Part shown: positions 1 through 64,000 of the stretch, in pieces | Position numbering within the stretch: the first letter of the stretch is position 1 | Layout: each line of letters begins with the position of its first letter | Origin: Thermosipho atlanticus DSM 15807 | Lineage (GTDB): Bacteria > Thermotogota > Thermotogae > Thermotogales > Fervidobacteriaceae | DNA: 64,000 nucleotides | Direction: 5' to 3' | Assembly (NCBI RefSeq): GCF_900129985.1 | Contig: NZ_FQXN01000002.1 | Span: forward strand, 186,001 to 250,000 | Program-made: the position numbers and the translations under genes | The notes under the pieces: model-generated | The model's input: only the letters and a program-made list of their open reading frames with translations | Database searches by the model: none | Told to the model about the DNA's origin: nothing

Positions 1-1269
1 GCAGGTGTAGAAGTTGCATGGAAACTAGCAAAAGAGGGTATATCAGTAAGAATATTTGAGCAAAAACCTCTTAAGTTTTCACCAGTTCACAAGTCTAAAT
101 ATTTTGCGGAGTTAGTGTGTAGCAATTCTTTAAAATCGGAAAGTTTGGAAAATGCTGAAGGTGTGTTAAAACAAGAAATGAAAATGCTAGATTCGATAAT
201 TTTGCATTGTGCTGAAAAACATAGAGTACCTGCCGGAAAAGCTTTAGCTGTTGAAAGAGAGGGTTTTTCTAAATGTATAACTGATATTATTTCTTCGTTT
301 CCAACTGTTGAGGTAATTAATGAAGAAGTGAAATCAATTGATTTGGACACGAATGAAATATGGGTAATTGCTACAGGACCAACTACGGATGGAGAATTTG
401 CAAAGTGGCTTTCAAAGATTACAGATGGATTCTTAAACTTTTTTGATGCAGTAGCTCCTATTATTTCAGGTGAGAGTATAAATTTTGATGTTTGTTTTTT
501 TGGTAATAGGTATGGAGAAGGTGGTGGAGACTACGTAAATTGTCCAATGACGAAAGAGGAGTATGAACGATTTCATGAGGAATTACTAAAAGCCGAGAAA
601 ATTGAAATGAAAGATTTTGATAAAAGTTTGTTATTTGAAAGATGTCAGCCGATAGAAGAAATCGCAAATACCGGTAAGAAATCCTTAGCATATGGTCCAT
701 TACGTCCTGTAGGATTTTTAGATCCTAGGACCGGTAAAAGACCGTATGCAATTGTTCAGCTGAGGAAAGAAGATGAAGCGGGGAATATGTATAATATAGT
801 TGGTTTTCAAACTAGATTGAAGTGGAAAGAGCAAGAAAGAATAATACGCCTTATACCAGGTTTAGAAAATGCAGAGATTTTGAGGTATGGTGTAATGCAC
901 AGAAATACATATATTAATACTCCAAAAGTTTTGGATAAATATTTAAGGCACAAAAAATATAGAAATTTATTTTTTGCTGGACAAATTGTTGGAGTTGAGG
1001 GTTATCTTGAATCGGCGGCAAGTGGAATTTATGTAGGTCTAAATATTAATAGGGTTTTAAATGGTAAAGAATTAATTACATTTCCTGAAAAAACAATGAT
1101 TGGAGCATTAATTAGGTATGTTACGACAGCGACGGATTTAAAACCAATGTATGCAAATTTTGGACTTGTAAATGTAAAAACAGAGTTGAGAAATAAAAAA
1201 GAGAGAAGAAAATTTTTATCTAATATTTGTATAGAAGAAATGAAAAAGTTTGTGGATATGCTAAAATAA
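1..1269 (+). CDS. trmFO: Methylenetetrahydrofolate-tRNA-(uracil-5-)-methyltransferase TrmFO (5' end outside window)
   Basis: Folate- and FAD-dependent enzyme that makes 5-methyluridine at position 54 of tRNAs. The reading frame is open from base 1, so the start codon and N-terminal FAD-binding glycine loop lie upstream; the first visible residues, AGVEVAWKLAKEGI, are the helix that follows that loop. Family signatures seen: KSKYFAELVCSNSLKSES, the VPAGKALAVER stretch, EGGGDYVNCPM, YGPLRPVGFLDPRTG, and near the end FFAGQIVGVEGYLESAASG, the second FAD contact. The C-terminus is complete. It is the first visible gene of a tightly packed plus-strand operon, with murD 18 bases downstream. A GTG at 115 could be mistaken for the start but is internal, because homology continues upstream of it. 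High confidence in identity. Confidence 0.95.
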   Translation, partial: AGVEVAWKLAKEGISVRIFEQKPLKFSPVHKSKYFAELVCSNSLKSESLENAEGVLKQEMKMLDSIILHCAEKHRVPAGKALAVEREGFSKCITDIISSFPTVEVINEEVKSIDLDTNEIWVIATGPTTDGEFAKWLSKITDGFLNFFDAVAPIISGESINFDVCFFGNRYGEGGGDYVNCPMTKEEYERFHEELLKAEKIEMKDFDKSLLFERCQPIEEIANTGKKSLAYGPLRPVGFLDPRTGKRPYAIVQLRKEDEAGNMYNIVGFQTRLKWKEQERIIRLIPGLENAEILRYGVMHRNTYINTPKVLDKYLRHKKYRNLFFAGQIVGVEGYLESAASGIYVGLNINRVLNGKELITFPEKTMIGALIRYVTTATDLKPMYANFGLVNVKTELRNKKERRKFLSNICIEEMKKFVDMLK

Positions 1270-1287
1270 AGTTTAGGAGTGATTTCA

Positions 1288-2565
1288 TTGAAATATGCTT
1301 TATTAGGATTAGGAATTAGTAATAAAGAAATATTAAAATATCTTTTAAAAAAAGGTGAAAAAGTTTTTGTAAGTGAACAAAAAAAACTTAGTGATAGTGA
1401 TAGAAAATTTTTAATTGAAAACAATGTCGATTTTGAAGAATTGGGACATTCATCTAAAGTTTTAGAAAACGATGTTATTTTGGTTAGTCCTGGTATTCAT
1501 TTTGACAATCAAATTATTAAAAAAGCAATAAGCGAGGGTATTAAAGTCGATACAGAAATATCTTTTTGTACCAACGAATTTGAGAAATTAGGTTGGTTGC
1601 CATATATAGTAGCAGTTACTGGGTCTGTAGGGAAAAGTACGACTGTATCAATGATTCATCATGTATTAAATAAACATACAAGATCTTTATTAGCAGGAAA
1701 TATAGGTATTCCTGTAGCTAAATTGTTAAATGATAACTTAAGGGCAGATTATTTAATTTTAGAAGTTAGTAGTTTTCAACTGTATTGGTCTCAATTGTTC
1801 AAGCCCAATCTTTCTGTAATTTTAAATATCTATCCCAATCATTTAAATTGGCATCCTGATATGGAACATTATGTTATGTCAAAGTTTAAGATAGCTATTT
1901 TTCAAGATGAAAACGATATTTTTGTTTATAATCCAGATGATTCGCATATTATAAATAAATTAGATTTGGTTAAAGCTCGAAAAATACCATTTGTAAAATC
2001 ATTTGATTTAGAAAAACTTCCCCCACATTTAAGATACAAACAAACACTTGAAAATGTTGCAGCAACTAAATCAGTTATTGAAGCTATGGGTTTTGAATTT
2101 AAAATAAAGTATTTAGATGACTTTCAAAAATTACCACATAGGATGGAATTTGTTACAGAAATAAATGGTGTTAAATTTTTTAATGATTCAAAAGCAACCA
2201 ATGCTATAGCAGTTATTAAAGCAGTAGAAAATTTCGATGAGAATTTGCATTTAATAATGGCAGGGATTGGTAAAAAAGAGGATTACACCGACTTAGTAAA
2301 TGTACTTGAGAAGCACACTAAATCTTTAGCAGTTGTTGGACCAATATTTGAAGATTTAAAACCTTATTTAGAAAACAAAAAAGTTAACTATTTTGAGGCT
2401 AAAAGTATAAGTGAAGCAGTTTTAAAATTATTTTCGGTTGCAGAAAAAGGTGATGTTATAATGCTTAGCCCCGGTGGAGCAAGTTTTGACGCTTATAAAA
2501 ATTTTGAAGAGAGAGGCGAATATTTCAAACAAATTGTTATGCAACTCAAGGAGGGGAGAAATTGA
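1288..2565 (+). CDS. murD: UDP-N-acetylmuramoylalanine--D-glutamate ligase MurD
   Basis: Cytoplasmic Mur ligase that adds D-glutamate to UDP-MurNAc-L-Ala in peptidoglycan precursor synthesis. About 425 residues, normal for MurD. Visible: N-terminal Rossmann-like domain (KYALLGLGISNKEILKYL), the ATP loop TGSVGKST, which departs from the usual GTNGKT/S at two positions, the central-domain NIYPNHLNWH with the ligase histidine region, LPHRMEFV, and FNDSKATN followed by IMAGIGKKED in the C-terminal domain. The TTG at 1288 is preferred over a GTG at 1279 because AGGAG at 1275-1279 sits 8 bases before it and the protein then starts with the expected Lys-Tyr-Ala. Its stop overlaps the lepA start by 4 bases, implying coupled translation. 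Confidence 0.93.
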   Translation: MKYALLGLGISNKEILKYLLKKGEKVFVSEQKKLSDSDRKFLIENNVDFEELGHSSKVLENDVILVSPGIHFDNQIIKKAISEGIKVDTEISFCTNEFEKLGWLPYIVAVTGSVGKSTTVSMIHHVLNKHTRSLLAGNIGIPVAKLLNDNLRADYLILEVSSFQLYWSQLFKPNLSVILNIYPNHLNWHPDMEHYVMSKFKIAIFQDENDIFVYNPDDSHIINKLDLVKARKIPFVKSFDLEKLPPHLRYKQTLENVAATKSVIEAMGFEFKIKYLDDFQKLPHRMEFVTEINGVKFFNDSKATNAIAVIKAVENFDENLHLIMAGIGKKEDYTDLVNVLEKHTKSLAVVGPIFEDLKPYLENKKVNYFEAKSISEAVLKLFSVAEKGDVIMLSPGGASFDAYKNFEERGEYFKQIVMQLKEGRN

Positions 2566-4373
2566 AAAATGTTAGAAATATAAGTATAATCGCACATATT
2601 GATCACGGTAAAACTACACTCAGTGATAGAATTCTAGAAATAACTGGAGCAATTGAACCTCGAAAGATGAGGGCGCAATATTTGGATAGTATGGATATAG
2701 AAAGAGAACGTGGAATTACAATAAAATCTCATCCTCTTAGAGTTTTCTACAAATCAAAGAAAGATGGACAAATTTACGAAATTAATATTGTTGATACACC
2801 TGGGCATGTAGATTTTACATATGAAGTGGATAGAAGTCTTGCAGCAGTTGAGGGGGCAATTTTATTGGTTGATGCAACTCAAGGTGTCCAAGCTCAAACA
2901 GTAGCAAATACCTACAAAGCTGTTGAACATAATTTAGAGATAATACCTGTTATAAATAAGATAGATTTACCTAATGCTAATATAACGGAAACTGAACTTG
3001 AAATAGAAGATTTAATAGGTATCCCTGGAGATGAGATATATAAAATAAGTGCAAAAGAAGGTACTGGAGTTGAAGAACTTTTAGAAGCTATTATAGAAAA
3101 AATCCCTGCTCCATCTGGAAAAGACGAAGATAAATTAAAAGCCTTAATTTTTGATGCAAAATATGACAAATATAGAGGAGTAATAGTATATGTAAGGATA
3201 TTTGACGGTAGTGTAAAATCAGGTGATAAGATTATGACTTTTTCAAATAAACAAACATATGAGGTCGTTGAGGTTGGGGCATTTACACCAGAAATGAAAA
3301 AGGTGGATTCTCTTAACGCAGGGGATATAGGTTATATTATTGCTGGAATGAAGGAAGTATCGATGGCCAAAATTGGTGATACGATTACTAGTGCTAAAGA
3401 CCCAACCAAAGAACCATTACCTGGATACAAGGAAGTTAAACCAATGGTATACGCAGGGATGTATCCCGGCATTCCCGAATATTATGAAGAATTAAGAAAA
3501 GCGCTTGAAAAGTTAAAATTGAATGATTCGGCGCTAGTATTTAATCCTGACCATTCACCAGCATTGGGTTTTGGATTTAGATGCGGTTTTTTGGGACTTT
3601 TACATATGGATGTTGTGAAAGAAAGACTTGAGAGAGAATTTGAAATGGCGGTTATTTTAACTGCTCCAAATGTTGAATATAAAGTGGTGTTAAAAAACGG
3701 GGAAGAATTATTAATAAATGACCCTGCAAAGTTTCCCAGTGAGAGTGAAATACAAGAGGTATATGAACCTTATGTGAAACTTTCTATAATTACTCCGCCA
3801 GAGTATCTTGGAAAACTAATGAATTTGGTACAGAACGAAAAAAGAGGTACCATGATATCAACTGAAAATGCAGGTTTTGAAAGAGTTGTGTTAAATTTTG
3901 AAGTACCATTGGCAGAGATAATTTTTGATTTCTTTGATAGAATGAAAGCTTTAAGTAGAGGGTATGCATCAATGGATTATGAATTAATTGGATATAGAAA
4001 AAGCGATTTGGTTAAAGTGACGATTTTAGTAAACAAAGAACCGGTGGAAGCTTTATCAATGATTGCTCATAAAGATAAAGCATACACTATGGCGAGGAAA
4101 CTGGTAGATAAACTGGCAGAACTTATTCCTCAACATCAATTTGAAATACCTATACAAGCAAAAGCAGGCGGTAGAATAATAGCTCGTTCGACAGTTAAAG
4201 CGTTAAGAAAGGATGTTCTTGCCAAATGTTATGGTGGGGATGTTACAAGAAAAATGAAATTGCTTGAAAAGCAAAAAGAGGGTAAGAAAAAATTGAGAGA
4301 AATAGGACGAGTAAGTATACCACAAGAAGCATTTCTTGCCTTGCTGAAAGTTGGCGAAGATGAAAATAGTTAA
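2562..4373 (+). CDS. lepA: Elongation factor 4 (LepA), back-translocating ribosomal GTPase
   Basis: Ribosome-associated GTPase that can reverse-translocate or remodel ribosomes; it acts in the cytoplasm and at the membrane. 603 residues, the usual size. G-domain motifs in order: AHIDHGKTT (P-loop), RERGITI (switch I), DTPGHVDF (G3), NKIDLP (G4), SAKEG (G5). EF-G-like domains follow, and the LepA-specific C-terminal tail contains the basic AKCYGGDVTRKMKLLEKQKEGKK. Starts with TTG after GGAGGGG, inside the last codons of murD. Ends inside the 5' end of the next gene (14-base overlap). Confidence 0.97.
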   Translation: MKNVRNISIIAHIDHGKTTLSDRILEITGAIEPRKMRAQYLDSMDIERERGITIKSHPLRVFYKSKKDGQIYEINIVDTPGHVDFTYEVDRSLAAVEGAILLVDATQGVQAQTVANTYKAVEHNLEIIPVINKIDLPNANITETELEIEDLIGIPGDEIYKISAKEGTGVEELLEAIIEKIPAPSGKDEDKLKALIFDAKYDKYRGVIVYVRIFDGSVKSGDKIMTFSNKQTYEVVEVGAFTPEMKKVDSLNAGDIGYIIAGMKEVSMAKIGDTITSAKDPTKEPLPGYKEVKPMVYAGMYPGIPEYYEELRKALEKLKLNDSALVFNPDHSPALGFGFRCGFLGLLHMDVVKERLEREFEMAVILTAPNVEYKVVLKNGEELLINDPAKFPSESEIQEVYEPYVKLSIITPPEYLGKLMNLVQNEKRGTMISTENAGFERVVLNFEVPLAEIIFDFFDRMKALSRGYASMDYELIGYRKSDLVKVTILVNKEPVEALSMIAHKDKAYTMARKLVDKLAELIPQHQFEIPIQAKAGGRIIARSTVKALRKDVLAKCYGGDVTRKMKLLEKQKEGKKKLREIGRVSIPQEAFLALLKVGEDENS

Positions 4374-5229
4374 GATTGTATTTTTACTCATTGCAACTAT
4401 TTCAATAGGTTCTCAAGTTTATTTTACTGAAAATGGAATTTTAACAGATGTTGTAGCTGAATTTATAAAAAACTCAAAAAGTTTTTTATATATATCGTCG
4501 TATAGTTTAAATGAAGAAAAAATTGTAGAAGTAATAAAACAGGTTTACAATTCAGGAATTGATATAAAAATACTTTTGGAGACTCCGAGCCCGTTACTTG
4601 GAGATTCGGTAAAAATGGATTATGAGAAATCTTTACATCATGCAAAGTTTATCGTAAATGAAACAGGAGTGTTATTTGGGTCTGCCAATTTTACTAAAAG
4701 TGGGCTTGAGACGGGTTTTAACGATGTTATTTTTTTCGAAAACTATGTAGAACAATTCAGAAAATTATTCTTAAGTTTATGGAACAAAGGAGAAGTAGTA
4801 GGATGTCAACCATTTTTAGTTGTAGGTTATGATAATGTGGAAGAAAAGATATTGGATTTTATATCTCATGCAAGGAAAAGAATTTATGTGGTAGTTTATG
4901 CTTTTACGAATAAACAGATCTTTACACTATTAAAGTACAAAGAATCCAGAGGATTGGATGTAAGAATTATTACGGACTCTTGGTTTATAAATTCAAATTT
5001 AAACGAAATACCCAATAGAAATTTGAAGATAATATTTAAACCAATGTTACATCATAAATTTATGATTATCGATAATATGGTAATTTTGGGTTCTGCCAAT
5101 TTTACGTTGAATGGATTAAATAAAAATTTTGAAATGATTTATATAACTGACGATTTTTTGGAAGAGTATTTAAAAATTTTTGAATATCTTTGGAGGTTTG
5201 AAAGTGGAAACAATAATTTTAAAGATTGA
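4360..5229 (+). CDS. Exported phospholipase-D-like protein with two HKD motifs
   Basis: About 289 residues: an N-terminal hydrophobic signal or anchor (residues 4-20) and two PLD repeats, so probably an extracytoplasmic phosphodiesterase or nuclease-type enzyme; the substrate cannot be read from sequence. The second repeat has a canonical HHKFMIIDN ... GSANFT. The first has HHAKFIVNE ... GSANFT, where the usual Asp of HxK(x4)D is Glu. The ATG at 4360 is preferred over TTG 4351 because the protein then begins MKIVKIVF, a normal signal sequence. It overlaps lepA upstream and the Sua5 gene downstream. PLD nucleases that import or degrade DNA have this two-motif, about 30-kDa build, but that role is inference. 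Confidence 0.8.
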   Translation: MKIVKIVFLLIATISIGSQVYFTENGILTDVVAEFIKNSKSFLYISSYSLNEEKIVEVIKQVYNSGIDIKILLETPSPLLGDSVKMDYEKSLHHAKFIVNETGVLFGSANFTKSGLETGFNDVIFFENYVEQFRKLFLSLWNKGEVVGCQPFLVVGYDNVEEKILDFISHARKRIYVVVYAFTNKQIFTLLKYKESRGLDVRIITDSWFINSNLNEIPNRNLKIIFKPMLHHKFMIIDNMVILGSANFTLNGLNKNFEMIYITDDFLEEYLKIFEYLWRFESGNNNFKD

Positions 5230-6208
5230 TCCATTGGGAGAAATAGATATTAAAATTCCAGTAGAGATAATAAAAAAAGGGGGGCTTGTGGCATTTCCCA
5301 CTGAAACTGTGTATGGACTGGGGGCTAGCGTTTTTAATGCACATGCTGTAAGTAATATATATAAGGTTAAGGGAAGGGCCTCAGATAATCCTCTAATTGT
5401 TCATGTAAGTGATTTTAATAGTGTAAGTGATATCGCAATATTACCTGAAAAGTTCGAAAAAGTTGTAAAGAAACTTACTCCAGGTCCAATTACATTTGTA
5501 TTAAAGAAAAAAGAGGGTATACCAGATGTTGTAACTGCAGGTTTGAATACTGTTGGTGTCAGAATACCTGCACATCCAGTTGCTCGAAAATTATGTGAAC
5601 TTGCTGGTCCTATTGCCGCTCCAAGCGCGAATCTTTCAGGAAAACCAAGTCCAACAAATGCGTCTGCTGTAATTGAGGACTTAAATGGAAAAATAGACTG
5701 TATAATTGATTCTGGTGATACACCTTTTGGGTTGGAATCGACAATAATAGATTTGTCGGGGTGTACACCTGTTGTTTTGAGACCTGGGCCAATAACAATA
5801 GAAGAATTAAGAGAAATATTTGGTGAAATAGATATTCCAGATTTTGTAAAAAATGCAAATCATGTAGAGAATCCCAAGGCTCCAGGAATGAAGTATAAGC
5901 ATTATGCTCCAGAAAAACCATTATATATGTTTTATAGACATGAACGTGAGAAAATTTTAAAACTTGTGGAAAAAGAAAATGGTGTTATCATTTGTCCGGA
6001 AGAACATAGAAAACTGTATCCTAAAGAAAGGGTCATTATTCTTGGAAAACTTGAAAATCCATATTCAATAGCTCAAAATCTTTTTAAAGTATTGAGGTTG
6101 TTTGACAAAACGGGTTTTCAAGTTGGGTTTATCGAAGCATTTGAAGAAAGTGGTATACTATTTTCAGTGATGAATAGATTAAAAAAAGCTGCAAAGCTCT
6201 GGAGGTGA
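5204..6208 (+). CDS. Threonylcarbamoyl-AMP synthase, Sua5 type (YrdC plus Sua5 domain)
   Basis: Makes threonylcarbamoyl-AMP from threonine, bicarbonate and ATP, the first step of t6A37 tRNA modification. The YrdC domain is clear at residues 1-200: [16 protein letters not shown], the KGR-x-SDNPLIVH loop, [18 protein letters not shown], and [12 protein letters not shown]. It is followed by the linker [14 protein letters not shown] and a C-terminal Sua5 domain, so it is the long form (about 334 residues). GTG 5204 is chosen because GGAGG at 5192-5196 sits 7 bases upstream; a TTG at 5180 lacks such a site. The first 26 bases overlap the PLD gene. t6A synthesis also needs TsaB/D/E, which are not in this window. 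Confidence 0.93.
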
Positions 6209-6212
6209 TTTT

Positions 6213-6749
6213 GTGAATAATAAATGGAGATCCACAACGGTTGTTTGTGTAAGAAAAGATGATTCAGTAGTAATGGTTTCTGATGGACAGGTTACGTATG
6301 GAAATACCATTATGAAAGGAAATGCAAAAAAGGTAAGAAAGATGGGAGATGGTAAAGTTTTAGCGGGCTTTGCTGGTTCTGTAGCAGATGCAATGGCGCT
6401 CTTTGATAGATTTGAAGCAAAATATAGAGAATGGGGTGGAAATCTATTAAAAGCAGCAGTTGAACTTGCTAAAGATTGGAGAACTGATAGAATTTTAAGA
6501 AGATTAGAAGCACTTTTGCTAGTAGCAGATAAAGAGTATACTTTAATTGTGTCCGGAACTGGGGAAGTTATTCAACCTGAAGACAATATTGCATCTATAG
6601 GTTCAGGATCTCCTTATGCAATTGCCGCAGGAAGGGCTCTTTTAAGATATACAGATTTAAGTGCAAAAGAAATTGCTCTGGAGGCAATAAAGATAGCAAG
6701 TGAAATTTGTATATATACAAATGATAACTTTACCATAGAGGAGTTGTGA
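6213..6749 (+). CDS. hslV: HslV (ClpQ) ATP-dependent protease proteolytic subunit
   Basis: Threonine peptidase that forms the double-hexameric core of the HslUV protease. The precursor starts MNNKWRS followed by TTVVCVRKD; autocatalytic cleavage before Thr8 would expose the catalytic threonine. Other family marks: [44 protein letters not shown], and the C-terminal [10 protein letters not shown]. 178 residues, normal length. GTG start at 6213 after GGAGGTG. In many bacteria the unfoldase gene hslU follows at once; here the next gene is a YlxP-like protein and no hslU occurs in the window. Confidence 0.96.
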
Positions 6750-6750
6750 T

Positions 6751-7029
6751 ATGCCAATAAGTTATATGGAATTTTCAATTAAACTTTTTGGTATAAATTC
6801 ATTAAAGGAAAAACGTTCAATAGTAAAAAGGTTAATTTCTGATATAAGAAATAAATTTAACGTTTCAGTTATTGAAAATGATCTCCAAGATTCCAAAAGT
6901 TATATTAACTTAGCTTTATCATTTGTAAGTATAAATAAAAGTGCTGCTTATAGAACAATGGAAAATTTAGAAGAATATATAGAACAGTTTTATAATGTAG
7001 AAAATGTAATAAAGGAGGTGTATGATTGA
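6751..7029 (+). CDS. DUF503 family protein (YlxP-like)
   Basis: Small 92-residue protein of the DUF503/YlxP family. Family marks are the N-terminal LFGINSLKEKRSIVKRLI helix region, KFNVSVIEND, and a late helical stretch. The family is widespread, often near translation and ribosome-assembly genes; its biochemical role is not settled. The start ATG lies one base after the hslV stop, with GAGGAG at 6738-6743 inside the end of hslV. The gene carries the strong AAAGGAGG for the following yqeK gene within its own last codons and overlaps it by 4 bases. Confidence 0.8.
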   Translation: MPISYMEFSIKLFGINSLKEKRSIVKRLISDIRNKFNVSVIENDLQDSKSYINLALSFVSINKSAAYRTMENLEEYIEQFYNVENVIKEVYD

Positions 7030-7613
7030 TAGATAAAGAACTAGCAGAAATCAAAGAAATGGTGAAATTGTTAGTTACAAATGAAAGATTAACACATGTT
7101 GAGGGAACTGCAAAATTTGCTAAGACGTTAGCGTTAATTCATAATTTAGATCAAAATATTGCAGAATTTATGGCGTATGCTCATGATATTTTTAGGGATG
7201 TAATTTATGAAAAGTTGGTTAAAATAGCTAGAATTTATTCTATAGAAATTTCGACACATGATCAAGCTAACCCTGTTTTATTACATGGAAAAGTTGCTGC
7301 AGAATTTATTAAAAGAAGGTTCAATATAAATGATGATGATATTTTGACAGGTATAGCGTTCCACACATCAGGTTTTAAAAACTTTGGAGTTTATGGGAAA
7401 GTTTTATTTTTAGCTGATTCTCTTGAAGAAACAAGGACTTATCCCAATGTAGAGGAACTTAGAGAACTAGCATATAAAGATATTGACATAGCATATTTTG
7501 AAGTATTAAGGAATAAAATAATTTACGCGCTTTCCAGAGATTTGTTAATATTACCTGAAAGTGTAGATAGTTGGAATAGTATAATAGTAAAAAGAAAAGG
7601 AGGAGTTTTATGA
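7026..7613 (+). CDS. YqeK-like HD-domain hydrolase (predicted Ap4A hydrolase)
   Basis: 195-residue HD-domain protein. The metal-binding order expected for YqeK can be followed: RLTHVEGTAKFA (first His), AYAHDIFRD (His-Asp), LLHGKVAAEF, AFHTSG, and LFLADSLEETRTYP with the Asp. The known YqeK enzyme splits diadenosine tetraphosphate symmetrically into two ADP. In Firmicutes it sits with nadD, an LCP gene and rsfS; here an LCP-like gene follows directly, which supports the call. TTG start at 7026 with AAAGGAGG 8 bases upstream. Confidence 0.82.
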   Translation: MIDKELAEIKEMVKLLVTNERLTHVEGTAKFAKTLALIHNLDQNIAEFMAYAHDIFRDVIYEKLVKIARIYSIEISTHDQANPVLLHGKVAAEFIKRRFNINDDDILTGIAFHTSGFKNFGVYGKVLFLADSLEETRTYPNVEELRELAYKDIDIAYFEVLRNKIIYALSRDLLILPESVDSWNSIIVKRKGGVL

Positions 7614-8293
7614 GAAAAAAAAGAAAAAGTCGTGCAGGTTTGTGGATATCTATTGTAGTTCTAACAATAGTAGTTATATCAGGTTTTACATTTTGGAAAA
7701 TATATTCAATAAAAAGTTCGCCAGAATTTAATGCATCAATAATTAGTCAATACTTATTTATAGATTCTACTAATAATGTGGGATATTACATATTTATTCA
7801 AGGAGAAAAAAGAAACCTTTATATTTTGAAAGTTAAAGATCATTCTTATAATTCAGCTAGTAAACAAGAGATTGATTTTAAAAGTCCTCTTTTGGCAAAA
7901 AGTTTGCTTGCAGATATGTTAGGAGTTAACGCTGTTTATGATTACTATGTAATTTTTGATAATACTGTTGAAGATTTTTCAAATGCTTTTGGAATTAACA
8001 CTAACAATTTTGATACTCTTTTTGAAAAACTTTCTCAGAGAGGTTTAAAATTTTTTGATTATTTCAAATTAGATGGGATAATAAAAAAATTAAGACCTAA
8101 CACAACGCTTACTTCCCCAGCGTTAGCAAAATTGTTATACGCATTTGGAAATTATAGTGTTAAAACATTTGATTTACCAACAATGACAGAAAAACCTTTA
8201 AAAATAACTGTATCAGGGAAAACTTTTGAAAGGTTATATATTGATTTAGAAAAATTAGAGCAATTAAAGAAATTATTAGGAGGTGAATTATGA
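7610..8293 (+). CDS. Single-pass membrane protein, divergent LytR-CpsA-Psr-like
   Basis: 227 residues: a basic N-terminus (MRKKRKSRAG), one transmembrane helix at about 11-31, and an outside domain. The outer domain has a faint LCP-like pattern: YYIFIQGEKRNLYILKVK where LCP proteins have the substrate-binding strand, and AKSLLADMLGVNAVYDYYVIFD where they have the 'E-x-LLG-x-x-x-DYY' helix and strand. The catalytic arginines of true LCP phosphotransferases are not obvious. Its position just after yqeK is where LCP genes sit in Firmicutes. It could be a non-catalytic relative or an unrelated exported protein; the assignment is tentative. Overlaps both neighbours by 4 bases. Confidence 0.5.
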   Translation: MRKKRKSRAGLWISIVVLTIVVISGFTFWKIYSIKSSPEFNASIISQYLFIDSTNNVGYYIFIQGEKRNLYILKVKDHSYNSASKQEIDFKSPLLAKSLLADMLGVNAVYDYYVIFDNTVEDFSNAFGINTNNFDTLFEKLSQRGLKFFDYFKLDGIIKKLRPNTTLTSPALAKLLYAFGNYSVKTFDLPTMTEKPLKITVSGKTFERLYIDLEKLEQLKKLLGGEL

Positions 8294-8751
8294 AAAAACT
8301 AATTATTTCAATGTTTTTAATTGGTTTATCTTTAATGGGTTTGTCTATCGATATCTATGGAGGGTATAATTACGTTTTTACTCCTGACAGTACTATAAGT
8401 AGCTTTTTTGATGTTTCTGTTGATATCCCGTTAAATGAAAATGATAACACGCAATTTGGTTTGTCTTTAAATTTACTTTCTATAACTACCGATGTTGACA
8501 GTTTTTTCTTTTCATTGACAACATATGGAAAATACAATACTAAAACTTCGTCTGGAATTTTCTCGGTGTTTGGTAAAGGTGGAGCTGTTTTTCCAATAGA
8601 TTTCAGTTTTTCTTCTGTCGGATATATGGTTTTTGCGGGGATTAGGTATTACTTTAATCAATTTTTTGTTGGTTTTTCGTATGAAGTTATATACTTGTAT
8701 AATGATTTAAAGTTGGATGTTATTCCAATACAATTTGGATACAATTTTTGA
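8290..8751 (+). CDS. Small predicted outer-membrane beta-barrel protein
   Basis: 153 residues with a clear signal peptide (MKKLIISMFLIGLSLMGLS, cleavage likely near residue 20). After that come alternating hydrophobic and polar strands rich in Gly, Tyr and Phe, and the protein ends in aromatic Phe (QFGYNF), as outer-membrane barrels do. About eight strands could be formed, the size of an OmpA/OmpW-like or lipid-modifying barrel. No family recognised. It overlaps the previous gene by 4 bases and is followed at 8765 by trmI, whose ribosome binding site begins right at its stop codon. Confidence 0.6.
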   Translation: MKKLIISMFLIGLSLMGLSIDIYGGYNYVFTPDSTISSFFDVSVDIPLNENDNTQFGLSLNLLSITTDVDSFFFSLTTYGKYNTKTSSGIFSVFGKGGAVFPIDFSFSSVGYMVFAGIRYYFNQFFVGFSYEVIYLYNDLKLDVIPIQFGYNF

Positions 8752-8764
8752 AGGGGGAAGTGAT

Positions 8765-9556
8765 TTGATAAAAGAAGGCGATAAAGTTTTGTTATATGGA
8801 GAGGACGGCAGTAAGATAATAATTAGAGTGGAAGCTAATAAAAAAAAGGGGACACATCTTGGACATGTTGATATGAACGACATAATCGGAAAAAAATATG
8901 GAGAACAAATAGTTTTGGGTCGGAAAAGAAGAGTTTTTTATCTTCTAAAGCCGACGTTTATTGATCTGATTTTCAGTATGAAAAGAAGAACACAGATTAT
9001 CTATCCAAAGGATGCATCCTATATTTTGTTTAAATTGGATATTAAACCAGGTGATAGAGTTATAGATACTGGCGTAGGTAGTGGAGCAATGTGTGGAGCA
9101 TTTGCAAGAATCGTGGGTAAAGAAGGAAAGGTATATGGATATGAACGCAGGGAAGATTTTTACAATTTGGCAAAGAAAAATTTAAAAGAGTGGGGATTAG
9201 AAAATTTTGTTGAATTAAAATTGAAGGATATCGCTAATGGTTTTGATGAAACAAACGTAGATGCTTTGATGTTAGATGTCCCAGATCCGTATAATTATAT
9301 TCAACAATGTTGGTCTGCTCTAAAAGGTGGCGGAAAAATGGGGATTATTTGTCCCACCACTAACCAAGTACAAGAAGTTTTAGAAAGATTATATGAAATG
9401 CCATTTATTGAAGTAGAAGTTTGGGAGAATTTGATGCGAAGGTATAAACCTGTACCTGAAAGATTAAGACCATTTGATAGAATGGTAGCACATACTACTT
9501 ATTTAGTTTTTGCTACAAAAGTTAATAGTAAAATTGGAGGTGTTTTTGATGAATAA
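8765..9556 (+). CDS. trmI: tRNA (adenine-58-N1)-methyltransferase TrmI
   Basis: SAM-dependent enzyme that methylates N1 of A58 in the tRNA T-loop, a modification important for tRNA stability in thermophiles. About 263 residues: an N-terminal beta domain (KEGDKVLLYGEDGSK), RRTQIIYPKDASYILFKLDI, then the SAM loop GDRVIDTGVGSGAM and VYGYERREDF. The active-site LDVPDPYN matches the TrmI 'D-x-P' signature. TTG 8765 is chosen because GGGGGAAG lies 6-13 bases before it; a frame-compatible codon at 8717 is inside the previous gene. The last 8 bases overlap the protease gene. Confidence 0.92.
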   Translation: MIKEGDKVLLYGEDGSKIIIRVEANKKKGTHLGHVDMNDIIGKKYGEQIVLGRKRRVFYLLKPTFIDLIFSMKRRTQIIYPKDASYILFKLDIKPGDRVIDTGVGSGAMCGAFARIVGKEGKVYGYERREDFYNLAKKNLKEWGLENFVELKLKDIANGFDETNVDALMLDVPDPYNYIQQCWSALKGGGKMGIICPTTNQVQEVLERLYEMPFIEVEVWENLMRRYKPVPERLRPFDRMVAHTTYLVFATKVNSKIGGVFDE

Positions 9557-10754
9557 AAAGAGGATTTTGACGATAATTTCTGTGTTAATCTTGGCTTTAT
9601 TTGGAAGTATATTTTTAACAGCGGCGACTGACAATCAGTTTCAAAAAGATCTCACTCCACTTGCTGAAACATTGTATTACATTTTAAATTATTATTATGA
9701 TATCGACAATGTTAATGTTGACAAAGTGATAGATTATGGAATTGATGGTTTGATAAAGGGATTAGGTGATGATTTTAGTTATTATTATAACAAAGAAATG
9801 TATGAAGAGCAGTCGATCGAAAACGAAGGAGAATATGGAGGCTTAGGAATAGAAGTGACTTATGATTCTGAATATAAAGCTATAAAGGTTATTAGTCCAA
9901 TGTATGGAACTCCAGCTTGGCGGGCTGGTATAAAGGCGGGCGATTTAATTGTTCAAATTGATAGTACTCCTGTTAAGAATGTTTCATACTTAGAAGCAGT
10001 AAGTATGATGAGAGGTAAACCAGGAACTAAAGTGAAATTAACCATTCTCAGAGGTGAGGAAGTTTTAAATTTTGAATTAGTAAGAGAAGTTATAAAGATT
10101 ATTCCTGTAAAGTATGGTTTTATTGAGAGTGAAGTTGGACGTATTGGTTATGTAAGACTTACACGATTTAATCAACCATCTGCAACAAAACTTGAAGAAA
10201 TCTTAACAAAGGTATATGACAAAGGTGTTGTTGCTTTAATTTTTGATTTAAGAGATAATCCAGGTGGCTTTTTAGATAGTGCAGTTGAAATAGGTAGTAT
10301 GTTCCTCGACGCGGGTAAGTTGATTGTTACTGTTGAGCCTCGAGTGGGGCAAATCGAAAGATATGAAAGTAAAGGAAATAATTTCCCAAAAGTTCCAATT
10401 GTTGTGCTGGTAAATGGTGGTTCTGCTTCGGCAGCCGAAATTATAACAGGAGCGTTAAAGGATAATAAGCGTGCAGTGATAATAGGACAAAAAACCTTTG
10501 GTAAAGGGTCAGTACAAAGTGGTTTCCCATTAAGTAATGGTGGTGTAGCATTTATTACTATAGCTCATTACAAAACACCAAATGGTAATGACATTCATAA
10601 AGTGGGGATTGAGCCTGATATATGGGTAACGGAAGAAGCAACAAAACTAGTCCATGAAGCTGAAGTTGTGGATTATACCAAAGAATTTACAGAGGTTGAT
10701 GTAAATGATCCGTACATAAAAAGAGCACTACAATATATAATCGAGAAGAAATGA
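9549..10754 (+). CDS. C-terminal processing peptidase (S41 family, CtpA/Prc-like)
   Basis: Exported serine protease that trims or degrades envelope proteins. About 401 residues: signal anchor (residues 1-28), an N-terminal helical cap, a PDZ domain (GGLGIEVTYDSEYKAIKV ... GIKAGDLIVQID) and the S41 catalytic core with the serine in NGGSASAAEII and the lysine in KTFGKGSVQ, a Ser-Lys dyad. ATG 9549 follows GGAGG by 7 bases and overlaps the trmI end. Its 3' end overlaps the next ORF by 4 bases (ATGA). All key residues are present. Confidence 0.93.
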   Translation: MNKKRILTIISVLILALFGSIFLTAATDNQFQKDLTPLAETLYYILNYYYDIDNVNVDKVIDYGIDGLIKGLGDDFSYYYNKEMYEEQSIENEGEYGGLGIEVTYDSEYKAIKVISPMYGTPAWRAGIKAGDLIVQIDSTPVKNVSYLEAVSMMRGKPGTKVKLTILRGEEVLNFELVREVIKIIPVKYGFIESEVGRIGYVRLTRFNQPSATKLEEILTKVYDKGVVALIFDLRDNPGGFLDSAVEIGSMFLDAGKLIVTVEPRVGQIERYESKGNNFPKVPIVVLVNGGSASAAEIITGALKDNKRAVIIGQKTFGKGSVQSGFPLSNGGVAFITIAHYKTPNGNDIHKVGIEPDIWVTEEATKLVHEAEVVDYTKEFTEVDVNDPYIKRALQYIIEKK

Positions 10755-11278
10755 GAACATTTTTTTGGGGATTTTTATTGATAGTGTTTAGTTTCATTGT
10801 TTTAACTGTCTTTCTCGTAATAAGTAATAAGGATATGGAGATTGTGGAAATTCAATCTCCTCCCCTTTTTGTTTTTAAAAATCCTTTTTTAGACCATATT
10901 CAAAAAATAAAAACGGAATTCGTTTTGCAAAAGGTTTTGTCAGAAACTAGTATATATGGTAATGGGAAGTTTTTATTAAGTAGTCTTGGTAAGGTTAGGG
11001 AAGTAAAATATTACTTTGACACAACAAAATCTGATTATTATTTTGTGGAGTTTTCTAAAAGATATTGGTGGGGAAGCAAGAAATTTTCTTACCTTTCATT
11101 TAGAGGTAATGAATTTTACTATGTGCCACACGTAGTTTTATCTGAAACTGATGAAAAAAACTTTGGAAAAGCGTTGTTAAGAGCTTTAACAGGGGATTCG
11201 GTAAGTATTTCCAGTGAAGATGTGAAAAGCAAAATAAAAATGTTAATTCTAAAAAAATATGGGGTTGTTATAAAATGA
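10751..11278 (+). CDS. Hypothetical exported or membrane-anchored protein
   Basis: 175 residues, not recognised. One hydrophobic segment at residues 4-25 (signal anchor) is followed by a soluble region with several Tyr/Phe/Trp-rich strands (KRYWWGSKKF, GNEFYYVPHVV) and a helical, lysine-rich C-terminus. ATGA overlaps on both sides place it firmly in the operon between the S41 protease and the next small membrane protein, so it is very likely translated. Position suggests an envelope role, but nothing in the sequence says which. Confidence 0.6.
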   Translation: MRTFFWGFLLIVFSFIVLTVFLVISNKDMEIVEIQSPPLFVFKNPFLDHIQKIKTEFVLQKVLSETSIYGNGKFLLSSLGKVREVKYYFDTTKSDYYFVEFSKRYWWGSKKFSYLSFRGNEFYYVPHVVLSETDEKNFGKALLRALTGDSVSISSEDVKSKIKMLILKKYGVVIK

Positions 11279-11691
11279 GGAAAAACGATTTGAAATTTTT
11301 TATATTTATTTTTTCATTATTAATTTACACCTTATTATCAAAAATTTTGAGTGTTTACTTAATAACACTTGGGAGATTTTATCTCAGTTATTTTTTTATT
11401 TACTTTTTACTTTTAAGTCTATTTGCTTCTGTAAAAGGTAAAATTTTTCTATTTGATGAAATATATAGATTTTGGGTTTACGCTTTTGCACCAATATTAG
11501 TTTACATATTTTTTAATTTAAATGTAATTACTCCATTTTATATTAGTGGGAACTTTGCATATTTTATCTGTTTTTTGTTTTCAAATTTTTATAATTCAAA
11601 TTTTAAAGAACGTAAATTTATAATTTTGTTTAGGACACTTGGATTTTTCTTCTTTATTTTGGGGGTGTCATTGAATTGGAAAATTTTCTAG
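11275..11691 (+). CDS. Hypothetical small integral membrane protein
   Basis: 138 residues, extremely rich in Phe, Ile, Leu and Tyr, with about four transmembrane segments (roughly 8-28, 32-52, 63-83, 88-108) and a last hydrophobic stretch near the C-terminus. No family recognised. It overlaps the previous gene by 4 bases and the downstream RND exporter by 16 bases. Such linkage would suit an accessory protein of the exporter or of the preceding anchored protein; this is inference only. Confidence 0.55.
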   Translation: MRKNDLKFFIFIFSLLIYTLLSKILSVYLITLGRFYLSYFFIYFLLLSLFASVKGKIFLFDEIYRFWVYAFAPILVYIFFNLNVITPFYISGNFAYFICFLFSNFYNSNFKERKFIILFRTLGFFFFILGVSLNWKIF

Positions 11692-14000
11692 CGAAATTTG
11701 TTTTAAAGAACGCAAAATGGTTGATACTAATTTTTACAATACTTGGGATAATATTTGGAACATATAGCTTTATTAATATCCGTGTAAATGCTGAACTAAC
11801 AGAACTTGCTCCCAAAGGAGTACCGGAATTTGATAACTTGATAAAATTTACAAAAGAAAAAGTAGTTTCTAACAGTTTGCTTGTAGTTGTGAAAGTTCAA
11901 AAAGTAAAGAATATCCCGGAATTTGCAAGGGAGTTAAAGGAGAGTTTCGAACAAACTCCTTATATTTCTGGTGCAGAACCTTTTGACAATCCTGAAACAA
12001 TGATAAAATATGGAATTTTTGCTGTTGATGAAAGTAATTTAAATAATATTCTTGGATACTATAATGCGGTAATTAATGTTGAACCTAGGTCAGTGATTGA
12101 TTTTAGATTTTGGAGAAATTTGGGTATTTCTGTAAGTGTGGTTTCAAATTATGTTAATGAATTTTTTGCAAGAAGTGGTATTAGAAAATATTATCTTTAT
12201 TCCAAAGATGGAGAGCTTCTTTTAATGAATTTCTCCATGGCTAAACCAGTTACTGATGTTGACTTTATAAACGAAGCAATTCCTAAACTAAAAGAAATTT
12301 CAAAACGACTTTCTGAAAAGTGGAATGTTGAACTCCTTTTCAGTGGTTCAGCGATGAATAACTACTTGGGAAATCAACAGGTAAAAAAAGATTTTCAAAC
12401 AACAACGATAATATCTTTGATTGGAATTTCAATAATACTTCTAGTTTCATATGGCAGTACTTCTGCCATGTTGTTCCTTTTTTATTCGATGTTGTTGAGT
12501 ATGGGAATAAGTTTAGGAATTATTATATTATTGTTTAAGGAGATAAATATTATAACCTCTTTTGTTAATGCGATGCTTTTGGGGTTAGGTATAGACTATG
12601 GTATACATATTACGGCTAAGATTCATGAAAATTTAAGATTGTATGGTAAAAACAGAGAGAGTATAATTGAAGCTATAAGAGAAAATTTTGTGCCTTCTTT
12701 AGTTTCAGCAATTACAACATCATTAGCATTACTGGCAATTGCGTTGAGCCCATCAATCCCATTGAAACAAATGGGAATTTCCTCAGCGATAGGTGTAATA
12801 GTTTTTTTCTTGGTTATGAATTTATTGATCCCAGCTTTTTATTATAAATTTATAAGTAAAATAACTATTCCTAAAAAAGAATATTTTTCAAGGTTTGTAG
12901 AAATAACTAGGAAATTTCATCCATTAACGCTTGCAGTATGGGTTGTGTTAATTGTTGCAAGTGTTTTTGCTTATTTTGCAGTAAAAGATTTCTCTTATAC
13001 TCCTCCCGGTCTTGTATCTCAGGATTCTGAAGCAGTAATAGCTTTGAATTTGGCTACTAAAGAATTTGGTGAATTTGGTATCGGACAAGTAGTAGTTGGT
13101 GCTAAGAGTTTTGAAGAGTTGAAGGCTATAAAGGAATATCTTGAAAATTCAAGATATTTTTCTAACACCTTTTCAATTTTGAATTTTGTGGAGAATCCTG
13201 AAAGAATTTCGGAGATTGAAACAACATTTTATAAAGAGATTTTCAATGTTGTAAATGAACCAATTTTAGTAGTGATATTTCAAAAATACAAACTTTATAA
13301 CAGTTTGATTGAAACACTAAAAATGTTGAGAACTACAAAAACTTTTGAAGATGTATTAACAAATATTGAGAAAGATATTCCTCTCTTGTTCTTTAATGAT
13401 CTAGAGGGTAATAAATATTTCTTGATTTATGCAAAAGAAAATATTGATTTATGGATAGATAATAATTTGAAATTGATTTATGGAGAAGTATTAAAAAACT
13501 ATACAGTATTTGGTTATCCAGCGTTATTTTATAAGGTAATGAGATATTTAGTTGCTTCTGTAAGTAAAGCAGTTTATTTTGTTTTTGCAGCAATTTTATT
13601 AATCTTGATGATTGATCAAAGAAATATTTTTAAAGCCTTTAAAATTTCTTTTTTAGTCATTTTGTCAATTCTCGCTACGATAGGTTTGGGATACTTCGGA
13701 TATAATATTGATTTAACGTTTTTAAATCTTCTTATAGTCCCCATCTTTTTGGGAATGGGTGTGGATAGTATGGTCCACCTGTCACATAGTATAAGATACG
13801 GTAGAGAGAGTGTTATTAAAACTGAGAAGGCTGTTACTGTATCTATATTTACGACCATAATGGCATTTGGAAGTTTTATGATGGCCCAAGGAAAACTTTT
13901 AAAAGAGTTTGGCATACTTGTAGTAATTGGTTTGGTAATATCTTGGTTTGTGAGTATATTTATTTATTTAAATGGTGAAGATAAACCGAAAAAGAATTGA
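11676..14000 (+). CDS. RND superfamily (MMPL-type) exporter
   Basis: 774-residue polytopic inner-membrane protein with the two-fold RND plan. Each half has one N-terminal helix, a large outside loop (about residues 35-240 and 430-620) and a group of about five helices. The first helix group contains GLGIDYGIHITAKI and the second GMGVDSMVHLSHSIRYGRE, the conserved Asp-bearing TM4 motifs of predicted RND exporters. Size and single-gene layout fit MMPL/hopanoid-type exporters rather than tripartite AcrB pumps. Cargo unknown; lipids or envelope components are plausible. TTG start at 11676 after GGGGGTG. The stop lies one base from the end of a convergent gene. Confidence 0.85.
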   Translation: MENFLAKFVLKNAKWLILIFTILGIIFGTYSFINIRVNAELTELAPKGVPEFDNLIKFTKEKVVSNSLLVVVKVQKVKNIPEFARELKESFEQTPYISGAEPFDNPETMIKYGIFAVDESNLNNILGYYNAVINVEPRSVIDFRFWRNLGISVSVVSNYVNEFFARSGIRKYYLYSKDGELLLMNFSMAKPVTDVDFINEAIPKLKEISKRLSEKWNVELLFSGSAMNNYLGNQQVKKDFQTTTIISLIGISIILLVSYGSTSAMLFLFYSMLLSMGISLGIIILLFKEINIITSFVNAMLLGLGIDYGIHITAKIHENLRLYGKNRESIIEAIRENFVPSLVSAITTSLALLAIALSPSIPLKQMGISSAIGVIVFFLVMNLLIPAFYYKFISKITIPKKEYFSRFVEITRKFHPLTLAVWVVLIVASVFAYFAVKDFSYTPPGLVSQDSEAVIALNLATKEFGEFGIGQVVVGAKSFEELKAIKEYLENSRYFSNTFSILNFVENPERISEIETTFYKEIFNVVNEPILVVIFQKYKLYNSLIETLKMLRTTKTFEDVLTNIEKDIPLLFFNDLEGNKYFLIYAKENIDLWIDNNLKLIYGEVLKNYTVFGYPALFYKVMRYLVASVSKAVYFVFAAILLILMIDQRNIFKAFKISFLVILSILATIGLGYFGYNIDLTFLNLLIVPIFLGMGVDSMVHLSHSIRYGRESVIKTEKAVTVSIFTTIMAFGSFMMAQGKLLKEFGILVVIGLVISWFVSIFIYLNGEDKPKKN

Positions 14001-14001
14001 A

Positions 14002-15000
14002 TTAACTTTTTTTAATTTTCTTAAACATTGGGAGGAATAAAATAATAGTTCCGAAAGTTAACACAAGGTAGTATGATAAAAATCTGTAAAAGAGTACTCC
14101 TTTTATTATTAATTCTGCATTCATAGCAAAAGGCTTTAAAGTGTTTGTAAAAACTAATTCAAAACTACCGCTTGCACCGGGAGTAGGAACTAAAAAAGCA
14201 ACAGCATTAACAATGTTAATGGTAGCAAAAAACTCAACAAATTTAATATTTATATTTGTAAAAATACTGATTGCATAATAAAAGACATAACTTTGAAATA
14301 GAAGAAGAAAAAACATCATAATCATGTCGTAAATTAACAGGAAAGGGTGTTCTCTAAATATTTTTTTGATAACGTCGTCTAATTCTAAAAACCATTTTTC
14401 TATTTTTTCTAAATTGACAATTTTTTTAACTAAAGGTATTTTTGCAAGTGTTAATATTAATTTAGAAATCATTTTTGGAAAGATTATACTCAAAAGTATA
14501 ATAAAAGAAGAAAGAAAAGTTAGAAGTATTCCAATATTTACGAGGTTTTTTGAGATTCCAGCAACATTTTTGGAAAAAATGAAAATATATGTTATATCAA
14601 TTAGAAACATGAGAAAAATCATTTCGAAAAGTCTAAGGAAAACGACTTGAGTGGCGTAAGAGGATTTTACGCCTTTTTTGTTAAGATATAAGATTTGAAA
14701 TGGTTGACCGCCAACTGAAAAGGGGGTTATTGCCGAGAAATAGGCAGTTATAAAGCAGGAATTGATTGAAGAGATTAAATTAATTTTTTGCCCTAAAGTT
14801 TTAAAAACCAAATAATGTTTGATTCCATCAATTACGAAAGAAAGAATAGTTAATATAATGGCTATAATCAGTTCTTTTAAAGTAATTGAGTTTAATATAT
14901 GTAAAATGATATTTTTGCTTAGTGTTGCACTATATGCAAAAAGAACTAGACCTGAAATTACCACTGATCCAATTATTCCAAAATATATTTTTTTATTCAT
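14002..15000 (-). CDS. Flippase-like integral membrane protein (UPF0104/LPG-synthase TM family)
   Basis: 332 residues with about eight transmembrane helices. The family signatures are the N-terminal NINSCF/FSAITPFSVGGQPFQ region and PTPGASGSFELVFTNTL near the C-terminus, as in the lysylphosphatidylglycerol synthase transmembrane family without the soluble synthase domain. Such proteins often sit with glycosyltransferases and are thought to move or modify lipid-linked sugars. Here it directly follows a family-2 glycosyltransferase, overlapping it by 4 bases. Its stop codon almost touches that of the convergent RND gene. Confidence 0.8.
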   Translation of the reverse strand: MNKKIYFGIIGSVVISGLVLFAYSATLSKNIILHILNSITLKELIIAIILTILSFVIDGIKHYLVFKTLGQKINLISSINSCFITAYFSAITPFSVGGQPFQILYLNKKGVKSSYATQVVFLRLFEMIFLMFLIDITYIFIFSKNVAGISKNLVNIGILLTFLSSFIILLSIIFPKMISKLILTLAKIPLVKKIVNLEKIEKWFLELDDVIKKIFREHPFLLIYDMIMMFFLLLFQSYVFYYAISIFTNINIKFVEFFATINIVNAVAFLVPTPGASGSFELVFTNTLKPFAMNAELIIKGVLFYRFLSYYLVLTFGTIILFLPMFKKIKKS

Positions 15001-15755
15001 TTTTCTTTATTCGCTCCCTTTTTTTGATAATATGAATGAGTATAATAATTGTCATAGGTTATTTTGTTAATGTTAAATGCAACATCGAACCATAATTTGA
15101 ATGAGTGAAGTAAGGCTCTAAATGTACCATTTTCTTTAAATCTTCTGTTTGAGGTTAGAACAATTAAGCTTGGAATAAATTTAACTTTCCCATGTTTGGA
15201 AAGTTTTTTTGCTAATCTAAAATCTTGCGATGCTAAATTACTGTTCGTATTGTATCCTCCAACCTTGTCGTATATTTCCTTTTTTATTGCAAAGTTTGCT
15301 GCTCCAACGATATATGTATTTGTAAAAACTTTTGAAAGAAAATCTGCTATTGTATAACCAAGCAAAGTGAAAAAATTTGATATTTTTCCATTCTCAATGA
15401 AAACTAATGGACCATAAACTGCAACAATTTTTTCACTTTTATTAAACGCTTCAACTATTTTTTCTAAATAATTTGTCGGGTATAAACTATCAGCGTCACA
15501 ATTTACTATAATTTCTCCTTTGGCATTTTTAAAACCAGTAGTCATTGCATTGATTGAGCCTTTTTTTTCCTCAAAAAGAATTTTATCAGCAAATTTTTTT
15601 GCTATATTTACGGAATTATCTGTGCTTCCATTGTCAACAACAATAAGTTCGTAATTTTTATATGATTGTTGGCGAATATTCTTAAGTGTGTTTTCAAGAA
15701 TTTTTTCTTCGTTTAGTACAGGTACGACAATACTAATTAAAGGTTGATTTTTCAT
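14997..15755 (-). CDS. Family 2 glycosyltransferase
   Basis: 252 residues with a GT-A fold: ISIVVPVLNEEKILENTL at the nucleotide-binding start, VVDNGSTDNSVNIAKKF, EKKGSINAMTTGFKNA, and the metal-binding CDADSLYP. A later segment (LGYTIADFLSKVF) is moderately hydrophobic and could associate with the membrane. It probably adds sugars to a lipid-linked or surface glycan; donor and acceptor are unknown. ATG start with GAGGGAG upstream. Lies between a membrane glycosyltransferase and a flippase-like gene, all on the minus strand. Confidence 0.88.
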   Translation of the reverse strand: MKNQPLISIVVPVLNEEKILENTLKNIRQQSYKNYELIVVDNGSTDNSVNIAKKFADKILFEEKKGSINAMTTGFKNAKGEIIVNCDADSLYPTNYLEKIVEAFNKSEKIVAVYGPLVFIENGKISNFFTLLGYTIADFLSKVFTNTYIVGAANFAIKKEIYDKVGGYNTNSNLASQDFRLAKKLSKHGKVKFIPSLIVLTSNRRFKENGTFRALLHSFKLWFDVAFNINKITYDNYYTHSYYQKKGANKEK

Positions 15756-15765
15756 ATAAACTCCC

Positions 15766-16908
15766 TCACATTTTTTCTCTTTTTACCTTATACCATTCTG
15801 TTACTTTATTTAACGGGCCTAAGATATAACTTTCAATTAAAACAAACATTTCAAATAACATTAATAATGGAGTAAAGATAAAAGAGTACAACAAAGAGAA
15901 AAAGCCCATTTTTTTACTATCCAATGAACTTACTGCCATTAATATATATACACTGACAACCAACCCAAATAAGTATAAGAAGGAATTAGTGTTAAAGAAA
16001 ATATCAATGAATAAAGTATAGATTGGCGAAAAGATTAACAACCCGATTAATATGTACACAAATAAATAGAAAAAATGTCCCTCTTTAATTCTCTTAAACA
16101 TTTCGCGGAAACCACCAACATACCATCTTTTATGTTGTTTCCATAAATCTTTAAAATTAGAAACAAATTGTATGCCAATATAGGGATATGTGGAATAATA
16201 TTCTTTTACCTTCATTTTGGAAAGTTTGGTAGCCATACTAAAATCGTCTACCAATGTTTCTGGATCAACTGGTAATATTTTTTCTAATAAATCTCTTCTG
16301 AAAAACACTCCATTTCCCATGAAGATCATTTTTACAAAAATATTTGAATAAAAAATGGCTTTTACAAAGTTAAAGTAAATTTCTTGAATGATGTGTACCG
16401 GTTTGAATTTAAAGTTATATGCTTCAAAATTTGTGAAGATCATATGCACTTTCTCATTTGAGAAACAAAAAATATGAGAAGAGATGTAATTTTTGGGAAT
16501 TCTTGCATCTGCATCAATTAATAAGATAATGTCACCTTTTGCTATTTCCATTGCTTCATTTATAGATTGAGGTTTTCCTTTTCTTCCTTTTTTTAACAAA
16601 ACTTTTAGATTAGAAAATTCGTTTTCTAAATTTTTGGCAATATTGAAAGTATTATCAGTTGAATTGTCGTCTATTACAATTATTTCAATATTTTTGTAAC
16701 TGCTATTTTCAACAGTTCTGATAGTGTTTTCAATAACTTCTTCTTCATTCCAAGTTGGAATTATAACTGAAACAAAAGGTGTATAATCTGGGTTTCGATT
16801 CTCATGTAAATAATTGGTTCTTTTTTCATTTTTATATTTTCCGTATAAAACAATTATTAATGAAATTAATATTGAAATCACATAAAAAGCACCTGTAAGA
16901 TAATACAT
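15766..16908 (-). CDS. Membrane-bound processive-type family 2 glycosyltransferase
   Basis: 380 residues: one N-terminal helix (3-22), a GT-A domain, and three or so C-terminal helices (from about residue 265). The GT-A domain shows SVIIPTWNEEEVIENTI, DDNSTDN, LIDADARIP, VDDFSMATKLS and the QHKRWYVGG motif, a Q-x-x-RW type site found in processive synthases such as those for hyaluronan, cellulose or poly-N-acetylglucosamine. The overall plan therefore suggests a polysaccharide synthase, or a close relative that transfers single sugars. AGGAG precedes the ATG. Confidence 0.85.
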   Translation of the reverse strand: MYYLTGAFYVISILISLIIVLYGKYKNEKRTNYLHENRNPDYTPFVSVIIPTWNEEEVIENTIRTVENSSYKNIEIIVIDDNSTDNTFNIAKNLENEFSNLKVLLKKGRKGKPQSINEAMEIAKGDIILLIDADARIPKNYISSHIFCFSNEKVHMIFTNFEAYNFKFKPVHIIQEIYFNFVKAIFYSNIFVKMIFMGNGVFFRRDLLEKILPVDPETLVDDFSMATKLSKMKVKEYYSTYPYIGIQFVSNFKDLWKQHKRWYVGGFREMFKRIKEGHFFYLFVYILIGLLIFSPIYTLFIDIFFNTNSFLYLFGLVVSVYILMAVSSLDSKKMGFFSLLYSFIFTPLLMLFEMFVLIESYILGPLNKVTEWYKVKREKM

Positions 16909-16925
16909 AGTTTTTCTCCTTTCAG

Positions 16926-18383
16926 TCAGAATATAAAATAGGCTCCTAATAGATAATCTTCAAAATTAACGGTTTTGAATTTCAAATATAGTCGTTTGAA
17001 ATTTAGTTTTATATCTAAAATATTATACATTATATCATCTGAATCTTCAACGGAATAAGTTGCAGCTGGCGTTACATTACCATACCATGCATCCCAAAAC
17101 CATTTCCATCTTTGTATTCCATCATCAATAACAGTTCCTTTTACAAGAAAGTTATATTCAATTTTTATTTTAAAATCGCTAAATGAATAATTTAAACCTA
17201 CTGAAACCATTGTAGCGTCAGGTCCATATTTAAACCCTAGAGGGAAATCCATTAGTGACCTATTTGGAGAAGTTAAATTATCGAGAAAAAAGTGGCGGAC
17301 ACTAATATTCAAATATGGTAAATAATTTGTTATATACATCCATTCACTTGTATGGTCATATTCTACCCAAAAAGAAAAATTTTTATACTTGAACTCTCCG
17401 CCAATATTATAACCATGTGCTCCAGGTTTATAATTTGAACCTGCCTCTGTAAAAGGTACTTGGAAGTCGTCTAGTGAAAATTCACCATACAAATAGAAGT
17501 TGTCGGTAATAGTGTATTTAAAATCAATGTTTGCTAGAACATTTGAATATCCTTCTCCAAAAGTGTTGTGAAAGAACATAAGAGGATTTATGTCTATAAT
17601 ATCTGGAACTTTTCCGCCGACTACATTTAATTCCCCAATTCCAAATTTCAGTTTGTTAAATTCAAAATCAAATTTATGTGCAATTATTGTTTTATATGGT
17701 TCATCAAAAATTTTGCCAGGTGTATGTTGATCAGAGTAAGTACTTTGAATATTTTGTTCTGCTGGTGTTAAAAGTGGATAAGATGAAATGAAATGATAAG
17801 TGTATCGAAAATTACTGATTTTTGTAGAAAAAGTAATATTGTCTTGGAAAGTTGTATTTGAAATTGTTATGGGATATTTTGAAAATCCCCATTTTAAAGG
17901 ATATCTACCGATTGAAACAAATGAAAAGTTGTTTGCATAACAAATATAGAACAATTCAGGAAAATTTGTATCAAATGATAACAATTCAAAATTAAAATTA
18001 TTGAAAAAGAGGTTAGTTCCAAATTCTTTAGTTCGGGTGGTAAGTCCTTTTTGTATATTCACGCTGGAAAAAAGGGTAAATCCATTTTTTGAAAATTTAA
18101 AGGATAAATTCAAAAAAGGAGGTATTTCGTTAAATAAATAAAATACGTTTTCTGCAGGATTTGTAGAGGCTCCCCATCCCCAAGAATCATTTGTGATAAA
18201 GAAAGTATTCCATTTTCCAAAACTGAACCAAGGTGCAATTTTTATTTTGATGTCATAAAGATTCTTATCCCCGTTTAACCACTCTGAGGGTATTGGTAAA
18301 GCTGCAGTAGAGGCATTGTAAATAAGCTCAGAGAATGTTACAAGTGAAACTAAAATTAAAACTAGAAAAATTACTTTTTTCAA
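16926..18383 (-). CDS. Predicted outer-membrane beta-barrel protein next to glycosyltransferases (possibly Wzi-like)
   Basis: About 485 residues with a signal peptide (KKVIFLVLILVSLVTFS). The mature part consists of amphipathic strands rich in aromatic residues and Asn, ending in an aromatic residue (LLGAYFIF). The stretch IGRYPLKWGFSKYPITISN loosely recalls the 'RWGPG...LLLS' region of Wzi capsule-anchoring barrels. Together with two downstream glycosyltransferases and a flippase-like gene this would suit export or anchoring of a surface polysaccharide; that function is inference. The TTG at 18383 is chosen over a TTG at 18398, since GAGGGGGG lies just upstream of it and the signal peptide then begins properly. 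Confidence 0.6.
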   Translation of the reverse strand: MKKVIFLVLILVSLVTFSELIYNASTAALPIPSEWLNGDKNLYDIKIKIAPWFSFGKWNTFFITNDSWGWGASTNPAENVFYLFNEIPPFLNLSFKFSKNGFTLFSSVNIQKGLTTRTKEFGTNLFFNNFNFELLSFDTNFPELFYICYANNFSFVSIGRYPLKWGFSKYPITISNTTFQDNITFSTKISNFRYTYHFISSYPLLTPAEQNIQSTYSDQHTPGKIFDEPYKTIIAHKFDFEFNKLKFGIGELNVVGGKVPDIIDINPLMFFHNTFGEGYSNVLANIDFKYTITDNFYLYGEFSLDDFQVPFTEAGSNYKPGAHGYNIGGEFKYKNFSFWVEYDHTSEWMYITNYLPYLNISVRHFFLDNLTSPNRSLMDFPLGFKYGPDATMVSVGLNYSFSDFKIKIEYNFLVKGTVIDDGIQRWKWFWDAWYGNVTPAATYSVEDSDDIMYNILDIKLNFKRLYLKFKTVNFEDYLLGAYFIF

Positions 18384-18394
18384 GCTTTCCCCCC

Positions 18395-19036
18395 TCAAAT
18401 TAACTTATTGTGTTTGAAACTGTAAAAACCATTTCCAATTATTACATGATCTAACAGTTTTATTCCAATTATTTCCCCTGTTTCTTTAATTTTTTGCGTT
18501 AATTGCTTGTCTTCCGGACTTGGAGATATTCCTCCAGATGGATGATTATGAACTAAAATAATGTATACTGCCCCGTTTTTAATTGCTTCTTTAAATATTT
18601 CTCTTGGATGTGCAAGACTAGTATCTACAAGTCCAATAGTAATATCTTTACTTGATATTTCGTGAAGTTTTGAATTTAGAAAAATTACTCTTACTACTTC
18701 TTGTTCAAGATGTTTCATATCTAGACAGTATTCATATACTTTTTCAGGAGTATTTAAATGTTTTCCAGCTCTGTCTTCTTTTAGCATTCTTTTTGCTAAT
18801 TCCATAACGGCAAGTATGGTGGTAGCTTTAGCATGTCCAAGCCCCTTAATTTTACAAAGTTCATTTATTGTTGCTTTGCTGATTTTTACAAGACTGTTAT
18901 CAAAATTTTCAAGGAGCAGTTTAGAAGTTTCTAAAACATTTTGTCCTTTGCTTCCAGTTCTAAGTAGAATTGCTAATAATTCTCCATTTGTTAAACTTTC
19001 AGGACCTTTGTTTAAAATTTTTTCTCTTGGTTTCAC
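18395..19036 (-). CDS. RadC family protein (JAB1/MPN metalloprotease fold)
   Basis: 213 residues in two parts: an N-terminal helix-hairpin-helix region (NGELLAILLRTGSKGQNV, KIKGLGHAKATTIL) and a C-terminal JAMM domain with HNHPSGGISPSPED, the zinc-binding signature. Despite its name, RadC proteins have no established role in repair; DNA-related or peptidase functions have been proposed. GTG start at 19036 preceded by AGGGGG. It overlaps the 3' end of maf upstream and ends just before the barrel protein gene. Confidence 0.9.
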   Translation of the reverse strand: MKPREKILNKGPESLTNGELLAILLRTGSKGQNVLETSKLLLENFDNSLVKISKATINELCKIKGLGHAKATTILAVMELAKRMLKEDRAGKHLNTPEKVYEYCLDMKHLEQEVVRVIFLNSKLHEISSKDITIGLVDTSLAHPREIFKEAIKNGAVYIILVHNHPSGGISPSPEDKQLTQKIKETGEIIGIKLLDHVIIGNGFYSFKHNKLI

Positions 19037-19586
19037 TTATTATCCCCCTATTCCACAAAACATCCCAGAGTTTTGAAATTGGTAATCCCATTACGTTATA
19101 AAAATCTCCGTCGATTTTTTCTATTAAAATACTTCCTAAACCTTGAATTGCATATGCTCCGGCTTTGTCAAAAGGTTCACCTGTTGATAAGTAATATTTA
19201 ATTAGTTCATCCGATAGTTTTTTAAATTTTACTTTTGTTCTTTCAAAAAAAGATATTGATTCATTTTTTAGAAGTATAGTGACGCCTGTGAACACTTCAT
19301 GCCATGTTCCCGAAAGAGATTTTAGCATGTTATAGGCATCTAAATAATCTTTAGGTTTTCCAAAAATCTCTTTGTGAAAAACAATTGTATCTGCCCCAAT
19401 AACTATACTATTAAAGTCTTTAAATACATTTTCAGCTTTAAGCTTGGAAAGTGTTAGAACATGTTTGATTGGATCTTTTTCGTTAATTTCTTCGTCAATA
19501 TTTGGGGGTTGTATTTTAAATTGTAATTGTAATTTTTTTAATAGTTCAATTCTTCTTGGTGAATTTGAAGCTAAAATTATTTTCAT
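18999..19586 (-). CDS. Maf-like nucleoside triphosphate pyrophosphatase
   Basis: 195 residues. House-cleaning enzyme that hydrolyses modified or non-canonical NTPs to monophosphates. Family motifs: ILASNSPRRIELLKKL at the N-terminus, SKLKAENV, VIGADTIVF, LSGTWHEVFTGVT, GEPFDKAGAYAIQGLGS and VMGLPISKLWDVL. ATG start after GGAGG. It overlaps the Gx transporter gene at its start and radC at its end, so the set is an operon. RdgB, another NTP-sanitising enzyme, is at 37411. Confidence 0.93.
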   Translation of the reverse strand: MKIILASNSPRRIELLKKLQLQFKIQPPNIDEEINEKDPIKHVLTLSKLKAENVFKDFNSIVIGADTIVFHKEIFGKPKDYLDAYNMLKSLSGTWHEVFTGVTILLKNESISFFERTKVKFKKLSDELIKYYLSTGEPFDKAGAYAIQGLGSILIEKIDGDFYNVMGLPISKLWDVLWNRGIISETKRKNFKQRS

Positions 19587-20043
19587 TTAAAACTTCCTCC
19601 ATTTTTTTTGCAAGATAGGCATTAGCAAAAGCTGAAATTGCTCCCAGTGAAAGCATTATTGGTAGAAATGAAAAAATTGCAGTACTTTTGATTAATAGTG
19701 CGCCAACATACAATTGGACAATATTGTTTGATATCATTCCTAAAAAACTCAATCCTGTATAGCCTAAAAATTTTGTTTTTGAAAATAATCCTTCAACAAT
19801 TGCGGCAGCTATTACTCCAAGAAAACCCATAAAGAAAGTAGGAGTGAATATTAATCCAGTAAATATTGATCCAATTATTGATTTTAAACTTCCAATTATA
19901 ATGGCAGGACCTATTCCTAGATTTACTGCAGCAAAAAGGACAATAAAATTTGAAAATCCCCATTTTCCACCGGGAACAGGATAAGGGATGAATCTTTCAA
20001 TTATGAACATTGCTGAGGCAAGTGAAACAAGTAAAGAGTACAT
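19546..20043 (-). CDS. Gx transporter family membrane protein (heptaprenyl diphosphate synthase component I-like)
   Basis: About 165 residues with five or six membrane helices. It matches the family annotated as heptaprenyl diphosphate synthase component I or 'Gx transporter', whose fold resembles the substrate-binding S components of ECF transporters: IERFIPYPVPGGKWGFSN near the start, LGIGPAIIIGSLKSIIGSIFTG and GFLGVIAAAIVEGL. Substrate not known. It directly follows a NusG domain II gene, a partnership seen in many bacteria. The ATG at 20043 overlaps the stop of that gene (TAATG); a GTG at 20049 is an alternative. Confidence 0.75.
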   Translation of the reverse strand: MYSLLVSLASAMFIIERFIPYPVPGGKWGFSNFIVLFAAVNLGIGPAIIIGSLKSIIGSIFTGLIFTPTFFMGFLGVIAAAIVEGLFSKTKFLGYTGLSFLGMISNNIVQLYVGALLIKSTAIFSFLPIMLSLGAISAFANAYLAKKMEEVLNENNFSFKFTKKN

Positions 20044-20393
20044 TACCACGTTTGTAGTTCTTGAGGCTTCCTTGTCTCTATAACTATTTTGTTTGGAACG
20101 CAGATTATTTTTCCTCCTTCCGAAATTTTCCCGGTTTTTTCACAAATTTTTAATGGACATATCGAATCGGTAACCCAAACATTTTTACCGTCAAAATGGG
20201 CGATCATCAATAATTTTCCCTTTTCGTCTTTGATCTCATAATCTCCAGGTGTATTTAATTCAAGGATTTCTTGTCCATTTAATTTTACGACAAAAATTCC
20301 TTTATTTGTTTCGTTTTTAAGAATCAAAGGAATAAATATTGTTAAAAAAACTATAATTATTATTACAAAATCAGTTTTTTTAAATATTTTCAT
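20043..20393 (-). CDS. NusG domain II-containing protein
   Basis: 116 residues: an N-terminal transmembrane or signal segment (residues 7-25) then a domain of the NusG-II type: KLNGQEILELNTPGDYEIKD, VWVTDSICPLKICEKTGKI and IICVPNKIVIE. The two cysteines in CPLKIC plus another in ICVP are typical of this exported family. These proteins are usually encoded beside Gx transporter genes, as here, and both are often linked to redox or cofactor genes. Precise role unknown. AAGGTGA precedes the ATG. The start overlaps the 3' end of hutI by 14 bases. Confidence 0.8.
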   Translation of the reverse strand: MKIFKKTDFVIIIIVFLTIFIPLILKNETNKGIFVVKLNGQEILELNTPGDYEIKDEKGKLLMIAHFDGKNVWVTDSICPLKICEKTGKISEGGKIICVPNKIVIETRKPQELQTW

Positions 20394-21576
20394 AGAAAGT
20401 CACCTTACCATTTATTACTATTGCTGTCAAAAAGTTATGATGGAACATATAAGGAATATCAACAAAATCTTCTGTATTCCATAACGCGATATCACAATAT
20501 TTTCCTGGCTGAATTGCTCCGTTTTCGATTCCAAGGACATAAGAAGAGTTTAAAGTGTAGGCAGTTAAAATTTCTTCAGGTTCCATTTTTAAATATCGAA
20601 GTGCTAGATGCATGATGAAAGAAGGATTGAAAATCGGGCATGACCCAGGATTATAATCTGATCCCAATGCAATTGCTGCTCCTTTGTCGATGAGCTTTCG
20701 GGCGGGGGCATATATTTCACCTAAATAAAAACTTGTTCCCGGCATTAATGTGGCAATTGTAGAAGAAGTTGAGAGAAGGTGGATTTCTTCGTCACCAATC
20801 TTCAATAGATGGTCAGCAGAAATCGCCCCTAGGTTTACGGCCAATTTTGTAGCTCCAACGTTTTCTATTTCATCAGCATGAAATCTTAATTTGAATCCTT
20901 TAATCTTTGCAAAATTAAACAGTTCTTTTATATCATCAGGTAGGAAAACTCCTTTATCACAAAATACATCAATGGTATTTGTATATTTTTTTATATAATC
21001 AAGGTTTTCCTTGATTTTTTCTATATATGTTTTTTTTGGCATGTCTTTTGGTATAGCATGGAGTCCGAGAAATGTTGGTGCAACTTTTACATTAGATATT
21101 TCGTTTAAATATTTAATAACTTTTAATTGTTTTATTTCAGTTGAGATATCAAGCCCGTAACCAGATTTTCCTTCAATGTAGGCAACTCCAAATCTTTTGA
21201 ATAAATTCAATGTTTTAAGGTTTTCTTTAACTAACTCTGAAATTGAAGCTTTTTTTACGTGATTTACAGTGTTATAAATCCCTCCACCTTGTTTGAGAAT
21301 CTCTGAATATGTTTTTCCTTTGTTTCTAAGTAAAAACTCCTTAGTTCTTTTTCCAATGAAAGGAATGTGAGTATGAGCATCGACAAAAGCAGGGGTAACC
21401 AATTTTGCTTCTAAAGTCACATGATCTGTTGTAGAATGTTTTTTTATATCAACAACTTTCCCGTTTTCAAGAAATATATCCACGTCAAAATCTTCGTAAA
21501 TTTTTTTCATTTCACTTCCTCTTTTTGGTGCATTACCAGTGGGAGTTAATAAATGCTGTGCGTGTATTTTTATCAT
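20380..21576 (-). CDS. hutI: Imidazolonepropionase (HutI) or closely related amidohydrolase
   Basis: 398-residue metal-dependent amidohydrolase: VTPAFVDAHTHIPFIG (first metal ligands), GKSGYGLD, FLGLHAIP, FHADEIENVG (metal His), SADHLL, ALGSDYNPGSCP, the HutI hallmark, and a C-terminal ENGAIQPGKYCDIALW. HutI opens the ring of 4-imidazolone-5-propanoate in histidine degradation. No other histidine-utilisation gene (hutH, hutU, hutG) is in the window, so the true substrate may differ. ATG start with GGGGTGAT upstream; uppP precedes it by 7 bases. Confidence 0.88.
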   Translation of the reverse strand: MIKIHAQHLLTPTGNAPKRGSEMKKIYEDFDVDIFLENGKVVDIKKHSTTDHVTLEAKLVTPAFVDAHTHIPFIGKRTKEFLLRNKGKTYSEILKQGGGIYNTVNHVKKASISELVKENLKTLNLFKRFGVAYIEGKSGYGLDISTEIKQLKVIKYLNEISNVKVAPTFLGLHAIPKDMPKKTYIEKIKENLDYIKKYTNTIDVFCDKGVFLPDDIKELFNFAKIKGFKLRFHADEIENVGATKLAVNLGAISADHLLKIGDEEIHLLSTSSTIATLMPGTSFYLGEIYAPARKLIDKGAAIALGSDYNPGSCPIFNPSFIMHLALRYLKMEPEEILTAYTLNSSYVLGIENGAIQPGKYCDIALWNTEDFVDIPYMFHHNFLTAIVINGKVTFYENI

Positions 21577-21583
21577 AATTTAA

Positions 21584-22330
21584 TCACCCCAAGAAGAAAG
21601 CTACAATAGCAACTACTAAACAGTAATACCCGAAAATTTTTAATTTTTTAATAATGGTGACTCTTTTTAAAATGTAAAGACTTATTAAACCGACAATGAA
21701 AGCTAATAGACCGGTTACAAAGATTGAGTAATTGAACTGAATATTCTTAAATTCTAAGATGCCTGCTCCTAGTATAATTGGGACACTCATCAAAAAAGAA
21801 TACTTTAATGCCTTTTCTCTTTGCATTCCAATAAGAAGAGCACCAAATAGCGTGAAACCACTCCTTGAAATTCCAGGAAAAATTGCTAACATTTGAAAAA
21901 GACCAATGATTAAAGCATCAAGATAACTAATTGAAAAGAAATCTTTATCTTTTCCAATATTATCAGAAATAAACAAGGCTGCACTGGTTAAGAGAAAGAA
22001 AAATGCTATTAATTTTAAGGAATTGAAGGAATTTTCAATTTTAGAGTTAAACAAAATTCCAAATAATCCTGCAGGGATTGTAGAAATTATTAGTTTAATT
22101 ACTAAAATGTAATATTTTTTGTTTAATGTAAACAAACCTTCTAGAATTTCAAGAATTTCTTTGTGGACAAAAATTAGGATAGCAAATAGAGTTGCTATGT
22201 GTAAAAAAGAAAACAGAGGTAAATCAGGGTTGATTTTAAACATAGATGAAAATAAAGCAAGATGACCTGAACTGGAAATTGGCAAAAACTCCGTTGCTCC
22301 TTGGATAATACCTAGAATAATTTTTTCCAC
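21584..22330 (-). CDS. uppP: Undecaprenyl-diphosphatase UppP (BacA)
   Basis: Integral membrane phosphatase that recycles undecaprenyl diphosphate for peptidoglycan and surface-glycan synthesis. 248 residues, about eight helices. The two conserved loops are visible: GIIQGATEFLPISSSGHLAL at the N-terminus and FPGISRSGFTLFGALLIGM in the middle, containing the catalytic Glu, Ser and Arg. GTG start with AGGAGG upstream. It supports both murein synthesis and any polysaccharide made by the glycosyltransferases at 14997-16908. Confidence 0.95.
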   Translation of the reverse strand: MEKIILGIIQGATEFLPISSSGHLALFSSMFKINPDLPLFSFLHIATLFAILIFVHKEILEILEGLFTLNKKYYILVIKLIISTIPAGLFGILFNSKIENSFNSLKLIAFFFLLTSAALFISDNIGKDKDFFSISYLDALIIGLFQMLAIFPGISRSGFTLFGALLIGMQREKALKYSFLMSVPIILGAGILEFKNIQFNYSIFVTGLLAFIVGLISLYILKRVTIIKKLKIFGYYCLVVAIVAFFLG

Positions 22331-22342
22331 TTATTTAACCTC

Positions 22343-23041
22343 CTATGGAGTAATTCTTCCTACATATGGGCCATATGTGTACACATGTTCTCTCAATTTG
22401 TCCCAATCGATTTTGTTAAAGGCTTCAGATGCTGAATCTTTGTCCGGGAAGGCACCCAAGCATAAAGTGAAATATGTTTTGGTATTTCTTGAAAATTTCA
22501 ATACATAGGCTTCATAACCTAAAATACGAAGATTTACTAAATCTTCGAATAGCCGAGAAGAATTTTCACCAGTTTTTAAAAATATAGTATAAACAGATTT
22601 GCCCGGGATGAGGCCAGGATAGGTATGTTTACCTGGGATTACTACAAAATATTTGTCGTTGTTTAGCTTGTTTATTAAATATTCTTTGTTTACTCTTATA
22701 ATTTTCAGAGCATCATTTGAATCCAAAACAAATGTTGAAACTTCAGTAGAAGCTTCAATAATTTCCATAGAATAAGCTATGAGAGTTTCGTAATCAAAAG
22801 TCTCAATTTCAATCATTGTGCTAGTTGCTTCTTCCATAAATTCTGGTAACTTGTTTTCTTTAATTTCAGGTATTTTTAATTCCATAGGTTTTGGAATATA
22901 AATAACATTAACATCAACAGATGCTTTTTTTAAGTAAAGATACATTGAAGTTATTAAAAGTAAAAGGGATAGAATAGATAAAACAATGATTAAAACACTT
23001 AATACTTTTAATTCAAAAGGTTTTGAAATTCGTTTTGGCAG
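22343..23041 (-). CDS. Membrane-anchored SPOR-like protein, apparently starting at CTG
   Basis: 232 residues if read from CTG at 23041. From there the protein has a basic, cytoplasmic-type head (PKRISKPFELK), one transmembrane helix (about residues 13-32), a spacer and a C-terminal domain (YTIFLKTGENSSRLFEDLVNLR, GYEAYVLKFSRNTKTYFTLCLGAFPDKDSASEAF) that follows the SPOR pattern of two short repeats binding denuded glycan strands. The first ATG in frame (22945) would cut off most of the helix and has no ribosome binding site. GGAGG lies 9 bases before the CTG, and no ATG, GTG or TTG occurs between them. Probably a septal or cell-wall-associated protein. Confidence 0.65.
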   Translation of the reverse strand: MPKRISKPFELKVLSVLIIVLSILSLLLLITSMYLYLKKASVDVNVIYIPKPMELKIPEIKENKLPEFMEEATSTMIEIETFDYETLIAYSMEIIEASTEVSTFVLDSNDALKIIRVNKEYLINKLNNDKYFVVIPGKHTYPGLIPGKSVYTIFLKTGENSSRLFEDLVNLRILGYEAYVLKFSRNTKTYFTLCLGAFPDKDSASEAFNKIDWDKLREHVYTYGPYVGRITP

Positions 23042-23042
23042 G

Positions 23043-24047
23043 TTATATTCCCTCCTCTATATATTTTATTAGAAGTTGAATAGTTGCTTCTACGTCGTTT
23101 TTATGGACTGTTTCGTTGGGTGTATGGATATATCTAGTTGCAATGGAAACAGTTGCGCTGGGGATTCCCGCCTTTGTATTTTGATATCCTCGCGCATCCG
23201 TTCCACCAAAAATCAAGACTTCCATTTGATAGGGAATATTATATTTTTCAGCCAATTTCTTCAAGGTTTCGATTGTTTTTCTATCACTTATGGAATAACC
23301 ATCTTTAACTTTTAAACAAGTCCCTTTTCCTAACTTCATTGAAGTTCTTTTGTTTGCTTTGGGCGTATCTCCGGCTGCTGTAACATCGATTGCAATTGCA
23401 ACGTCTGGATCAATGTTGTAACCAGCAACTTGTGCGCCTACAATACCAATTTCTTCTTGTACAGCAAAAACTCCATATATCGTATTTTTTGGATTTTGAA
23501 CCCTTTTAAATATTTCGATAATTGTTACACAGCCAATTCTATCATCCATTGATTTTGAAATGTAGTAGTCACCTTGTTTGATGAAATAACCATCATATGT
23601 ACCGAAACTACCTATTGGGCAAAGGTTTTCTGCTTCTTCTTTACTTTTTGCTCCTATATCTACAAATAATTTGTCAAATGATAAGTCTTTTAAATTACTT
23701 ATTAAATCTTTTACTGTTTCCCCTTCTACACCAACTATTCCTACTGTATTTCCAAATCTTATTTTTGAATTAATTATTGTATATGGTGAAACTCCTCCAA
23801 CCATATCTATTCTTAAAAAGCCATTATCATCTATATTTGTGACAACTACTCCTATTTCATCCATATGTGCATCTAGAAGGATTTTTTTGTTGGTTTGACC
23901 ATTTTTCCAAACAATAAGGTTTCCAAGTTTATCAATTTCATAGCCGTCGATATAGCCTTCCAATTCTTTTAAGATAACTTCTCGGATTGTGTCTTCTCTA
24001 CCACTTGGACTAGAAACTTCGGTAAGCTTTTTTATTAATTCTTCCAT
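23043..24047 (-). CDS. M42 family metallo-aminopeptidase (glutamyl aminopeptidase/endoglucanase M type)
   Basis: 334 residues. Di-metal peptidase of the tetrahedral TET type. Metal-ligand regions in order: LDAHMDEIGVVV, SKSMDDRIGCVT, AVQEEIGIVGAQVAG with the catalytic Glu pair, IDVTAAGDTP, and SIATRYIHTPNETVHKND near the end. Some members were once described as endoglucanases, but the family acts on peptides. ATG start after AAAGGAGG. The stop codon is 1 base before the CTG start proposed for the next gene. Divergent from tilS. Confidence 0.93.
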   Translation of the reverse strand: MEELIKKLTEVSSPSGREDTIREVILKELEGYIDGYEIDKLGNLIVWKNGQTNKKILLDAHMDEIGVVVTNIDDNGFLRIDMVGGVSPYTIINSKIRFGNTVGIVGVEGETVKDLISNLKDLSFDKLFVDIGAKSKEEAENLCPIGSFGTYDGYFIKQGDYYISKSMDDRIGCVTIIEIFKRVQNPKNTIYGVFAVQEEIGIVGAQVAGYNIDPDVAIAIDVTAAGDTPKANKRTSMKLGKGTCLKVKDGYSISDRKTIETLKKLAEKYNIPYQMEVLIFGGTDARGYQNTKAGIPSATVSIATRYIHTPNETVHKNDVEATIQLLIKYIEEGI

Positions 24048-24083
24048 CTCTAGAAACCTCCTTTTATAAATAATTTCAATTTA

Positions 24084-24155
24084 ATTATACACTAATAATC
24101 AGTTTTTTAGCAAATATAATTCTCATGAAGTTTTAAGATTTTAATGGTATAATAA
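24084..24155. promoter_or_regulatory. Divergent promoter region for M42 peptidase (-) and tilS (+)
   Basis: On the minus strand, TTGCTA and TATAAT are 18 bases apart (about 24113 to 24084), a good sigma-70-type promoter for the M42 peptidase gene. On the plus strand a TATAAT at about 24148-24153 lies some 20 bases before tilS, without a convincing -35 box. Confidence 0.55.
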
Positions 24156-24169
24156 CTTAGGTGATTTAT

Positions 24170-25477
24170 ATGTTGGATATTAAAACTTTTCATGAAATTT
24201 TGAAGAGATGGCAATTAGTAGAAAAAAACGACAAAATACTAGTGGCAGTTTCGGGTGGAGTCGACTCGTTAGTGCTACTTTATTTATTAAACTCCTTAAA
24301 AAAAGATTTAAATATCGAGTTAGTATGTGCCACTTTAAATCACGGTATAAGAGAAAGTGCTTATAAAGATGTAGAGCATGTAATTAGTTTTTCAAATAAA
24401 TTAGGAATAAAATGTATTACTGGGAAAGTAGATGTTCCAAAGTATGCAGAGGAGAATAAACTTTCAATTGAAGAAGCTGCGAGAAAGTTGAGATATGAAT
24501 TTTTAGAGAGAAATATAAAAACACAGAGGTGTAATAAGTTAGCTGTTGCTCATAACTTAAATGATCTTGTGGAAAATGTTTTATTTCGTTTATCTAGAGG
24601 GGCAGGTCCTTTCGGATTGCCTGGTATGAAACCTAAAAATGGGAATACAATTAGACCACTTTTGTTTTTTTCAAAAGATGAAATATTGGAATTTGCCAAA
24701 AAAAATGGAATAGATTATGTAATAGATGAAACAAATTTAAATACCATATATACAAGAAATTTTATTAGACATGAAATAGTTCCCCTTTTTAAACAATTAA
24801 ATCCAAGTTTTGAAAGATCAGTGAAAAGGTTAATTGAAAATATATGGGATTTAGACGAATTTATTGAAAAACAATTAAATGTAAAAATTTATAAAATAAG
24901 AGGAAGGTTGTATTTTGATGTTTTGGATGATACGTTCCTCTTTGTTGAGTTTATAAGGCGGATAACTATAAATTATTATGGAAAAGCTCCAGATAAAGAA
25001 AAGTTGGATAGATTAAAAGGAGTTTTAAGTAGAAGAAAAACAACTTTTAAAATAAGCTTTTGGAATAATTTTGGATTAGAAGTTTCATATGGTAAAGCTC
25101 TTTTAGGTGAATTTCTATTGAAAGATGATTTCGAATATGTGGTTCATAAAAATGAAACAATTGATTTAGATCCTTTTGTGGTTAAATTAGAAAATAATGG
25201 TATAATTATTAATAAAGATAAAATTAAAGGTGAGTTGATTTTGAGAAATTGGAGAAATGGGGACAAAACAAAAACTGGAAAGAAAATAAAAGAAATTTTT
25301 GTTTCAAAAAAGATTCCTTCTTTTTTAAGAAGGATAATACCTGTGTTTGCAGATAAGGAAAAAATCATTTACATTCCTAAAGTGTATATTGATAAAGAAT
25401 GTTTATGTAAAAATCTTGATGACAAAAATAATGTAATAGGGATAAATGTGCAGTTGAAAGGAGGTTTTTCATTTTGA
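24170..25477 (+). CDS. tilS: tRNA(Ile)-lysidine synthase TilS
   Basis: ATP-dependent enzyme that converts C34 of tRNA-Ile(CAU) to lysidine so that it reads AUA. About 435 residues: the PP-loop SGGVDS at residues 28-33, NHGIRESAYKD, EEAARKLRYEFL, AHNLNDLVENVLFRLSRG (HNxxD motif), RPLLFFSKDEI, then the central and C-terminal domains ending in LILRNWRNGDKTK and KEIFVSKKIPSFLR. ATG 24170 follows AGGTGA; an in-frame GTG at 24161 is the alternative. The stop overlaps the ftsH start by 4 bases. Its product matters for AUA decoding, notable beside the ATA starts proposed elsewhere here. Confidence 0.94.
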   Translation: MLDIKTFHEILKRWQLVEKNDKILVAVSGGVDSLVLLYLLNSLKKDLNIELVCATLNHGIRESAYKDVEHVISFSNKLGIKCITGKVDVPKYAEENKLSIEEAARKLRYEFLERNIKTQRCNKLAVAHNLNDLVENVLFRLSRGAGPFGLPGMKPKNGNTIRPLLFFSKDEILEFAKKNGIDYVIDETNLNTIYTRNFIRHEIVPLFKQLNPSFERSVKRLIENIWDLDEFIEKQLNVKIYKIRGRLYFDVLDDTFLFVEFIRRITINYYGKAPDKEKLDRLKGVLSRRKTTFKISFWNNFGLEVSYGKALLGEFLLKDDFEYVVHKNETIDLDPFVVKLENNGIIINKDKIKGELILRNWRNGDKTKTGKKIKEIFVSKKIPSFLRRIIPVFADKEKIIYIPKVYIDKECLCKNLDDKNNVIGINVQLKGGFSF

Positions 25478-27327
25478 ACAAAGGAATAGGATCAATAATA
25501 ATTGGGCTGTTAATTATTCTTTCTTTGTTTTGGATTTTTGAAAGTGTTTTTTTTAACGGCAGTACTACTGAGACAACCATGTACTATAGTGACTTTATTA
25601 AAAGGGTAAATTCTGAATCTTCTGATATTGCAGAGATAACCATTAAAGATGATGGTAATATAGTTTTAACGACTATCTCAGGGAGAAAGTATAATATATA
25701 TGCTCCATGGGTAAAATATGATATGAATTTAATTAACGAATTGGTTAATAAAGGTATCAGAGTTGGTGGTGAAAAAGGAGTTGACAGCTCATTTTGGGTT
25801 AATATCGTAGGTAATTTACTTTTCTTTGTTTTGATGCTTTTTATGTTTGGTTTCTTAATTCGAGGTCTTGGACGTGGAAATAATCAAGCATTTAGTTTTA
25901 CAAAAAGCAGGGCTGAAAAAGTGATGCCGGGTAAAAAACGTGTAACATTTAAAGATGTTGCAGGTGTGGATGAAGCTGTAGATGAACTTCGAGAAGTTGT
26001 TGAATTTTTAAGAAATCCCACTAAATTCAATAAAATTGGTGCAAGAATGCCAAAAGGAATTCTTTTGGTTGGGCCTCCAGGAACAGGAAAAACATTACTA
26101 GCTCGTGCAGTAGCTGGTGAAGCAAATGTCCCATTTTTTCACATAAGTGGTTCTGATTTTGTAGAGCTATTTGTTGGTGTGGGTGCTGCTCGTGTAAGAG
26201 ATTTATTTAATCAGGCAAAAGCGAATGCTCCATGTATAGTTTTTATTGATGAAATAGATGCTGTTGGTAGGCACAGAGGAGCAGGTCTTGGTGGTGGTCA
26301 TGATGAACGTGAACAAACACTGAATCAGTTGTTAGTAGAAATGGACGGTTTCGACGTTAGAGAAGGAATTATTGTTATGGCCGCAACTAATAGACCAGAC
26401 ATTTTGGATCCTGCACTTTTAAGACCCGGTCGTTTTGATAAAAAGGTTGTTGTGGATCCACCTGATGTAAAGGGAAGGGAAGAAATCTTAAAAATACATC
26501 TTAAAGGAAAGCCGATAACTGAAGAAGTTGATATAAAAGTTTTAGCTAAAAGAACTACAGGCTTTGTTGGAGCTGATCTCGAAAATCTTATTAACGAAGC
26601 AGCTTTACTAGCAGCTAAAGATGGAAGAGATAAAATTAACATGTCAGACTTTGAAGAGGCGATTGATAGAGTGATTGCGGGGCCTGCAAGAAAGTCAAGA
26701 ATTATTTCAGATAAGCAAAAAGAGATAGTTGCATATCATGAATTGGGACATGCAATAGTTGGAACAGCACTCCCGAATTCAGATCCAGTTCACAAGGTTT
26801 CTATTATTCCAAGAGGACATAGTGCTTTAGGATTCACATTACATTTGCCTGTTGAAGATAAATATTTAATTAGTAAAAAAGAATTAATAGATAATATTAC
26901 GGCTCTTCTTGGAGGAAGAGCTGCAGAGGAATTGGTTTTTGGGGACGTTACGAGTGGGGCGGCAAATGATATCGAAAGAGCCACGGAAATGGCAAGAAAA
27001 ATGGTTTGTGAACTTGGAATGAGCGAAAATTTTGGACCACTTGCTTGGGGTAAAACGGAACAAGAGATCTTTCTTGGGAAAGAAATTACGAGGATGAGAA
27101 ATTACAGTGAAGAAGTTGCAAAGCTAATAGATAGTGAGGTACAAAATATAGTTAACACGTGCTATAACAAAGCAAAAGAAATACTTACTAGAAAAAGAGA
27201 AAAATTAGATGAACTTGCGAGCATATTGTTAGAAAAAGAAGAACTAAGCGGAGAAGAATTAAGAAATCTCCTCGAAGGGGATGATGTAAGTGTGGAGGAA
27301 TATCGAAGGTCTGAGCAGAACGATTGA
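25474..27327 (+). CDS. ftsH: ATP-dependent zinc metalloprotease FtsH
   Basis: Membrane AAA protease that degrades membrane and short-lived cytosolic proteins. 617 residues: two N-terminal helices (about 6-28 and 108-128) around an outside domain, then the AAA module with [15 protein letters not shown] near residue 199, the pore motif [17 protein letters not shown], Walker [12 protein letters not shown], the [20 protein letters not shown], and the zinc site HELGH near residue 421. TTG start after AAAGGAGG. tilS-ftsH adjacency is common in bacteria. Confidence 0.98.
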
Positions 27328-27685
27328 TTTTACACCTGATGATTCGTTAATATGGGATGAAAATGACGAAATGGTATCTCTTCATTTGGTTTCTTCGAGT
27401 GGTTTGCTTAAGGAAGCTGTGAAACTTGGTGCGAAAGTTTTAGAAGAATTTTTACCGGAAGATTTAATTTCTGTTGTAACAAAAGCTTCGATAAAACATT
27501 ATAATCCATGTGTAGTTGGCAAAACAATTGTGATTGGAGTTAGAGTAACAAACGTTGAAGGAAATTTAATCCAATTTTATAGCGTTATTACCAAAGAAAA
27601 TAGAAAGATTGCGGAGATAGAATTTACTAGAGCAATTGTTTCGAAAAGTTATCTTAGGAGGAAAGTAATTGAGGAGACCGCGTAG
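27290..27685 (+). CDS. Hotdog-fold thioesterase-like protein (FlK-type)
   Basis: 131 residues resembling the small hotdog thioesterase-like family that includes fluoroacetyl-CoA thioesterase FlK: VTKASIKHYNPCVVGKTIVIGVRVTNVEGNLI is the core helix and strands, and KIAEIEFTRAIVSKSYLRRK the last strand. FlK's own catalytic residues are not clearly kept, so the substrate is unknown; an acyl-CoA or acyl-ACP is likely. GTG 27290 lies within the end of ftsH (38-base overlap) with a weak GGGG before it; the true start could be a little downstream. It overlaps the next radical SAM gene by 17 bases. Confidence 0.65.
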   Translation: MWRNIEGLSRTIDFTPDDSLIWDENDEMVSLHLVSSSGLLKEAVKLGAKVLEEFLPEDLISVVTKASIKHYNPCVVGKTIVIGVRVTNVEGNLIQFYSVITKENRKIAEIEFTRAIVSKSYLRRKVIEETA

Positions 27686-29078
27686 AACAGAAGATTTCAG
27701 AGAGTTTTCTTATGTAAAAAAGTATAGTGATTCAGAGAAAAGGTTTAAAAAGTTTAATGGCAACCAAGAGGTTGCCTTAATTTTTCCTAATAATTACAAA
27801 GTTGCTTCTGCTTCCTTAGCTTGGAGCTGGGTTCAACAGCTTTTCTGGGAGGAAGGAGTTGCTGTTGAAAGGTTTTTCTATGAAAAATGGTTTAGAAAAT
27901 TTTATTCAATAGAGACTTTTTCTCCTTTAGATCAATTTCGAGTTCTTATGTTTTCATTTCATTTCGAATTAGATTTAGAGAACATAGTGGAGATTTTGAA
28001 TAAATTAGGTATTCCACCACTTGCGGAAATGAGAAAAGAGTATCATCCAACAATAATTATAGGAGGTCCTATAACATTTTTTAACGTTGAGTTGGTTAAA
28101 CCAATTGCTGATATTGTAGTTGTAGGAGATCTAGAGTATAACATTAAGAACGTTTCTGAGGGAATAAAGTTGCTTTTAAGAAATAAAAAGGAAGGATTGA
28201 AATATTTTGAATTAGTTGATAATATATTGTCAAATATATTAAACTCAAGAGGTGTTTTAAGTTTAAAAAATTATGATATAAAACAAAAATTTCCTGTGTC
28301 ACATTTTATTACACCATATTCAGAATTTAAAAATAAAAGGCTTATTGAAATTGGACGAGGTTGTATAAGAAGGTGTGCATTTTGTGTAATGGGACACACA
28401 AAAAAACCCGTGAAATTTGTACCACCTGAAGTTATTGAAGATTTCTTAAGAAAAGAAAAAAGCTCTATAGGAATAATAAGTGCAACGATAACTGATTATC
28501 CTTGGTTGGACAAATTGTTAAATATTTTAGAGAATTATAAGATAGAATTTTCGGTTTCTTCAATGAGAGCAGACAAAATTACCGATAGATTGTTGGGCCT
28601 TTTGAAGAAAAGTGGTCAGAAGACGTTTACTATTGCTCCTGAAGGTGTTTCTCAAAAAATTAGAAATATTATTTTAAAAGATATTTCTACTGAACATTTA
28701 ATAAATGCTCTAGAAATTGGTAGAAAGAACAATTTTAAAAATGTGAAACTTTATTATATTGTAGGATTTGAAGAGGAAACCCAAGAGGATTACGAAGAGT
28801 TGAAAAAATTTATTGAATTTGTGAAGAAAATGGGGTACAACGATATTTCAATAAGTGTTAATCCATTAATTCCGAAAAAAAACACACCATTTTATAATCG
28901 TAAATTAATAAGTGAAAAAGAATACAATAGGTTGATAAAATGGTTGAGAATGAATATTCGTGGTGTAAAGTTCAATTTTGAAAGTTATAGATTTTCAAAA
29001 AAGCAATATTTATATAATACTTTTGATGAAGAAGAAGTAAAACGTTTAGTGTTGAGATTCTATAATAAAAACAATTAA
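27669..29078 (+). CDS. B12-binding-type radical SAM protein (YgiQ/TIGR03960-like group)
   Basis: 469 residues. N-terminal region (ALIFPNNYKVASASLAWSWVQQLF, TIIIGGPITFFNVELVKPIADIVVVGD) resembles a cobalamin-binding-like Rossmann domain, followed by the radical SAM core with the cluster motif C-IRR-C-AF-C in IGRGCIRRCAFCVMG, and KTFTIAPEGVSQKIRN plus KLYYIVGFEEETQEDYEEL later in the barrel. It is a paralogue of the protein at 39783, which is longer at both ends. Reaction unknown. TTG start at 27669 with AGGAGG upstream. Last gene of the tilS-ftsH operon, converging on the nitronate monooxygenase gene with 3 bases between stops. Confidence 0.82.
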   Translation: MRRPRRTEDFREFSYVKKYSDSEKRFKKFNGNQEVALIFPNNYKVASASLAWSWVQQLFWEEGVAVERFFYEKWFRKFYSIETFSPLDQFRVLMFSFHFELDLENIVEILNKLGIPPLAEMRKEYHPTIIIGGPITFFNVELVKPIADIVVVGDLEYNIKNVSEGIKLLLRNKKEGLKYFELVDNILSNILNSRGVLSLKNYDIKQKFPVSHFITPYSEFKNKRLIEIGRGCIRRCAFCVMGHTKKPVKFVPPEVIEDFLRKEKSSIGIISATITDYPWLDKLLNILENYKIEFSVSSMRADKITDRLLGLLKKSGQKTFTIAPEGVSQKIRNIILKDISTEHLINALEIGRKNNFKNVKLYYIVGFEEETQEDYEELKKFIEFVKKMGYNDISISVNPLIPKKNTPFYNRKLISEKEYNRLIKWLRMNIRGVKFNFESYRFSKKQYLYNTFDEEEVKRLVLRFYNKNN

Positions 29079-29081
29079 GAA

Positions 29082-30170
29082 TTATACATTTTGAGCAGTC
29101 AAAAAGAACTCATTTAATAATTCTTTTATTAATTTTTTTACAGAAGTTATTTTGTTTATCCTATATGCATTTTCTCCAGCAAAAGCAAATCCGTTTTCGA
29201 GAAAACCAAGTTTAGCATTGGTCAATGCTTTTGCTATACAATAAGGAGCTTTTTTAAAATTGCAGGTTTTCAAACATTTCCAGTAGCATTTTACAGGCTT
29301 GGTAATTCCTTTTGTTACTAATTCTATAAATTTGTTTTTAATAGCTCTACCTGGAAGTCCAACAGGACTATCAATTATCACTATGTCCTCTTTCTTGCAA
29401 TTAATATATGTTTGCTTAAATTCATCAGATGCGTCACATTCAAATGTTGCAACGAATCTTGTAGCCATTTGCACGCCATCGGCCCCTAATTTTAAAAATT
29501 TGTATACGTCAGCCCCATTAAAAATACCTCCAGCAGCTATTACTGGAATGTCTTTGTTATATTTATTTTTGTATATTTCCAAGGCTTTTTTAACATCGAG
29601 TAAAATTTTTTCTAGCGAAAAATTTGGATCAAACAATTGTTCTTTTTTAAAGCCAAGATGCCCACCTGCTTTAGGTCCTTCAACTACTACTGCGTCTGGT
29701 ATAATCTTATACTTTTTGTCCCAATATTTGAAAATTACATCTACAGCCCTTTTTGAGGAAACTATTACACCAATTTTTGTATTAGACTTTTTAAGTTCTT
29801 CAATTGGGATTTCCAGGGGAAGTCCGGCACCGAGAAATGCAATATCTATTTTTTCACGTATAGCTGTTTTTAGAAGCTCGTAATAATCTGTGAGTGCTAC
29901 CATAATATTTACTCCTATTATTCCGTTTGTTAATTTTCTTGCTTTCCTTATTTCATTAATCAAGGCTCGTTGATTTGCTTCCTTGAAGTTAGTTTCAAAA
30001 TCTTTTTCTAGCATTCCAATACCAGCGGCACCAATTACACCAATTCCACCTTCATTTGCAACAGCAGAAGCGAGACCAGAAAGGGAAATTCCCACACTCA
30101 TTCCACCCTGAATTATTGGAATTTTTGTTTTTAAATCACCAATACGCAGTTTTGGAATATTATTAATCAT
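29082..30170 (-). CDS. Nitronate monooxygenase / 2-nitropropane dioxygenase family flavoprotein
   Basis: About 362 residues, an FMN-binding TIM barrel. Visible: IPIIQGGMSVGISLSGLASAVANEGG at the N-terminus, GVNIMVAL, VVEGPKAGGHLG with the active-site His, PVIAAGGIFNGADVYKFLKLGADGVQMATRFV, the FMN phosphate site. It also has a cysteine-rich stretch (CYWKCLKTCNFKKAPYCI) seen in one subgroup, also related to FabK enoyl-ACP reductases. It may detoxify nitronates or reduce enoyl-ACP; sequence alone does not decide. ATG 30170 follows GGAGG by 7 bases. Confidence 0.85.
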   Translation of the reverse strand: MINNIPKLRIGDLKTKIPIIQGGMSVGISLSGLASAVANEGGIGVIGAAGIGMLEKDFETNFKEANQRALINEIRKARKLTNGIIGVNIMVALTDYYELLKTAIREKIDIAFLGAGLPLEIPIEELKKSNTKIGVIVSSKRAVDVIFKYWDKKYKIIPDAVVVEGPKAGGHLGFKKEQLFDPNFSLEKILLDVKKALEIYKNKYNKDIPVIAAGGIFNGADVYKFLKLGADGVQMATRFVATFECDASDEFKQTYINCKKEDIVIIDSPVGLPGRAIKNKFIELVTKGITKPVKCYWKCLKTCNFKKAPYCIAKALTNAKLGFLENGFAFAGENAYRINKITSVKKLIKELLNEFFLTAQNV

Positions 30171-30201
30171 AAATACACCTCCGTAATTAATTGTCAATAA
30201 A

Positions 30202-30230
30202 ATTATACTACATTAACTTTCTTAAAGCAA
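30202..30230 (-). promoter_or_regulatory. Promoter for nitronate monooxygenase gene
   Basis: Read on the minus strand: TTGCTT (30230-30225), 17-base spacer, TATAAT (30207-30202), about 32 bases before the start codon. Consensus-like sigma-70-type promoter. Confidence 0.7.
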
Positions 30231-30350
30231 ATTAATTTTATAATTATGCAATAATGCTTTAAATATGCGCATTGTTTGAATTTATTGTTGTAAGTTAATG
30301 TTTAAGTATTTGAATTTATACTTAAATTTATAATAAATATCCAAGATATA

Positions 30351-30378
30351 TTGACTAATTTAGATTTTGTGGTAGAAT
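30351..30378 (+). promoter_or_regulatory. Promoter for tRNA-Leu
   Basis: TTGACT (30351-30356), 16-base spacer, TAGAAT (30373-30378); the tRNA begins 14 bases after the -10 box, so transcription would start a few bases before the mature 5' end. Confidence 0.65.
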
Positions 30379-30391
30379 TTTAAACGATGGC

Positions 30392-30481
30392 GCCGGGGTG
30401 GCGGAATTGGGAGACGCAGCGGACTTAAAATCCGCTGGGGGTTACACCTCCGTGTCGGTTCGAGTCCGATCCCCGGCACCA
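30392..30481 (+). tRNA. tRNA-Leu (anticodon TAA)
   Basis: 90-base class II tRNA. Acceptor stem GCCGGGG pairs with CCCCGGC, followed by discriminator A and an encoded CCA. The anticodon loop CTTAAAA sits on a GCGGA/TCCGC stem, giving anticodon TAA. A long variable arm (GGGGGTTACACCTCC) and the T-arm TCGGTTCGAGTCCGA are present. Has its own promoter upstream. Confidence 0.97.
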
Positions 30482-30482
30482 C

Positions 30483-30510
30483 TTGAAAATAATGTTTTTT
30501 AGGGTATAAT
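30483..30510 (+). promoter_or_regulatory. Promoter for initiator tRNA
   Basis: TTGAAA (30483-30488), 16-base spacer, TATAAT (30505-30510), 12 bases before the tRNA 5' end. It lies just after the tRNA-Leu CCA end, so the two tRNAs can be transcribed independently. Confidence 0.7.
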
Positions 30511-30522
30511 AATTATAGACGG

Positions 30523-30599
<77 letters not shown>

Positions 30600-30601
30600 G
30601 A

Positions 30602-30629
30602 AAAAGGAGCGGTAATTCCGCTCCTTTTT
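30602..30629 (+). terminator. Intrinsic terminator after tRNA-fMet
   Basis: Stem AAGGAGCGG / CCGCTCCTT with a 5-base loop (TAATT), followed by a T run. Starts 3-5 bases after the tRNA CCA. Confidence 0.9.
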
Positions 30630-30654
30630 ATTAATTTGATAAGGTGGGGATATA

Positions 30655-31821
30655 TTGAGAGGTTATTTTCATAAATATCATGTTTTCTCAAATATATTTT
30701 CAATTTTAGCTTACCTTTTATCCTCATTTATAAATTCAACTGCTGCAAGGATGAATTTATCGTATTCCATAATTGGTGCTATAAATTTTGTTGGTGCCAC
30801 ATCGTATGTTGTTGGAAGTTTAAGTTTTGGGCATATTGGAGATAAATTTGGGCATAAAAAATTCATATTTATATCGACTATTATTTTTTCAATTTTCATT
30901 ATTATTTCCCTACAATTTTCTGGTATTGTATTTTTGTTTTTTCTAGCCATAGTTTCCAACCTTTTTTTTGGAAGTTTTTATCCTCAAATAGAGGGATTAA
31001 TTGCTAAAAGTGAAAGTTCCTTGAAAATAGATCATTCTAAAATTACAATGAGGTTTAATCTTTCATGGAGCTCTGGAAATATTTTAGGAATGGCTTTTGG
31101 GCCTTTTTTGACTGTAAAAACCCCCTATTTGATATTTTGGTATGGAATTCTTTTAAATTTAATCTCAAGTTTTATTATTTGGCGAGATTATAATAAAAAT
31201 GGAGATAAGATTCATTTTATCCCAGCTCGCAAATTGATAAATGAAAAACTGATAATCGATTTTCCCAATATAAGAAAATATAGAAGAGCTTATAGATTAA
31301 CTTTATTTTTTTCGGGACTTTTATATACTTCAATATTATCTTTATTCCCAAAAGTTATAAGTCTGTCAGGTATTTCCCTGAGTTTCACAGGTTTTATAAT
31401 AGTTTTTGCAAATATAGCAGTGTTTTTTGTCTTTATTGTACTTGGAAAAATCAATATATGGGCAGGAAGACCAAAAATTTCATTTTTGTTTTTGTTAGTT
31501 TTGCCAATAACATCAGTCTTGATGTTTTTAAAAATGACGCCAGTTTTGTTTGTCATTTTATCGTTCCTGGGTGGAATGTGCTATGCTATTCCATACACAT
31601 TTGCCATATTTTATGGTCTAAGTTCGCAGGAAAACGACCAAGGAAAACAAGGAGGGTTTCACGAAGCAACGATTGGAATGCTTTTTGGATTTGGACCACT
31701 GATTGGAGGATTTTTTTTAGATATTTTTCAAAATATGTATGGTTTAGGTATTATGGGAATAATTTTATCCATTATTGTTACAGTAATACAAATAAAATTT
31801 ATTAAAAGTTTAAATCTATGA
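30655..31821 (+). CDS. Major facilitator superfamily transporter
   Basis: 388 residues with about twelve transmembrane helices. The MFS loop 2-3 motif is recognisable as GHIGDKFGHKKF, and a weaker second-half counterpart follows the sixth helix. A charged loop (SESSLKIDHSKIT) divides the first half. Late helices contain GGFHEATIGMLFGFGPLIGGFF. Substrate unknown; probably a sugar or drug/H+ antiporter-like carrier. TTG start at 30655 with GGTGGGG 6-12 bases upstream. Stands alone after the tRNA terminator and converges on the HD-GYP gene. Confidence 0.85.
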   Translation: MRGYFHKYHVFSNIFSILAYLLSSFINSTAARMNLSYSIIGAINFVGATSYVVGSLSFGHIGDKFGHKKFIFISTIIFSIFIIISLQFSGIVFLFFLAIVSNLFFGSFYPQIEGLIAKSESSLKIDHSKITMRFNLSWSSGNILGMAFGPFLTVKTPYLIFWYGILLNLISSFIIWRDYNKNGDKIHFIPARKLINEKLIIDFPNIRKYRRAYRLTLFFSGLLYTSILSLFPKVISLSGISLSFTGFIIVFANIAVFFVFIVLGKINIWAGRPKISFLFLLVLPITSVLMFLKMTPVLFVILSFLGGMCYAIPYTFAIFYGLSSQENDQGKQGGFHEATIGMLFGFGPLIGGFFLDIFQNMYGLGIMGIILSIIVTVIQIKFIKSLNL

Positions 31822-31843
31822 TTGAAATTTTTTTCTAACAATT

Positions 31844-33181
31844 TTATTTAATTTTGTTTGATAATAAACTGTTTAACTCGTCTTTTGTGAGTATCTTTGA
31901 TAAAAAAGTAACATTTTCAAAAGAGTATCCTTCGTTTATCATCTCTTTTAATATATTGACAATCATTTTATTTATTTTCCTATTTTCGACCATTTTATCC
32001 AAAATTTCAAATGCTTTAGTAGTTGGAATTTTGTTTCTGTATGGCCTTTCTTCTGTTAGTGCAACAAAGATATCAACTACTTGAAGTAGTTGAGCTAATA
32101 TAGGAAGTTGACTTTCTGTAAAACCGTATGGATACCCGGAACCATCTAACCTTTCATGATGAGCTGCACTGATACTCACAATTTCATTTAATTCAGAGTA
32201 TTTTTCAAGGAGTAGTCGTGTAAATACAATATGTTGTTTCATTATAAACATTTCACAAGTGGGTAGTTTTCCTGGATGGTGTAAAATTTTTAGTGGAGTT
32301 TTAATTTTTCCAAGATCATGAAGAAGACCAGCAGTGTACATGAGAAGAGCATCATACTTTGATTCTGTAATTCTAAATGTCAGATCTCGTGCAAGTGCAG
32401 CAATTGATGAAGAATGCCTATATGTAAATAGTGATCTGAAGTCTATTAATGCAGCAATAATTTCAAAAAAATTTGTAGCTATATCAAGAGAAATTCTTCT
32501 CTGTTCAAGTGCAAATAATTTAAAGAATTTTTCTGGATGTTGATTGCTGAATATGTGTGCCATATCTTCGAGATTGCTCAGTAAATCATTAACTGCGTCT
32601 AGGACTATTTGTTTTAAATTAAACTTATTTATTAACTTTTTTAAATAGCATACATTTTCATTTATATTTGAAAATTGTCCAGCTCTTATTGCAAGACTAA
32701 TTTTGTCAGCAATAAATAAAATGTTAGAAATGAGAGATACTTTAGGCTTTGAATTGTCTTTAATTGGGTTATGGTGGTGAAGAATAGCCAGCAAATATTC
32801 TTCAGAAAGTCTTGGAACTTTTGTGTAATTTAAAGCTTTAAATGAGATAAGTGCATAATGTACTTTATCAGCCATATTGTCAAAATTGGGTAAGGTATTG
32901 AAGACATAATAACCTTCAGGATCAAAAGTTACCGTTATTCTATCCATTGGTATTGTTTCTCTCATAAATGCAAATCCTAAATCATGAAAAAAACCGGCTA
33001 TAAATGTTTGTTGAATATCTTCGGTATTGTTATTAATTCTTTTCATGATAAGCGCTGAAATCTTTGCAACGTCAAGACTATGGATAGCTAAATCGGGAAA
33101 AACCTCTTTACACAGTTGGAAAAACATATCGTACAAATACCACTCTGGAATAGATTTAAAACAAGTTTCCATATTTTCCAT
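31844..33181 (-). CDS. Tandem HD / HD-GYP phosphodiesterase (cyclic dinucleotide type)
   Basis: 445 residues with two HD-superfamily halves. The N-terminal half (about 1-200) has HSLDVAKISAL, GFFHDLGF and LHHHNP, a partly kept HD site. The C-terminal half (about 250-430) is a full HD-GYP: YRHSSSIAALA, GLLHDLGKIKTP, KQHIVFTRLLLEK, SAAHHERLDGSGYPYG and VVDIFVALTEERPYR. HD-GYP domains cut cyclic di-GMP (and, in some HD/HD-GYP hybrids, 3',3'-cGAMP) using a di-iron centre. No sensor or membrane segment is visible. ATG 33181 has GAGGAG upstream; the longer TTG start at 33196 is less likely. Confidence 0.88.
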   Translation of the reverse strand: MENMETCFKSIPEWYLYDMFFQLCKEVFPDLAIHSLDVAKISALIMKRINNNTEDIQQTFIAGFFHDLGFAFMRETIPMDRITVTFDPEGYYVFNTLPNFDNMADKVHYALISFKALNYTKVPRLSEEYLLAILHHHNPIKDNSKPKVSLISNILFIADKISLAIRAGQFSNINENVCYLKKLINKFNLKQIVLDAVNDLLSNLEDMAHIFSNQHPEKFFKLFALEQRRISLDIATNFFEIIAALIDFRSLFTYRHSSSIAALARDLTFRITESKYDALLMYTAGLLHDLGKIKTPLKILHHPGKLPTCEMFIMKQHIVFTRLLLEKYSELNEIVSISAAHHERLDGSGYPYGFTESQLPILAQLLQVVDIFVALTEERPYRNKIPTTKAFEILDKMVENRKINKMIVNILKEMINEGYSFENVTFLSKILTKDELNSLLSNKIK

Positions 33182-33237
33182 ACTTTCACTCCTCAACTCA
33201 ATATTTCTTTAATGTTTACTGAGTTGTTAGCATTACT

Positions 33238-33270
33238 ATTTTACCATTTTTGTTTTGATTAAAACAAAAA
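33238..33270 (-). promoter_or_regulatory. Promoter of HD-GYP gene with an embedded perfect inverted repeat
   Basis: On the minus strand, TTGTTT (33267-33262) and TAAAAT (33243-33238) with an 18-base spacer. The region 33247-33270 is a perfect 10-base inverted repeat, TTTTTGTTTT / AAAACAAAAA around GATT, covering the -35 box and most of the spacer. It could be an operator; the AT-rich arms make chance occurrence possible. Confidence 0.4.
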
Positions 33271-33310
33271 AATTTTAAAGACTCTGTATTTTTCGGCTAT
33301 GTAGGTCGAT

Positions 33311-33631
33311 TTAAAAAATTATACTAAAAGCTATGGCAAATTTTGATTTTTTAAAATTAAGGTTAAAAGAATTAGTTAAAAAAGTTCCATAAATGTCTGC
33401 GAGAAGGTCATAAAGTTCGCACTTTCCTTTTTTCGAAATTAAATCATAAATTTCTTTTCCCAAACCAATTATTAGAGTAAAAAGTGGGGAATGATTTCCA
33501 AGTATGGGTGAGAAAAATGATGAGATCATTAGACTAATATTCAAATGTAAATATTTATCAAGTGGTAAGTTGTAAGAAAAACAATAGGTCAAAGTAAGAA
33601 AAAGTATAATGAAAATAACAAGTTTTTTTAT
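33311..33631 (-). CDS. Small exported YfiM/DUF2279-like protein, apparent ATA start; possibly decaying
   Basis: 106 residues if read from ATA at 33631: a textbook signal peptide (KKLVIFIILFLTLTYCFS) then LPLDKYLHLNISLM, GLGKEIYDL, and ELYDLLADIYGTF. The pattern D-K-x-x-H ... G-x-x-KE-x-D ... D-x-x-AD-x-x-G recalls the predicted periplasmic YfiM/DUF2279 family. The first usual start codon (TTG 33592) lacks a ribosome binding site and removes the signal peptide, whereas GGAGG lies 6 bases before the ATA. The frame is also open upstream into a pseudogene, so the ATA may be a mutated ATG in a locus that is degrading. Confidence 0.5.
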   Translation of the reverse strand: MKKLVIFIILFLTLTYCFSYNLPLDKYLHLNISLMISSFFSPILGNHSPLFTLIIGLGKEIYDLISKKGKCELYDLLADIYGTFLTNSFNLNFKKSKFAIAFSIIF

Positions 33632-33639
33632 TTTACCCC

Positions 33640-34294
33640 TCCTTTCGTAAGCAATAAATGTTCCAGCATTTCTGGTAAATATATTGGGATCAAAATCAAC
33701 ATCATATCCAAGTTTTTACGCAAGTTTATGTGTTATTCTTGGAGCATCGACTATCAATATGCTTTTTTCTAATTTCTTTAACTTTTAAAAATTCCACAAG
33801 TTCAATAAGATACTTTATGTGTATGTTTTTTATGTTATTGTTTGAGAAACCAATAAAGCATTTACTTTAACTTCTAATGCTTTTTTAACAAAATATTCTA
33901 CAGGTATTTGACTTCCTTTGAGTATTCTTTTAAGAGATTGAAAAAATATTTGTTCTTGATAAATGTACTATCTAATCCTTTGCTACCGTTGATTAAATGT
34001 TTTATATTTGCAAAAACTCCTTTTCTAAAGTTTTAAACAAGTCATTTTTAACAATTTTTTTCGAGTATTTTTTGTTTTGCTCTTTTTTGAATAATTTTTA
34101 AAAAGTATTTCATCTCCAAGATTTCTTGTGTGTTTGAAAATATATTTTGCTGTTTTGATTGCCAAATATCTATCAAACATAAATGGAGTGTGAATTGTTT
34201 TTGTCAACATTTCAAGAAGTTGGATATCTTATTTGTCCAGATTGAAAGGGAACAAGTATTTTAAAGGTGCTTTAGAGAAAACTTTTCTAGACAT
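33640..34294 (-). pseudogene. Remnant of a cobalamin-dependent D-ornithine/lysine 5,6-aminomutase-like gene
   Basis: Conceptual translation of the minus strand gives protein-like pieces in changing frames: MSRKVFSKAPLKYLFPFNLDK, a stop, DIQLLEMLTKTIHTPFMFDR and AIKTAKYIFKHTRNLGDEIL, then NIKHLINGSKGLDSTF, then PVEYFVKKALEVKVNALLVSQT, IHIKYLIELVEFLK, and SILIVDAPRITHKLA, a stop, KLGYDVDF. These recall, from memory, the end of the catalytic barrel (..IHTP..DRY...AKYIF..LGDE; ADIKRP.DGGKGL) and the cobalamin-domain tail (..LVS..ITH.. ; GGPR.TH.LAKELGYDAGF) of OraE/KamD-KamE proteins. At least two stops and several frameshifts break it; the DxHxxG B12 motif is not seen. It runs into the signal-peptide gene downstream without a stop. 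Confidence 0.5.
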
Positions 34295-34560
34295 TTAAGC
34301 TTGTGCAAGTTCATACAAAAATTCGTTACCTAATTGATGTCTCTAAACAAAATACTGTATAGAGAATCATTTAGCATTATATCTAATCTTTTGAAAGTTC
34401 TCATTACGACAATTTTGGGTATGCAAAGTTCCAAAGTATATAACTTTACTTGTCTTATATATCTATCAACTTCATACGAAACTTACTTTGTTGCAGGCTT
34501 TTCTAATGAGCATCTGCAAGACTTATGCGAATCTGTGGCATAGCTTTTATTAAATCGCTC
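34281..34560 (-). pseudogene. Possible second gene remnant upstream of the aminomutase-like remnant
   Basis: Minus-strand translation gives protein-like fragments such as VSYEVDRYIRQVKLYT and PKIVVMRTFKRLDIMLNDS, interrupted by stops, and LGNEFLYELAQA ending in TAA that overlaps the ATG of the next remnant (TAAATG), as in an intact operon. Family not recognised; an N-terminal part or partner subunit of the aminomutase is possible. Weak evidence. Confidence 0.25.
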
Positions 34561-34744
34561 CTTTTTGTTTTAAAATGAATTTTTAACACTTTAATGTTAA
34601 CAAAAAAGTTATAAAGACGCAAAATCATTTGCTGAGATTTAACGTCATTTATTGATGCTTATCTTTTTTTATAGTGAGGTTTATTTTGTTTAATTGTTTT
34701 TATTACTGAATATTCGAACTTTTTTGGCTTTTTATAAAAAATGT
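34561..34744. other. Non-coding AT-rich stretch with no visible gene
   Basis: No ORF, repeat or RNA-like structure could be supported here. It lies between the gene remnants and the promoter of the LysM/M23 gene. Confidence 0.5.
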
Positions 34745-34774
34745 TTGCATATTATAATTTTAATATGGTAGAAT
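34745..34774 (+). promoter_or_regulatory. Promoter for LysM/M23 peptidase gene
   Basis: TTGCAT (34745-34750), 18-base spacer, TAGAAT (34769-34774); a second TATAAT lies at about 34753. Starts the long plus-strand gene run that follows. Confidence 0.55.
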
Positions 34775-34806
34775 ATTGTTGCTAAAATTTCTGAAGGAGT
34801 GTTTTG

Positions 34807-35625
34807 ATGAAAAAATATTTATTTGTTATAGTAGTTTTTGTAAATTGTATTGTTTTAGGCAATTTTTTTATAATTAACTATTATTTGCAACCCGGAGACA
34901 CAATATATACCTTATCAAAAAAATTTTCTGTTTCTCCTTCTATTTTGATTGATTGGAATAATGTTGATCCTTATAATTTGAAAATTGGTCAAGTTATAAA
35001 GATTCCACAACCCGAGGGGATAATTTATGAGGTTAAGCAGGGAGATACGTTGTATGATATTTCTCTTAGATTTTTTACTACTATAGATGCAATAAAAAGG
35101 GCAAATGATTTAAAAAATGATTATATTTTTGTTGGGCAAAAATTATTTGTACCTGTAAAAGATATTGGTCTTGCATTTAATGTATATGATAAAAATTTTA
35201 TATGGCCTGTTTTTGGTAGAATTACTTCTACGTATGGTTGGAGAGAACATCCTATATTTCATAAACGGTCCTTTCATACTGGAGTAGACATTGCTGCCCC
35301 TGAAGGAACTCCAATATTTTCGGCAAGTGATGGAGTTGTAGAGTTTGCTGGTGAATATGGCGGATATGGTTTGGCAGTTATTGTTGATTATGGTAAATAT
35401 AAAATTATATATGGACATATGTCTAGAGTGTCGGTATATAAAGGTCAAACAATTTCAAAAGGAGAACTTATTGGGAGAGTAGGTTCAACAGGGTTGAGTA
35501 CAGGTCCACATCTTCATTTTGAAGTTAGAATTGGCAACAAGCATACAAATCCCATGGTTTTTCTCCCGTCTTATAATAGAATGTACGTTTTGAAAAGTGA
35601 TAATGTTTACCTTGGTGGTGAATAA
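34807..35625 (+). CDS. Exported LysM and M23 peptidase (LytM/NlpD-like) protein
   Basis: 272 residues: signal peptide (MKKYLFVIVVFVNCIVLG), two LysM repeats (YYLQPGDTIYTLSKKFSVS..., YEVKQGDTLYDISLRFF...) that bind peptidoglycan, then an M23 domain with HTGVDIAAPEGTPI (His and Asp ligands), GEYGGYGLAVIVDYG, YGHMSRVSV and GPHLHFEVR. The zinc ligands are all present, so it is likely an active endopeptidase that cuts cell-wall cross-links rather than an EnvC/NlpD-type activator. ATG 34807 has AAGGAG 8 bases upstream. prmA follows after 2 bases. Confidence 0.92.
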   Translation: MKKYLFVIVVFVNCIVLGNFFIINYYLQPGDTIYTLSKKFSVSPSILIDWNNVDPYNLKIGQVIKIPQPEGIIYEVKQGDTLYDISLRFFTTIDAIKRANDLKNDYIFVGQKLFVPVKDIGLAFNVYDKNFIWPVFGRITSTYGWREHPIFHKRSFHTGVDIAAPEGTPIFSASDGVVEFAGEYGGYGLAVIVDYGKYKIIYGHMSRVSVYKGQTISKGELIGRVGSTGLSTGPHLHFEVRIGNKHTNPMVFLPSYNRMYVLKSDNVYLGGE

Positions 35626-35627
35626 TT

Positions 35628-36428
35628 TTGGCTTCAAGAATTTTTTATGAAAGAGTTTATAGAATTGAAGAGGATTTTGAAAAAATTTCAGAAGAGTTGT
35701 ATGATTTAGAATTTAGTAATTTTTATTCTTTAGAAAATGATGAAGGAAAGTTTTTAATTCTTGTTTCCGATAAGCCGGAAGAGTTGAAGTATTTGGAAGA
35801 GAAATTAACGTTTAGCAAAGAGTTTGTAGAACAAAGGAAAACTAATTCAGAAGATTGGATCAAGAACATTATTACTAAACCTTTTGAGTATATTAAGGGA
35901 GTATATGTAGATCCAGATCACCATGATAACATAAATGCAGAACATGTTATAAGAATAGTTCCTGGACTTGCATTTGGTACAGGACTTCATGTTACTACAA
36001 AACTGGCGGGTGAAATGCTAAGAAAATATTTGAAACCAGGTATGGAAGTGTTAGATTTAGGATGTGGGAGCGGAATATTGAGTATTTTGGCTAAAAAATT
36101 GGGTGCTTCTAAAGTGTTAGGAGTTGATAATGACAAAATTGCAGTCGAAGTTGCCAGAGAAAATGTAAAACTTAATAATGTGGAAAATGTCGAGATTAGA
36201 GAATCAAATTTATTAAGAAATGTGACCGGAAAATTTGATTTGATTGTATCAAATATTTTAGCCGAAATTTTGATAGAAGCGCTAAAAGATATTAAAAATT
36301 ATTTAAAAGAAGATGGAATAGTAATTTTATCCGGTATTATTGATTCGAAACTCCATCTTTTTGAGAATTTGAATGTAATAGAACATCGGAGGAAAGCTGA
36401 ATGGAATTCCTTAGTGATAAAGCCTTAA
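35628..36428 (+). CDS. prmA: Ribosomal protein L11 methyltransferase PrmA
   Basis: SAM-dependent enzyme that trimethylates L11. 266 residues: an N-terminal substrate-recognition domain (YRIEEDFEKISEELYDL), the linker, then VPGLAFGTGLHVTTKLAGEML, VLDLGCGSGILSILAKKLGA (SAM site), VDNDKIAVEVARENVKLN, and FDLIVSNILAEILIEALKDI with the NILA motif. TTG start at 35628, GGTGGTG upstream within the end of the previous gene. The last 28 bases overlap the DUF501 gene. Confidence 0.95.
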   Translation: MASRIFYERVYRIEEDFEKISEELYDLEFSNFYSLENDEGKFLILVSDKPEELKYLEEKLTFSKEFVEQRKTNSEDWIKNIITKPFEYIKGVYVDPDHHDNINAEHVIRIVPGLAFGTGLHVTTKLAGEMLRKYLKPGMEVLDLGCGSGILSILAKKLGASKVLGVDNDKIAVEVARENVKLNNVENVEIRESNLLRNVTGKFDLIVSNILAEILIEALKDIKNYLKEDGIVILSGIIDSKLHLFENLNVIEHRRKAEWNSLVIKP

Positions 36429-36937
36429 GAAAAATTGTTAATAAACAACTTGAAGTAGAGGCAACTAATTTTTGGAAAGTTGCCTATTTTTGTATTTACA
36501 ATTTTCCTGTAGTCATTGAAAGTTTACCAATTAAAAATGGTAAACCTTTTCCGACAATCCACTATTTAACTTGCCCTTATTTACTAAAAGAAATTTCCAG
36601 ACTTGAAGAAAAGGGTTTTATAAAATATTTTGAGCAAAAAATTGAAAATGATGAAAAATTTAGAGAAAAAGTTTTTGAGGCTCATATTGAAGTAATAGAA
36701 AAAAGAAGAAAATTTTTTGAAACAGTGCAAGAGTTAAAACGATATGAATTGTGGAAAGAAAAACTTTTAAATGTTGGTACTGGAGGAATCCGAGATTGGA
36801 CAAAGGTAAAATGTTTACATTTACATACGGCAGATTATCTTTCAGGTATAAAGAATCCCATAGGAGAAGAAGTTGTGAAGTTAATAAAAAAAACTACTTG
36901 TAATGACAGGTATTGTAAAAAATTTTTGGAGGAGTAA
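36401..36937 (+). CDS. DUF501 family protein
   Basis: 178 residues matching DUF501: FPVVIESLPIKNGKPFPTIHYLTCPYLLKEISRLEEKG, VFEAHIEVIEKRRKFF, NVGTGGIRDWTKVKCLHLHTADYLSGIKNPIGE and a final C-x4-C pair. Conserved Cys and His residues (HYLTCP, KCLHLHTA, C-NDRY-C) suggest a metal site. Function not known; in other bacteria it lies near eno, ppx or rRNA-modification genes. GGAGG is 8 bases before the ATG, inside prmA. Confidence 0.82.
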   Translation: MEFLSDKALRKIVNKQLEVEATNFWKVAYFCIYNFPVVIESLPIKNGKPFPTIHYLTCPYLLKEISRLEEKGFIKYFEQKIENDEKFREKVFEAHIEVIEKRRKFFETVQELKRYELWKEKLLNVGTGGIRDWTKVKCLHLHTADYLSGIKNPIGEEVVKLIKKTTCNDRYCKKFLEE

Positions 36938-36942
36938 AAAAT

Positions 36943-37401
36943 ATGGAATTGGAGATAATTATTCCAGGTAAGATTTCTAAACACCTTTTCGATTCTTATA
37001 ATTTTTATGTTGACAAAATAAAAAGGTTTTCAAAGATTAAAGTCAATTTTGTGAAATTAGGTGGAGATTTAAATAAATTGCCAAAAAGTGTGGTTTTAAA
37101 GAGAGAGGCAGAAGAAATCTTAAAAAAACTAAAAGGAAATGATTATGTTTTAATTGATTTACATGGGAAGATGTTAAATAGTATTGAGTTTTCGAAAATG
37201 TTAGAAAATTACAGATTAAAGGGAAAGATTCATTTTGTAATTGGTGGTCCATTGGGAATTGACGAAAAAATTGTTAACGGAGCATTAGAAAGAATTTCTT
37301 TGTCGCAGCTAACATTTACACATGAATTGGCTTTAATTATATTACTTGAACAAATATTTAGAGGTTTTAAAATTATGAATAATGAAAATTATCATTATTA
37401 G
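36943..37401 (+). CDS. rlmH: 23S rRNA (pseudouridine-1915-N3)-methyltransferase RlmH
   Basis: 152-residue SPOUT methyltransferase that methylates pseudouridine 1915 in helix 69 of 23S rRNA. Visible: VLKREAEEILKKLKGNDYVLIDLHGKMLNSIEFSKML, then FVIGGPLGIDEKI, the knot SAM-binding segment, and LSQLTFTHELALIILLEQIFRGFKIMNNENYHY, the nearly invariant C-terminus. Start ATG with GGAGG 8 bases upstream. Slightly shorter than some homologues but complete. Confidence 0.96.
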   Translation: MELEIIIPGKISKHLFDSYNFYVDKIKRFSKIKVNFVKLGGDLNKLPKSVVLKREAEEILKKLKGNDYVLIDLHGKMLNSIEFSKMLENYRLKGKIHFVIGGPLGIDEKIVNGALERISLSQLTFTHELALIILLEQIFRGFKIMNNENYHY

Positions 37402-37410
37402 GAGGTAGAT

Positions 37411-38016
37411 ATGAAAATATTCGTTGCAACTTCAAATGATCATAAAGTTGAGGAAATTAGAAGAATTTTAGAAGATTTTCAAATTGAAATTGAAAAATCT
37501 CCTAAAAAAATTTTTGTAGAAGAAAATGGTGAGACTTTTTTAGAAAATTCTGTAAAAAAAGCATATTATTATGGAAATATTCTTGGGACACCTGTTGTAG
37601 CGGATGATTCAGGTTTAGTTATTGATTATCTTGGAGGGTTTCCAGGAGTAAAAAGCGCACGTTTTATGGAAAACAGACCGTATAAAGAAAGGATGATAGA
37701 AATTTTGAGATTAATGAAAATGGCAGAAGATAGATCTGCAAAATTTGTTTGTGTGGCAAGTTATTACAACCCAAAAACGAGTTTTTTAATTTCTGTAGAA
37801 GGAGTAATAGAAGGAGAAATTTCATATGAAGTTAAAGGTGAAAAGGGATTTGGTTATGATCCAATATTTATTCCTGAAGGTTATAAGGAAACTTTTGGAG
37901 AGTTAGGACAAAAAGTTAAAGATGAAATAAGTCATAGAAGTAGGGCATTTAAAAAGTTATTTTCTATAATTACAAAAATTGGTGACATATTGGAACTAGG
38001 AGATGACAGAAAGTGA
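37411..38016 (+). CDS. RdgB/HAM1-type non-canonical purine NTP pyrophosphatase
   Basis: 201 residues. Removes ITP, dITP and XTP from the nucleotide pool. Motifs: IFVATSNDHKVEEIRRIL, ENGETFLENSVKKAYYYG, PVVADDSGLVIDYLGGFPGVKSARF, and GEISYEVKGEKGFGYDPIFIPEGYKETFGEL, followed by ISHRSRAFKKL. Start ATG with AGGAGG upstream. It overlaps crcB by 4 bases. Confidence 0.95.
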   Translation: MKIFVATSNDHKVEEIRRILEDFQIEIEKSPKKIFVEENGETFLENSVKKAYYYGNILGTPVVADDSGLVIDYLGGFPGVKSARFMENRPYKERMIEILRLMKMAEDRSAKFVCVASYYNPKTSFLISVEGVIEGEISYEVKGEKGFGYDPIFIPEGYKETFGELGQKVKDEISHRSRAFKKLFSIITKIGDILELGDDRK

Positions 38017-38390
38017 AGATTGTTTTATTATCATTAGGTGGAGCATTAGGAGCGCTATTGAGATATTATATTTCTAAATTTGTTAATTCTAGTTTTTCAT
38101 TTAGTTATGTTCCATGGGGAACTGTTTTAGTGAATGTAGTAGGAGCCTTCCTGTTGAGTTTTATTATTTTCACATCACAGGAACGATACGAATTACCTTC
38201 AAACTTTATTTTATTTTTTGGTTCAGGTTTATTGGGGGCATTTACAACTTTTTCAACGTTTACGTATGAAGCTTTGGTTTTATATATAGAAGTACCATTA
38301 AGAGGTTTTATTTATTTTGCTTCAAATATTGTATTAGGTTTTTTAGCTGCATATTTAGGGATGATTCTCGGAAGGGGGAGACTACATTGA
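38013..38390 (+). CDS. crcB: Fluoride ion channel FluC (CrcB)
   Basis: 125 residues, four transmembrane helices; dual-topology fluoride exporter. Family marks: GGALGALLRYYIS at the start, WGTVLVNVVGAFLLSF with the conserved Asn, and GLLGAFTTFSTFTYEAL with the 'TTFSTF' phenylalanine-box region. GTG start at 38013. It is embedded in an operon of nucleotide and RNA genes and coupled by 4-base overlap to a DUF190 gene, its usual partner. No fluoride riboswitch is seen in front of it. Confidence 0.95.
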   Translation: MKIVLLSLGGALGALLRYYISKFVNSSFSFSYVPWGTVLVNVVGAFLLSFIIFTSQERYELPSNFILFFGSGLLGAFTTFSTFTYEALVLYIEVPLRGFIYFASNIVLGFLAAYLGMILGRGRLH

Positions 38391-38704
38391 AATTATTAAG
38401 AATATATATGGGGGAGAAAGACACAAAAGGTGGAAAACCGTTAGCTGAATACATTGTTGAGCTTGCATATAAAAGTGGAATGAGTGGTATAACTGTTTGT
38501 AAAGGAATAATAGGATTTGGAAAGAAACGACATATTCACAGAAGTGACTTTTTTACTCTTTCAGAGGATCTTCCGATTATAATAGATGTAGTTGATGAAA
38601 GAGAAAAAATCGAAAAATTTCTTGAAAAGGTACAATCTCTTGAATTTGATGGTTTAATAGTAGAAATACCAGTTAATGCTTATTATATGGAGAAAAAAGG
38701 ATGA
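38387..38704 (+). CDS. DUF190 family protein, partner of FluC
   Basis: 105 residues of the DUF190 family: LLRIYMGEKDTKGGKPLAEYIVELAYKSGMSGITVCKGIIGFGKKR, then LPIIIDVVDEREKIEKFLEKV. These PII-like trimers are commonly encoded beside crcB, suggesting a regulatory role in fluoride response; direct evidence is limited. TTG start at 38387 with GGGGGAG upstream. Overlaps both neighbours by 4 bases. Confidence 0.88.
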   Translation: MKLLRIYMGEKDTKGGKPLAEYIVELAYKSGMSGITVCKGIIGFGKKRHIHRSDFFTLSEDLPIIIDVVDEREKIEKFLEKVQSLEFDGLIVEIPVNAYYMEKKG

Positions 38705-39771
38705 AAATTCTTTTGACTTGTACAGCAGGTTTAGAAGCAGCAACTGCTTTAGAAATAAGGAGAATGGGATATAAAATAATAGAATCTACTTCAGGAAGAT
38801 TGTTTATTGAAGCAGCAATAAGAGACATTCCAAAACTAAATTTATGGCTTAGAACAGCAGAAAGGGTTTACATTGTTTTAAATGAGAAAAAAGTTGAAAG
38901 TTTTGATGAACTTTTTGATGTAATTTATGAGATAGACTGGAATAAGTTTATTGATGATGGTAAAATTTTAATCAGCGATGTAACTGTGAGGAATTCGAAA
39001 CTTTCGGCAAAAGGTGCAATTACATCAGTGGCCACTGCGGCGATATGGAAAAGAATTAAGAGAAAAATTTATAGATCAGAAAACATTTTTCCTATTAGAT
39101 TAATTTTGAAAAACGATGTTCTGTTAGTTCTTTTGGATACAACAGGCAGGAAAGCTCTAAGTAAAAGGGGTTATAGGTTAAAAACGTCAAAAGCACCGAT
39201 AAGAGAAACAATAGCTGCTGCTATGCTTCTTCTTTCAAGATGGGATGGTACTGTTCCGTTAATTGATCCTTTTTGTGGAAGTGGGACAATTTTGATTGAA
39301 GCTGCTTTATATTCTTTGAAAATTCCTCCGGGAATAAATAGAAAGTTTGTTTCAGAGAATTGGGAGTTTTTGTATAAATATTGGCTTTCTGAAAGAAACA
39401 AGTTAAATAATTTATACAATTTGACAGAATATCAACAAAAAATCATTGGTTTTGATATTGATTCTAAAGTCATAGAAGTTGCGAAAGAAAATTCAAAGAA
39501 GTTAAATTTAATTTTTTTGGATTTCCAAGTAAGAGATTTTAATAATATTGAACCTATAGATAGGAAAGTTTATATTATCACTAATCCACCATACGGAGAA
39601 AGATTAAAGTCGAATGTTGAATTGAAAGACATATGGGAAAAATTCCCTAAGGCAAATGTATATATTTTATCTCCTGATAATAAATTTGAGAAGAAAGTTG
39701 GGAGAAAAGCTAGGAAAAAAATAAGATTTCAAAATAGTGGAATTTGGGTTTGGTATTATATGTTCTATTAA
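38701..39771 (+). CDS. THUMP-domain class I SAM-dependent RNA methyltransferase (RlmL/TrmN group)
   Basis: 356 residues: an N-terminal ferredoxin-like plus THUMP domain (residues 1-150; LTCTAGLEAATALEIRRMGYKI, RLILKNDVLLVLLDTTGRKALSKRGYR), and a Rossmann methyltransferase domain with LIDPFCGSGTILIEAALYS, IIGFDIDSKVIEVAKENSKKL and the catalytic TNPPYGERL. The NPPY motif points to N-methylation of a guanine in rRNA or tRNA. Which of the 23S m2G2445-like or tRNA m2G6-like targets it uses cannot be told. Start ATG overlaps the previous stop (ATGA). Confidence 0.88.
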   Translation: MKILLTCTAGLEAATALEIRRMGYKIIESTSGRLFIEAAIRDIPKLNLWLRTAERVYIVLNEKKVESFDELFDVIYEIDWNKFIDDGKILISDVTVRNSKLSAKGAITSVATAAIWKRIKRKIYRSENIFPIRLILKNDVLLVLLDTTGRKALSKRGYRLKTSKAPIRETIAAAMLLLSRWDGTVPLIDPFCGSGTILIEAALYSLKIPPGINRKFVSENWEFLYKYWLSERNKLNNLYNLTEYQQKIIGFDIDSKVIEVAKENSKKLNLIFLDFQVRDFNNIEPIDRKVYIITNPPYGERLKSNVELKDIWEKFPKANVYILSPDNKFEKKVGRKARKKIRFQNSGIWVWYYMFY

Positions 39772-39782
39772 GGGAGGAATCT

Positions 39783-41573
39783 ATGACTGAAATATTGAAA
39801 TTTATAAGCGAAGAAGGTATAAAAGTAAAAAAACCTGCAAGGTATATAGGAAATGAATATAATTCAATTTATAAAGATCCAAAAGGTAAATTCAGAATTG
39901 CTCTTTCATTTCCCGATTTGTATGAGCTTGGAATGTCTCATTACGGATTAGAAATTTTGTATCATCTTTTAAATTCGATGGAGAAAGTCTACGCGGAAAG
40001 AGTATATTTACCTTGGGTTGATATGATAGAATTAATGGAAACAAAAAACATTCCCCTTTTTACTCTCGAAACGAAAACACCAATAAAGTTTTTAGATGCT
40101 ATTGGAATATCTTTAGAATATGAATTGTCATTTACCAATGTTTTAAAACTTCTTCAGCTTTCACAAATACCAATTCGTGCTGAACAACGAGCAGAAGATG
40201 ATCCTTTGGTGATAGGTGGTGGTCCGGTAACTTACAATCCTGAACCAATTTCTCAAGCTTTTGACATTATTTATATCGGTGATGGAGAAAAAAATCTTAA
40301 AAAATTAATCGAAGTTCTTATTGAGTCAAAAGGTGAGAAAAGAATCGATAGGTTAGAATATGTTAGCAAATTAAATGGAGTTTACGTACCAATCTTTTAC
40401 AAACAAATTGGTCGAAAAATAATTCCAGTGTCAAATGTGCCGAAAATTATACGAAGAAATATAATTTCCGATTTGGATGAAGCTATAGTTCCAGTAAATA
40501 AAGTGTTACCAAATGTAGAAAGCACACATGATAGAGCGATAATAGAAATAAGTAGGGGCTGTACAAGAGGTTGTAGATTTTGCCAGGCCGGATATGTTTA
40601 TAGACCTGTAAGAGAAAGAAGTTTACAAAACGTAGTAAGTTCAGCAATTGAAATGATTAATAAGACGGGATATGGAGAAATGTCACTTCTTTCTTTGTCA
40701 GCGATGGACCATAGTTTGATACAGGAAATAGTAAATGAGTTATTGTCATTTTCTAAAAAATATAGAATTTCAATCTCCATTCCTTCAACAAGAGTAGATG
40801 CATTTAATGTAGAGGTGGCATCAAAAATTGCCTCTATCAGAAAAACAGGAATTACTTTAGCGCCAGAAGCGGGTTCTCAAAAAATGAGAGATAAAATAAA
40901 CAAAAACGTCAGTTTTGATGATATTTTCAATAGTGCTTTTAATGCAAAGAAAGCTGGTTGGAATAGAATAAAATTATATTTTATGGTGGGATTTCCTAAT
41001 GAAAAAGAGGAGGATATACTAGAAATAGGTACTTTGTTAAAAGAAATAAAAAGATTAAAATTTCAAAGGATAACTGCATCTATCAATCTTCTCGTTCCTA
41101 AACCACATAGTGCGTTTCAGTTTGCAAGGCTTCAATCGTACGAGTATACAGAATATGTAAATAATTTATTGAGACCATATAGAAAATTTGCTAGAATTGA
41201 TATAAGTGATGGTAAGAAGAGTTTTATTGAAGGGGTAATTTCTAGGGGAGACAGGAAAATTTTTGAAGTACTTATTAGAAAATTCAAAAAATCTTTTTAC
41301 GATGATTGGACTGAATTTTTCAGTTTTGAAGATTGGCTTGAATCTTTTAAAGAATCTGAAGTGGAAATTGAAGAATATTTAGGGCCATACGATATAAATA
41401 CAGATTTTCCGTGGGAACATATAGATTCCGGAATCACCAAAGCGTTTTTGTGGAAGGAGTATACAAAGTACTTAAATAAGGAAATAACGAAAGATTGCAG
41501 GTGGAATACCTGTAGCTACTGCGGGGTATGTCAGATTTATAGAGTGGGAAATTTGGTGAAAAAAGTAGTTTGA
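39783..41573 (+). CDS. B12-binding radical SAM protein, TIGR03960 type
   Basis: 596 residues. N-terminal region (ALSFPDLYELGMSHYGLEILYHLLN, VIGGGPVTYNPEPISQAFDIIYIGDGEKNL) is of cobalamin-binding type, the core has EISRGCTRGCRFCQAGYV with the C-x3-C-x2-C iron-sulfur motif, GITLAPEAGSQKMRDKINKN, and FMVGFPNEKEEDI. A cysteine-rich C-terminus (DCRWNTCSYCGVCQIY) may carry a further metal or cluster. In many bacteria a DUF2344 gene follows; here none does. Reaction unknown, though genomic company elsewhere suggests RNA or translation. ATG 39783 follows GGGAGG. Confidence 0.88.
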   Translation: MTEILKFISEEGIKVKKPARYIGNEYNSIYKDPKGKFRIALSFPDLYELGMSHYGLEILYHLLNSMEKVYAERVYLPWVDMIELMETKNIPLFTLETKTPIKFLDAIGISLEYELSFTNVLKLLQLSQIPIRAEQRAEDDPLVIGGGPVTYNPEPISQAFDIIYIGDGEKNLKKLIEVLIESKGEKRIDRLEYVSKLNGVYVPIFYKQIGRKIIPVSNVPKIIRRNIISDLDEAIVPVNKVLPNVESTHDRAIIEISRGCTRGCRFCQAGYVYRPVRERSLQNVVSSAIEMINKTGYGEMSLLSLSAMDHSLIQEIVNELLSFSKKYRISISIPSTRVDAFNVEVASKIASIRKTGITLAPEAGSQKMRDKINKNVSFDDIFNSAFNAKKAGWNRIKLYFMVGFPNEKEEDILEIGTLLKEIKRLKFQRITASINLLVPKPHSAFQFARLQSYEYTEYVNNLLRPYRKFARIDISDGKKSFIEGVISRGDRKIFEVLIRKFKKSFYDDWTEFFSFEDWLESFKESEVEIEEYLGPYDINTDFPWEHIDSGITKAFLWKEYTKYLNKEITKDCRWNTCSYCGVCQIYRVGNLVKKVV

Positions 41574-41577
41574 TTAT

Positions 41578-41606
41578 TTGCTTCAACAAATTAATTATGA
41601 TATAAT
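41578..41606 (+). promoter_or_regulatory. Promoter for secG-tyrS
   Basis: TTGCTT (41578-41583), 17-base spacer, TATAAT (41601-41606), beginning just after the stop of the previous gene and about 35 bases before secG. Confidence 0.7.
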
Positions 41607-41640
41607 ACCTTTTGAAAAAAGAATTGGTGGAGGTGTAGAA

Positions 41641-41871
41641 ATGGCAAGTGTTATGTTAATTATTCATACAATTATCTCAATTGTGTTAATTTTTTTGTCT
41701 CTAAAACAAATGGGAAAGTTTGCGGAATTAGGTGGTGCGTTTGGTTCAGGAGCTATGAACACAATATTTGGTAGAGAGAAAGGTCTTGACAAAGAAGGTA
41801 AAATAACTGTTCTTTTTGGTGCACTATTTTTCATTTCGAGTATTTTAACAGCATTTTTTATTTCTAGATAA
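41641..41871 (+). CDS. secG: Preprotein translocase subunit SecG
   Basis: 76 residues, two transmembrane helices (about 3-22 and 52-74) with a cytoplasmic loop containing MGKFAELGGAFGSGAMNTIFGREKG. The loop matches SecG's 'GLSGAFGGGG...FG..G' pattern. Small, non-essential partner of SecYE that aids SecA-driven export. ATG 41641 follows GGAGG by 7 bases; the frame is open upstream to 41578 but without a ribosome binding site. tyrS follows 20 bases downstream, probably co-transcribed. Confidence 0.88.
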   Translation: MASVMLIIHTIISIVLIFLSLKQMGKFAELGGAFGSGAMNTIFGREKGLDKEGKITVLFGALFFISSILTAFFISR

Positions 41872-41891
41872 ATGATTTTGGGGTGGTGTAT

Positions 41892-43097
41892 TTGAGCTTC
41901 TTAGATCCTGAAAAACAAATAGAAATAATAAAAAGAAACGTAGTTGATTTTGTTTCCGAAAAGGAGTTGTTGGAAAAGTTGAAAGAAAAAAGGCCTTTGA
42001 GGATAAAATTAGGTGTGGATCCTTCAAGGCCTGATCTCCATTTGGGGCATGCTGTTGTTTTGAGAAAGTTAAAAGAATTTCAAGATCTTGGACACCATAT
42101 AATATTGATAATAGGTGATTTTACCGCAAGAATTGGAGATCCTTCAGGTAGAAATTCTACAAGACCTATTCTTTCTGAAGCAGAAGTAAAACAAAATGCA
42201 CATACATACGCAGAACAGGCATTTAAAATTTTGGATAAGGAAAAAACAGAAATAAGATTCAACGATGAATGGTTAGGGAATATGAAATTTGCCGATGTGA
42301 TAAATTTATCAGCCAAGTATACTGTAGCACGGATGTTAGAACGAGATGATTTTTCAAAGAGGTTGAAAGAAGGAATTCCAATAAGTGTTTCTGAGTTTTT
42401 ATATCCATTAGCTCAAGCATATGATTCTGTAGCAATAGAAGCTGATGTTGAATTAGGAGGTACAGATCAATTATTTAACTTGCTTGTTGGAAGAAAAATT
42501 CAAGAAGAATATGGCCAAAAACCTCAAATAGTTATTACAATGCCCATAATTGAAGGTACTGATGGAAATCTTAAAATGAGTAAAAGTTATGGAAATTATA
42601 TAGCTTTTAATGATGAACCTAACGAAATGTATGGTAAAATTATGTCGATCCCTGATACTCTTATAATAAAGTATATGAGGCTACTTACAGATATTCCGGA
42701 AAATGAAATAACAGATTATGAAAAAATGATAAAAGATGGTAAAATTAATCCCAGAGATGTTAAAATGAAATTAGCACGCGAAATAGTAAGTTTCTTTTAT
42801 AATGAAGAAGAAGCTTTAAAAGCTGAGGAGAATTTTGTAAAAGTATTTAGGAAAAAAGAACTTCCAGAAAATATTCCTGAAGTAGAATTATCCCCTGGAG
42901 AGTACAATATAGTTGATTTAATTGACAGAATAAATATTTTTTCAAGTCGAAGTGAAATAAAAAGAACAATTGTACAAGGTGGAGTTTATTTTGATAACAA
43001 CAGGATTAATAATTTTAAGGATAATGTAATAATTGATAATGAACATATTTTAAGGATTGGCAAGAGAAGATTTTTTAAAATCAAGGTTAAAAGTTAA
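41892..43097 (+). CDS. tyrS: Tyrosyl-tRNA synthetase
   Basis: Class I synthetase. About 401 residues, the TyrZ/TyrS2-like size. HLGH appears in RPDLHLGHAVVLRKLKEFQ, KMSKS in LKMSKSYGNYIAF, and the tyrosine-binding region in EFLYPLAQAYDSVAIEADVELGGTDQLFNL. The C-terminal S4 RNA-binding domain is at about 335-401 (SRSEIKRTIVQGGVYFDNNRI). TTG 41892 is favoured (GGGGTGGTG upstream); GTG 41883 or 41886 are possible. No T-box leader is seen. Confidence 0.95.
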   Translation: MSFLDPEKQIEIIKRNVVDFVSEKELLEKLKEKRPLRIKLGVDPSRPDLHLGHAVVLRKLKEFQDLGHHIILIIGDFTARIGDPSGRNSTRPILSEAEVKQNAHTYAEQAFKILDKEKTEIRFNDEWLGNMKFADVINLSAKYTVARMLERDDFSKRLKEGIPISVSEFLYPLAQAYDSVAIEADVELGGTDQLFNLLVGRKIQEEYGQKPQIVITMPIIEGTDGNLKMSKSYGNYIAFNDEPNEMYGKIMSIPDTLIIKYMRLLTDIPENEITDYEKMIKDGKINPRDVKMKLAREIVSFFYNEEEALKAEENFVKVFRKKELPENIPEVELSPGEYNIVDLIDRINIFSSRSEIKRTIVQGGVYFDNNRINNFKDNVIIDNEHILRIGKRRFFKIKVKS

Positions 43098-43114
43098 GAA
43101 ATTTTAAAAAATAC

Positions 43115-43144
43115 TTGAAATAAGTTTACAAAAAATGATATAAT
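43115..43144 (+). promoter_or_regulatory. Promoter for the toga genes
   Basis: TTGAAA (43115-43120), 18-base spacer, TATAAT (43139-43144), about 55 bases upstream of the Omp-alpha-like start. Strong consensus match, as expected for an abundant envelope protein. Confidence 0.7.
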
Positions 43145-43198
43145 ACAATTGTATGATGAATTTGAAGGGAACACAAATCAGGAAGGGAGGTATTTTTT

Positions 43199-44329
43199 AT
43201 GAAGAGATATTTTGTTATTATTGTTGCTATCTTGGTTTCAGCATTCGCTTTTGCACAATTAAAAGACGTACCAACAGACCACTGGGCTTATGAATCAATT
43301 GAGGCATTAGTCAATGCAGGTATAGTTCAAGGTTATCCTGACGGGACATTTAGGGGTGCTACAAACGTTACTCGTTATGAAGTTGCTGTTTTATTATCAA
43401 GGCTTATGAATAAGATTGAACTTGAATTAGGTGAGGTAATTAAAAACAGATATTTAAATTCATTGAAGCTCATTAACGCAAATAAAGGTCAAATTAGTTC
43501 TCTTTACAAAGTTGTAAAAGGTAACGCCGATATGCTTGATGAGTTAGCAGCAAAAGTTGGAGATATCGAAAAAGCGTTAGCAATTGTCGAAAATTTAAAA
43601 GTTACACTTGATATTCATGAAGGCGACATAACAGCACTTTATGATATATCTGGTAAGTTAAAAAAAGAACTTGGTGGATTAAATGTAAAGATTGATAAAA
43701 TGAATAGTTTGTTAGAAACACACGAAAAAGATATTATGGCAATTTATGAAGAATTAAAAACAAAAGCATCAAAAGAAGATGTTGATACAATAGTTAATGA
43801 TGCATTAGCAAATGTCAATGGTCAGATTGAATTTTTGTATAAGAAAATTAATCTTTCAGAAGAAAATGTAAAGGCTTACGCAGATGAGAAAGTAAGCGAA
43901 TTAGCCGGTAAAGTTTTGAACATTGAATCTACAGTAAATGATGGATTGCCCGTTTTAAGAGATCTTGTATATCAAAATTCAACAAATATAAAGAATCTTG
44001 AAGTTAAACTTATGAAATACATCAAGGTAAAAATTAATAGTGTAAACAAGAACCTTAATACTGTAAAGGAAATGGCCACATTTAATTCCGATACCTTAAA
44101 TGGATTGGCAATGAAACTTGGAGAAGTCGAATATGCGTTAAGGAAGAAAGTTGAAGATGTTGAAAAGAATGTAGAAAATATTAATGCTAATTTAGAAACG
44201 AAAGCAGATAAAACAACAGTTGATGAATTAGCCGGAAAAGTAAAAACAAATAACGTCTTATCCATATTCGCATTATTGTTAGGTGCAGCTGGACTTGGTG
44301 TAGCAATTTATGGTATAATGAATCCATAA
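43199..44329 (+). CDS. Omp-alpha-like toga spacer protein: SLH domain, coiled coil, membrane anchor
   Basis: 376 residues: signal peptide (MKRYFVIIVAILVSAFAFA), one SLH domain (LKDVPTDHWAYESIEALVNAGIVQGYPDGTFRG... RYEVAVLLSRL) that binds the cell wall, a long heptad-rich coiled coil (about 85-345, repeated Leu/Ile/Val spacing with 'LAGKV' turns) and a C-terminal transmembrane anchor (FALLLGAAGLGVAIYGI). This is the layout of Thermotoga Omp-alpha, the rod that spaces the outer toga from the cell body. GGGAGG precedes the ATG. Its partner barrel gene follows. Confidence 0.9.
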   Translation: MKRYFVIIVAILVSAFAFAQLKDVPTDHWAYESIEALVNAGIVQGYPDGTFRGATNVTRYEVAVLLSRLMNKIELELGEVIKNRYLNSLKLINANKGQISSLYKVVKGNADMLDELAAKVGDIEKALAIVENLKVTLDIHEGDITALYDISGKLKKELGGLNVKIDKMNSLLETHEKDIMAIYEELKTKASKEDVDTIVNDALANVNGQIEFLYKKINLSEENVKAYADEKVSELAGKVLNIESTVNDGLPVLRDLVYQNSTNIKNLEVKLMKYIKVKINSVNKNLNTVKEMATFNSDTLNGLAMKLGEVEYALRKKVEDVEKNVENINANLETKADKTTVDELAGKVKTNNVLSIFALLLGAAGLGVAIYGIMNP

Positions 44330-44388
44330 TTTGATTAATGATAATATAGGGTTAATATAACTTTATTAATTGAGAGGGAGGTATTAGT

Positions 44389-45804
44389 ATGAAGAAGTTG
44401 TTAGTTGCGGTTTTAGCATTGTTTGTTTTTAGTGTTATTTATGCAGGTTCAGCAACTCCTCAGGTTTCTTGGACAGGTTCTGCCTACTTTTCATTGGGTA
44501 TAGATGAAAAAGGTGTAGATATTGATGGTGGTTTGAGTTCATTTACTCTTAGTGTTTCACCAACTGGCAGTACTGAAGCAGGAGTAAGTTTTTGGTTTGA
44601 TTTTATTGCTGGAACATGGGGTTTTAACTCCTTAACATTTGAAAATGATTACTTTGGTCTTACTTATGCAGAAGGTGCAGTTGGATTCAACAAATTCTTT
44701 GGTGGTTTAACAGATACTAATGGAGATTATGTACCAGATACACCAGTGCTTGATGGTATAGCGGAAGATAACATTGATGTTAATGTAAAAGTAGTTGACG
44801 GTTTAGAAATTGTGTTTATGGATCTTGTTTCAGGTGAAGTAGATTACGATACAGGAGATGCAACAGGTCATGTATGGTTTGATGATTTCTTAGGTGTCAA
44901 ATACAGTATAGCAGGAGTTAACCTTGCAGCAGCAATTTATGATACTGATACTGATCCATCAACAAGTACATTAGAATTTGGTGTTACTGCAGATAAAAAC
45001 TTAGAATTTGACTTTGGTTCAGTAGCTCTTGAAGCAGTTGTAGCAAGTGCGGCAAGCCCAGTATACGGATTAAGCGAAGCATTTAATGGTACATTTGGTA
45101 TTGTATCACTTACTCAAAACTTCAAATGGTTTGAAAATGTTAATTTACTTACCTACAAGGGTGACGATGCACCAACTGGAAAAGCTTTTGATGTAACAGC
45201 AGCAGTTGATTATGGTGTAACTGATAATGTATCAGTTAATGGAAGCTTAGGATTTGTTATTGCTGATCTTACAACACCATCAAACTTTACAGTACCAGTA
45301 ACACTTGGTGCAGATTTTGCAAGCGCATTTACTGCAGGAGTATCGCTCTCTTGGGCTGATGTTCTTGGAGCAGCTACAGCAATCACTGCAAGTGTAAATG
45401 CAGGTTATGAAGCTGACATGTTTAATCTTGGATTAACAGCAAAATGGGCTGACTTAGTTGGCGCACCATCAGCAATCGAGCTTAATTTAACTGCAGGTGT
45501 TACAGTTGATATGGTTACAGGTTCTGTAGGACTTTACTGGGCTGATCTTTCAGATGCAACAAATGTTGTAGCAGATATTAGTGTCAAAGTAGTACCACTT
45601 GATGCTTTGACTTTAACTGCAGCTGCTAAATATGCTGGAGGAGTATTTGGTTACAACGCAGGTCTTACTTGTGTAATTGATGATAATACAACATTTAATG
45701 CATTCTACGGAACACTTTACGACAAAGATGGCGATGGAGTAATCGATATCAATGATACCGATGCACAATGGTACCTCAAACTTGAATGGAGCACAAGCTT
45801 CTAA
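44389..45804 (+). CDS. Omp-beta-like toga porin (outer-membrane beta-barrel)
   Basis: 471 residues: signal peptide (MKKLLVAVLALFVFSVIYA, cleavage before GSATPQ), then repeated amphipathic strands rich in Gly, Ala, Asp and aromatic residues, ending in Phe (LEWSTSF), the usual barrel terminus. Several repeat-like strands (..LSWADVLGAATAITASVNAGY, ..KWADLVGAPSAIELNL, ..YWADLSDATNVV) share W-A-D turns. Position after Omp-alpha and before a strong terminator fits the Thermotoga toga porin. Codon use is richer in GCA/ACA/CTT than the neighbours, as expected for high expression. Start ATG follows GGGAGG. Confidence 0.85.
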   Translation: MKKLLVAVLALFVFSVIYAGSATPQVSWTGSAYFSLGIDEKGVDIDGGLSSFTLSVSPTGSTEAGVSFWFDFIAGTWGFNSLTFENDYFGLTYAEGAVGFNKFFGGLTDTNGDYVPDTPVLDGIAEDNIDVNVKVVDGLEIVFMDLVSGEVDYDTGDATGHVWFDDFLGVKYSIAGVNLAAAIYDTDTDPSTSTLEFGVTADKNLEFDFGSVALEAVVASAASPVYGLSEAFNGTFGIVSLTQNFKWFENVNLLTYKGDDAPTGKAFDVTAAVDYGVTDNVSVNGSLGFVIADLTTPSNFTVPVTLGADFASAFTAGVSLSWADVLGAATAITASVNAGYEADMFNLGLTAKWADLVGAPSAIELNLTAGVTVDMVTGSVGLYWADLSDATNVVADISVKVVPLDALTLTAAAKYAGGVFGYNAGLTCVIDDNTTFNAFYGTLYDKDGDGVIDINDTDAQWYLKLEWSTSF

Positions 45805-45825
45805 TAACTTAAAGATAGATTTTTT

Positions 45826-45860
45826 AACCCCGCCAGTTGGCGGGGTTTTTATTTTTTTTT
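45826..45860 (+). terminator. Strong intrinsic terminator after Omp-beta
   Basis: Stem CCCCGCC / GGCGGGG with an AGTT loop (45828-45845), then a long T tract to 45860. All-GC 7-base stem, the strongest terminator in the window. Confidence 0.95.
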
Positions 45861-45919
45861 GTAAACTTATTATTCATTTTTTGAAACATTTAAAGAGTAT
45901 AATTAATGTGTGAATATAA

Positions 45920-47230
<1,311 letters not shown>

Positions 47231-47259
47231 AAATATGTAATAATAGGGTGTAAACTAGT

Positions 47260-47285
47260 AAAGGCCGTCTTTTAAGACGGCCTTT
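47260..47285. terminator. Bidirectional terminator between eno and xer gene
   Basis: Perfect 12-base palindromic arms (AAAGGCCGTCTT / AAGACGGCCTTT) with a TT loop. Flanking A and T runs on both sides let it end transcripts from eno (+) and from the recombinase gene (-), whose stop codon it touches. Confidence 0.9.
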
Positions 47286-48135
47286 ATAATTTTCTGACTG
47301 CGTCAAATTTTTCCTGATCAGCAACATGTAAATAAATGCTTGTAGTACTTAGATTTGTATGCCCAAGGAGTTCTTGTACGATCTTTACACTTACTCCTTT
47401 TCTTATTAAATGTGTTGCATATGAATGTCTCAAAGTATGAGGATGAACATCCTTTTTTATATTTGCTCTTTTTACTCCTTCTTTAACCCATCTGAAAACT
47501 GTTGAAGGATGAACATGTTTTCTACCATTTTCAAATACAAATATTTTAGGTTCGAATGTATCGATATATTTATGTAATAAAGGCATTACTTTTTCAGGAA
47601 GAGGTACCAGTCTGTCTTTTCTACCTTTTCCCATTTCTACTCTTAAAAAAGGTGGCAAAAATGAAATATCTGAAACTCTTAAATTACACAATTCGCCTAT
47701 ACGGAGTCCTCCATAGTACAAAAGAGAAATAGCGGTTCTTTGTCTGAGTTCATTTTCTTCATCGAAAGAATTAATTAAATTCTTAATTTCTTCTTCGGTT
47801 AAAAAATCTGGGATTTTTCTTCTTATCCTTGGATGTTTAATTCTTTCCATTGGATTAAATGAAATTGTACCTGATAATTCTAGATAATTAAAAAATGTTG
47901 AAAGACTGGAAATATATCTAGAAATTGTTGTTTCTCTTGGACTAATACCAAGTAACTTTCCTTTTGATAAGGCTTTTAAAAACTCTTCTACATCTTTTCT
48001 AGATATACTTTTAACATCTTTATTTAAGAAATAAAGAAGTTTTTTAACATCTTTAAGGTAAGCTTTTACAGTGTTATCAGAATGTCTTCTAACATGTTCA
48101 AGATAGTCTTTGAAATTTTCAAGTAATTCTTCCAT
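47284..48135 (-). CDS. Tyrosine recombinase XerC/XerD
   Basis: Site-specific recombinase that resolves chromosome dimers at dif sites. About 283 residues: N-terminal SAM-like DNA-binding domain (FKDYLEHVRRHSDNTVKAYLKDVKKLLYFL), then the catalytic domain with Arg in YGGLRIGELCNL, Lys in MGKGRKDRLVPL, HPHTLRHSYATHLI (His and Arg), LLGHTNLSTTSIYLHV (His and the nucleophilic Tyr). Full-length and intact. It looks like a chromosomal Xer rather than a phage integrase, as no phage genes or att repeats are near. ATG 48135 with AAGGTGA upstream; follows uvrA. Confidence 0.92.
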   Translation of the reverse strand: MEELLENFKDYLEHVRRHSDNTVKAYLKDVKKLLYFLNKDVKSISRKDVEEFLKALSKGKLLGISPRETTISRYISSLSTFFNYLELSGTISFNPMERIKHPRIRRKIPDFLTEEEIKNLINSFDEENELRQRTAISLLYYGGLRIGELCNLRVSDISFLPPFLRVEMGKGRKDRLVPLPEKVMPLLHKYIDTFEPKIFVFENGRKHVHPSTVFRWVKEGVKRANIKKDVHPHTLRHSYATHLIRKGVSVKIVQELLGHTNLSTTSIYLHVADQEKFDAVRKL

Positions 48136-48140
48136 AGTTA

Positions 48141-50906
48141 TCACCTTAGTATTTTTTTTAGATACTTGCCTGTTATTGAATTTCTTGAATTTGCAATTTC
48201 TTCTGGTGTGCCTTTAGCTACGATATACCCGCCGTCTTCACCGCCAACAGGACCTAAGTCAATTATATAATCTGCTGTTTTAATTATATCTAGATTATGC
48301 TCAATTACGATTACAGTGTTTCCTTTATCAACTAACCTATTCAAGACATCAATAAGTTTTTTAACGTCTTCAAAATGAAGTCCTACTGTTGGTTCATCAA
48401 GAATGTATACAGTATTTCCAGTTGAACGTTTTTTCAATTCTGAAGCAAGTTTTACTCGCTGTGCTTCACCACCCGATAAAGTAGTTGCTGGTTGGCCTAG
48501 TTTAATATAACCTAAACCAACATCAGATAGAACTTGAAGAGTTGATTTAATGGAAGGAATGTTATAAAAGAATTCAAGAGCTTCATCCACAGTCATTTTA
48601 AGTATATCAGAAATATTTTTATTTTTATATGTTACTTCCAGAGTCTCAGAGTTGTATCTTTTACCTTTACAAACTTCGCATTCAACGTATACATCTGGAA
48701 GGAATAGCATTTCCACTTTTATTATACCTTGTCCCTGACAATGTTCGCATCTACCACCTTTTACATTGAAGCTAAATCTTCCAGGAGTATAACCTCGAGC
48801 TCTTGCTTCTGGAGTCATAGCGAAGAGTTTTCTTATTTCGTCAAACACTTTTGTATATGTAGCTGGGTTACTTCTTGGAGTTCTTCCTATCGGTGATTGA
48901 TCAATTGCGATAACTTTATCAATGTATTCTGTACCTTCTATGGTGTCGTATTCCCCTTCAGACATATTTGATTTATGTAGTTTATTCATGAGAGCAGGAA
49001 ACAGAGTATCAATTATAAGAGAGCTTTTTCCGGAACCAGACACACCTGTTATACAAATAAAAGTTCCAAGCGGAAAAGAAACATCTAAATTTTTTAAGTT
49101 ATTATGTCTGGCCCCTTTTAATACAAGATATTTGCCGTTTCCCTTTCTTCTAAATTTTGGGATCTCAATTTTCTTAATTCCTTTAAGGTATTGAGCAGTA
49201 ATTGATGTAGATAATACTTCGTCGATTTTTGATATTGGACCTTGATAAATAATTTTACCACCATTGATACCTGCTGCTGGTCCTATATCAACAATATAAT
49301 CGGCATTTCTAATTACATCTTCATCATGCTCAACAACAATAACTGTGTTCCCCAAGTCTCTAAGTCTTTTAAGTGTTTTTATTAATCTTTCGTTATCACT
49401 TTGATGAAGACCGACTGTTGGTTCATCTAAAACGTAGGTGACGCCCGTAAGGCCTGAACCTATTTGAGTAGCTAGCCTAATTCTTTGTGCTTCACCTCCG
49501 GATAAAGTTTTAACATTTCGTGATAAGGTTAAGTAACCTAAACCAACTTCGTTTAAAAATTGAAGTCTTTTTTCAAGTTCATCGAGAAGTTCCTTAACAA
49601 TTTTTAGCTTTTTTTGTGAAAGAGTCATTTTTAAATTTTTAATGAATTCAAGTTCTTTAGAAATTGGAAGATTTGTAAAATCCATTATATTTATACCATT
49701 TATCTTAACTGATAAAGCTTCTTTACGAAGTCTCTGACCGTGACATTCATGGCATTCCTTTTCCACAAAAAATTTATCTACAAGCCATTGTCTAGAATCT
49801 TCCGATGTATATTCATCATATCTTTGTCTTAAAATTTCGACTAAACCATCAAAAAAAGAAGTTCCATATAAAATAGCTTCTTGTGTTTCTTCAGGAAGAT
49901 CTTTAAAAGGACTGTTAAAATCTCCACCGTAAGTATTTAGAATTCTTACGATTCTTCTAGGAATCCATCCATTTTCTTTATGCCCAATTTTAATTGCTTC
50001 CAATACAGGTTTATCGTAGTCAATTACCTTTTTTTCGTCAACTTCTAAAGTAAAACCCAATCCGTGACATCTGGGACACGCACCGTATGGACTGTTAAAA
50101 GAAAAAAGTTTTGGAGTAATTTCCGGCATAGAAATGCCACAAACAGGACACATCATCTTTTCTGAATAGATTTTTTCGTTATTCTTTTCGATATCTTTAA
50201 TTAATACAAATCCATTTCCTTCTTTCAAAGAAAGTTCTACTGAATCAAAAACTCTGTGTCTTATTTCTTTTTCGTCAATTAAAGTTAGTCGATCAACGAT
50301 GAGATTAATGTTGTGTCTCACATTCTTATTCAAGTTTGGTACTTCTTCTAATCTAAATACTTCTCCATCAATTTCAACTCTTAAGTAACCTTTTTCCAAA
50401 AATTTTTCAAAAACCTCTTTGAAAGTTCCCTTTTTTTCAGTGGCAATGGGAGCTTCTATATAAATTCTTTTTCCTCTGAAATTTTCAAAAATATCATCTA
50501 TAATTTCGTCAATACTTTTTGACTCAAGAGTTCTTCCGCACTTATAGCAGTATGGTGTACCAATTTGAGAAAATAAAACTCGTAAGTAATCATATATTTC
50601 GGTTACTGTTCCTATAGTAGAACGTGGATTGTGAGAGACACTTTTCTGATTGATGGCAATAGAAGGGGAAAGCCCTTCTATACTTTCTACATCAGGTTTT
50701 TTTAATTCTCCTATAAATTGCCTTGCGTATGATGAGAGACTTTCCAGATATCTTCGTTGTCCTTCGACATAAATGGTATCTAATGCCAAAGAACTTTTTC
50801 CGGAACCTGACATACCAGTAATAACTGTTATTTTATTTTTTGGGATTTTAACAGTTATGTTCTTTAAGTTATGTACTTTTGCACCTTTGACTATGATGTA
50901 AGCCAT
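48141..50906 (-). CDS. uvrA: Excinuclease ABC subunit A (UvrA)
   Basis: DNA damage sensor of nucleotide excision repair. 921 residues with two ABC ATPase modules: Walker [12 protein letters not shown] near residue 35 and [11 protein letters not shown] near 615, two LSGGEAQR signatures, Walker B DEPTVGLH twice. Zinc fingers are visible as CYKCGRT / CPVCG ... CPRCHGLG and, in the second half, CEHCQGQG ... CEVCKGKR. All motifs intact. The stop overlaps the beginning of the recombinase ribosome binding site. ATG start with GAGGG upstream. Confidence 0.98.
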
Positions 50907-50917
50907 CTTTTCCCTCT

Positions 50918-51415
50918 TTATATTATGTATTTGTTAATAATAAGATACTCAATTATAATTTTAACACTTTTTTCAACGTTGTGAATATGTGTATCAATTT
51001 CAATATCGGGATTTTCCGGGGGAACGTAAATTTTATTTACGTATTCTGTAAAACTACTTAATTTGGTTAATCTTTTTTCTCTTATTTCTTCTGGACATTT
51101 TAAATAGACCTCAATGAAAGGAAAAATAGAACTATTTTTTATTCTTTCCCTCTCATCTTTTATAGGAGAAACACTCGGAATGATAGGAATAATTCCTGCA
51201 TCAGCTAAAATAAAGGAAAGGATTCCCAATCTTCTTATTCTCTCCCGAATGTTTTTAATTTCAAAACCTATATCTTTGAAGAGTTCTAATGTATATTTTC
51301 CTTCAAGAATATATGAATTCAAATTTTTTACTGAAAAAAATTCATTTAGTTTTTTAGCGATAGTAGATTTTCCAGTTTTACTTTTTCCAGTGATCCAAAT
51401 TATAAAGCTATTCAT
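50918..51415 (-). CDS. Adenylylsulfate-kinase-like P-loop protein with altered active site
   Basis: 165 residues. The fold is that of APS kinase: P-loop [15 protein letters not shown], then [46 protein letters not shown] and [14 protein letters not shown]. Missing or changed: the DGD-N segment after strand 2 reads LEGKYT, and the RD-x-KGLY lid is absent, so APS is unlikely to be the substrate. No other sulfate-assimilation genes are present. It might phosphorylate another small molecule. It overlaps the solute-binding protein gene by 8 bases, suggesting a link to that sugar system. Confidence 0.6.
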
Positions 51416-52679
51416 CGTTTACAATTTCCTCCAATTTTTTCAAACCGTTATCTATTGTAATAGAATTGTTCAAAATCAATTTTAATATGTCCATTACATT
51501 CTTATGAAATTTTACGTATTTTTTATCAAAAGGAATTGGCTGAGCTATTTTTGAGGTATATTCAAAAGTTTCCTTAAAAGGGATATTATCAGGAATATAA
51601 TTATCAAAAAATTTCACGAATTTTTGAGAAAACTCATTGATAAACAATGGATTTTTTAAAAATGTTGCAAGCCAAGCAGTAAAGTAAGTATTTCCATCTT
51701 TAGTTGTAGCAAATCCTTTATAATCTTTAAAAGGTATCATAGGATAAGGTAAAGGGAGGACTTTAACATTATCACTTTTTTCTAAAATTAGAGGCATCAA
51801 AAAAGAACCTTGGAAAAGAAATCCTACGTTACCTTTTAAAAACTCTGCAATTTGAGCATCTCTATTAAGGAATTTGAAGTTAAAAAGACCGTTGTTATAC
51901 CAGTTTTTAATTAACTCAATAGCTTTTTTAGTAGCTTCATCAGTTAAAACAAATTTATTATCAATCAAAGGAATTTTCCCGTATCCCATTAAAAATGTTG
52001 AAAACCAATATGCACTTATGGGATTAATGGCTACTGGTTTTATACCATTCTTTAGGAGATTTTTTGAAATTTTTTCAAAATCGTTTAAAGACCAATTAAG
52101 TTTGTCTATATTAGTAATGTTAGTATTTATATATACTACCTGAGTATCGTAGTAAAAAGGAATAAATGAGTTGTCTTTTAATATATTTAATTCTAGATAA
52201 GTTGGAAAGTCAAAAGCACTAACCATTATCACCTCTGGTAGATTAACACCAGATTTACTCATAGTTACAATTTTTGTTGAGATTTTAGGAACTTCAAGTA
52301 TTTTAAAAAACAAGTGGTGTCTTGAGGAGTATTGATTTAAATATTCTTTTATAAAATCAGTACCTTCCCATGAAACCCAAATTTCCCATTCTTTTTTATT
52401 TAAAATTTCTGCATCAATTTTGATTTCTTTAACTTTTTCACCATTGTACCTGATCACACCGTCTAGGTTTTCTAAAATATCATACTTATTTCCAAGGTAT
52501 TCTTTAGTGTCTGTTATTATCTTTATCTGATTTAGTTTTCTGAATGGTGGTATCAGTTCGATAATTGTGAACTTCTCTTTATCGATTTTTAAATTATACT
52601 GGTTTCCATTTAACATTATTTGGAAAGGAAATAATAGTGTTACAATGAGGGTTAATAAAATAATTACGAATTTTTTCAT
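51408..52679 (-). CDS. ABC transporter extracellular solute-binding protein, family 1 (sugar type)
   Basis: 423 residues: signal peptide (KKFVIILLTLIVTLLFPFQ), a non-typical first domain, then a family-1 binding-protein core: LPEVIMVSAFDFPTYLEL, DKLNWSLNDFEKISKNLLKNGIKPVAI, FLKGNVGFLFQGSFLMPLI and YKGFATTKDGNTYFTAWLATF. No lipobox Cys is obvious. Gene order (permease upstream, kinase downstream) marks it as part of a sugar ABC operon. Ligand unknown. Confidence 0.85.
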   Translation of the reverse strand: MKKFVIILLTLIVTLLFPFQIMLNGNQYNLKIDKEKFTIIELIPPFRKLNQIKIITDTKEYLGNKYDILENLDGVIRYNGEKVKEIKIDAEILNKKEWEIWVSWEGTDFIKEYLNQYSSRHHLFFKILEVPKISTKIVTMSKSGVNLPEVIMVSAFDFPTYLELNILKDNSFIPFYYDTQVVYINTNITNIDKLNWSLNDFEKISKNLLKNGIKPVAINPISAYWFSTFLMGYGKIPLIDNKFVLTDEATKKAIELIKNWYNNGLFNFKFLNRDAQIAEFLKGNVGFLFQGSFLMPLILEKSDNVKVLPLPYPMIPFKDYKGFATTKDGNTYFTAWLATFLKNPLFINEFSQKFVKFFDNYIPDNIPFKETFEYTSKIAQPIPFDKKYVKFHKNVMDILKLILNNSITIDNGLKKLEEIVNDE

Positions 52680-52692
52680 TAAAATACACCTC

Positions 52693-54315
52693 CTATAAAT
52701 CTTTTAAATATGAGAATGTTATAAATTTTTTTAATATTAAGATAATTACTGACAAAACAAACAGGTTGAGAATTGAACCTGCTGCAAAATAGTTCCATTC
52801 AGGGTAATGATTGCTTATTGTTCCTACATATTCATATAATTTGATACTTACAGGATATTTGGATTCGTCAAAAAGAAGTATTAATGGTGAAATGAATGCA
52901 TTAAAACTTGATAAAAAACCTAAAAGAAATATGGAAACTAGTATAGGAATACTGTTTGGTAGGAGAATCTTAGTAAAAAACTTATTCGTGGGAACTCCAT
53001 CAATTTTTGATAAATAAAATATTTCTTTAGGGAAATCTCTATAGAACGAGAAGAATAACAAAGCCCCCAATGGAATTTCTCTTGAAACACTGAGGAGGAC
53101 AATCGAAGATAAAGTATTTAGAATTCTAAGTTTTGCCATTATAAAAAAAATGAATACAAGCAGATGAATACCTGTAATGATTTTCAACGAGTTTAAGAAT
53201 GATAGTAATTTTTCGCCATTTTTAAATCTTGCTATGTTGTATGCAAATATTGAAGAGAAAAAAGCCGTTAAAACTCCAGTTGAAATTGCAATTATAATTG
53301 AATTTTTTAATGCAATTAGAAAATTGTCTGAGATTACAAATCTAAAGTTGTTTAGTGTAAATTTTCCGTGCAGAAAAATATTGGAAGAATCTGAAAAAGC
53401 TAAAGAGAAAATAGAATATATCGAAATAAAAATTGAAAGGCTCCAAAGAATTAACAGAATGAATTCAAAAGATGATAAAAAACTTAAGCTTTTAATAGAT
53501 ATAAGATTAGGTTTAGTTTTAAATTGTCGGTTTTTGAATCTGTGCCAGATAAAGATTAATAATAAAATAAACAGCATTGTTAATGTTGAAATAGCACCTA
53601 ATTCATTGACATTGGTTTCTGAATTGAAAAATTTATATATCAATACTTCAAGATTTGTTGTAGCACCTATAACTCCTTTTGAAGTTATTCCAAACTTTGT
53701 TGGGGCACCACCTTCAGTTAGAAGCCACGGTATTTGAAAATCTTTGAACGCATTTATAAAATTTAGAAGTAGCATAGAGTAAAATTCATTTTTAATGTTT
53801 GGAAAAACAATTTTCAAATAATATATTGTAGAGTTACTAGATTCGAGTGAAAAAGCCTCAAAATACCTTTTATTAATTTTTTCAATAACTGAATAAAAGA
53901 AAAATGATGAAAATGGAATTAAAAACCAACTAGATACTACAGTAGCAGTAAAAAAGGAATGTAGAGGATTTAAATACAAATTTATAAAGCTATTTTTTTC
54001 TAAAATAGCTCTCCATATTGGAACACCTATATAAGGAGGAATAATCCAAACGATTGTAAGAAGGAACATTAATCCTTTCCATTTATGGATCCACTTTGAT
54101 ACAAAAAAAGCGAAGAACGTACCAATTACCGTAACGGTAATAGAATAAACAAACGAAATAAACAGGCTTTGGTAAAAATAGGAAGCCTTTAAGATTTGAA
54201 ACAAAAAAAACAACGAAAATTTACCATTAATGATAAATGTAGAAAAGATAGCAAAAATACCAGGAAATAATGTAAATGTAAAAATAAACAAACAAATAAA
54301 CGCTGCTATGATCAC
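52693..54315 (-). CDS. Fused sugar ABC permease: two MalF/MalG-type domains in one chain
   Basis: 540 residues. The first permease half (about 1-265) includes the ATPase-contact EAA-like loop YFEAFSLESSNSTIYYLKIVFPNIKNEF. The second half (about 280-540) has SREIPLGALLFFSFYRDFPKEIFYLSKIDGVPTNKFFTKILLPNS, its own coupling loop with the EAA-type 'KIDG..P..F..ILLP'. So one chain carries both transmembrane domains, normally separate subunits of about 290 residues. No ATPase gene is close by, so a shared MsmX-like ATPase is probable. GTG start at 54315; the binding-protein gene follows 13 bases downstream. Confidence 0.85.
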   Translation of the reverse strand: MIIAAFICLFIFTFTLFPGIFAIFSTFIINGKFSLFFLFQILKASYFYQSLFISFVYSITVTVIGTFFAFFVSKWIHKWKGLMFLLTIVWIIPPYIGVPIWRAILEKNSFINLYLNPLHSFFTATVVSSWFLIPFSSFFFYSVIEKINKRYFEAFSLESSNSTIYYLKIVFPNIKNEFYSMLLLNFINAFKDFQIPWLLTEGGAPTKFGITSKGVIGATTNLEVLIYKFFNSETNVNELGAISTLTMLFILLLIFIWHRFKNRQFKTKPNLISIKSLSFLSSFEFILLILWSLSIFISIYSIFSLAFSDSSNIFLHGKFTLNNFRFVISDNFLIALKNSIIIAISTGVLTAFFSSIFAYNIARFKNGEKLLSFLNSLKIITGIHLLVFIFFIMAKLRILNTLSSIVLLSVSREIPLGALLFFSFYRDFPKEIFYLSKIDGVPTNKFFTKILLPNSIPILVSIFLLGFLSSFNAFISPLILLFDESKYPVSIKLYEYVGTISNHYPEWNYFAAGSILNLFVLSVIILILKKFITFSYLKDL

Positions 54316-54369
54316 TTTTTTTCACCAGATATGTTTTTTCGTTATGAAAAAAGAGAAAAAGCGATGAAA

Positions 54370-54798
54370 TTAAATTTCAGACATATTTTCAAGTTGTTTA
54401 ATTTGTTTTTTTAAGTTGTTGGCAAGTTCATAATTTTCAGCTTTTAACGCTAGTTTTAATCGCTGTTTCAAAAAATAAATTTGTCTAGTATTAATTTCTT
54501 TAGTCATTCTAATCCTTGAAAGTTCATCACTTTTAAATAAGATTCCCTGAATTGCAAGTGGCATAAGGGTGAGAATTCTCAGATTTTCTTCAACAAAGTC
54601 TTTTGAACCAATGTATATTTCTTCAACATACTCAATATGAGTAGCTAAAAGTTTAGTACCTGCCTTAGCATAATCAGAAGAATCAAATTTAAAAGTTTCA
54701 AGCATACATTTTTTACAAAATATTATATGTTTTTCCATACCATCAATATCAGCTTTTATAACAAAATTTGCAGGTTGACCACAGCGAGGACATTTCAC
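54370..54798 (-). CDS. McsA/UVR-motif zinc-finger protein
   Basis: 142 residues: an N-terminal zinc ribbon (CPRCGQPANFVI ... IIFCKKCMLETF, two C-x2-C pairs), a middle region, and a C-terminal UVR motif (LKQRLKLALKAENYELANNLKKQIKQLE), the short coiled coil shared with UvrB, UvrC, ClpC and McsA. In Firmicutes McsA works with the arginine kinase McsB and ClpC; neither is seen here, so its partner may be different. Start overlaps the pth stop by 4 bases. Confidence 0.8.
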   Translation of the reverse strand: MKCPRCGQPANFVIKADIDGMEKHIIFCKKCMLETFKFDSSDYAKAGTKLLATHIEYVEEIYIGSKDFVEENLRILTLMPLAIQGILFKSDELSRIRMTKEINTRQIYFLKQRLKLALKAENYELANNLKKQIKQLENMSEI

Positions 54799-55343
54799 AA
54801 TTTCACCTCAAAAGAATTAAATTTATTCATTGCGCTGGAAATATTTCCAGCTACAATTTCTTCCAAAGCTTCTGTTGTAATTTCTAACACTTTATGTAGA
54901 ATCATTAGTTCATTATTATTAAATTCGCCTAAAACAAAATTCACTAGATCAATGTTTTCTGGCTTTGGACCAATTCCAATTCTTATTCTTGGAAAATGCT
55001 CACCAATATATGCAATGATAGATTTCAAACCGTTATGCCCACCATCAGAACCCTTTTTTCTAATTCTAATTTTTCCAAGTGGTATATTTACGTCGTCATA
55101 TACTACAATTATATCATCAAAATCGGATGGATTTATATAATTAAAAATTTCTCCACTTAAGTTCATGAATGTTAAAGGTTTGATTAAAAGAACATTCTTT
55201 TCAGCAATATTTATTTTCGCTTCCTCATAATTATGTTTTCTTTTCCAGTTGTTGGCTATTTTATCAAGAAACATAAAACCCACATTATGCCTTGTAAAGG
55301 CATAACGTGGGCCAGGATTACCAAGACCAACTACTAGATGTAT
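54795..55343 (-). CDS. pth: Peptidyl-tRNA hydrolase, apparently starting at ATA
   Basis: Releases peptides from prematurely dissociated peptidyl-tRNA. About 182 residues: HLVVGLGNPGPRYAFTRHNVGFMFLDKIA, KPLTFMNLSG, VYDDVNIPLGKIRIRKKGSDGGHNGLKSI and FPRIRIGIGPKP, with catalytic His and Asp present. Pth proteins usually start 'M-K-L-IVGLGNPG'; here the codon at the Met position is ATA (55343), with AGGAGG 9 bases upstream and no ATG, GTG or TTG near. The only usual start in frame, TTG 55373, would add ten residues (KKVKRRKNN) read through the ribosome binding site. ATA is therefore preferred, as inference. Confidence 0.88.
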   Translation of the reverse strand: MHLVVGLGNPGPRYAFTRHNVGFMFLDKIANNWKRKHNYEEAKINIAEKNVLLIKPLTFMNLSGEIFNYINPSDFDDIIVVYDDVNIPLGKIRIRKKGSDGGHNGLKSIIAYIGEHFPRIRIGIGPKPENIDLVNFVLGEFNNNELMILHKVLEITTEALEEIVAGNISSAMNKFNSFEVKL

Positions 55344-55344
55344 A

Positions 55345-56004
55345 TTATTCTTCCTCCTTTTTACCTTTTTCAATTACTTCAGGTTCAACATTTTCTTCCT
55401 CTTCAGCTGTCTCTTCGCTTTCTTCAACTTCAAGTCCTCTAGGTGCTGCTATTGTAACGATAACTTCATCTTCAGCTATCTCAGGTGTCATACCTTCAGG
55501 TAATTTAAGATCACCAACGTGAATCGAGTCACCAAGATCAAGATTAGAGACATCGATTTCTAATTTTTCAATAACTGCGGTTGGTAAAGTTTCAACTGGA
55601 AGCTCGTGATGAATAATTTCAAGTATTCCACCTTTTTCAACACCAACAGGTTTTCCAACAACTTCAATGGGTATATTAATACTCATTTTGTGTCCTTTTT
55701 CTGGAGCATAGAAATCAATATGTTTAACTTCGTCAGTTAATTTATCGTACTGAATGTTTTTAATGAAAACTTCGTGTTTGAAGACTTCTTTTTGATTTTC
55801 ATCTTTTACTGTTAAAGATATAATACTGGATTCAGTAACTTCGTGAAGCAACTTAATAAGGTCAGTTTTTTTGATAGAAATTGATAGTGGTTCGATATCG
55901 GGTCCATAAACGACCCCAGGAACAAATCCTTGTTTTCTCAACCTTCTAACTGCCCTTTTCTTTCCTACAATAGATCTAACAAGGGCTTCAAGCCTATGTT
56001 CCAT
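55345..56004 (-). CDS. rplY: 50S ribosomal protein L25 (CTC family)
   Basis: Binds 5S rRNA. 219 residues, the long CTC form: an N-terminal L25 barrel ([40 protein letters not shown]) and a C-terminal beta domain ([45 protein letters not shown]), then an acidic tail of Glu-rich residues. Gene order glmU-prs-ctc-pth matches Firmicutes. The pth ribosome binding site is inside its last codons, so translation of the two is coupled. Confidence 0.95.
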
Positions 56005-56048
56005 AGTTATACCTCCTTTTTTTCTATTTTATGGGTTTATTTTTTCCA

Positions 56049-57002
56049 TTATTGTCTAAACAAAATACTTACTGAAAGATTTTTTCTAACCCTCATAATG
56101 GCTTCACCAAGAAGTGGAGCAAGTGAAACAACTTTGAATTTTTCGGGTAAATTTTCGTGATAAATCGAGTCGGAAATATATATTTTCTCTATTTCAGAGT
56201 TTTCAATTCTTTCTACAGCATTATCAGAAAGAACAGGGTGAGTAATACAAGCAATTACTTTTAGTGCACCTTTTTCTTTTAGTGCTGCTGCAGCACTAAC
56301 TAACGATCTAGCTGTATCTACAATATCATCAACTATAATTGCAGTTTTTCCTTCAACTTCACCTATGATATTTAAAATTTCAGCAACGTTATCTTTTGGC
56401 CTTCTTTTATCTAAGATAGCTAAAGGTCCTCCGAGTCTTTCAGCAAATTGCCTTGCTCTTTTAACACCACCAACATCTGGTGAAACTATAACAAAATTCT
56501 TATCTGTAGTTATTTTATCTTCTTTTAACGTTTTTGTGAATATTGGAAAAGAAAGAAGGTTATCTAAAGGAATATCAAAAAATCCTTGAATCTGTTCTGA
56601 ATGTAAATCTACGGTCATAACGCGAGTAGCTCCCGCAATTGTTAACAAATTTGCTACAAGCTTAGCGGTAATTGGATCTCTACCTTTTGCTTTTCTATCT
56701 TGTCTTGCATATCCGTAATATGGTATAACAACTGCTATACTATTTGCCGAGGCTCTTTTAAGAGCATCAATCATTATTAAAAGTTCCATTAAATTTTCAT
56801 TTACTGGTGGGCAGGTTGGTTGAATGATAAATGTATCATGTCCTCTAACAGTTTCACCAATTTTAACATTTATTTCTCCATCGGCAAACCTACCAATTTC
56901 ACAATCTGATAGTCTAGTCCCTATATAGTCGGCAACTTTAGTTGCAAGACTTCTATTTGCATTTCCAGAAAATATTTTCATTTCATTTTTTGGAATCTGC
57001 AT
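56049..57002 (-). CDS. prs: Ribose-phosphate pyrophosphokinase (PRPP synthetase)
   Basis: Makes PRPP from ribose 5-phosphate and ATP for nucleotide, His and Trp synthesis. About 317 residues: MKIFSGNANRSLATKVADYIGTRL, FADGEINVKIGETVRGHDTFIIQPTCPPVNENLMELLIMIDALKRASA, IPYYGYARQDRKAKGRDPITAKLVANLL, VDLHSEQIQGFFDIPLDNL, and the PRPP loop TAIIVDDIVDTARSL. ATG 57002 follows GGGAGG by 9 bases; the frame upstream to 57065 lies inside glmU and is not used. Confidence 0.97.
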   Translation of the reverse strand: MQIPKNEMKIFSGNANRSLATKVADYIGTRLSDCEIGRFADGEINVKIGETVRGHDTFIIQPTCPPVNENLMELLIMIDALKRASANSIAVVIPYYGYARQDRKAKGRDPITAKLVANLLTIAGATRVMTVDLHSEQIQGFFDIPLDNLLSFPIFTKTLKEDKITTDKNFVIVSPDVGGVKRARQFAERLGGPLAILDKRRPKDNVAEILNIIGEVEGKTAIIVDDIVDTARSLVSAAAALKEKGALKVIACITHPVLSDNAVERIENSEIEKIYISDSIYHENLPEKFKVVSLAPLLGEAIMRVRKNLSVSILFRQ

Positions 57003-58341
57003 TTTTATTTTCCTCCCTTTTAGTCTTAACCCAGCCTTCTTTGTTAATTTGACGTGCTCTTCCAAGAGCTAATGTATCTTCTGGAACATTATTGGTAATA
57101 ACTGAACCCGCACCAATTATTGAATTCTTCCCAATTTTTACTGGAGCTACCAAAGAACTATTGCTGCCTATAAAAGCATTATCATCGATAAATGTTGGAT
57201 GTTTGTTTTTACCGTCATAATTACAAGTAATTGTCCCAGCTCCAATATTAACATTATTTCCAATGGTTGCATCACCTAAATATGTTAAATGTTGTGCTTT
57301 ACTATTAGTTCCTACAATTGATTTTTTTGTTTCTACGAAGTTTCCTATCTTTACATTTTCTTTTAAGTGTGTTCCTTCTCTTAATCTTGAAAATGGCCCG
57401 ACTGATACGTTATCTTCAATTGTAGCTTTTTCAACTTCAGAACGAATTATTTTTACGTTATTACCTATCTTAGAATCTTTAATACGAGTCATTGGTCCAA
57501 TTATACAATCTTCTCCTATCACAGTTTCGCCTTCAATAAAGGTAAATGGGTAGATTATACTATCCTTTCCAATTTTAACAGTTGCGTCTATATAAACATT
57601 CTCAGGATCAATTATCCTTACCCCTTCAAGCATTAATTTAGTATTTATTCTTCTTCTCATTTCTTTTTCTAGTAGTGCAAGTTGGAACTTATCGTTGATA
57701 CCAGTAACTTCCAAAATGTCTTCAACCAAAACAGTAGATACTTTATTTGAAAAAGATATTATATCAGTTAAATAATACTCTTCTTGAGCGTTTTTGTTGT
57801 TAAGATTAGCTAAATTTTTCTTTATAAATTCTCCTTTAAAAATGTATATCCCAGTATTTATCTCTTTTATCCTTTTAATTTCATCATTTGCATCTTTTTC
57901 TTCTACAATTCTAATTTTATTACCTTCTCTAATTATCCTACCATAGCCAGAAGGATTTTCCAATATAGCAGTTAAAATGGTAACATCATTATTTTTAATT
58001 TCGTGTTCATTTTTAAGTTTTTCTAAAGTTTCAACAGTTATAAATGGAACATCTCCGTATAAGATAAGTAAGTCATCATTTTCATCTATAAAATCTTTTG
58101 CACACATAACAGCGTGTCCTGTTCCAAGTTGTTCATTTTGAATAAATATTTCTACATTGTTTAAAATGACTTTTTTAACTTCTTCATATTTGTAACCTAA
58201 TACAACTCCCACTTTTCCGAGATTCTTAGCAGTTTCTATTACCCAGTTAATCATGGGTTTTCCAAGTACATTGTGAACAACTTTTGGATATTTAGATTTC
58301 ATTCTTTTTCCTAATCCCGCCGCCAGTATTAGAATTTTCAA
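56983..58341 (-). CDS. glmU: Bifunctional UDP-GlcNAc pyrophosphorylase / GlcN-1-P acetyltransferase GlmU
   Basis: Makes UDP-GlcNAc for peptidoglycan. 452 residues: the nucleotidyltransferase half has ILAAGLGKRMKSKYPKVVHNVLGKPMI, QLGTGHAVMCAKDF and LLILYGDVPFI. The acetyltransferase half (from about 245) is a left-handed beta helix of hexapeptide repeats with IGNFVETKKSIVGTNSKAQHLTYLGDATIGNNVNIGAGTITCNYDGKNKHPT, the catalytic His and CoA region. It overlaps prs at its end and the small membrane protein gene at its start. Confidence 0.97.
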   Translation of the reverse strand: MKILILAAGLGKRMKSKYPKVVHNVLGKPMINWVIETAKNLGKVGVVLGYKYEEVKKVILNNVEIFIQNEQLGTGHAVMCAKDFIDENDDLLILYGDVPFITVETLEKLKNEHEIKNNDVTILTAILENPSGYGRIIREGNKIRIVEEKDANDEIKRIKEINTGIYIFKGEFIKKNLANLNNKNAQEEYYLTDIISFSNKVSTVLVEDILEVTGINDKFQLALLEKEMRRRINTKLMLEGVRIIDPENVYIDATVKIGKDSIIYPFTFIEGETVIGEDCIIGPMTRIKDSKIGNNVKIIRSEVEKATIEDNVSVGPFSRLREGTHLKENVKIGNFVETKKSIVGTNSKAQHLTYLGDATIGNNVNIGAGTITCNYDGKNKHPTFIDDNAFIGSNSSLVAPVKIGKNSIIGAGSVITNNVPEDTLALGRARQINKEGWVKTKREENKNADSKK

Positions 58342-58747
58342 TGTTACTCCCCCTTTTCCTAAATTCCCTTAAAAAAATAGGAATAATCATTAATCCAAAA
58401 AAATATCCTATGTTTCCATATTTAATTGTTCCAATATAGGATATACCCAGACCAAGTAATCCAAAGAATGGAATACTCCAATATACCTTTTTTAGTAGAT
58501 CGTATAAAATGGAGGCAAATGAAGCATAGAACAAAAAATTAAGCCCCTTAGGTTCATAACCGCGAAGTCTTGATAAAATTACAAGAGCCATCATTAATAT
58601 AAAAGTTAAGCTTAAAAAATTTTGCATTTTAATATTTTCTTTCAATAAATAGTATACACCAATTATAATTAATAATAAAAACCAAAATGATTTAGTAAAA
58701 ACATAAAGAACAATAGAGGTTGCAATAGTTAAAAGTAAAAAACTCAT
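58292..58747 (-). CDS. Hypothetical polytopic membrane protein upstream of glmU
   Basis: 151 residues, about five transmembrane helices, no family recognised. Residues 1-24 and 27-42 are hydrophobic, followed by helices at about 47-65, 74-92 and 99-130, and a charged C-terminal tail (REFRKRGSNIENSNTGGGIRKKNEI). ATG 58747 is chosen because GGAGG lies 7 bases upstream; the upstream open frame overlaps the hairpin that ends ppdK transcription. The 3' end overlaps glmU by 50 bases, so they are co-translated. Confidence 0.6.
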   Translation of the reverse strand: MSFLLLTIATSIVLYVFTKSFWFLLLIIIGVYYLLKENIKMQNFLSLTFILMMALVILSRLRGYEPKGLNFLFYASFASILYDLLKKVYWSIPFFGLLGLGISYIGTIKYGNIGYFFGLMIIPIFLREFRKRGSNIENSNTGGGIRKKNEI

Positions 58748-58767
58748 GAAGGCACCTCCAATTATGA

Positions 58768-58787
58768 AAGGGCCCCTAAGGGCCCTT
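58768..58787 (-). terminator. Hairpin downstream of ppdK
   Basis: Perfect 8-base arms AAGGGCCC / GGGCCCTT around a 4-base loop, 13 bases past the ppdK stop on the minus strand. The T run after it is short (TTT), so it may attenuate rather than fully stop transcription into the glmU operon, or mark an RNA-stabilising 3' end. Confidence 0.7.
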
Positions 58788-58799
58788 AATCTAAAAGAT

Positions 58800-61445
58800 T
58801 TATTTTTTATTTTTAATCGTTGCTTGTGCTGCAGCAATTCTTGCTACAGGTACCCTATAAGGAGAACAACTTACATAATCAAGCCCTGCTGCATCGAAGA
58901 AAAGAATTGATCTAGGATCTCCACCATGTTCGCCACAAACTCCAACTTTGAGGTCGTTCCTTGCAGCCTTTCCTTTTTCTGTTCCCATTTTAACTAATTG
59001 ACCTACGCCATCCCAATCCAAACTCTTGAAAGGATCATGTTCGAGAATACCTTTTTCGAGATATTCTGGCAAGAATTTTCCAACATCGTCGCGGCTAAAT
59101 CCAAATGTCATTTGTGTAAGATCATTTGTTCCAAAGCTAAAGAATTCGGCTTCTTGAGCAATTTGATCTGCTGTTATAGCAGCTCTTGGAATTTCAATCA
59201 TTGTACCTACCTTATATTTAAGATCTACACCTTCTTCTTTTATAAGAGCATCTGCTGTTTCTGTAACAACCTTTTTCACGTATTTTAATTCATTAATATG
59301 ACCAACAAGAGGAATCATGATTTCTGGAATAACTTCTATGTTTTCCTCTTTTTTCAATTCAATAGCTGCTCCAATTATTGCTTTTGTTTGCATAACAGCA
59401 ATTTCAGGGTAAGTGATAGTAAGCCTACAACCTCTATGACCAAGCATTGGGTTGAGTTCGTGTAGTTGTTCAACAACAGACTTTAGCTCTTCAACAGTGA
59501 TACCTGTTTGTTCTGCAACTTCTTTCATTTGTTCTTCATCATTTGGCAAGAATTCATGTAAAGGTGGATCTATAAGTCTTATTGTAACAGGAAGTCCTTT
59601 CATTATTCTAAATAGACCTTTGAAATCTTCTTTTTGAAGTGGAAGAAGTTCTGCAAGAGCAGCTTCTCTTTGTTCCTTTGTCTTTGCAACGATCATTCTT
59701 CTAACTTTTGGTATTCTGTCTTTTTCAAAGAACATATGTTCGGTTCTACAAAGGCCTATTCCTTCTGCGCCAAATTCTCTTGCTACTTTAGCATCTCTTG
59801 GAACATCTGCATTAGTTCTAACACCGAGCCTTCTAATTTCATCAGCCCAGTTTAAAAGTTCAGCAACAGGTCCTTCAAGTCCCTGAGGTTTAACTGTTGT
59901 TATTTTTCCAAGGTATACGTTTCCAGTTAAACCATCTATAGAAATCCAATCTCCCTCTTTTACTACAACATCATTTACTCTGAATTCTAATTTTTCCTCA
60001 TCAACGACAATTTCCTCAGCACCAACTATTGCTGGTTTACCCATGCCTCTTGCAACGACTGCAGCATGGGATGTCATTCCGCCTCTTGCGGTAAGTATAC
60101 CTTCAGCTGCGTTCATTCCACCAACATCTTCAGGGCTTGTTTCAGGTCTTACAAGAATAACTTTTTCACCTTTTCCCGCCATTTCTTCCGCTTTGTGAGC
60201 ATCAAAATATACTTTACCAGTTGCAGCGCCAGGAGAAGCTGGAAGACCTTTTGCGACAACTTTTGCATTTTTAATTTCATTTTCATCAAATTTTGCATGG
60301 AGAACTCTTTCTACGTCTTCAGGTCTTACTCTCATTACTGCTGTTTCTTTATCTATAAGGCCTTCATGTACAAGATCAACCGCTATTTTAATTGCAGCTT
60401 GGCTTGTTCTTTTTCCATTTCTCGTTTGAAGGATGTAGAGTTTTCCCTTTTCAATGGTGAATTCTATATCCTGCATGTCTTTATAATGCTTTTCAAGTCT
60501 TTCCATAATAGAAATAAGCTCGTTATAAACACTTTCATTAATTTTTCTAAGTTCATCTAGTGGGACAGGAGTTCTTATACCTGCAACAACGTCTTCACCT
60601 TGTGCATTTTGTAGAAATTCTCCGTAAGGTTTCTTCTCGCCAGTGTTTGGATCTCTTGTAAAACAGACGCCTGTACCACTGTCGTCTCCCATATTTCCAA
60701 ATACCATTGTAACTATGTTGACTGCTGTACCTAATAATTCACCTTCCTTAATGTTGTTTATTTGTCTATATTTTATTGCTCTTTCATTCATCCAAGAACC
60801 AAATACTGCATCAATTGCGGCCCATAGTTGTTTGTATGTGTCTTGTGGGAATTCTTTCCCAAATTTTTTGTATATTTCCTTATAATCTTCAACTAATGCT
60901 TTGAGATCTTCGGCATCAAGTTCGACATCTAACTTTACACCTTTTGCTTGCTTTCTTGCCTCCAATGCTTTTTCGAACTCTGCGTGGGATATTCCAAGAG
61001 CGGTATCTCCGAACATCTGTAGAAATCTTCTGTATGCATCATATGCAAATCTTTCATTATTTGTAAGTTTTGCGAGCCCTTTAACTGTTTCGTCATTTAA
61101 TCCAAGGTTTAAAATTGTATCCATCATTCCAGGCATTGAAACAGCAGCTCCAGATCTAACTGAAACAAGCAATGGTCTTTCAGGATCTCCTAATTTTTTC
61201 CCAGTGACCTCTTCTAATCTTTTTAATGCATTATCAACCTGTTCTTTTAAATCGTCTGGATAGGTTTTCCCATGATCATAATAATATTTACAAACTTCAG
61301 TAGAAATGGTAAAACCTGGTGGAACTGGTATACCTAAGTTAGTCATTTCGGCAAGATTAGCACCTTTACCACCGAGTAATTCCTTCATATCGGCGCGTCC
61401 TTCAGCTTTGCCGTTAGCAAAAAAGTAGACCCATTTCTTCAACAT
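58800..61445 (-). CDS. ppdK: Pyruvate, phosphate dikinase
   Basis: Interconverts pyruvate, ATP and Pi with PEP, AMP and PPi; in Thermotogales it supports PPi-linked glycolysis. About 881 residues: N-terminal ATP-grasp (LLGGKGANLAEMTNLGIPVPPGFTIST, SVRSGAAVSMPGMMDTILNLGLN, FGNMGDDSGTGVCFTRDP), the phosphohistidine domain (GGMTSHAAVVARGMGKPAIVG with the catalytic His), and the PEP-binding barrel (GIGLCRTEHMFF, GHRGCRLTITYPEIAVMQ, FFSFGTNDLTQMTFGFSRDD, KVGVCGEHGGDP with the acid Cys). ATG 61445 after AAGGAGG; GTG 61451 is in frame. Ends before a strong hairpin. Confidence 0.98.
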   Translation of the reverse strand: MLKKWVYFFANGKAEGRADMKELLGGKGANLAEMTNLGIPVPPGFTISTEVCKYYYDHGKTYPDDLKEQVDNALKRLEEVTGKKLGDPERPLLVSVRSGAAVSMPGMMDTILNLGLNDETVKGLAKLTNNERFAYDAYRRFLQMFGDTALGISHAEFEKALEARKQAKGVKLDVELDAEDLKALVEDYKEIYKKFGKEFPQDTYKQLWAAIDAVFGSWMNERAIKYRQINNIKEGELLGTAVNIVTMVFGNMGDDSGTGVCFTRDPNTGEKKPYGEFLQNAQGEDVVAGIRTPVPLDELRKINESVYNELISIMERLEKHYKDMQDIEFTIEKGKLYILQTRNGKRTSQAAIKIAVDLVHEGLIDKETAVMRVRPEDVERVLHAKFDENEIKNAKVVAKGLPASPGAATGKVYFDAHKAEEMAGKGEKVILVRPETSPEDVGGMNAAEGILTARGGMTSHAAVVARGMGKPAIVGAEEIVVDEEKLEFRVNDVVVKEGDWISIDGLTGNVYLGKITTVKPQGLEGPVAELLNWADEIRRLGVRTNADVPRDAKVAREFGAEGIGLCRTEHMFFEKDRIPKVRRMIVAKTKEQREAALAELLPLQKEDFKGLFRIMKGLPVTIRLIDPPLHEFLPNDEEQMKEVAEQTGITVEELKSVVEQLHELNPMLGHRGCRLTITYPEIAVMQTKAIIGAAIELKKEENIEVIPEIMIPLVGHINELKYVKKVVTETADALIKEEGVDLKYKVGTMIEIPRAAITADQIAQEAEFFSFGTNDLTQMTFGFSRDDVGKFLPEYLEKGILEHDPFKSLDWDGVGQLVKMGTEKGKAARNDLKVGVCGEHGGDPRSILFFDAAGLDYVSCSPYRVPVARIAAAQATIKNKK

Positions 61446-61711
61446 TTTCACACCTCCTTGTGGTTTTAAATAAGTCCGTTATTATTTTATCATAATATGT
61501 TGTTAGGAACGGTTAATAATTGATAATTGTAGTTTTCTATTTTGTAACAAATGGATAGTTTTGTTATGGAGGATTTTTAATATCAAAAATCTATACAACA
61601 AGCTTAAGATATTTTTACAATAATGTTAAACAATGTCATTTGGAATGAAAATCATATACAAAAAGAGTTATAATAATAACATAAATTATTTTAATATGGA
61701 GGAATGACCAA
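61446..61711. other. Divergent intergenic region between ppdK and the histidine kinase
   Basis: 266 AT-rich bases. A plus-strand TATAAT at about 61669-61674 probably serves the kinase gene, without a clear -35 box. Minus-strand candidates for ppdK (TAAAAT near 61485) are weak. No RNA gene or repeat seen. Confidence 0.4.
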
Positions 61712-64000
61712 ATGCAAAAAGAACTAAATTTAAACAAAGTAGTAAGTTTGTTTGTGTTTTTAGTATTATTTTATTATCTGATAACGATCTTGGGGCGAGG
61801 AAATGTTTTTAATCTTTATTTGATTATTTCATTAATGCATTTTTTAGCTTTTTTTGCTACTTTTATTGTTATGAGTGTTGTTTTACGAGAAATAAAACCA
61901 AAAGGAATTGTTATTTTCGGATATTTTATTCTTTTGTCTGGAATTTTTAATTTAATCCATGCCTTATTTTTCCCTGACGGACCTTTTGCAAAAGCAGAAG
62001 GTTATAATCTGAAATATTTTATGATTTCACGACTCTTAATTTTTTTCGGAGTGATTTTAAATATACTAATGAAATATAAAAAAATAAGAAACATAAGAAA
62101 AAGTTTGTTAGCGGTGGGTTTGTTTTTAATTGTACTAATTTTTTTACCAAGTGGGTTTTATTTTTCTGGGAATGTAACGGGTTTGACTATGTTTATCGAA
62201 TTTTTATTTATTGTTGGATTATCAACGAGTAGTTTTTTTTACTATAAGGAATCGAAATTATTCTTCTATTCTCTAATATTATTTTCATTAGGACAAGTTT
62301 TTTTTATTTATTCTGTTAATAAATATAATTTATTTTTTGAGTTAAGTCATCTTTTTAATTTTTTGGCAACTCTATTTTTAATGTTTTCGGTAATTAATAA
62401 ATATATTTTTCCATCTTTAAAACAAATAGAGTTATTATCTAAAAAATTCGGTATAGATGATATTAATAAAATTTATAAAAATATAAGATTGAATTTTTTA
62501 ATAACTGTAGGTACACGAGAAGTTTTTGAACTAATTATGAAATTAAAAGATAAATCAGATGTAGTTAAAGTGTTTGAATTGATTAAAGAAAAAATTTATA
62601 ATTATACAAAGGAAATACCATCGTTTGTAGTAATGTATAAAGATAGAATGATTTATTATTCTTCGGATAATTTGTTGAGTGATGAAGATAATTACTTAAA
62701 TTGGGAAAGTGTAAAGTTGGGCAATTTTTCAGTTTATATTAAGTCGTTAATTTCAGATAGAATTCCACTTAGTCTCTTGAAAGCTATTGAGATAATATTG
62801 TATACTCTTCAGATTCAATTAAATTATTTAGAAAACCTCGAAAAGCTCGAGGAAATTAATGAAACATTAATAGAAGCCCAGAAATTTAAGGAAAATTTTA
62901 TTAGGGCATTTTCTCATGAATTAAAAACTCCTTTAAGTATAATAATGGGGAATGTTCAACTAATGAAAAAAGGAATTTTTGGAAATTTAGATCACGTACA
63001 AAGCACACTTGATGAAATTTTAGTGGCATCAAAACAAATGAAAGATTTGATAGGTAATCTCTTGAATTATTCAAGGATTCAAGAAGGTAAAATGAGATTG
63101 AATATGCAAAAATTGGATGTAGAAGAATTGGAGCCGTTAATAAAGGAATATGAAAGTATTGCAGTCAAGAAAGGTTTAGATTTCAAGTTTGAATTTAAAG
63201 GTGAAAATAGTTTTTCAGGAGATTTTCATGTAATTTTTTCTATTCTTTCAAATCTACTAAATAATGCTGTGAAATACACTGAGAAAGGTAAAATAGAGGG
63301 AGTATTTAGTATAAATGAGGAAGAATTAATTATCAAAATTTGTGATACTGGTAAAGGGATAGATGAAAAAGAAAGAGAAAGAATCTTTAAACCATTTGTT
63401 GGTAACGTCTTAAACAAATCAAGTACAGGATTAGGCTTATCAATCGTGAAAGAATTTGTTGAGAAATTGAACGGTAAGATAGAAATTGATAGTAAACCTT
63501 CTAAAGGATCTTGCTTTATTGTAAAAATTCCAAGATTTGTTGAACCCAAGGTTGATGTTCAAGAAAAAAGCGTAGATATACTAATTATAGAACCACATAA
63601 AGGTATAAGGAAATTATTGAAAAAAATGTTCAAAGAATATAGGATAGAAGATGCAAATAATGCTTCTGAAGGTTACAAAAAAGCATTGTTGTATGTTCCA
63701 AAGGTAATTGTTTTATCCGTTAATCTTCCTGAAATAGATGGAATCAGTTTAGCTGAGAGATTAGAAAAAGAACTTGTACTAAAAGAGACCAAATTTGTGT
63801 TTTTTACTGGCGCACGCTTATCTTTACCAAACAGGTTTAATAAAGTTGGAGTTCAGAAATGTGAAGATATAGAAATCTTAAAGGAGAAGATTGATAGTTT
63901 AATTAAAGATAGGGTTCTATTAATATATGATAAGATAAATATTTCAAAAGGATTATTGGAGAGCCTTTTGGAAAAATTACAGTTGAAAAGAGATAAAATA
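61712..64000 (+). CDS. Membrane hybrid histidine kinase with degenerate receiver domain (3' end outside window)
   Basis: 763 codons visible, frame open to the last base. Residues about 15-235: seven or eight helices of a MASE3-like membrane sensor (LMHFLAFFATFIVMSVVLREI, NLIHALFFPDGPF). About 390-460: HisKA with the phosphorylated His402 in RAFSHELKTPLS. About 500-600: HATPase with SNLLNNAVKYTEKGK, CDTGKGID, FKPFVGN and GLGLSIVKEF. About 617-730: receiver-like domain in which the phosphoacceptor Asp is replaced by Ser669 (VIVLSVNLPEIDG) and the acidic pocket is reduced to IIEPHK. A further domain starts at the window edge (RVLLIYDKINISKGLLE). GGAGG at 61698-61702 precedes the ATG. Confidence 0.85.
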   Translation, partial: MQKELNLNKVVSLFVFLVLFYYLITILGRGNVFNLYLIISLMHFLAFFATFIVMSVVLREIKPKGIVIFGYFILLSGIFNLIHALFFPDGPFAKAEGYNLKYFMISRLLIFFGVILNILMKYKKIRNIRKSLLAVGLFLIVLIFLPSGFYFSGNVTGLTMFIEFLFIVGLSTSSFFYYKESKLFFYSLILFSLGQVFFIYSVNKYNLFFELSHLFNFLATLFLMFSVINKYIFPSLKQIELLSKKFGIDDINKIYKNIRLNFLITVGTREVFELIMKLKDKSDVVKVFELIKEKIYNYTKEIPSFVVMYKDRMIYYSSDNLLSDEDNYLNWESVKLGNFSVYIKSLISDRIPLSLLKAIEIILYTLQIQLNYLENLEKLEEINETLIEAQKFKENFIRAFSHELKTPLSIIMGNVQLMKKGIFGNLDHVQSTLDEILVASKQMKDLIGNLLNYSRIQEGKMRLNMQKLDVEELEPLIKEYESIAVKKGLDFKFEFKGENSFSGDFHVIFSILSNLLNNAVKYTEKGKIEGVFSINEEELIIKICDTGKGIDEKERERIFKPFVGNVLNKSSTGLGLSIVKEFVEKLNGKIEIDSKPSKGSCFIVKIPRFVEPKVDVQEKSVDILIIEPHKGIRKLLKKMFKEYRIEDANNASEGYKKALLYVPKVIVLSVNLPEIDGISLAERLEKELVLKETKFVFFTGARLSLPNRFNKVGVQKCEDIEILKEKIDSLIKDRVLLIYDKINISKGLLESLLEKLQLKRDKI

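Follow-up and report, generated by a model that had tools for sequence, protein, structure and literature searches.

Gene starts at non-canonical codons behind a strong Shine-Dalgarno (SD) sequence, CUG included, are already known in bacteria. Conserved AUU and AUA starts, such as those of infC and pcnB in Escherichia coli and of infC, cvfC1 and ccpN in Staphylococcus aureus, stand behind strong or extended SDs, reduce yield and are modulated by IF3 (PMC13009471). Weak starts tend to be paired with strong SDs, and in 36 triplets of close genomes a change to CUG was very rare, affecting 3e-5 to 4e-4 of ancestral starts (PMC5622118). In E. coli systems CUG is a poor initiator, its initiation complexes being less stable but in frame (PMC11497404). 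For Caulobacter dnaA, genetics refuted the in vivo use of a candidate upstream CUG start (PMC8443254), so a toeprint or an SD alone is insufficient to establish such a start. A literature search found no papers on the start codons of Thermosipho.

Here we investigate a candidate CUG start in a 64,000-nucleotide stretch (the window) of Thermosipho atlanticus DSM 15807. Like the AUU and AUA starts it is conserved and lies behind a strong SD. It differs from them in that the mismatch is at the first rather than the third codon position, in that the gene encodes a probable envelope protein of SPOR type, and in that the start abuts the stop of the upstream gene. In those systems the limit on expression is presumed or shown (PMC13009471), and here it is a proposal from sequence comparison. 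The pairing of CUG with an SD is shared with the E. coli complexes (PMC11497404), but unlike in the E. coli and Caulobacter cases the codon is fixed across a clade of nine species and is the only route to a conserved anchor. The protein has the predicted layout of the bitopic proteins FtsN, DedD and DamX, with a short cytoplasmic head, a single helix, a linker and a C-terminal SPOR domain, the last comparable also to the SPOR domain of CwlC; it is set apart from them by a divergent SPOR domain, an additional conserved middle region and an M42 peptidase as its genomic partner. The features of the locus are as follows.

22343..23041, minus strand: CDS of the SPOR-like membrane protein, 232 codons plus stop
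23039..23041, minus strand: putative CTG start codon, present in 9/9 Thermosipho-clade genomes and aligned with ATG, GTG or TTG starts of other genera
23050..23057, minus strand: Shine-Dalgarno GAGGAGGG, invariant in the nine genomes
23043..23045, minus strand: TAA stop of the M42 peptidase gene, 1 nt before the CTG (0 nt in genome L002)
22943..22945, minus strand: first in-frame ATG, located where the helix ends; it lacks an SD, is not a shared start among orthologues and is rejected
22949..23005, minus strand: transmembrane helix of residues 13-31, between a basic N-terminal head and KK
22352..22594, minus strand: SPOR-like domain at the C-terminus, residues about 150-230, with a predicted order of beta-alpha-beta-beta-alpha-beta
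23043..24047, minus strand: M42 family peptidase, conserved upstream neighbour, 77-87% identical in the other eight clade genomes
21584..22330, minus strand: undecaprenyl-diphosphate phosphatase (uppP/bacA)-like gene, downstream, 61-77% identical in the other eight genomes

The CTG codon and its context

On the minus strand the junction reads ATAGAGGAGGGAATATAAC followed by CTG CCA AAA CGA. The M42 peptidase gene ends GAG GAG GGA ATA TAA, and a single C separates this stop from the CTG. The SD overlaps the last peptidase codons (Glu-Glu-Gly). The first-pass annotation had proposed a CTG start 9 bases after GAGGAGG, and this spacing was confirmed. So was its statement that ATG, GTG and TTG are missing upstream of the ATG at 22945: in the open frame (22343-23056, minus strand) CTG is the only one of these four codons between the upstream stop and that ATG. 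The distance from CTG to ATG is exactly the 32 codons that had been counted, and hydropathy confirms that they encode a basic head and a helix. The span originally given, 22343-23045, does contain the gene, but the CDS occupies only 22343-23041, and 23042-23045 is the spacer base and the M42 stop.

Could translation begin instead at the ATG at 22945, leaving the stretch from CTG to helix untranslated and the product an anchorless SPOR-like fragment? This is what an ORF list restricted to ATG, GTG and TTG reports (22343-22945), just as had been foreseen for gene finders limited to three start codons. Against it, the protein so started (MYLYLKK...) would lose nearly the whole helix, although relatives throughout the order retain both the basic head and the helix; the ATG has no SD ahead of it, and it is missing in the other clade members. 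We regard this start as highly improbable. Three-start tools would nevertheless truncate the gene in every species of the clade, and a membrane protein would then look soluble.

The clade comprises nine genomes of the three closest GTDB genera, including the window's own genome (1.64 Mb), whose same-genus relatives are Thermosipho sp. metagenome-assembled genomes (MAGs). All nine have the pattern GAGGAGGG-nnTnTAA-(n)-CTG, and a scan for this signature found it exactly once per genome, at the SPOR-like gene. Comparison thus shows that the predicted CUG start, the strong SD and the distance of 0-1 nt from the M42 stop are constant features of the Thermosipho clade; conservation of the start codon was one of the checks that the earlier proposal had named. 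The codons after the CTG vary (CCA AAA, CCT AGA, GCC AAA, CGT TCT), as do the residues (PKR, PRR, AKR, RS), and the CTG itself is invariant. Neither CTG, at 2.8% of internal Leu codons in the window's genome, nor GAG, the Glu codon that builds the SD and makes up 16.5% of Glu codons, would be expected from protein conservation alone. Two of the assemblies with the signature (G006 and G010) are single contigs, so the conserved CTG is not a MAG artefact. A search of genome contigs with the single SPOR-like protein gave no matches, and a search with an alignment gave three Thermosipho MAGs. None of 11 sister genomes (Fervidobacterium-like) has the signature; ATG, GTG or TTG takes the place of the CTG in them.

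The invariance of the CTG bears on another reading, in which some other nearby non-canonical codon, such as the ATT four codons after the CTG, is the real start and the CTG is incidental. Conserved ATT starts do occur in this genome (infC and a TPR gene), but the nearby ATT is unconserved and too far from the SD, and such a start is very hard to credit.

The SPOR-like gene sits between the M42 peptidase gene and the uppP-like gene throughout the clade; the M42 family name rests on the first-pass annotation and sequence motifs, and the downstream gene is taken by us, from its sequence motifs, to be uppP/bacA-like. With the M42 stop and the SPOR frame 0-1 nt apart, the two proteins might be fused by frameshifting or stop readthrough, and no start would be needed. 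The relation between the frames differs between species, however. It is shifted by one in eight genomes, and in L002 a 1-nt deletion places the CTG directly against the stop, with the SPOR frame in frame behind it, so that one recoding mechanism cannot serve all, and the L002 frame opens at the CTG itself. In addition, gaps of 2-43 nt with normal starts are found in the Fervidobacterium-like relatives. Fusion is accordingly given very little credence. A usable canonical start is absent before the helix and a CTG with an SD occupies the start position; on this evidence CUG is very probably the start codon of the SPOR-like gene.

Orthologues and the encoded protein

Orthologues were found in 47 of the 61 genomes searched (the window's own included), nearly all within the order. 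When SD and alignment were used to pick a single start for each gene, the 44 aligned orthologues showed ATG in 18 cases, GTG in 12, CTG in 11 and TTG in 3, the homologous codon outside the clade being mostly AUG, GUG or UUG. Fervidobacterium-, Thermotoga- and Pseudothermotoga-like relatives have ATG, GTG or TTG at the homologous position with the helix conserved, and the M42 gene is upstream in these genomes as well. The membrane segment is thus kept across the order, as the annotation of a membrane protein had required.

Two genomes of another family (G039 and G041) have an apparent CTG start in their orthologue, and in a congeneric genome (G044) the leader is much alike but carries TTG. An in-frame GTG lies three codons upstream of the CTG in G039 and G041; it is the less likely start because it is inside the SD. 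If these two cases are real, parsimony suggests two or more origins of the CTG. The stretch upstream of these two orthologues yielded no M42 gene, so in these genomes the use of CTG would not require coupling to M42. As judged by sequence comparison, this genus-level fixed CUG start, possibly convergent, is an uncommon and clean new example.

The first 36 residues, LPKRISKPFELKVLSVLIIVLSILSLLLLITSMYLY, consist of the basic head and one helix, with a maximum mean Kyte-Doolittle hydropathy of 3.05 at residues about 13-31. An AlphaFold model, built from four close sequences, places a helix at 8-39 (pLDDT about 83 over residues 11-30) and is weak overall (mean pLDDT 50.6). The 'SPOR-like' label given at first pass was upheld at the level of the family: Pfam SPOR (PF05036) matches 25/31 family members at E up to 0.1 (best E 2.7e-7), and the window protein, at 19.2 bits, falls slightly short of the cut-off of 21. 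In a PDB profile search the SPOR domains of DamX and CwlC were weak matches. Of the fold matches to the low-confidence model DedD is the most credible, with a probability of 0.99 but an E of 0.034; the order of strands and helices in that model fits the beta-alpha-beta-beta-alpha-beta of SPOR. By these predictions it is a bitopic membrane protein of type II (N-in, C-out), and the SPOR domain at its C-terminus is divergent. A SPOR role is likely, and by analogy with FtsN, DedD and DamX its probable ligand is septal or denuded peptidoglycan.

Probable initiation at CUG and its possible effect on expression

How might the CUG be used? The tRNA set of the window's genome is ordinary, with one initiator-like tRNA-Met (GGG/CCC anticodon stem), one tRNA-Leu(CAG) and nothing to suggest a dedicated CUG initiator. 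We infer that the ordinary initiator fMet-tRNA would read the CUG with a first-position mismatch, and that the strong SD, together with ribosomes that have just finished the adjoining M42 gene (translational coupling), would make the codon workable. Re-initiation relies on IF2 and IF3 (PMC2268962). Folding of the mRNA around the nine CTG starts falls within the ordinary range, at the 8th-79th percentile of starts in their own genomes, with no sign of a structural switch. The locus offers a natural system for asking how a strong SD and stop-start adjacency offset a poor start codon.

Does the CUG hold down the amount of protein? Or does it initiate as a drifted neutral variant, its weakness being of no consequence? 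A weak start could hold an envelope or division protein at a lower level than the M42 peptidase encoded on the shared message, and that the CUG limits expression of the SPOR-like protein is a tentative proposal, to which we give somewhat less than an even chance. The neutral alternative, which competes with this throttling step only, comes close to an even chance. It gains from the possibility of a single origin in the clade, from the prospect that a strong SD and coupling make the identity of the codon matter little, and from the partial retention of other weak starts. Among starts with a conserved SD-bearing partner in G010, 47/97 TTG and 27/72 GTG starts are retained unchanged, or 38-48% between the two genera. 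Selection for weakness is therefore not proven and drift may contribute. The same figures show fast turnover of weak canonical starts, and fixation of the CTG in nine genomes thus suggests, without proving, selection. Neutrality also has to contend with the lack of any reversal to ATG, GTG or TTG (0/9 clade genomes), the apparently independent CTG of G039 and G041 and the rarity of switches to CUG (PMC5622118). The most specific form of the throttle, in which a CUG from the Thermosipho ancestor, re-evolved in G039 and G041, is selected for its sensitivity to IF3 and ties the protein level to initiation-factor balance, seems unlikely.

Other candidate non-canonical starts in the genome

A screen of 96% of the window's genome, with a simple coding-potential gene finder (1542 genes), indicated that, in genes without an SD-bearing canonical start, among the non-canonical codons CTG shows the greatest over-representation behind a strong SD. 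It occurs behind an SD of at least 6 in 5/280 (17.9 per 1000), and the next codons in this sham-codon control are below 10 per 1000. Not all five CTG candidates are real, as one is a decoy. In a pairwise screen of 799 reciprocal best hits against 1.2 Mb of G010, the SPOR-like gene was the only pair with a conserved CTG/CTG and an SD (1/799). Plausible ATT/ATT starts in the same comparison are those of infC, the textbook case of an ATT start, a TPR gene and an rsuA-like gene. Simple cross-genus comparison of this kind can uncover conserved ATT and CTG starts.

Within the window, a CTG at 20101-20103 (minus strand), with a strong SD before a Gx-transporter-like gene, was rejected as a second case because the CTG or TTG there belongs to overlapping Ile-Cys codons of the upstream gene. 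By sequence, the start of that gene is probably an inner GTG/TTG near 20049 (20047-20049, minus strand), and some relatives have CTG at this inner position. CTG candidates at C2:28184, C2:303001, C3:87726 and C1:178638 are without homology support. Outside the window, a 369-codon gene at C2:72009-73118 (minus strand) has as its best start a CTG after AGGAGG; it had no match in the 1.2 Mb of G010 compared. A murE-like gene at C4:189455 (plus strand), also outside the window, has an apparent CTG at a position that is TTG in G003, G010 and G014, the context being unchanged. This suggests that the ribosome of this species accepts CUG.

Two of the ATT candidates, both outside the window, can be described further. 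The TPR-repeat gene at C4:125586-127184 (minus strand) has a probable ATT start behind AGGAGGGG, kept in 5/9 Thermosipho-clade genomes; in G004, G008 and G041 the homologous codon ends in TG. It is possibly, from this comparison, a second conserved ATT start besides infC. The rsuA/rluB-like pseudouridine synthase gene at C6:977-1732 (minus strand) has a probable ATT/ATC start with a good SD, found also in G010.
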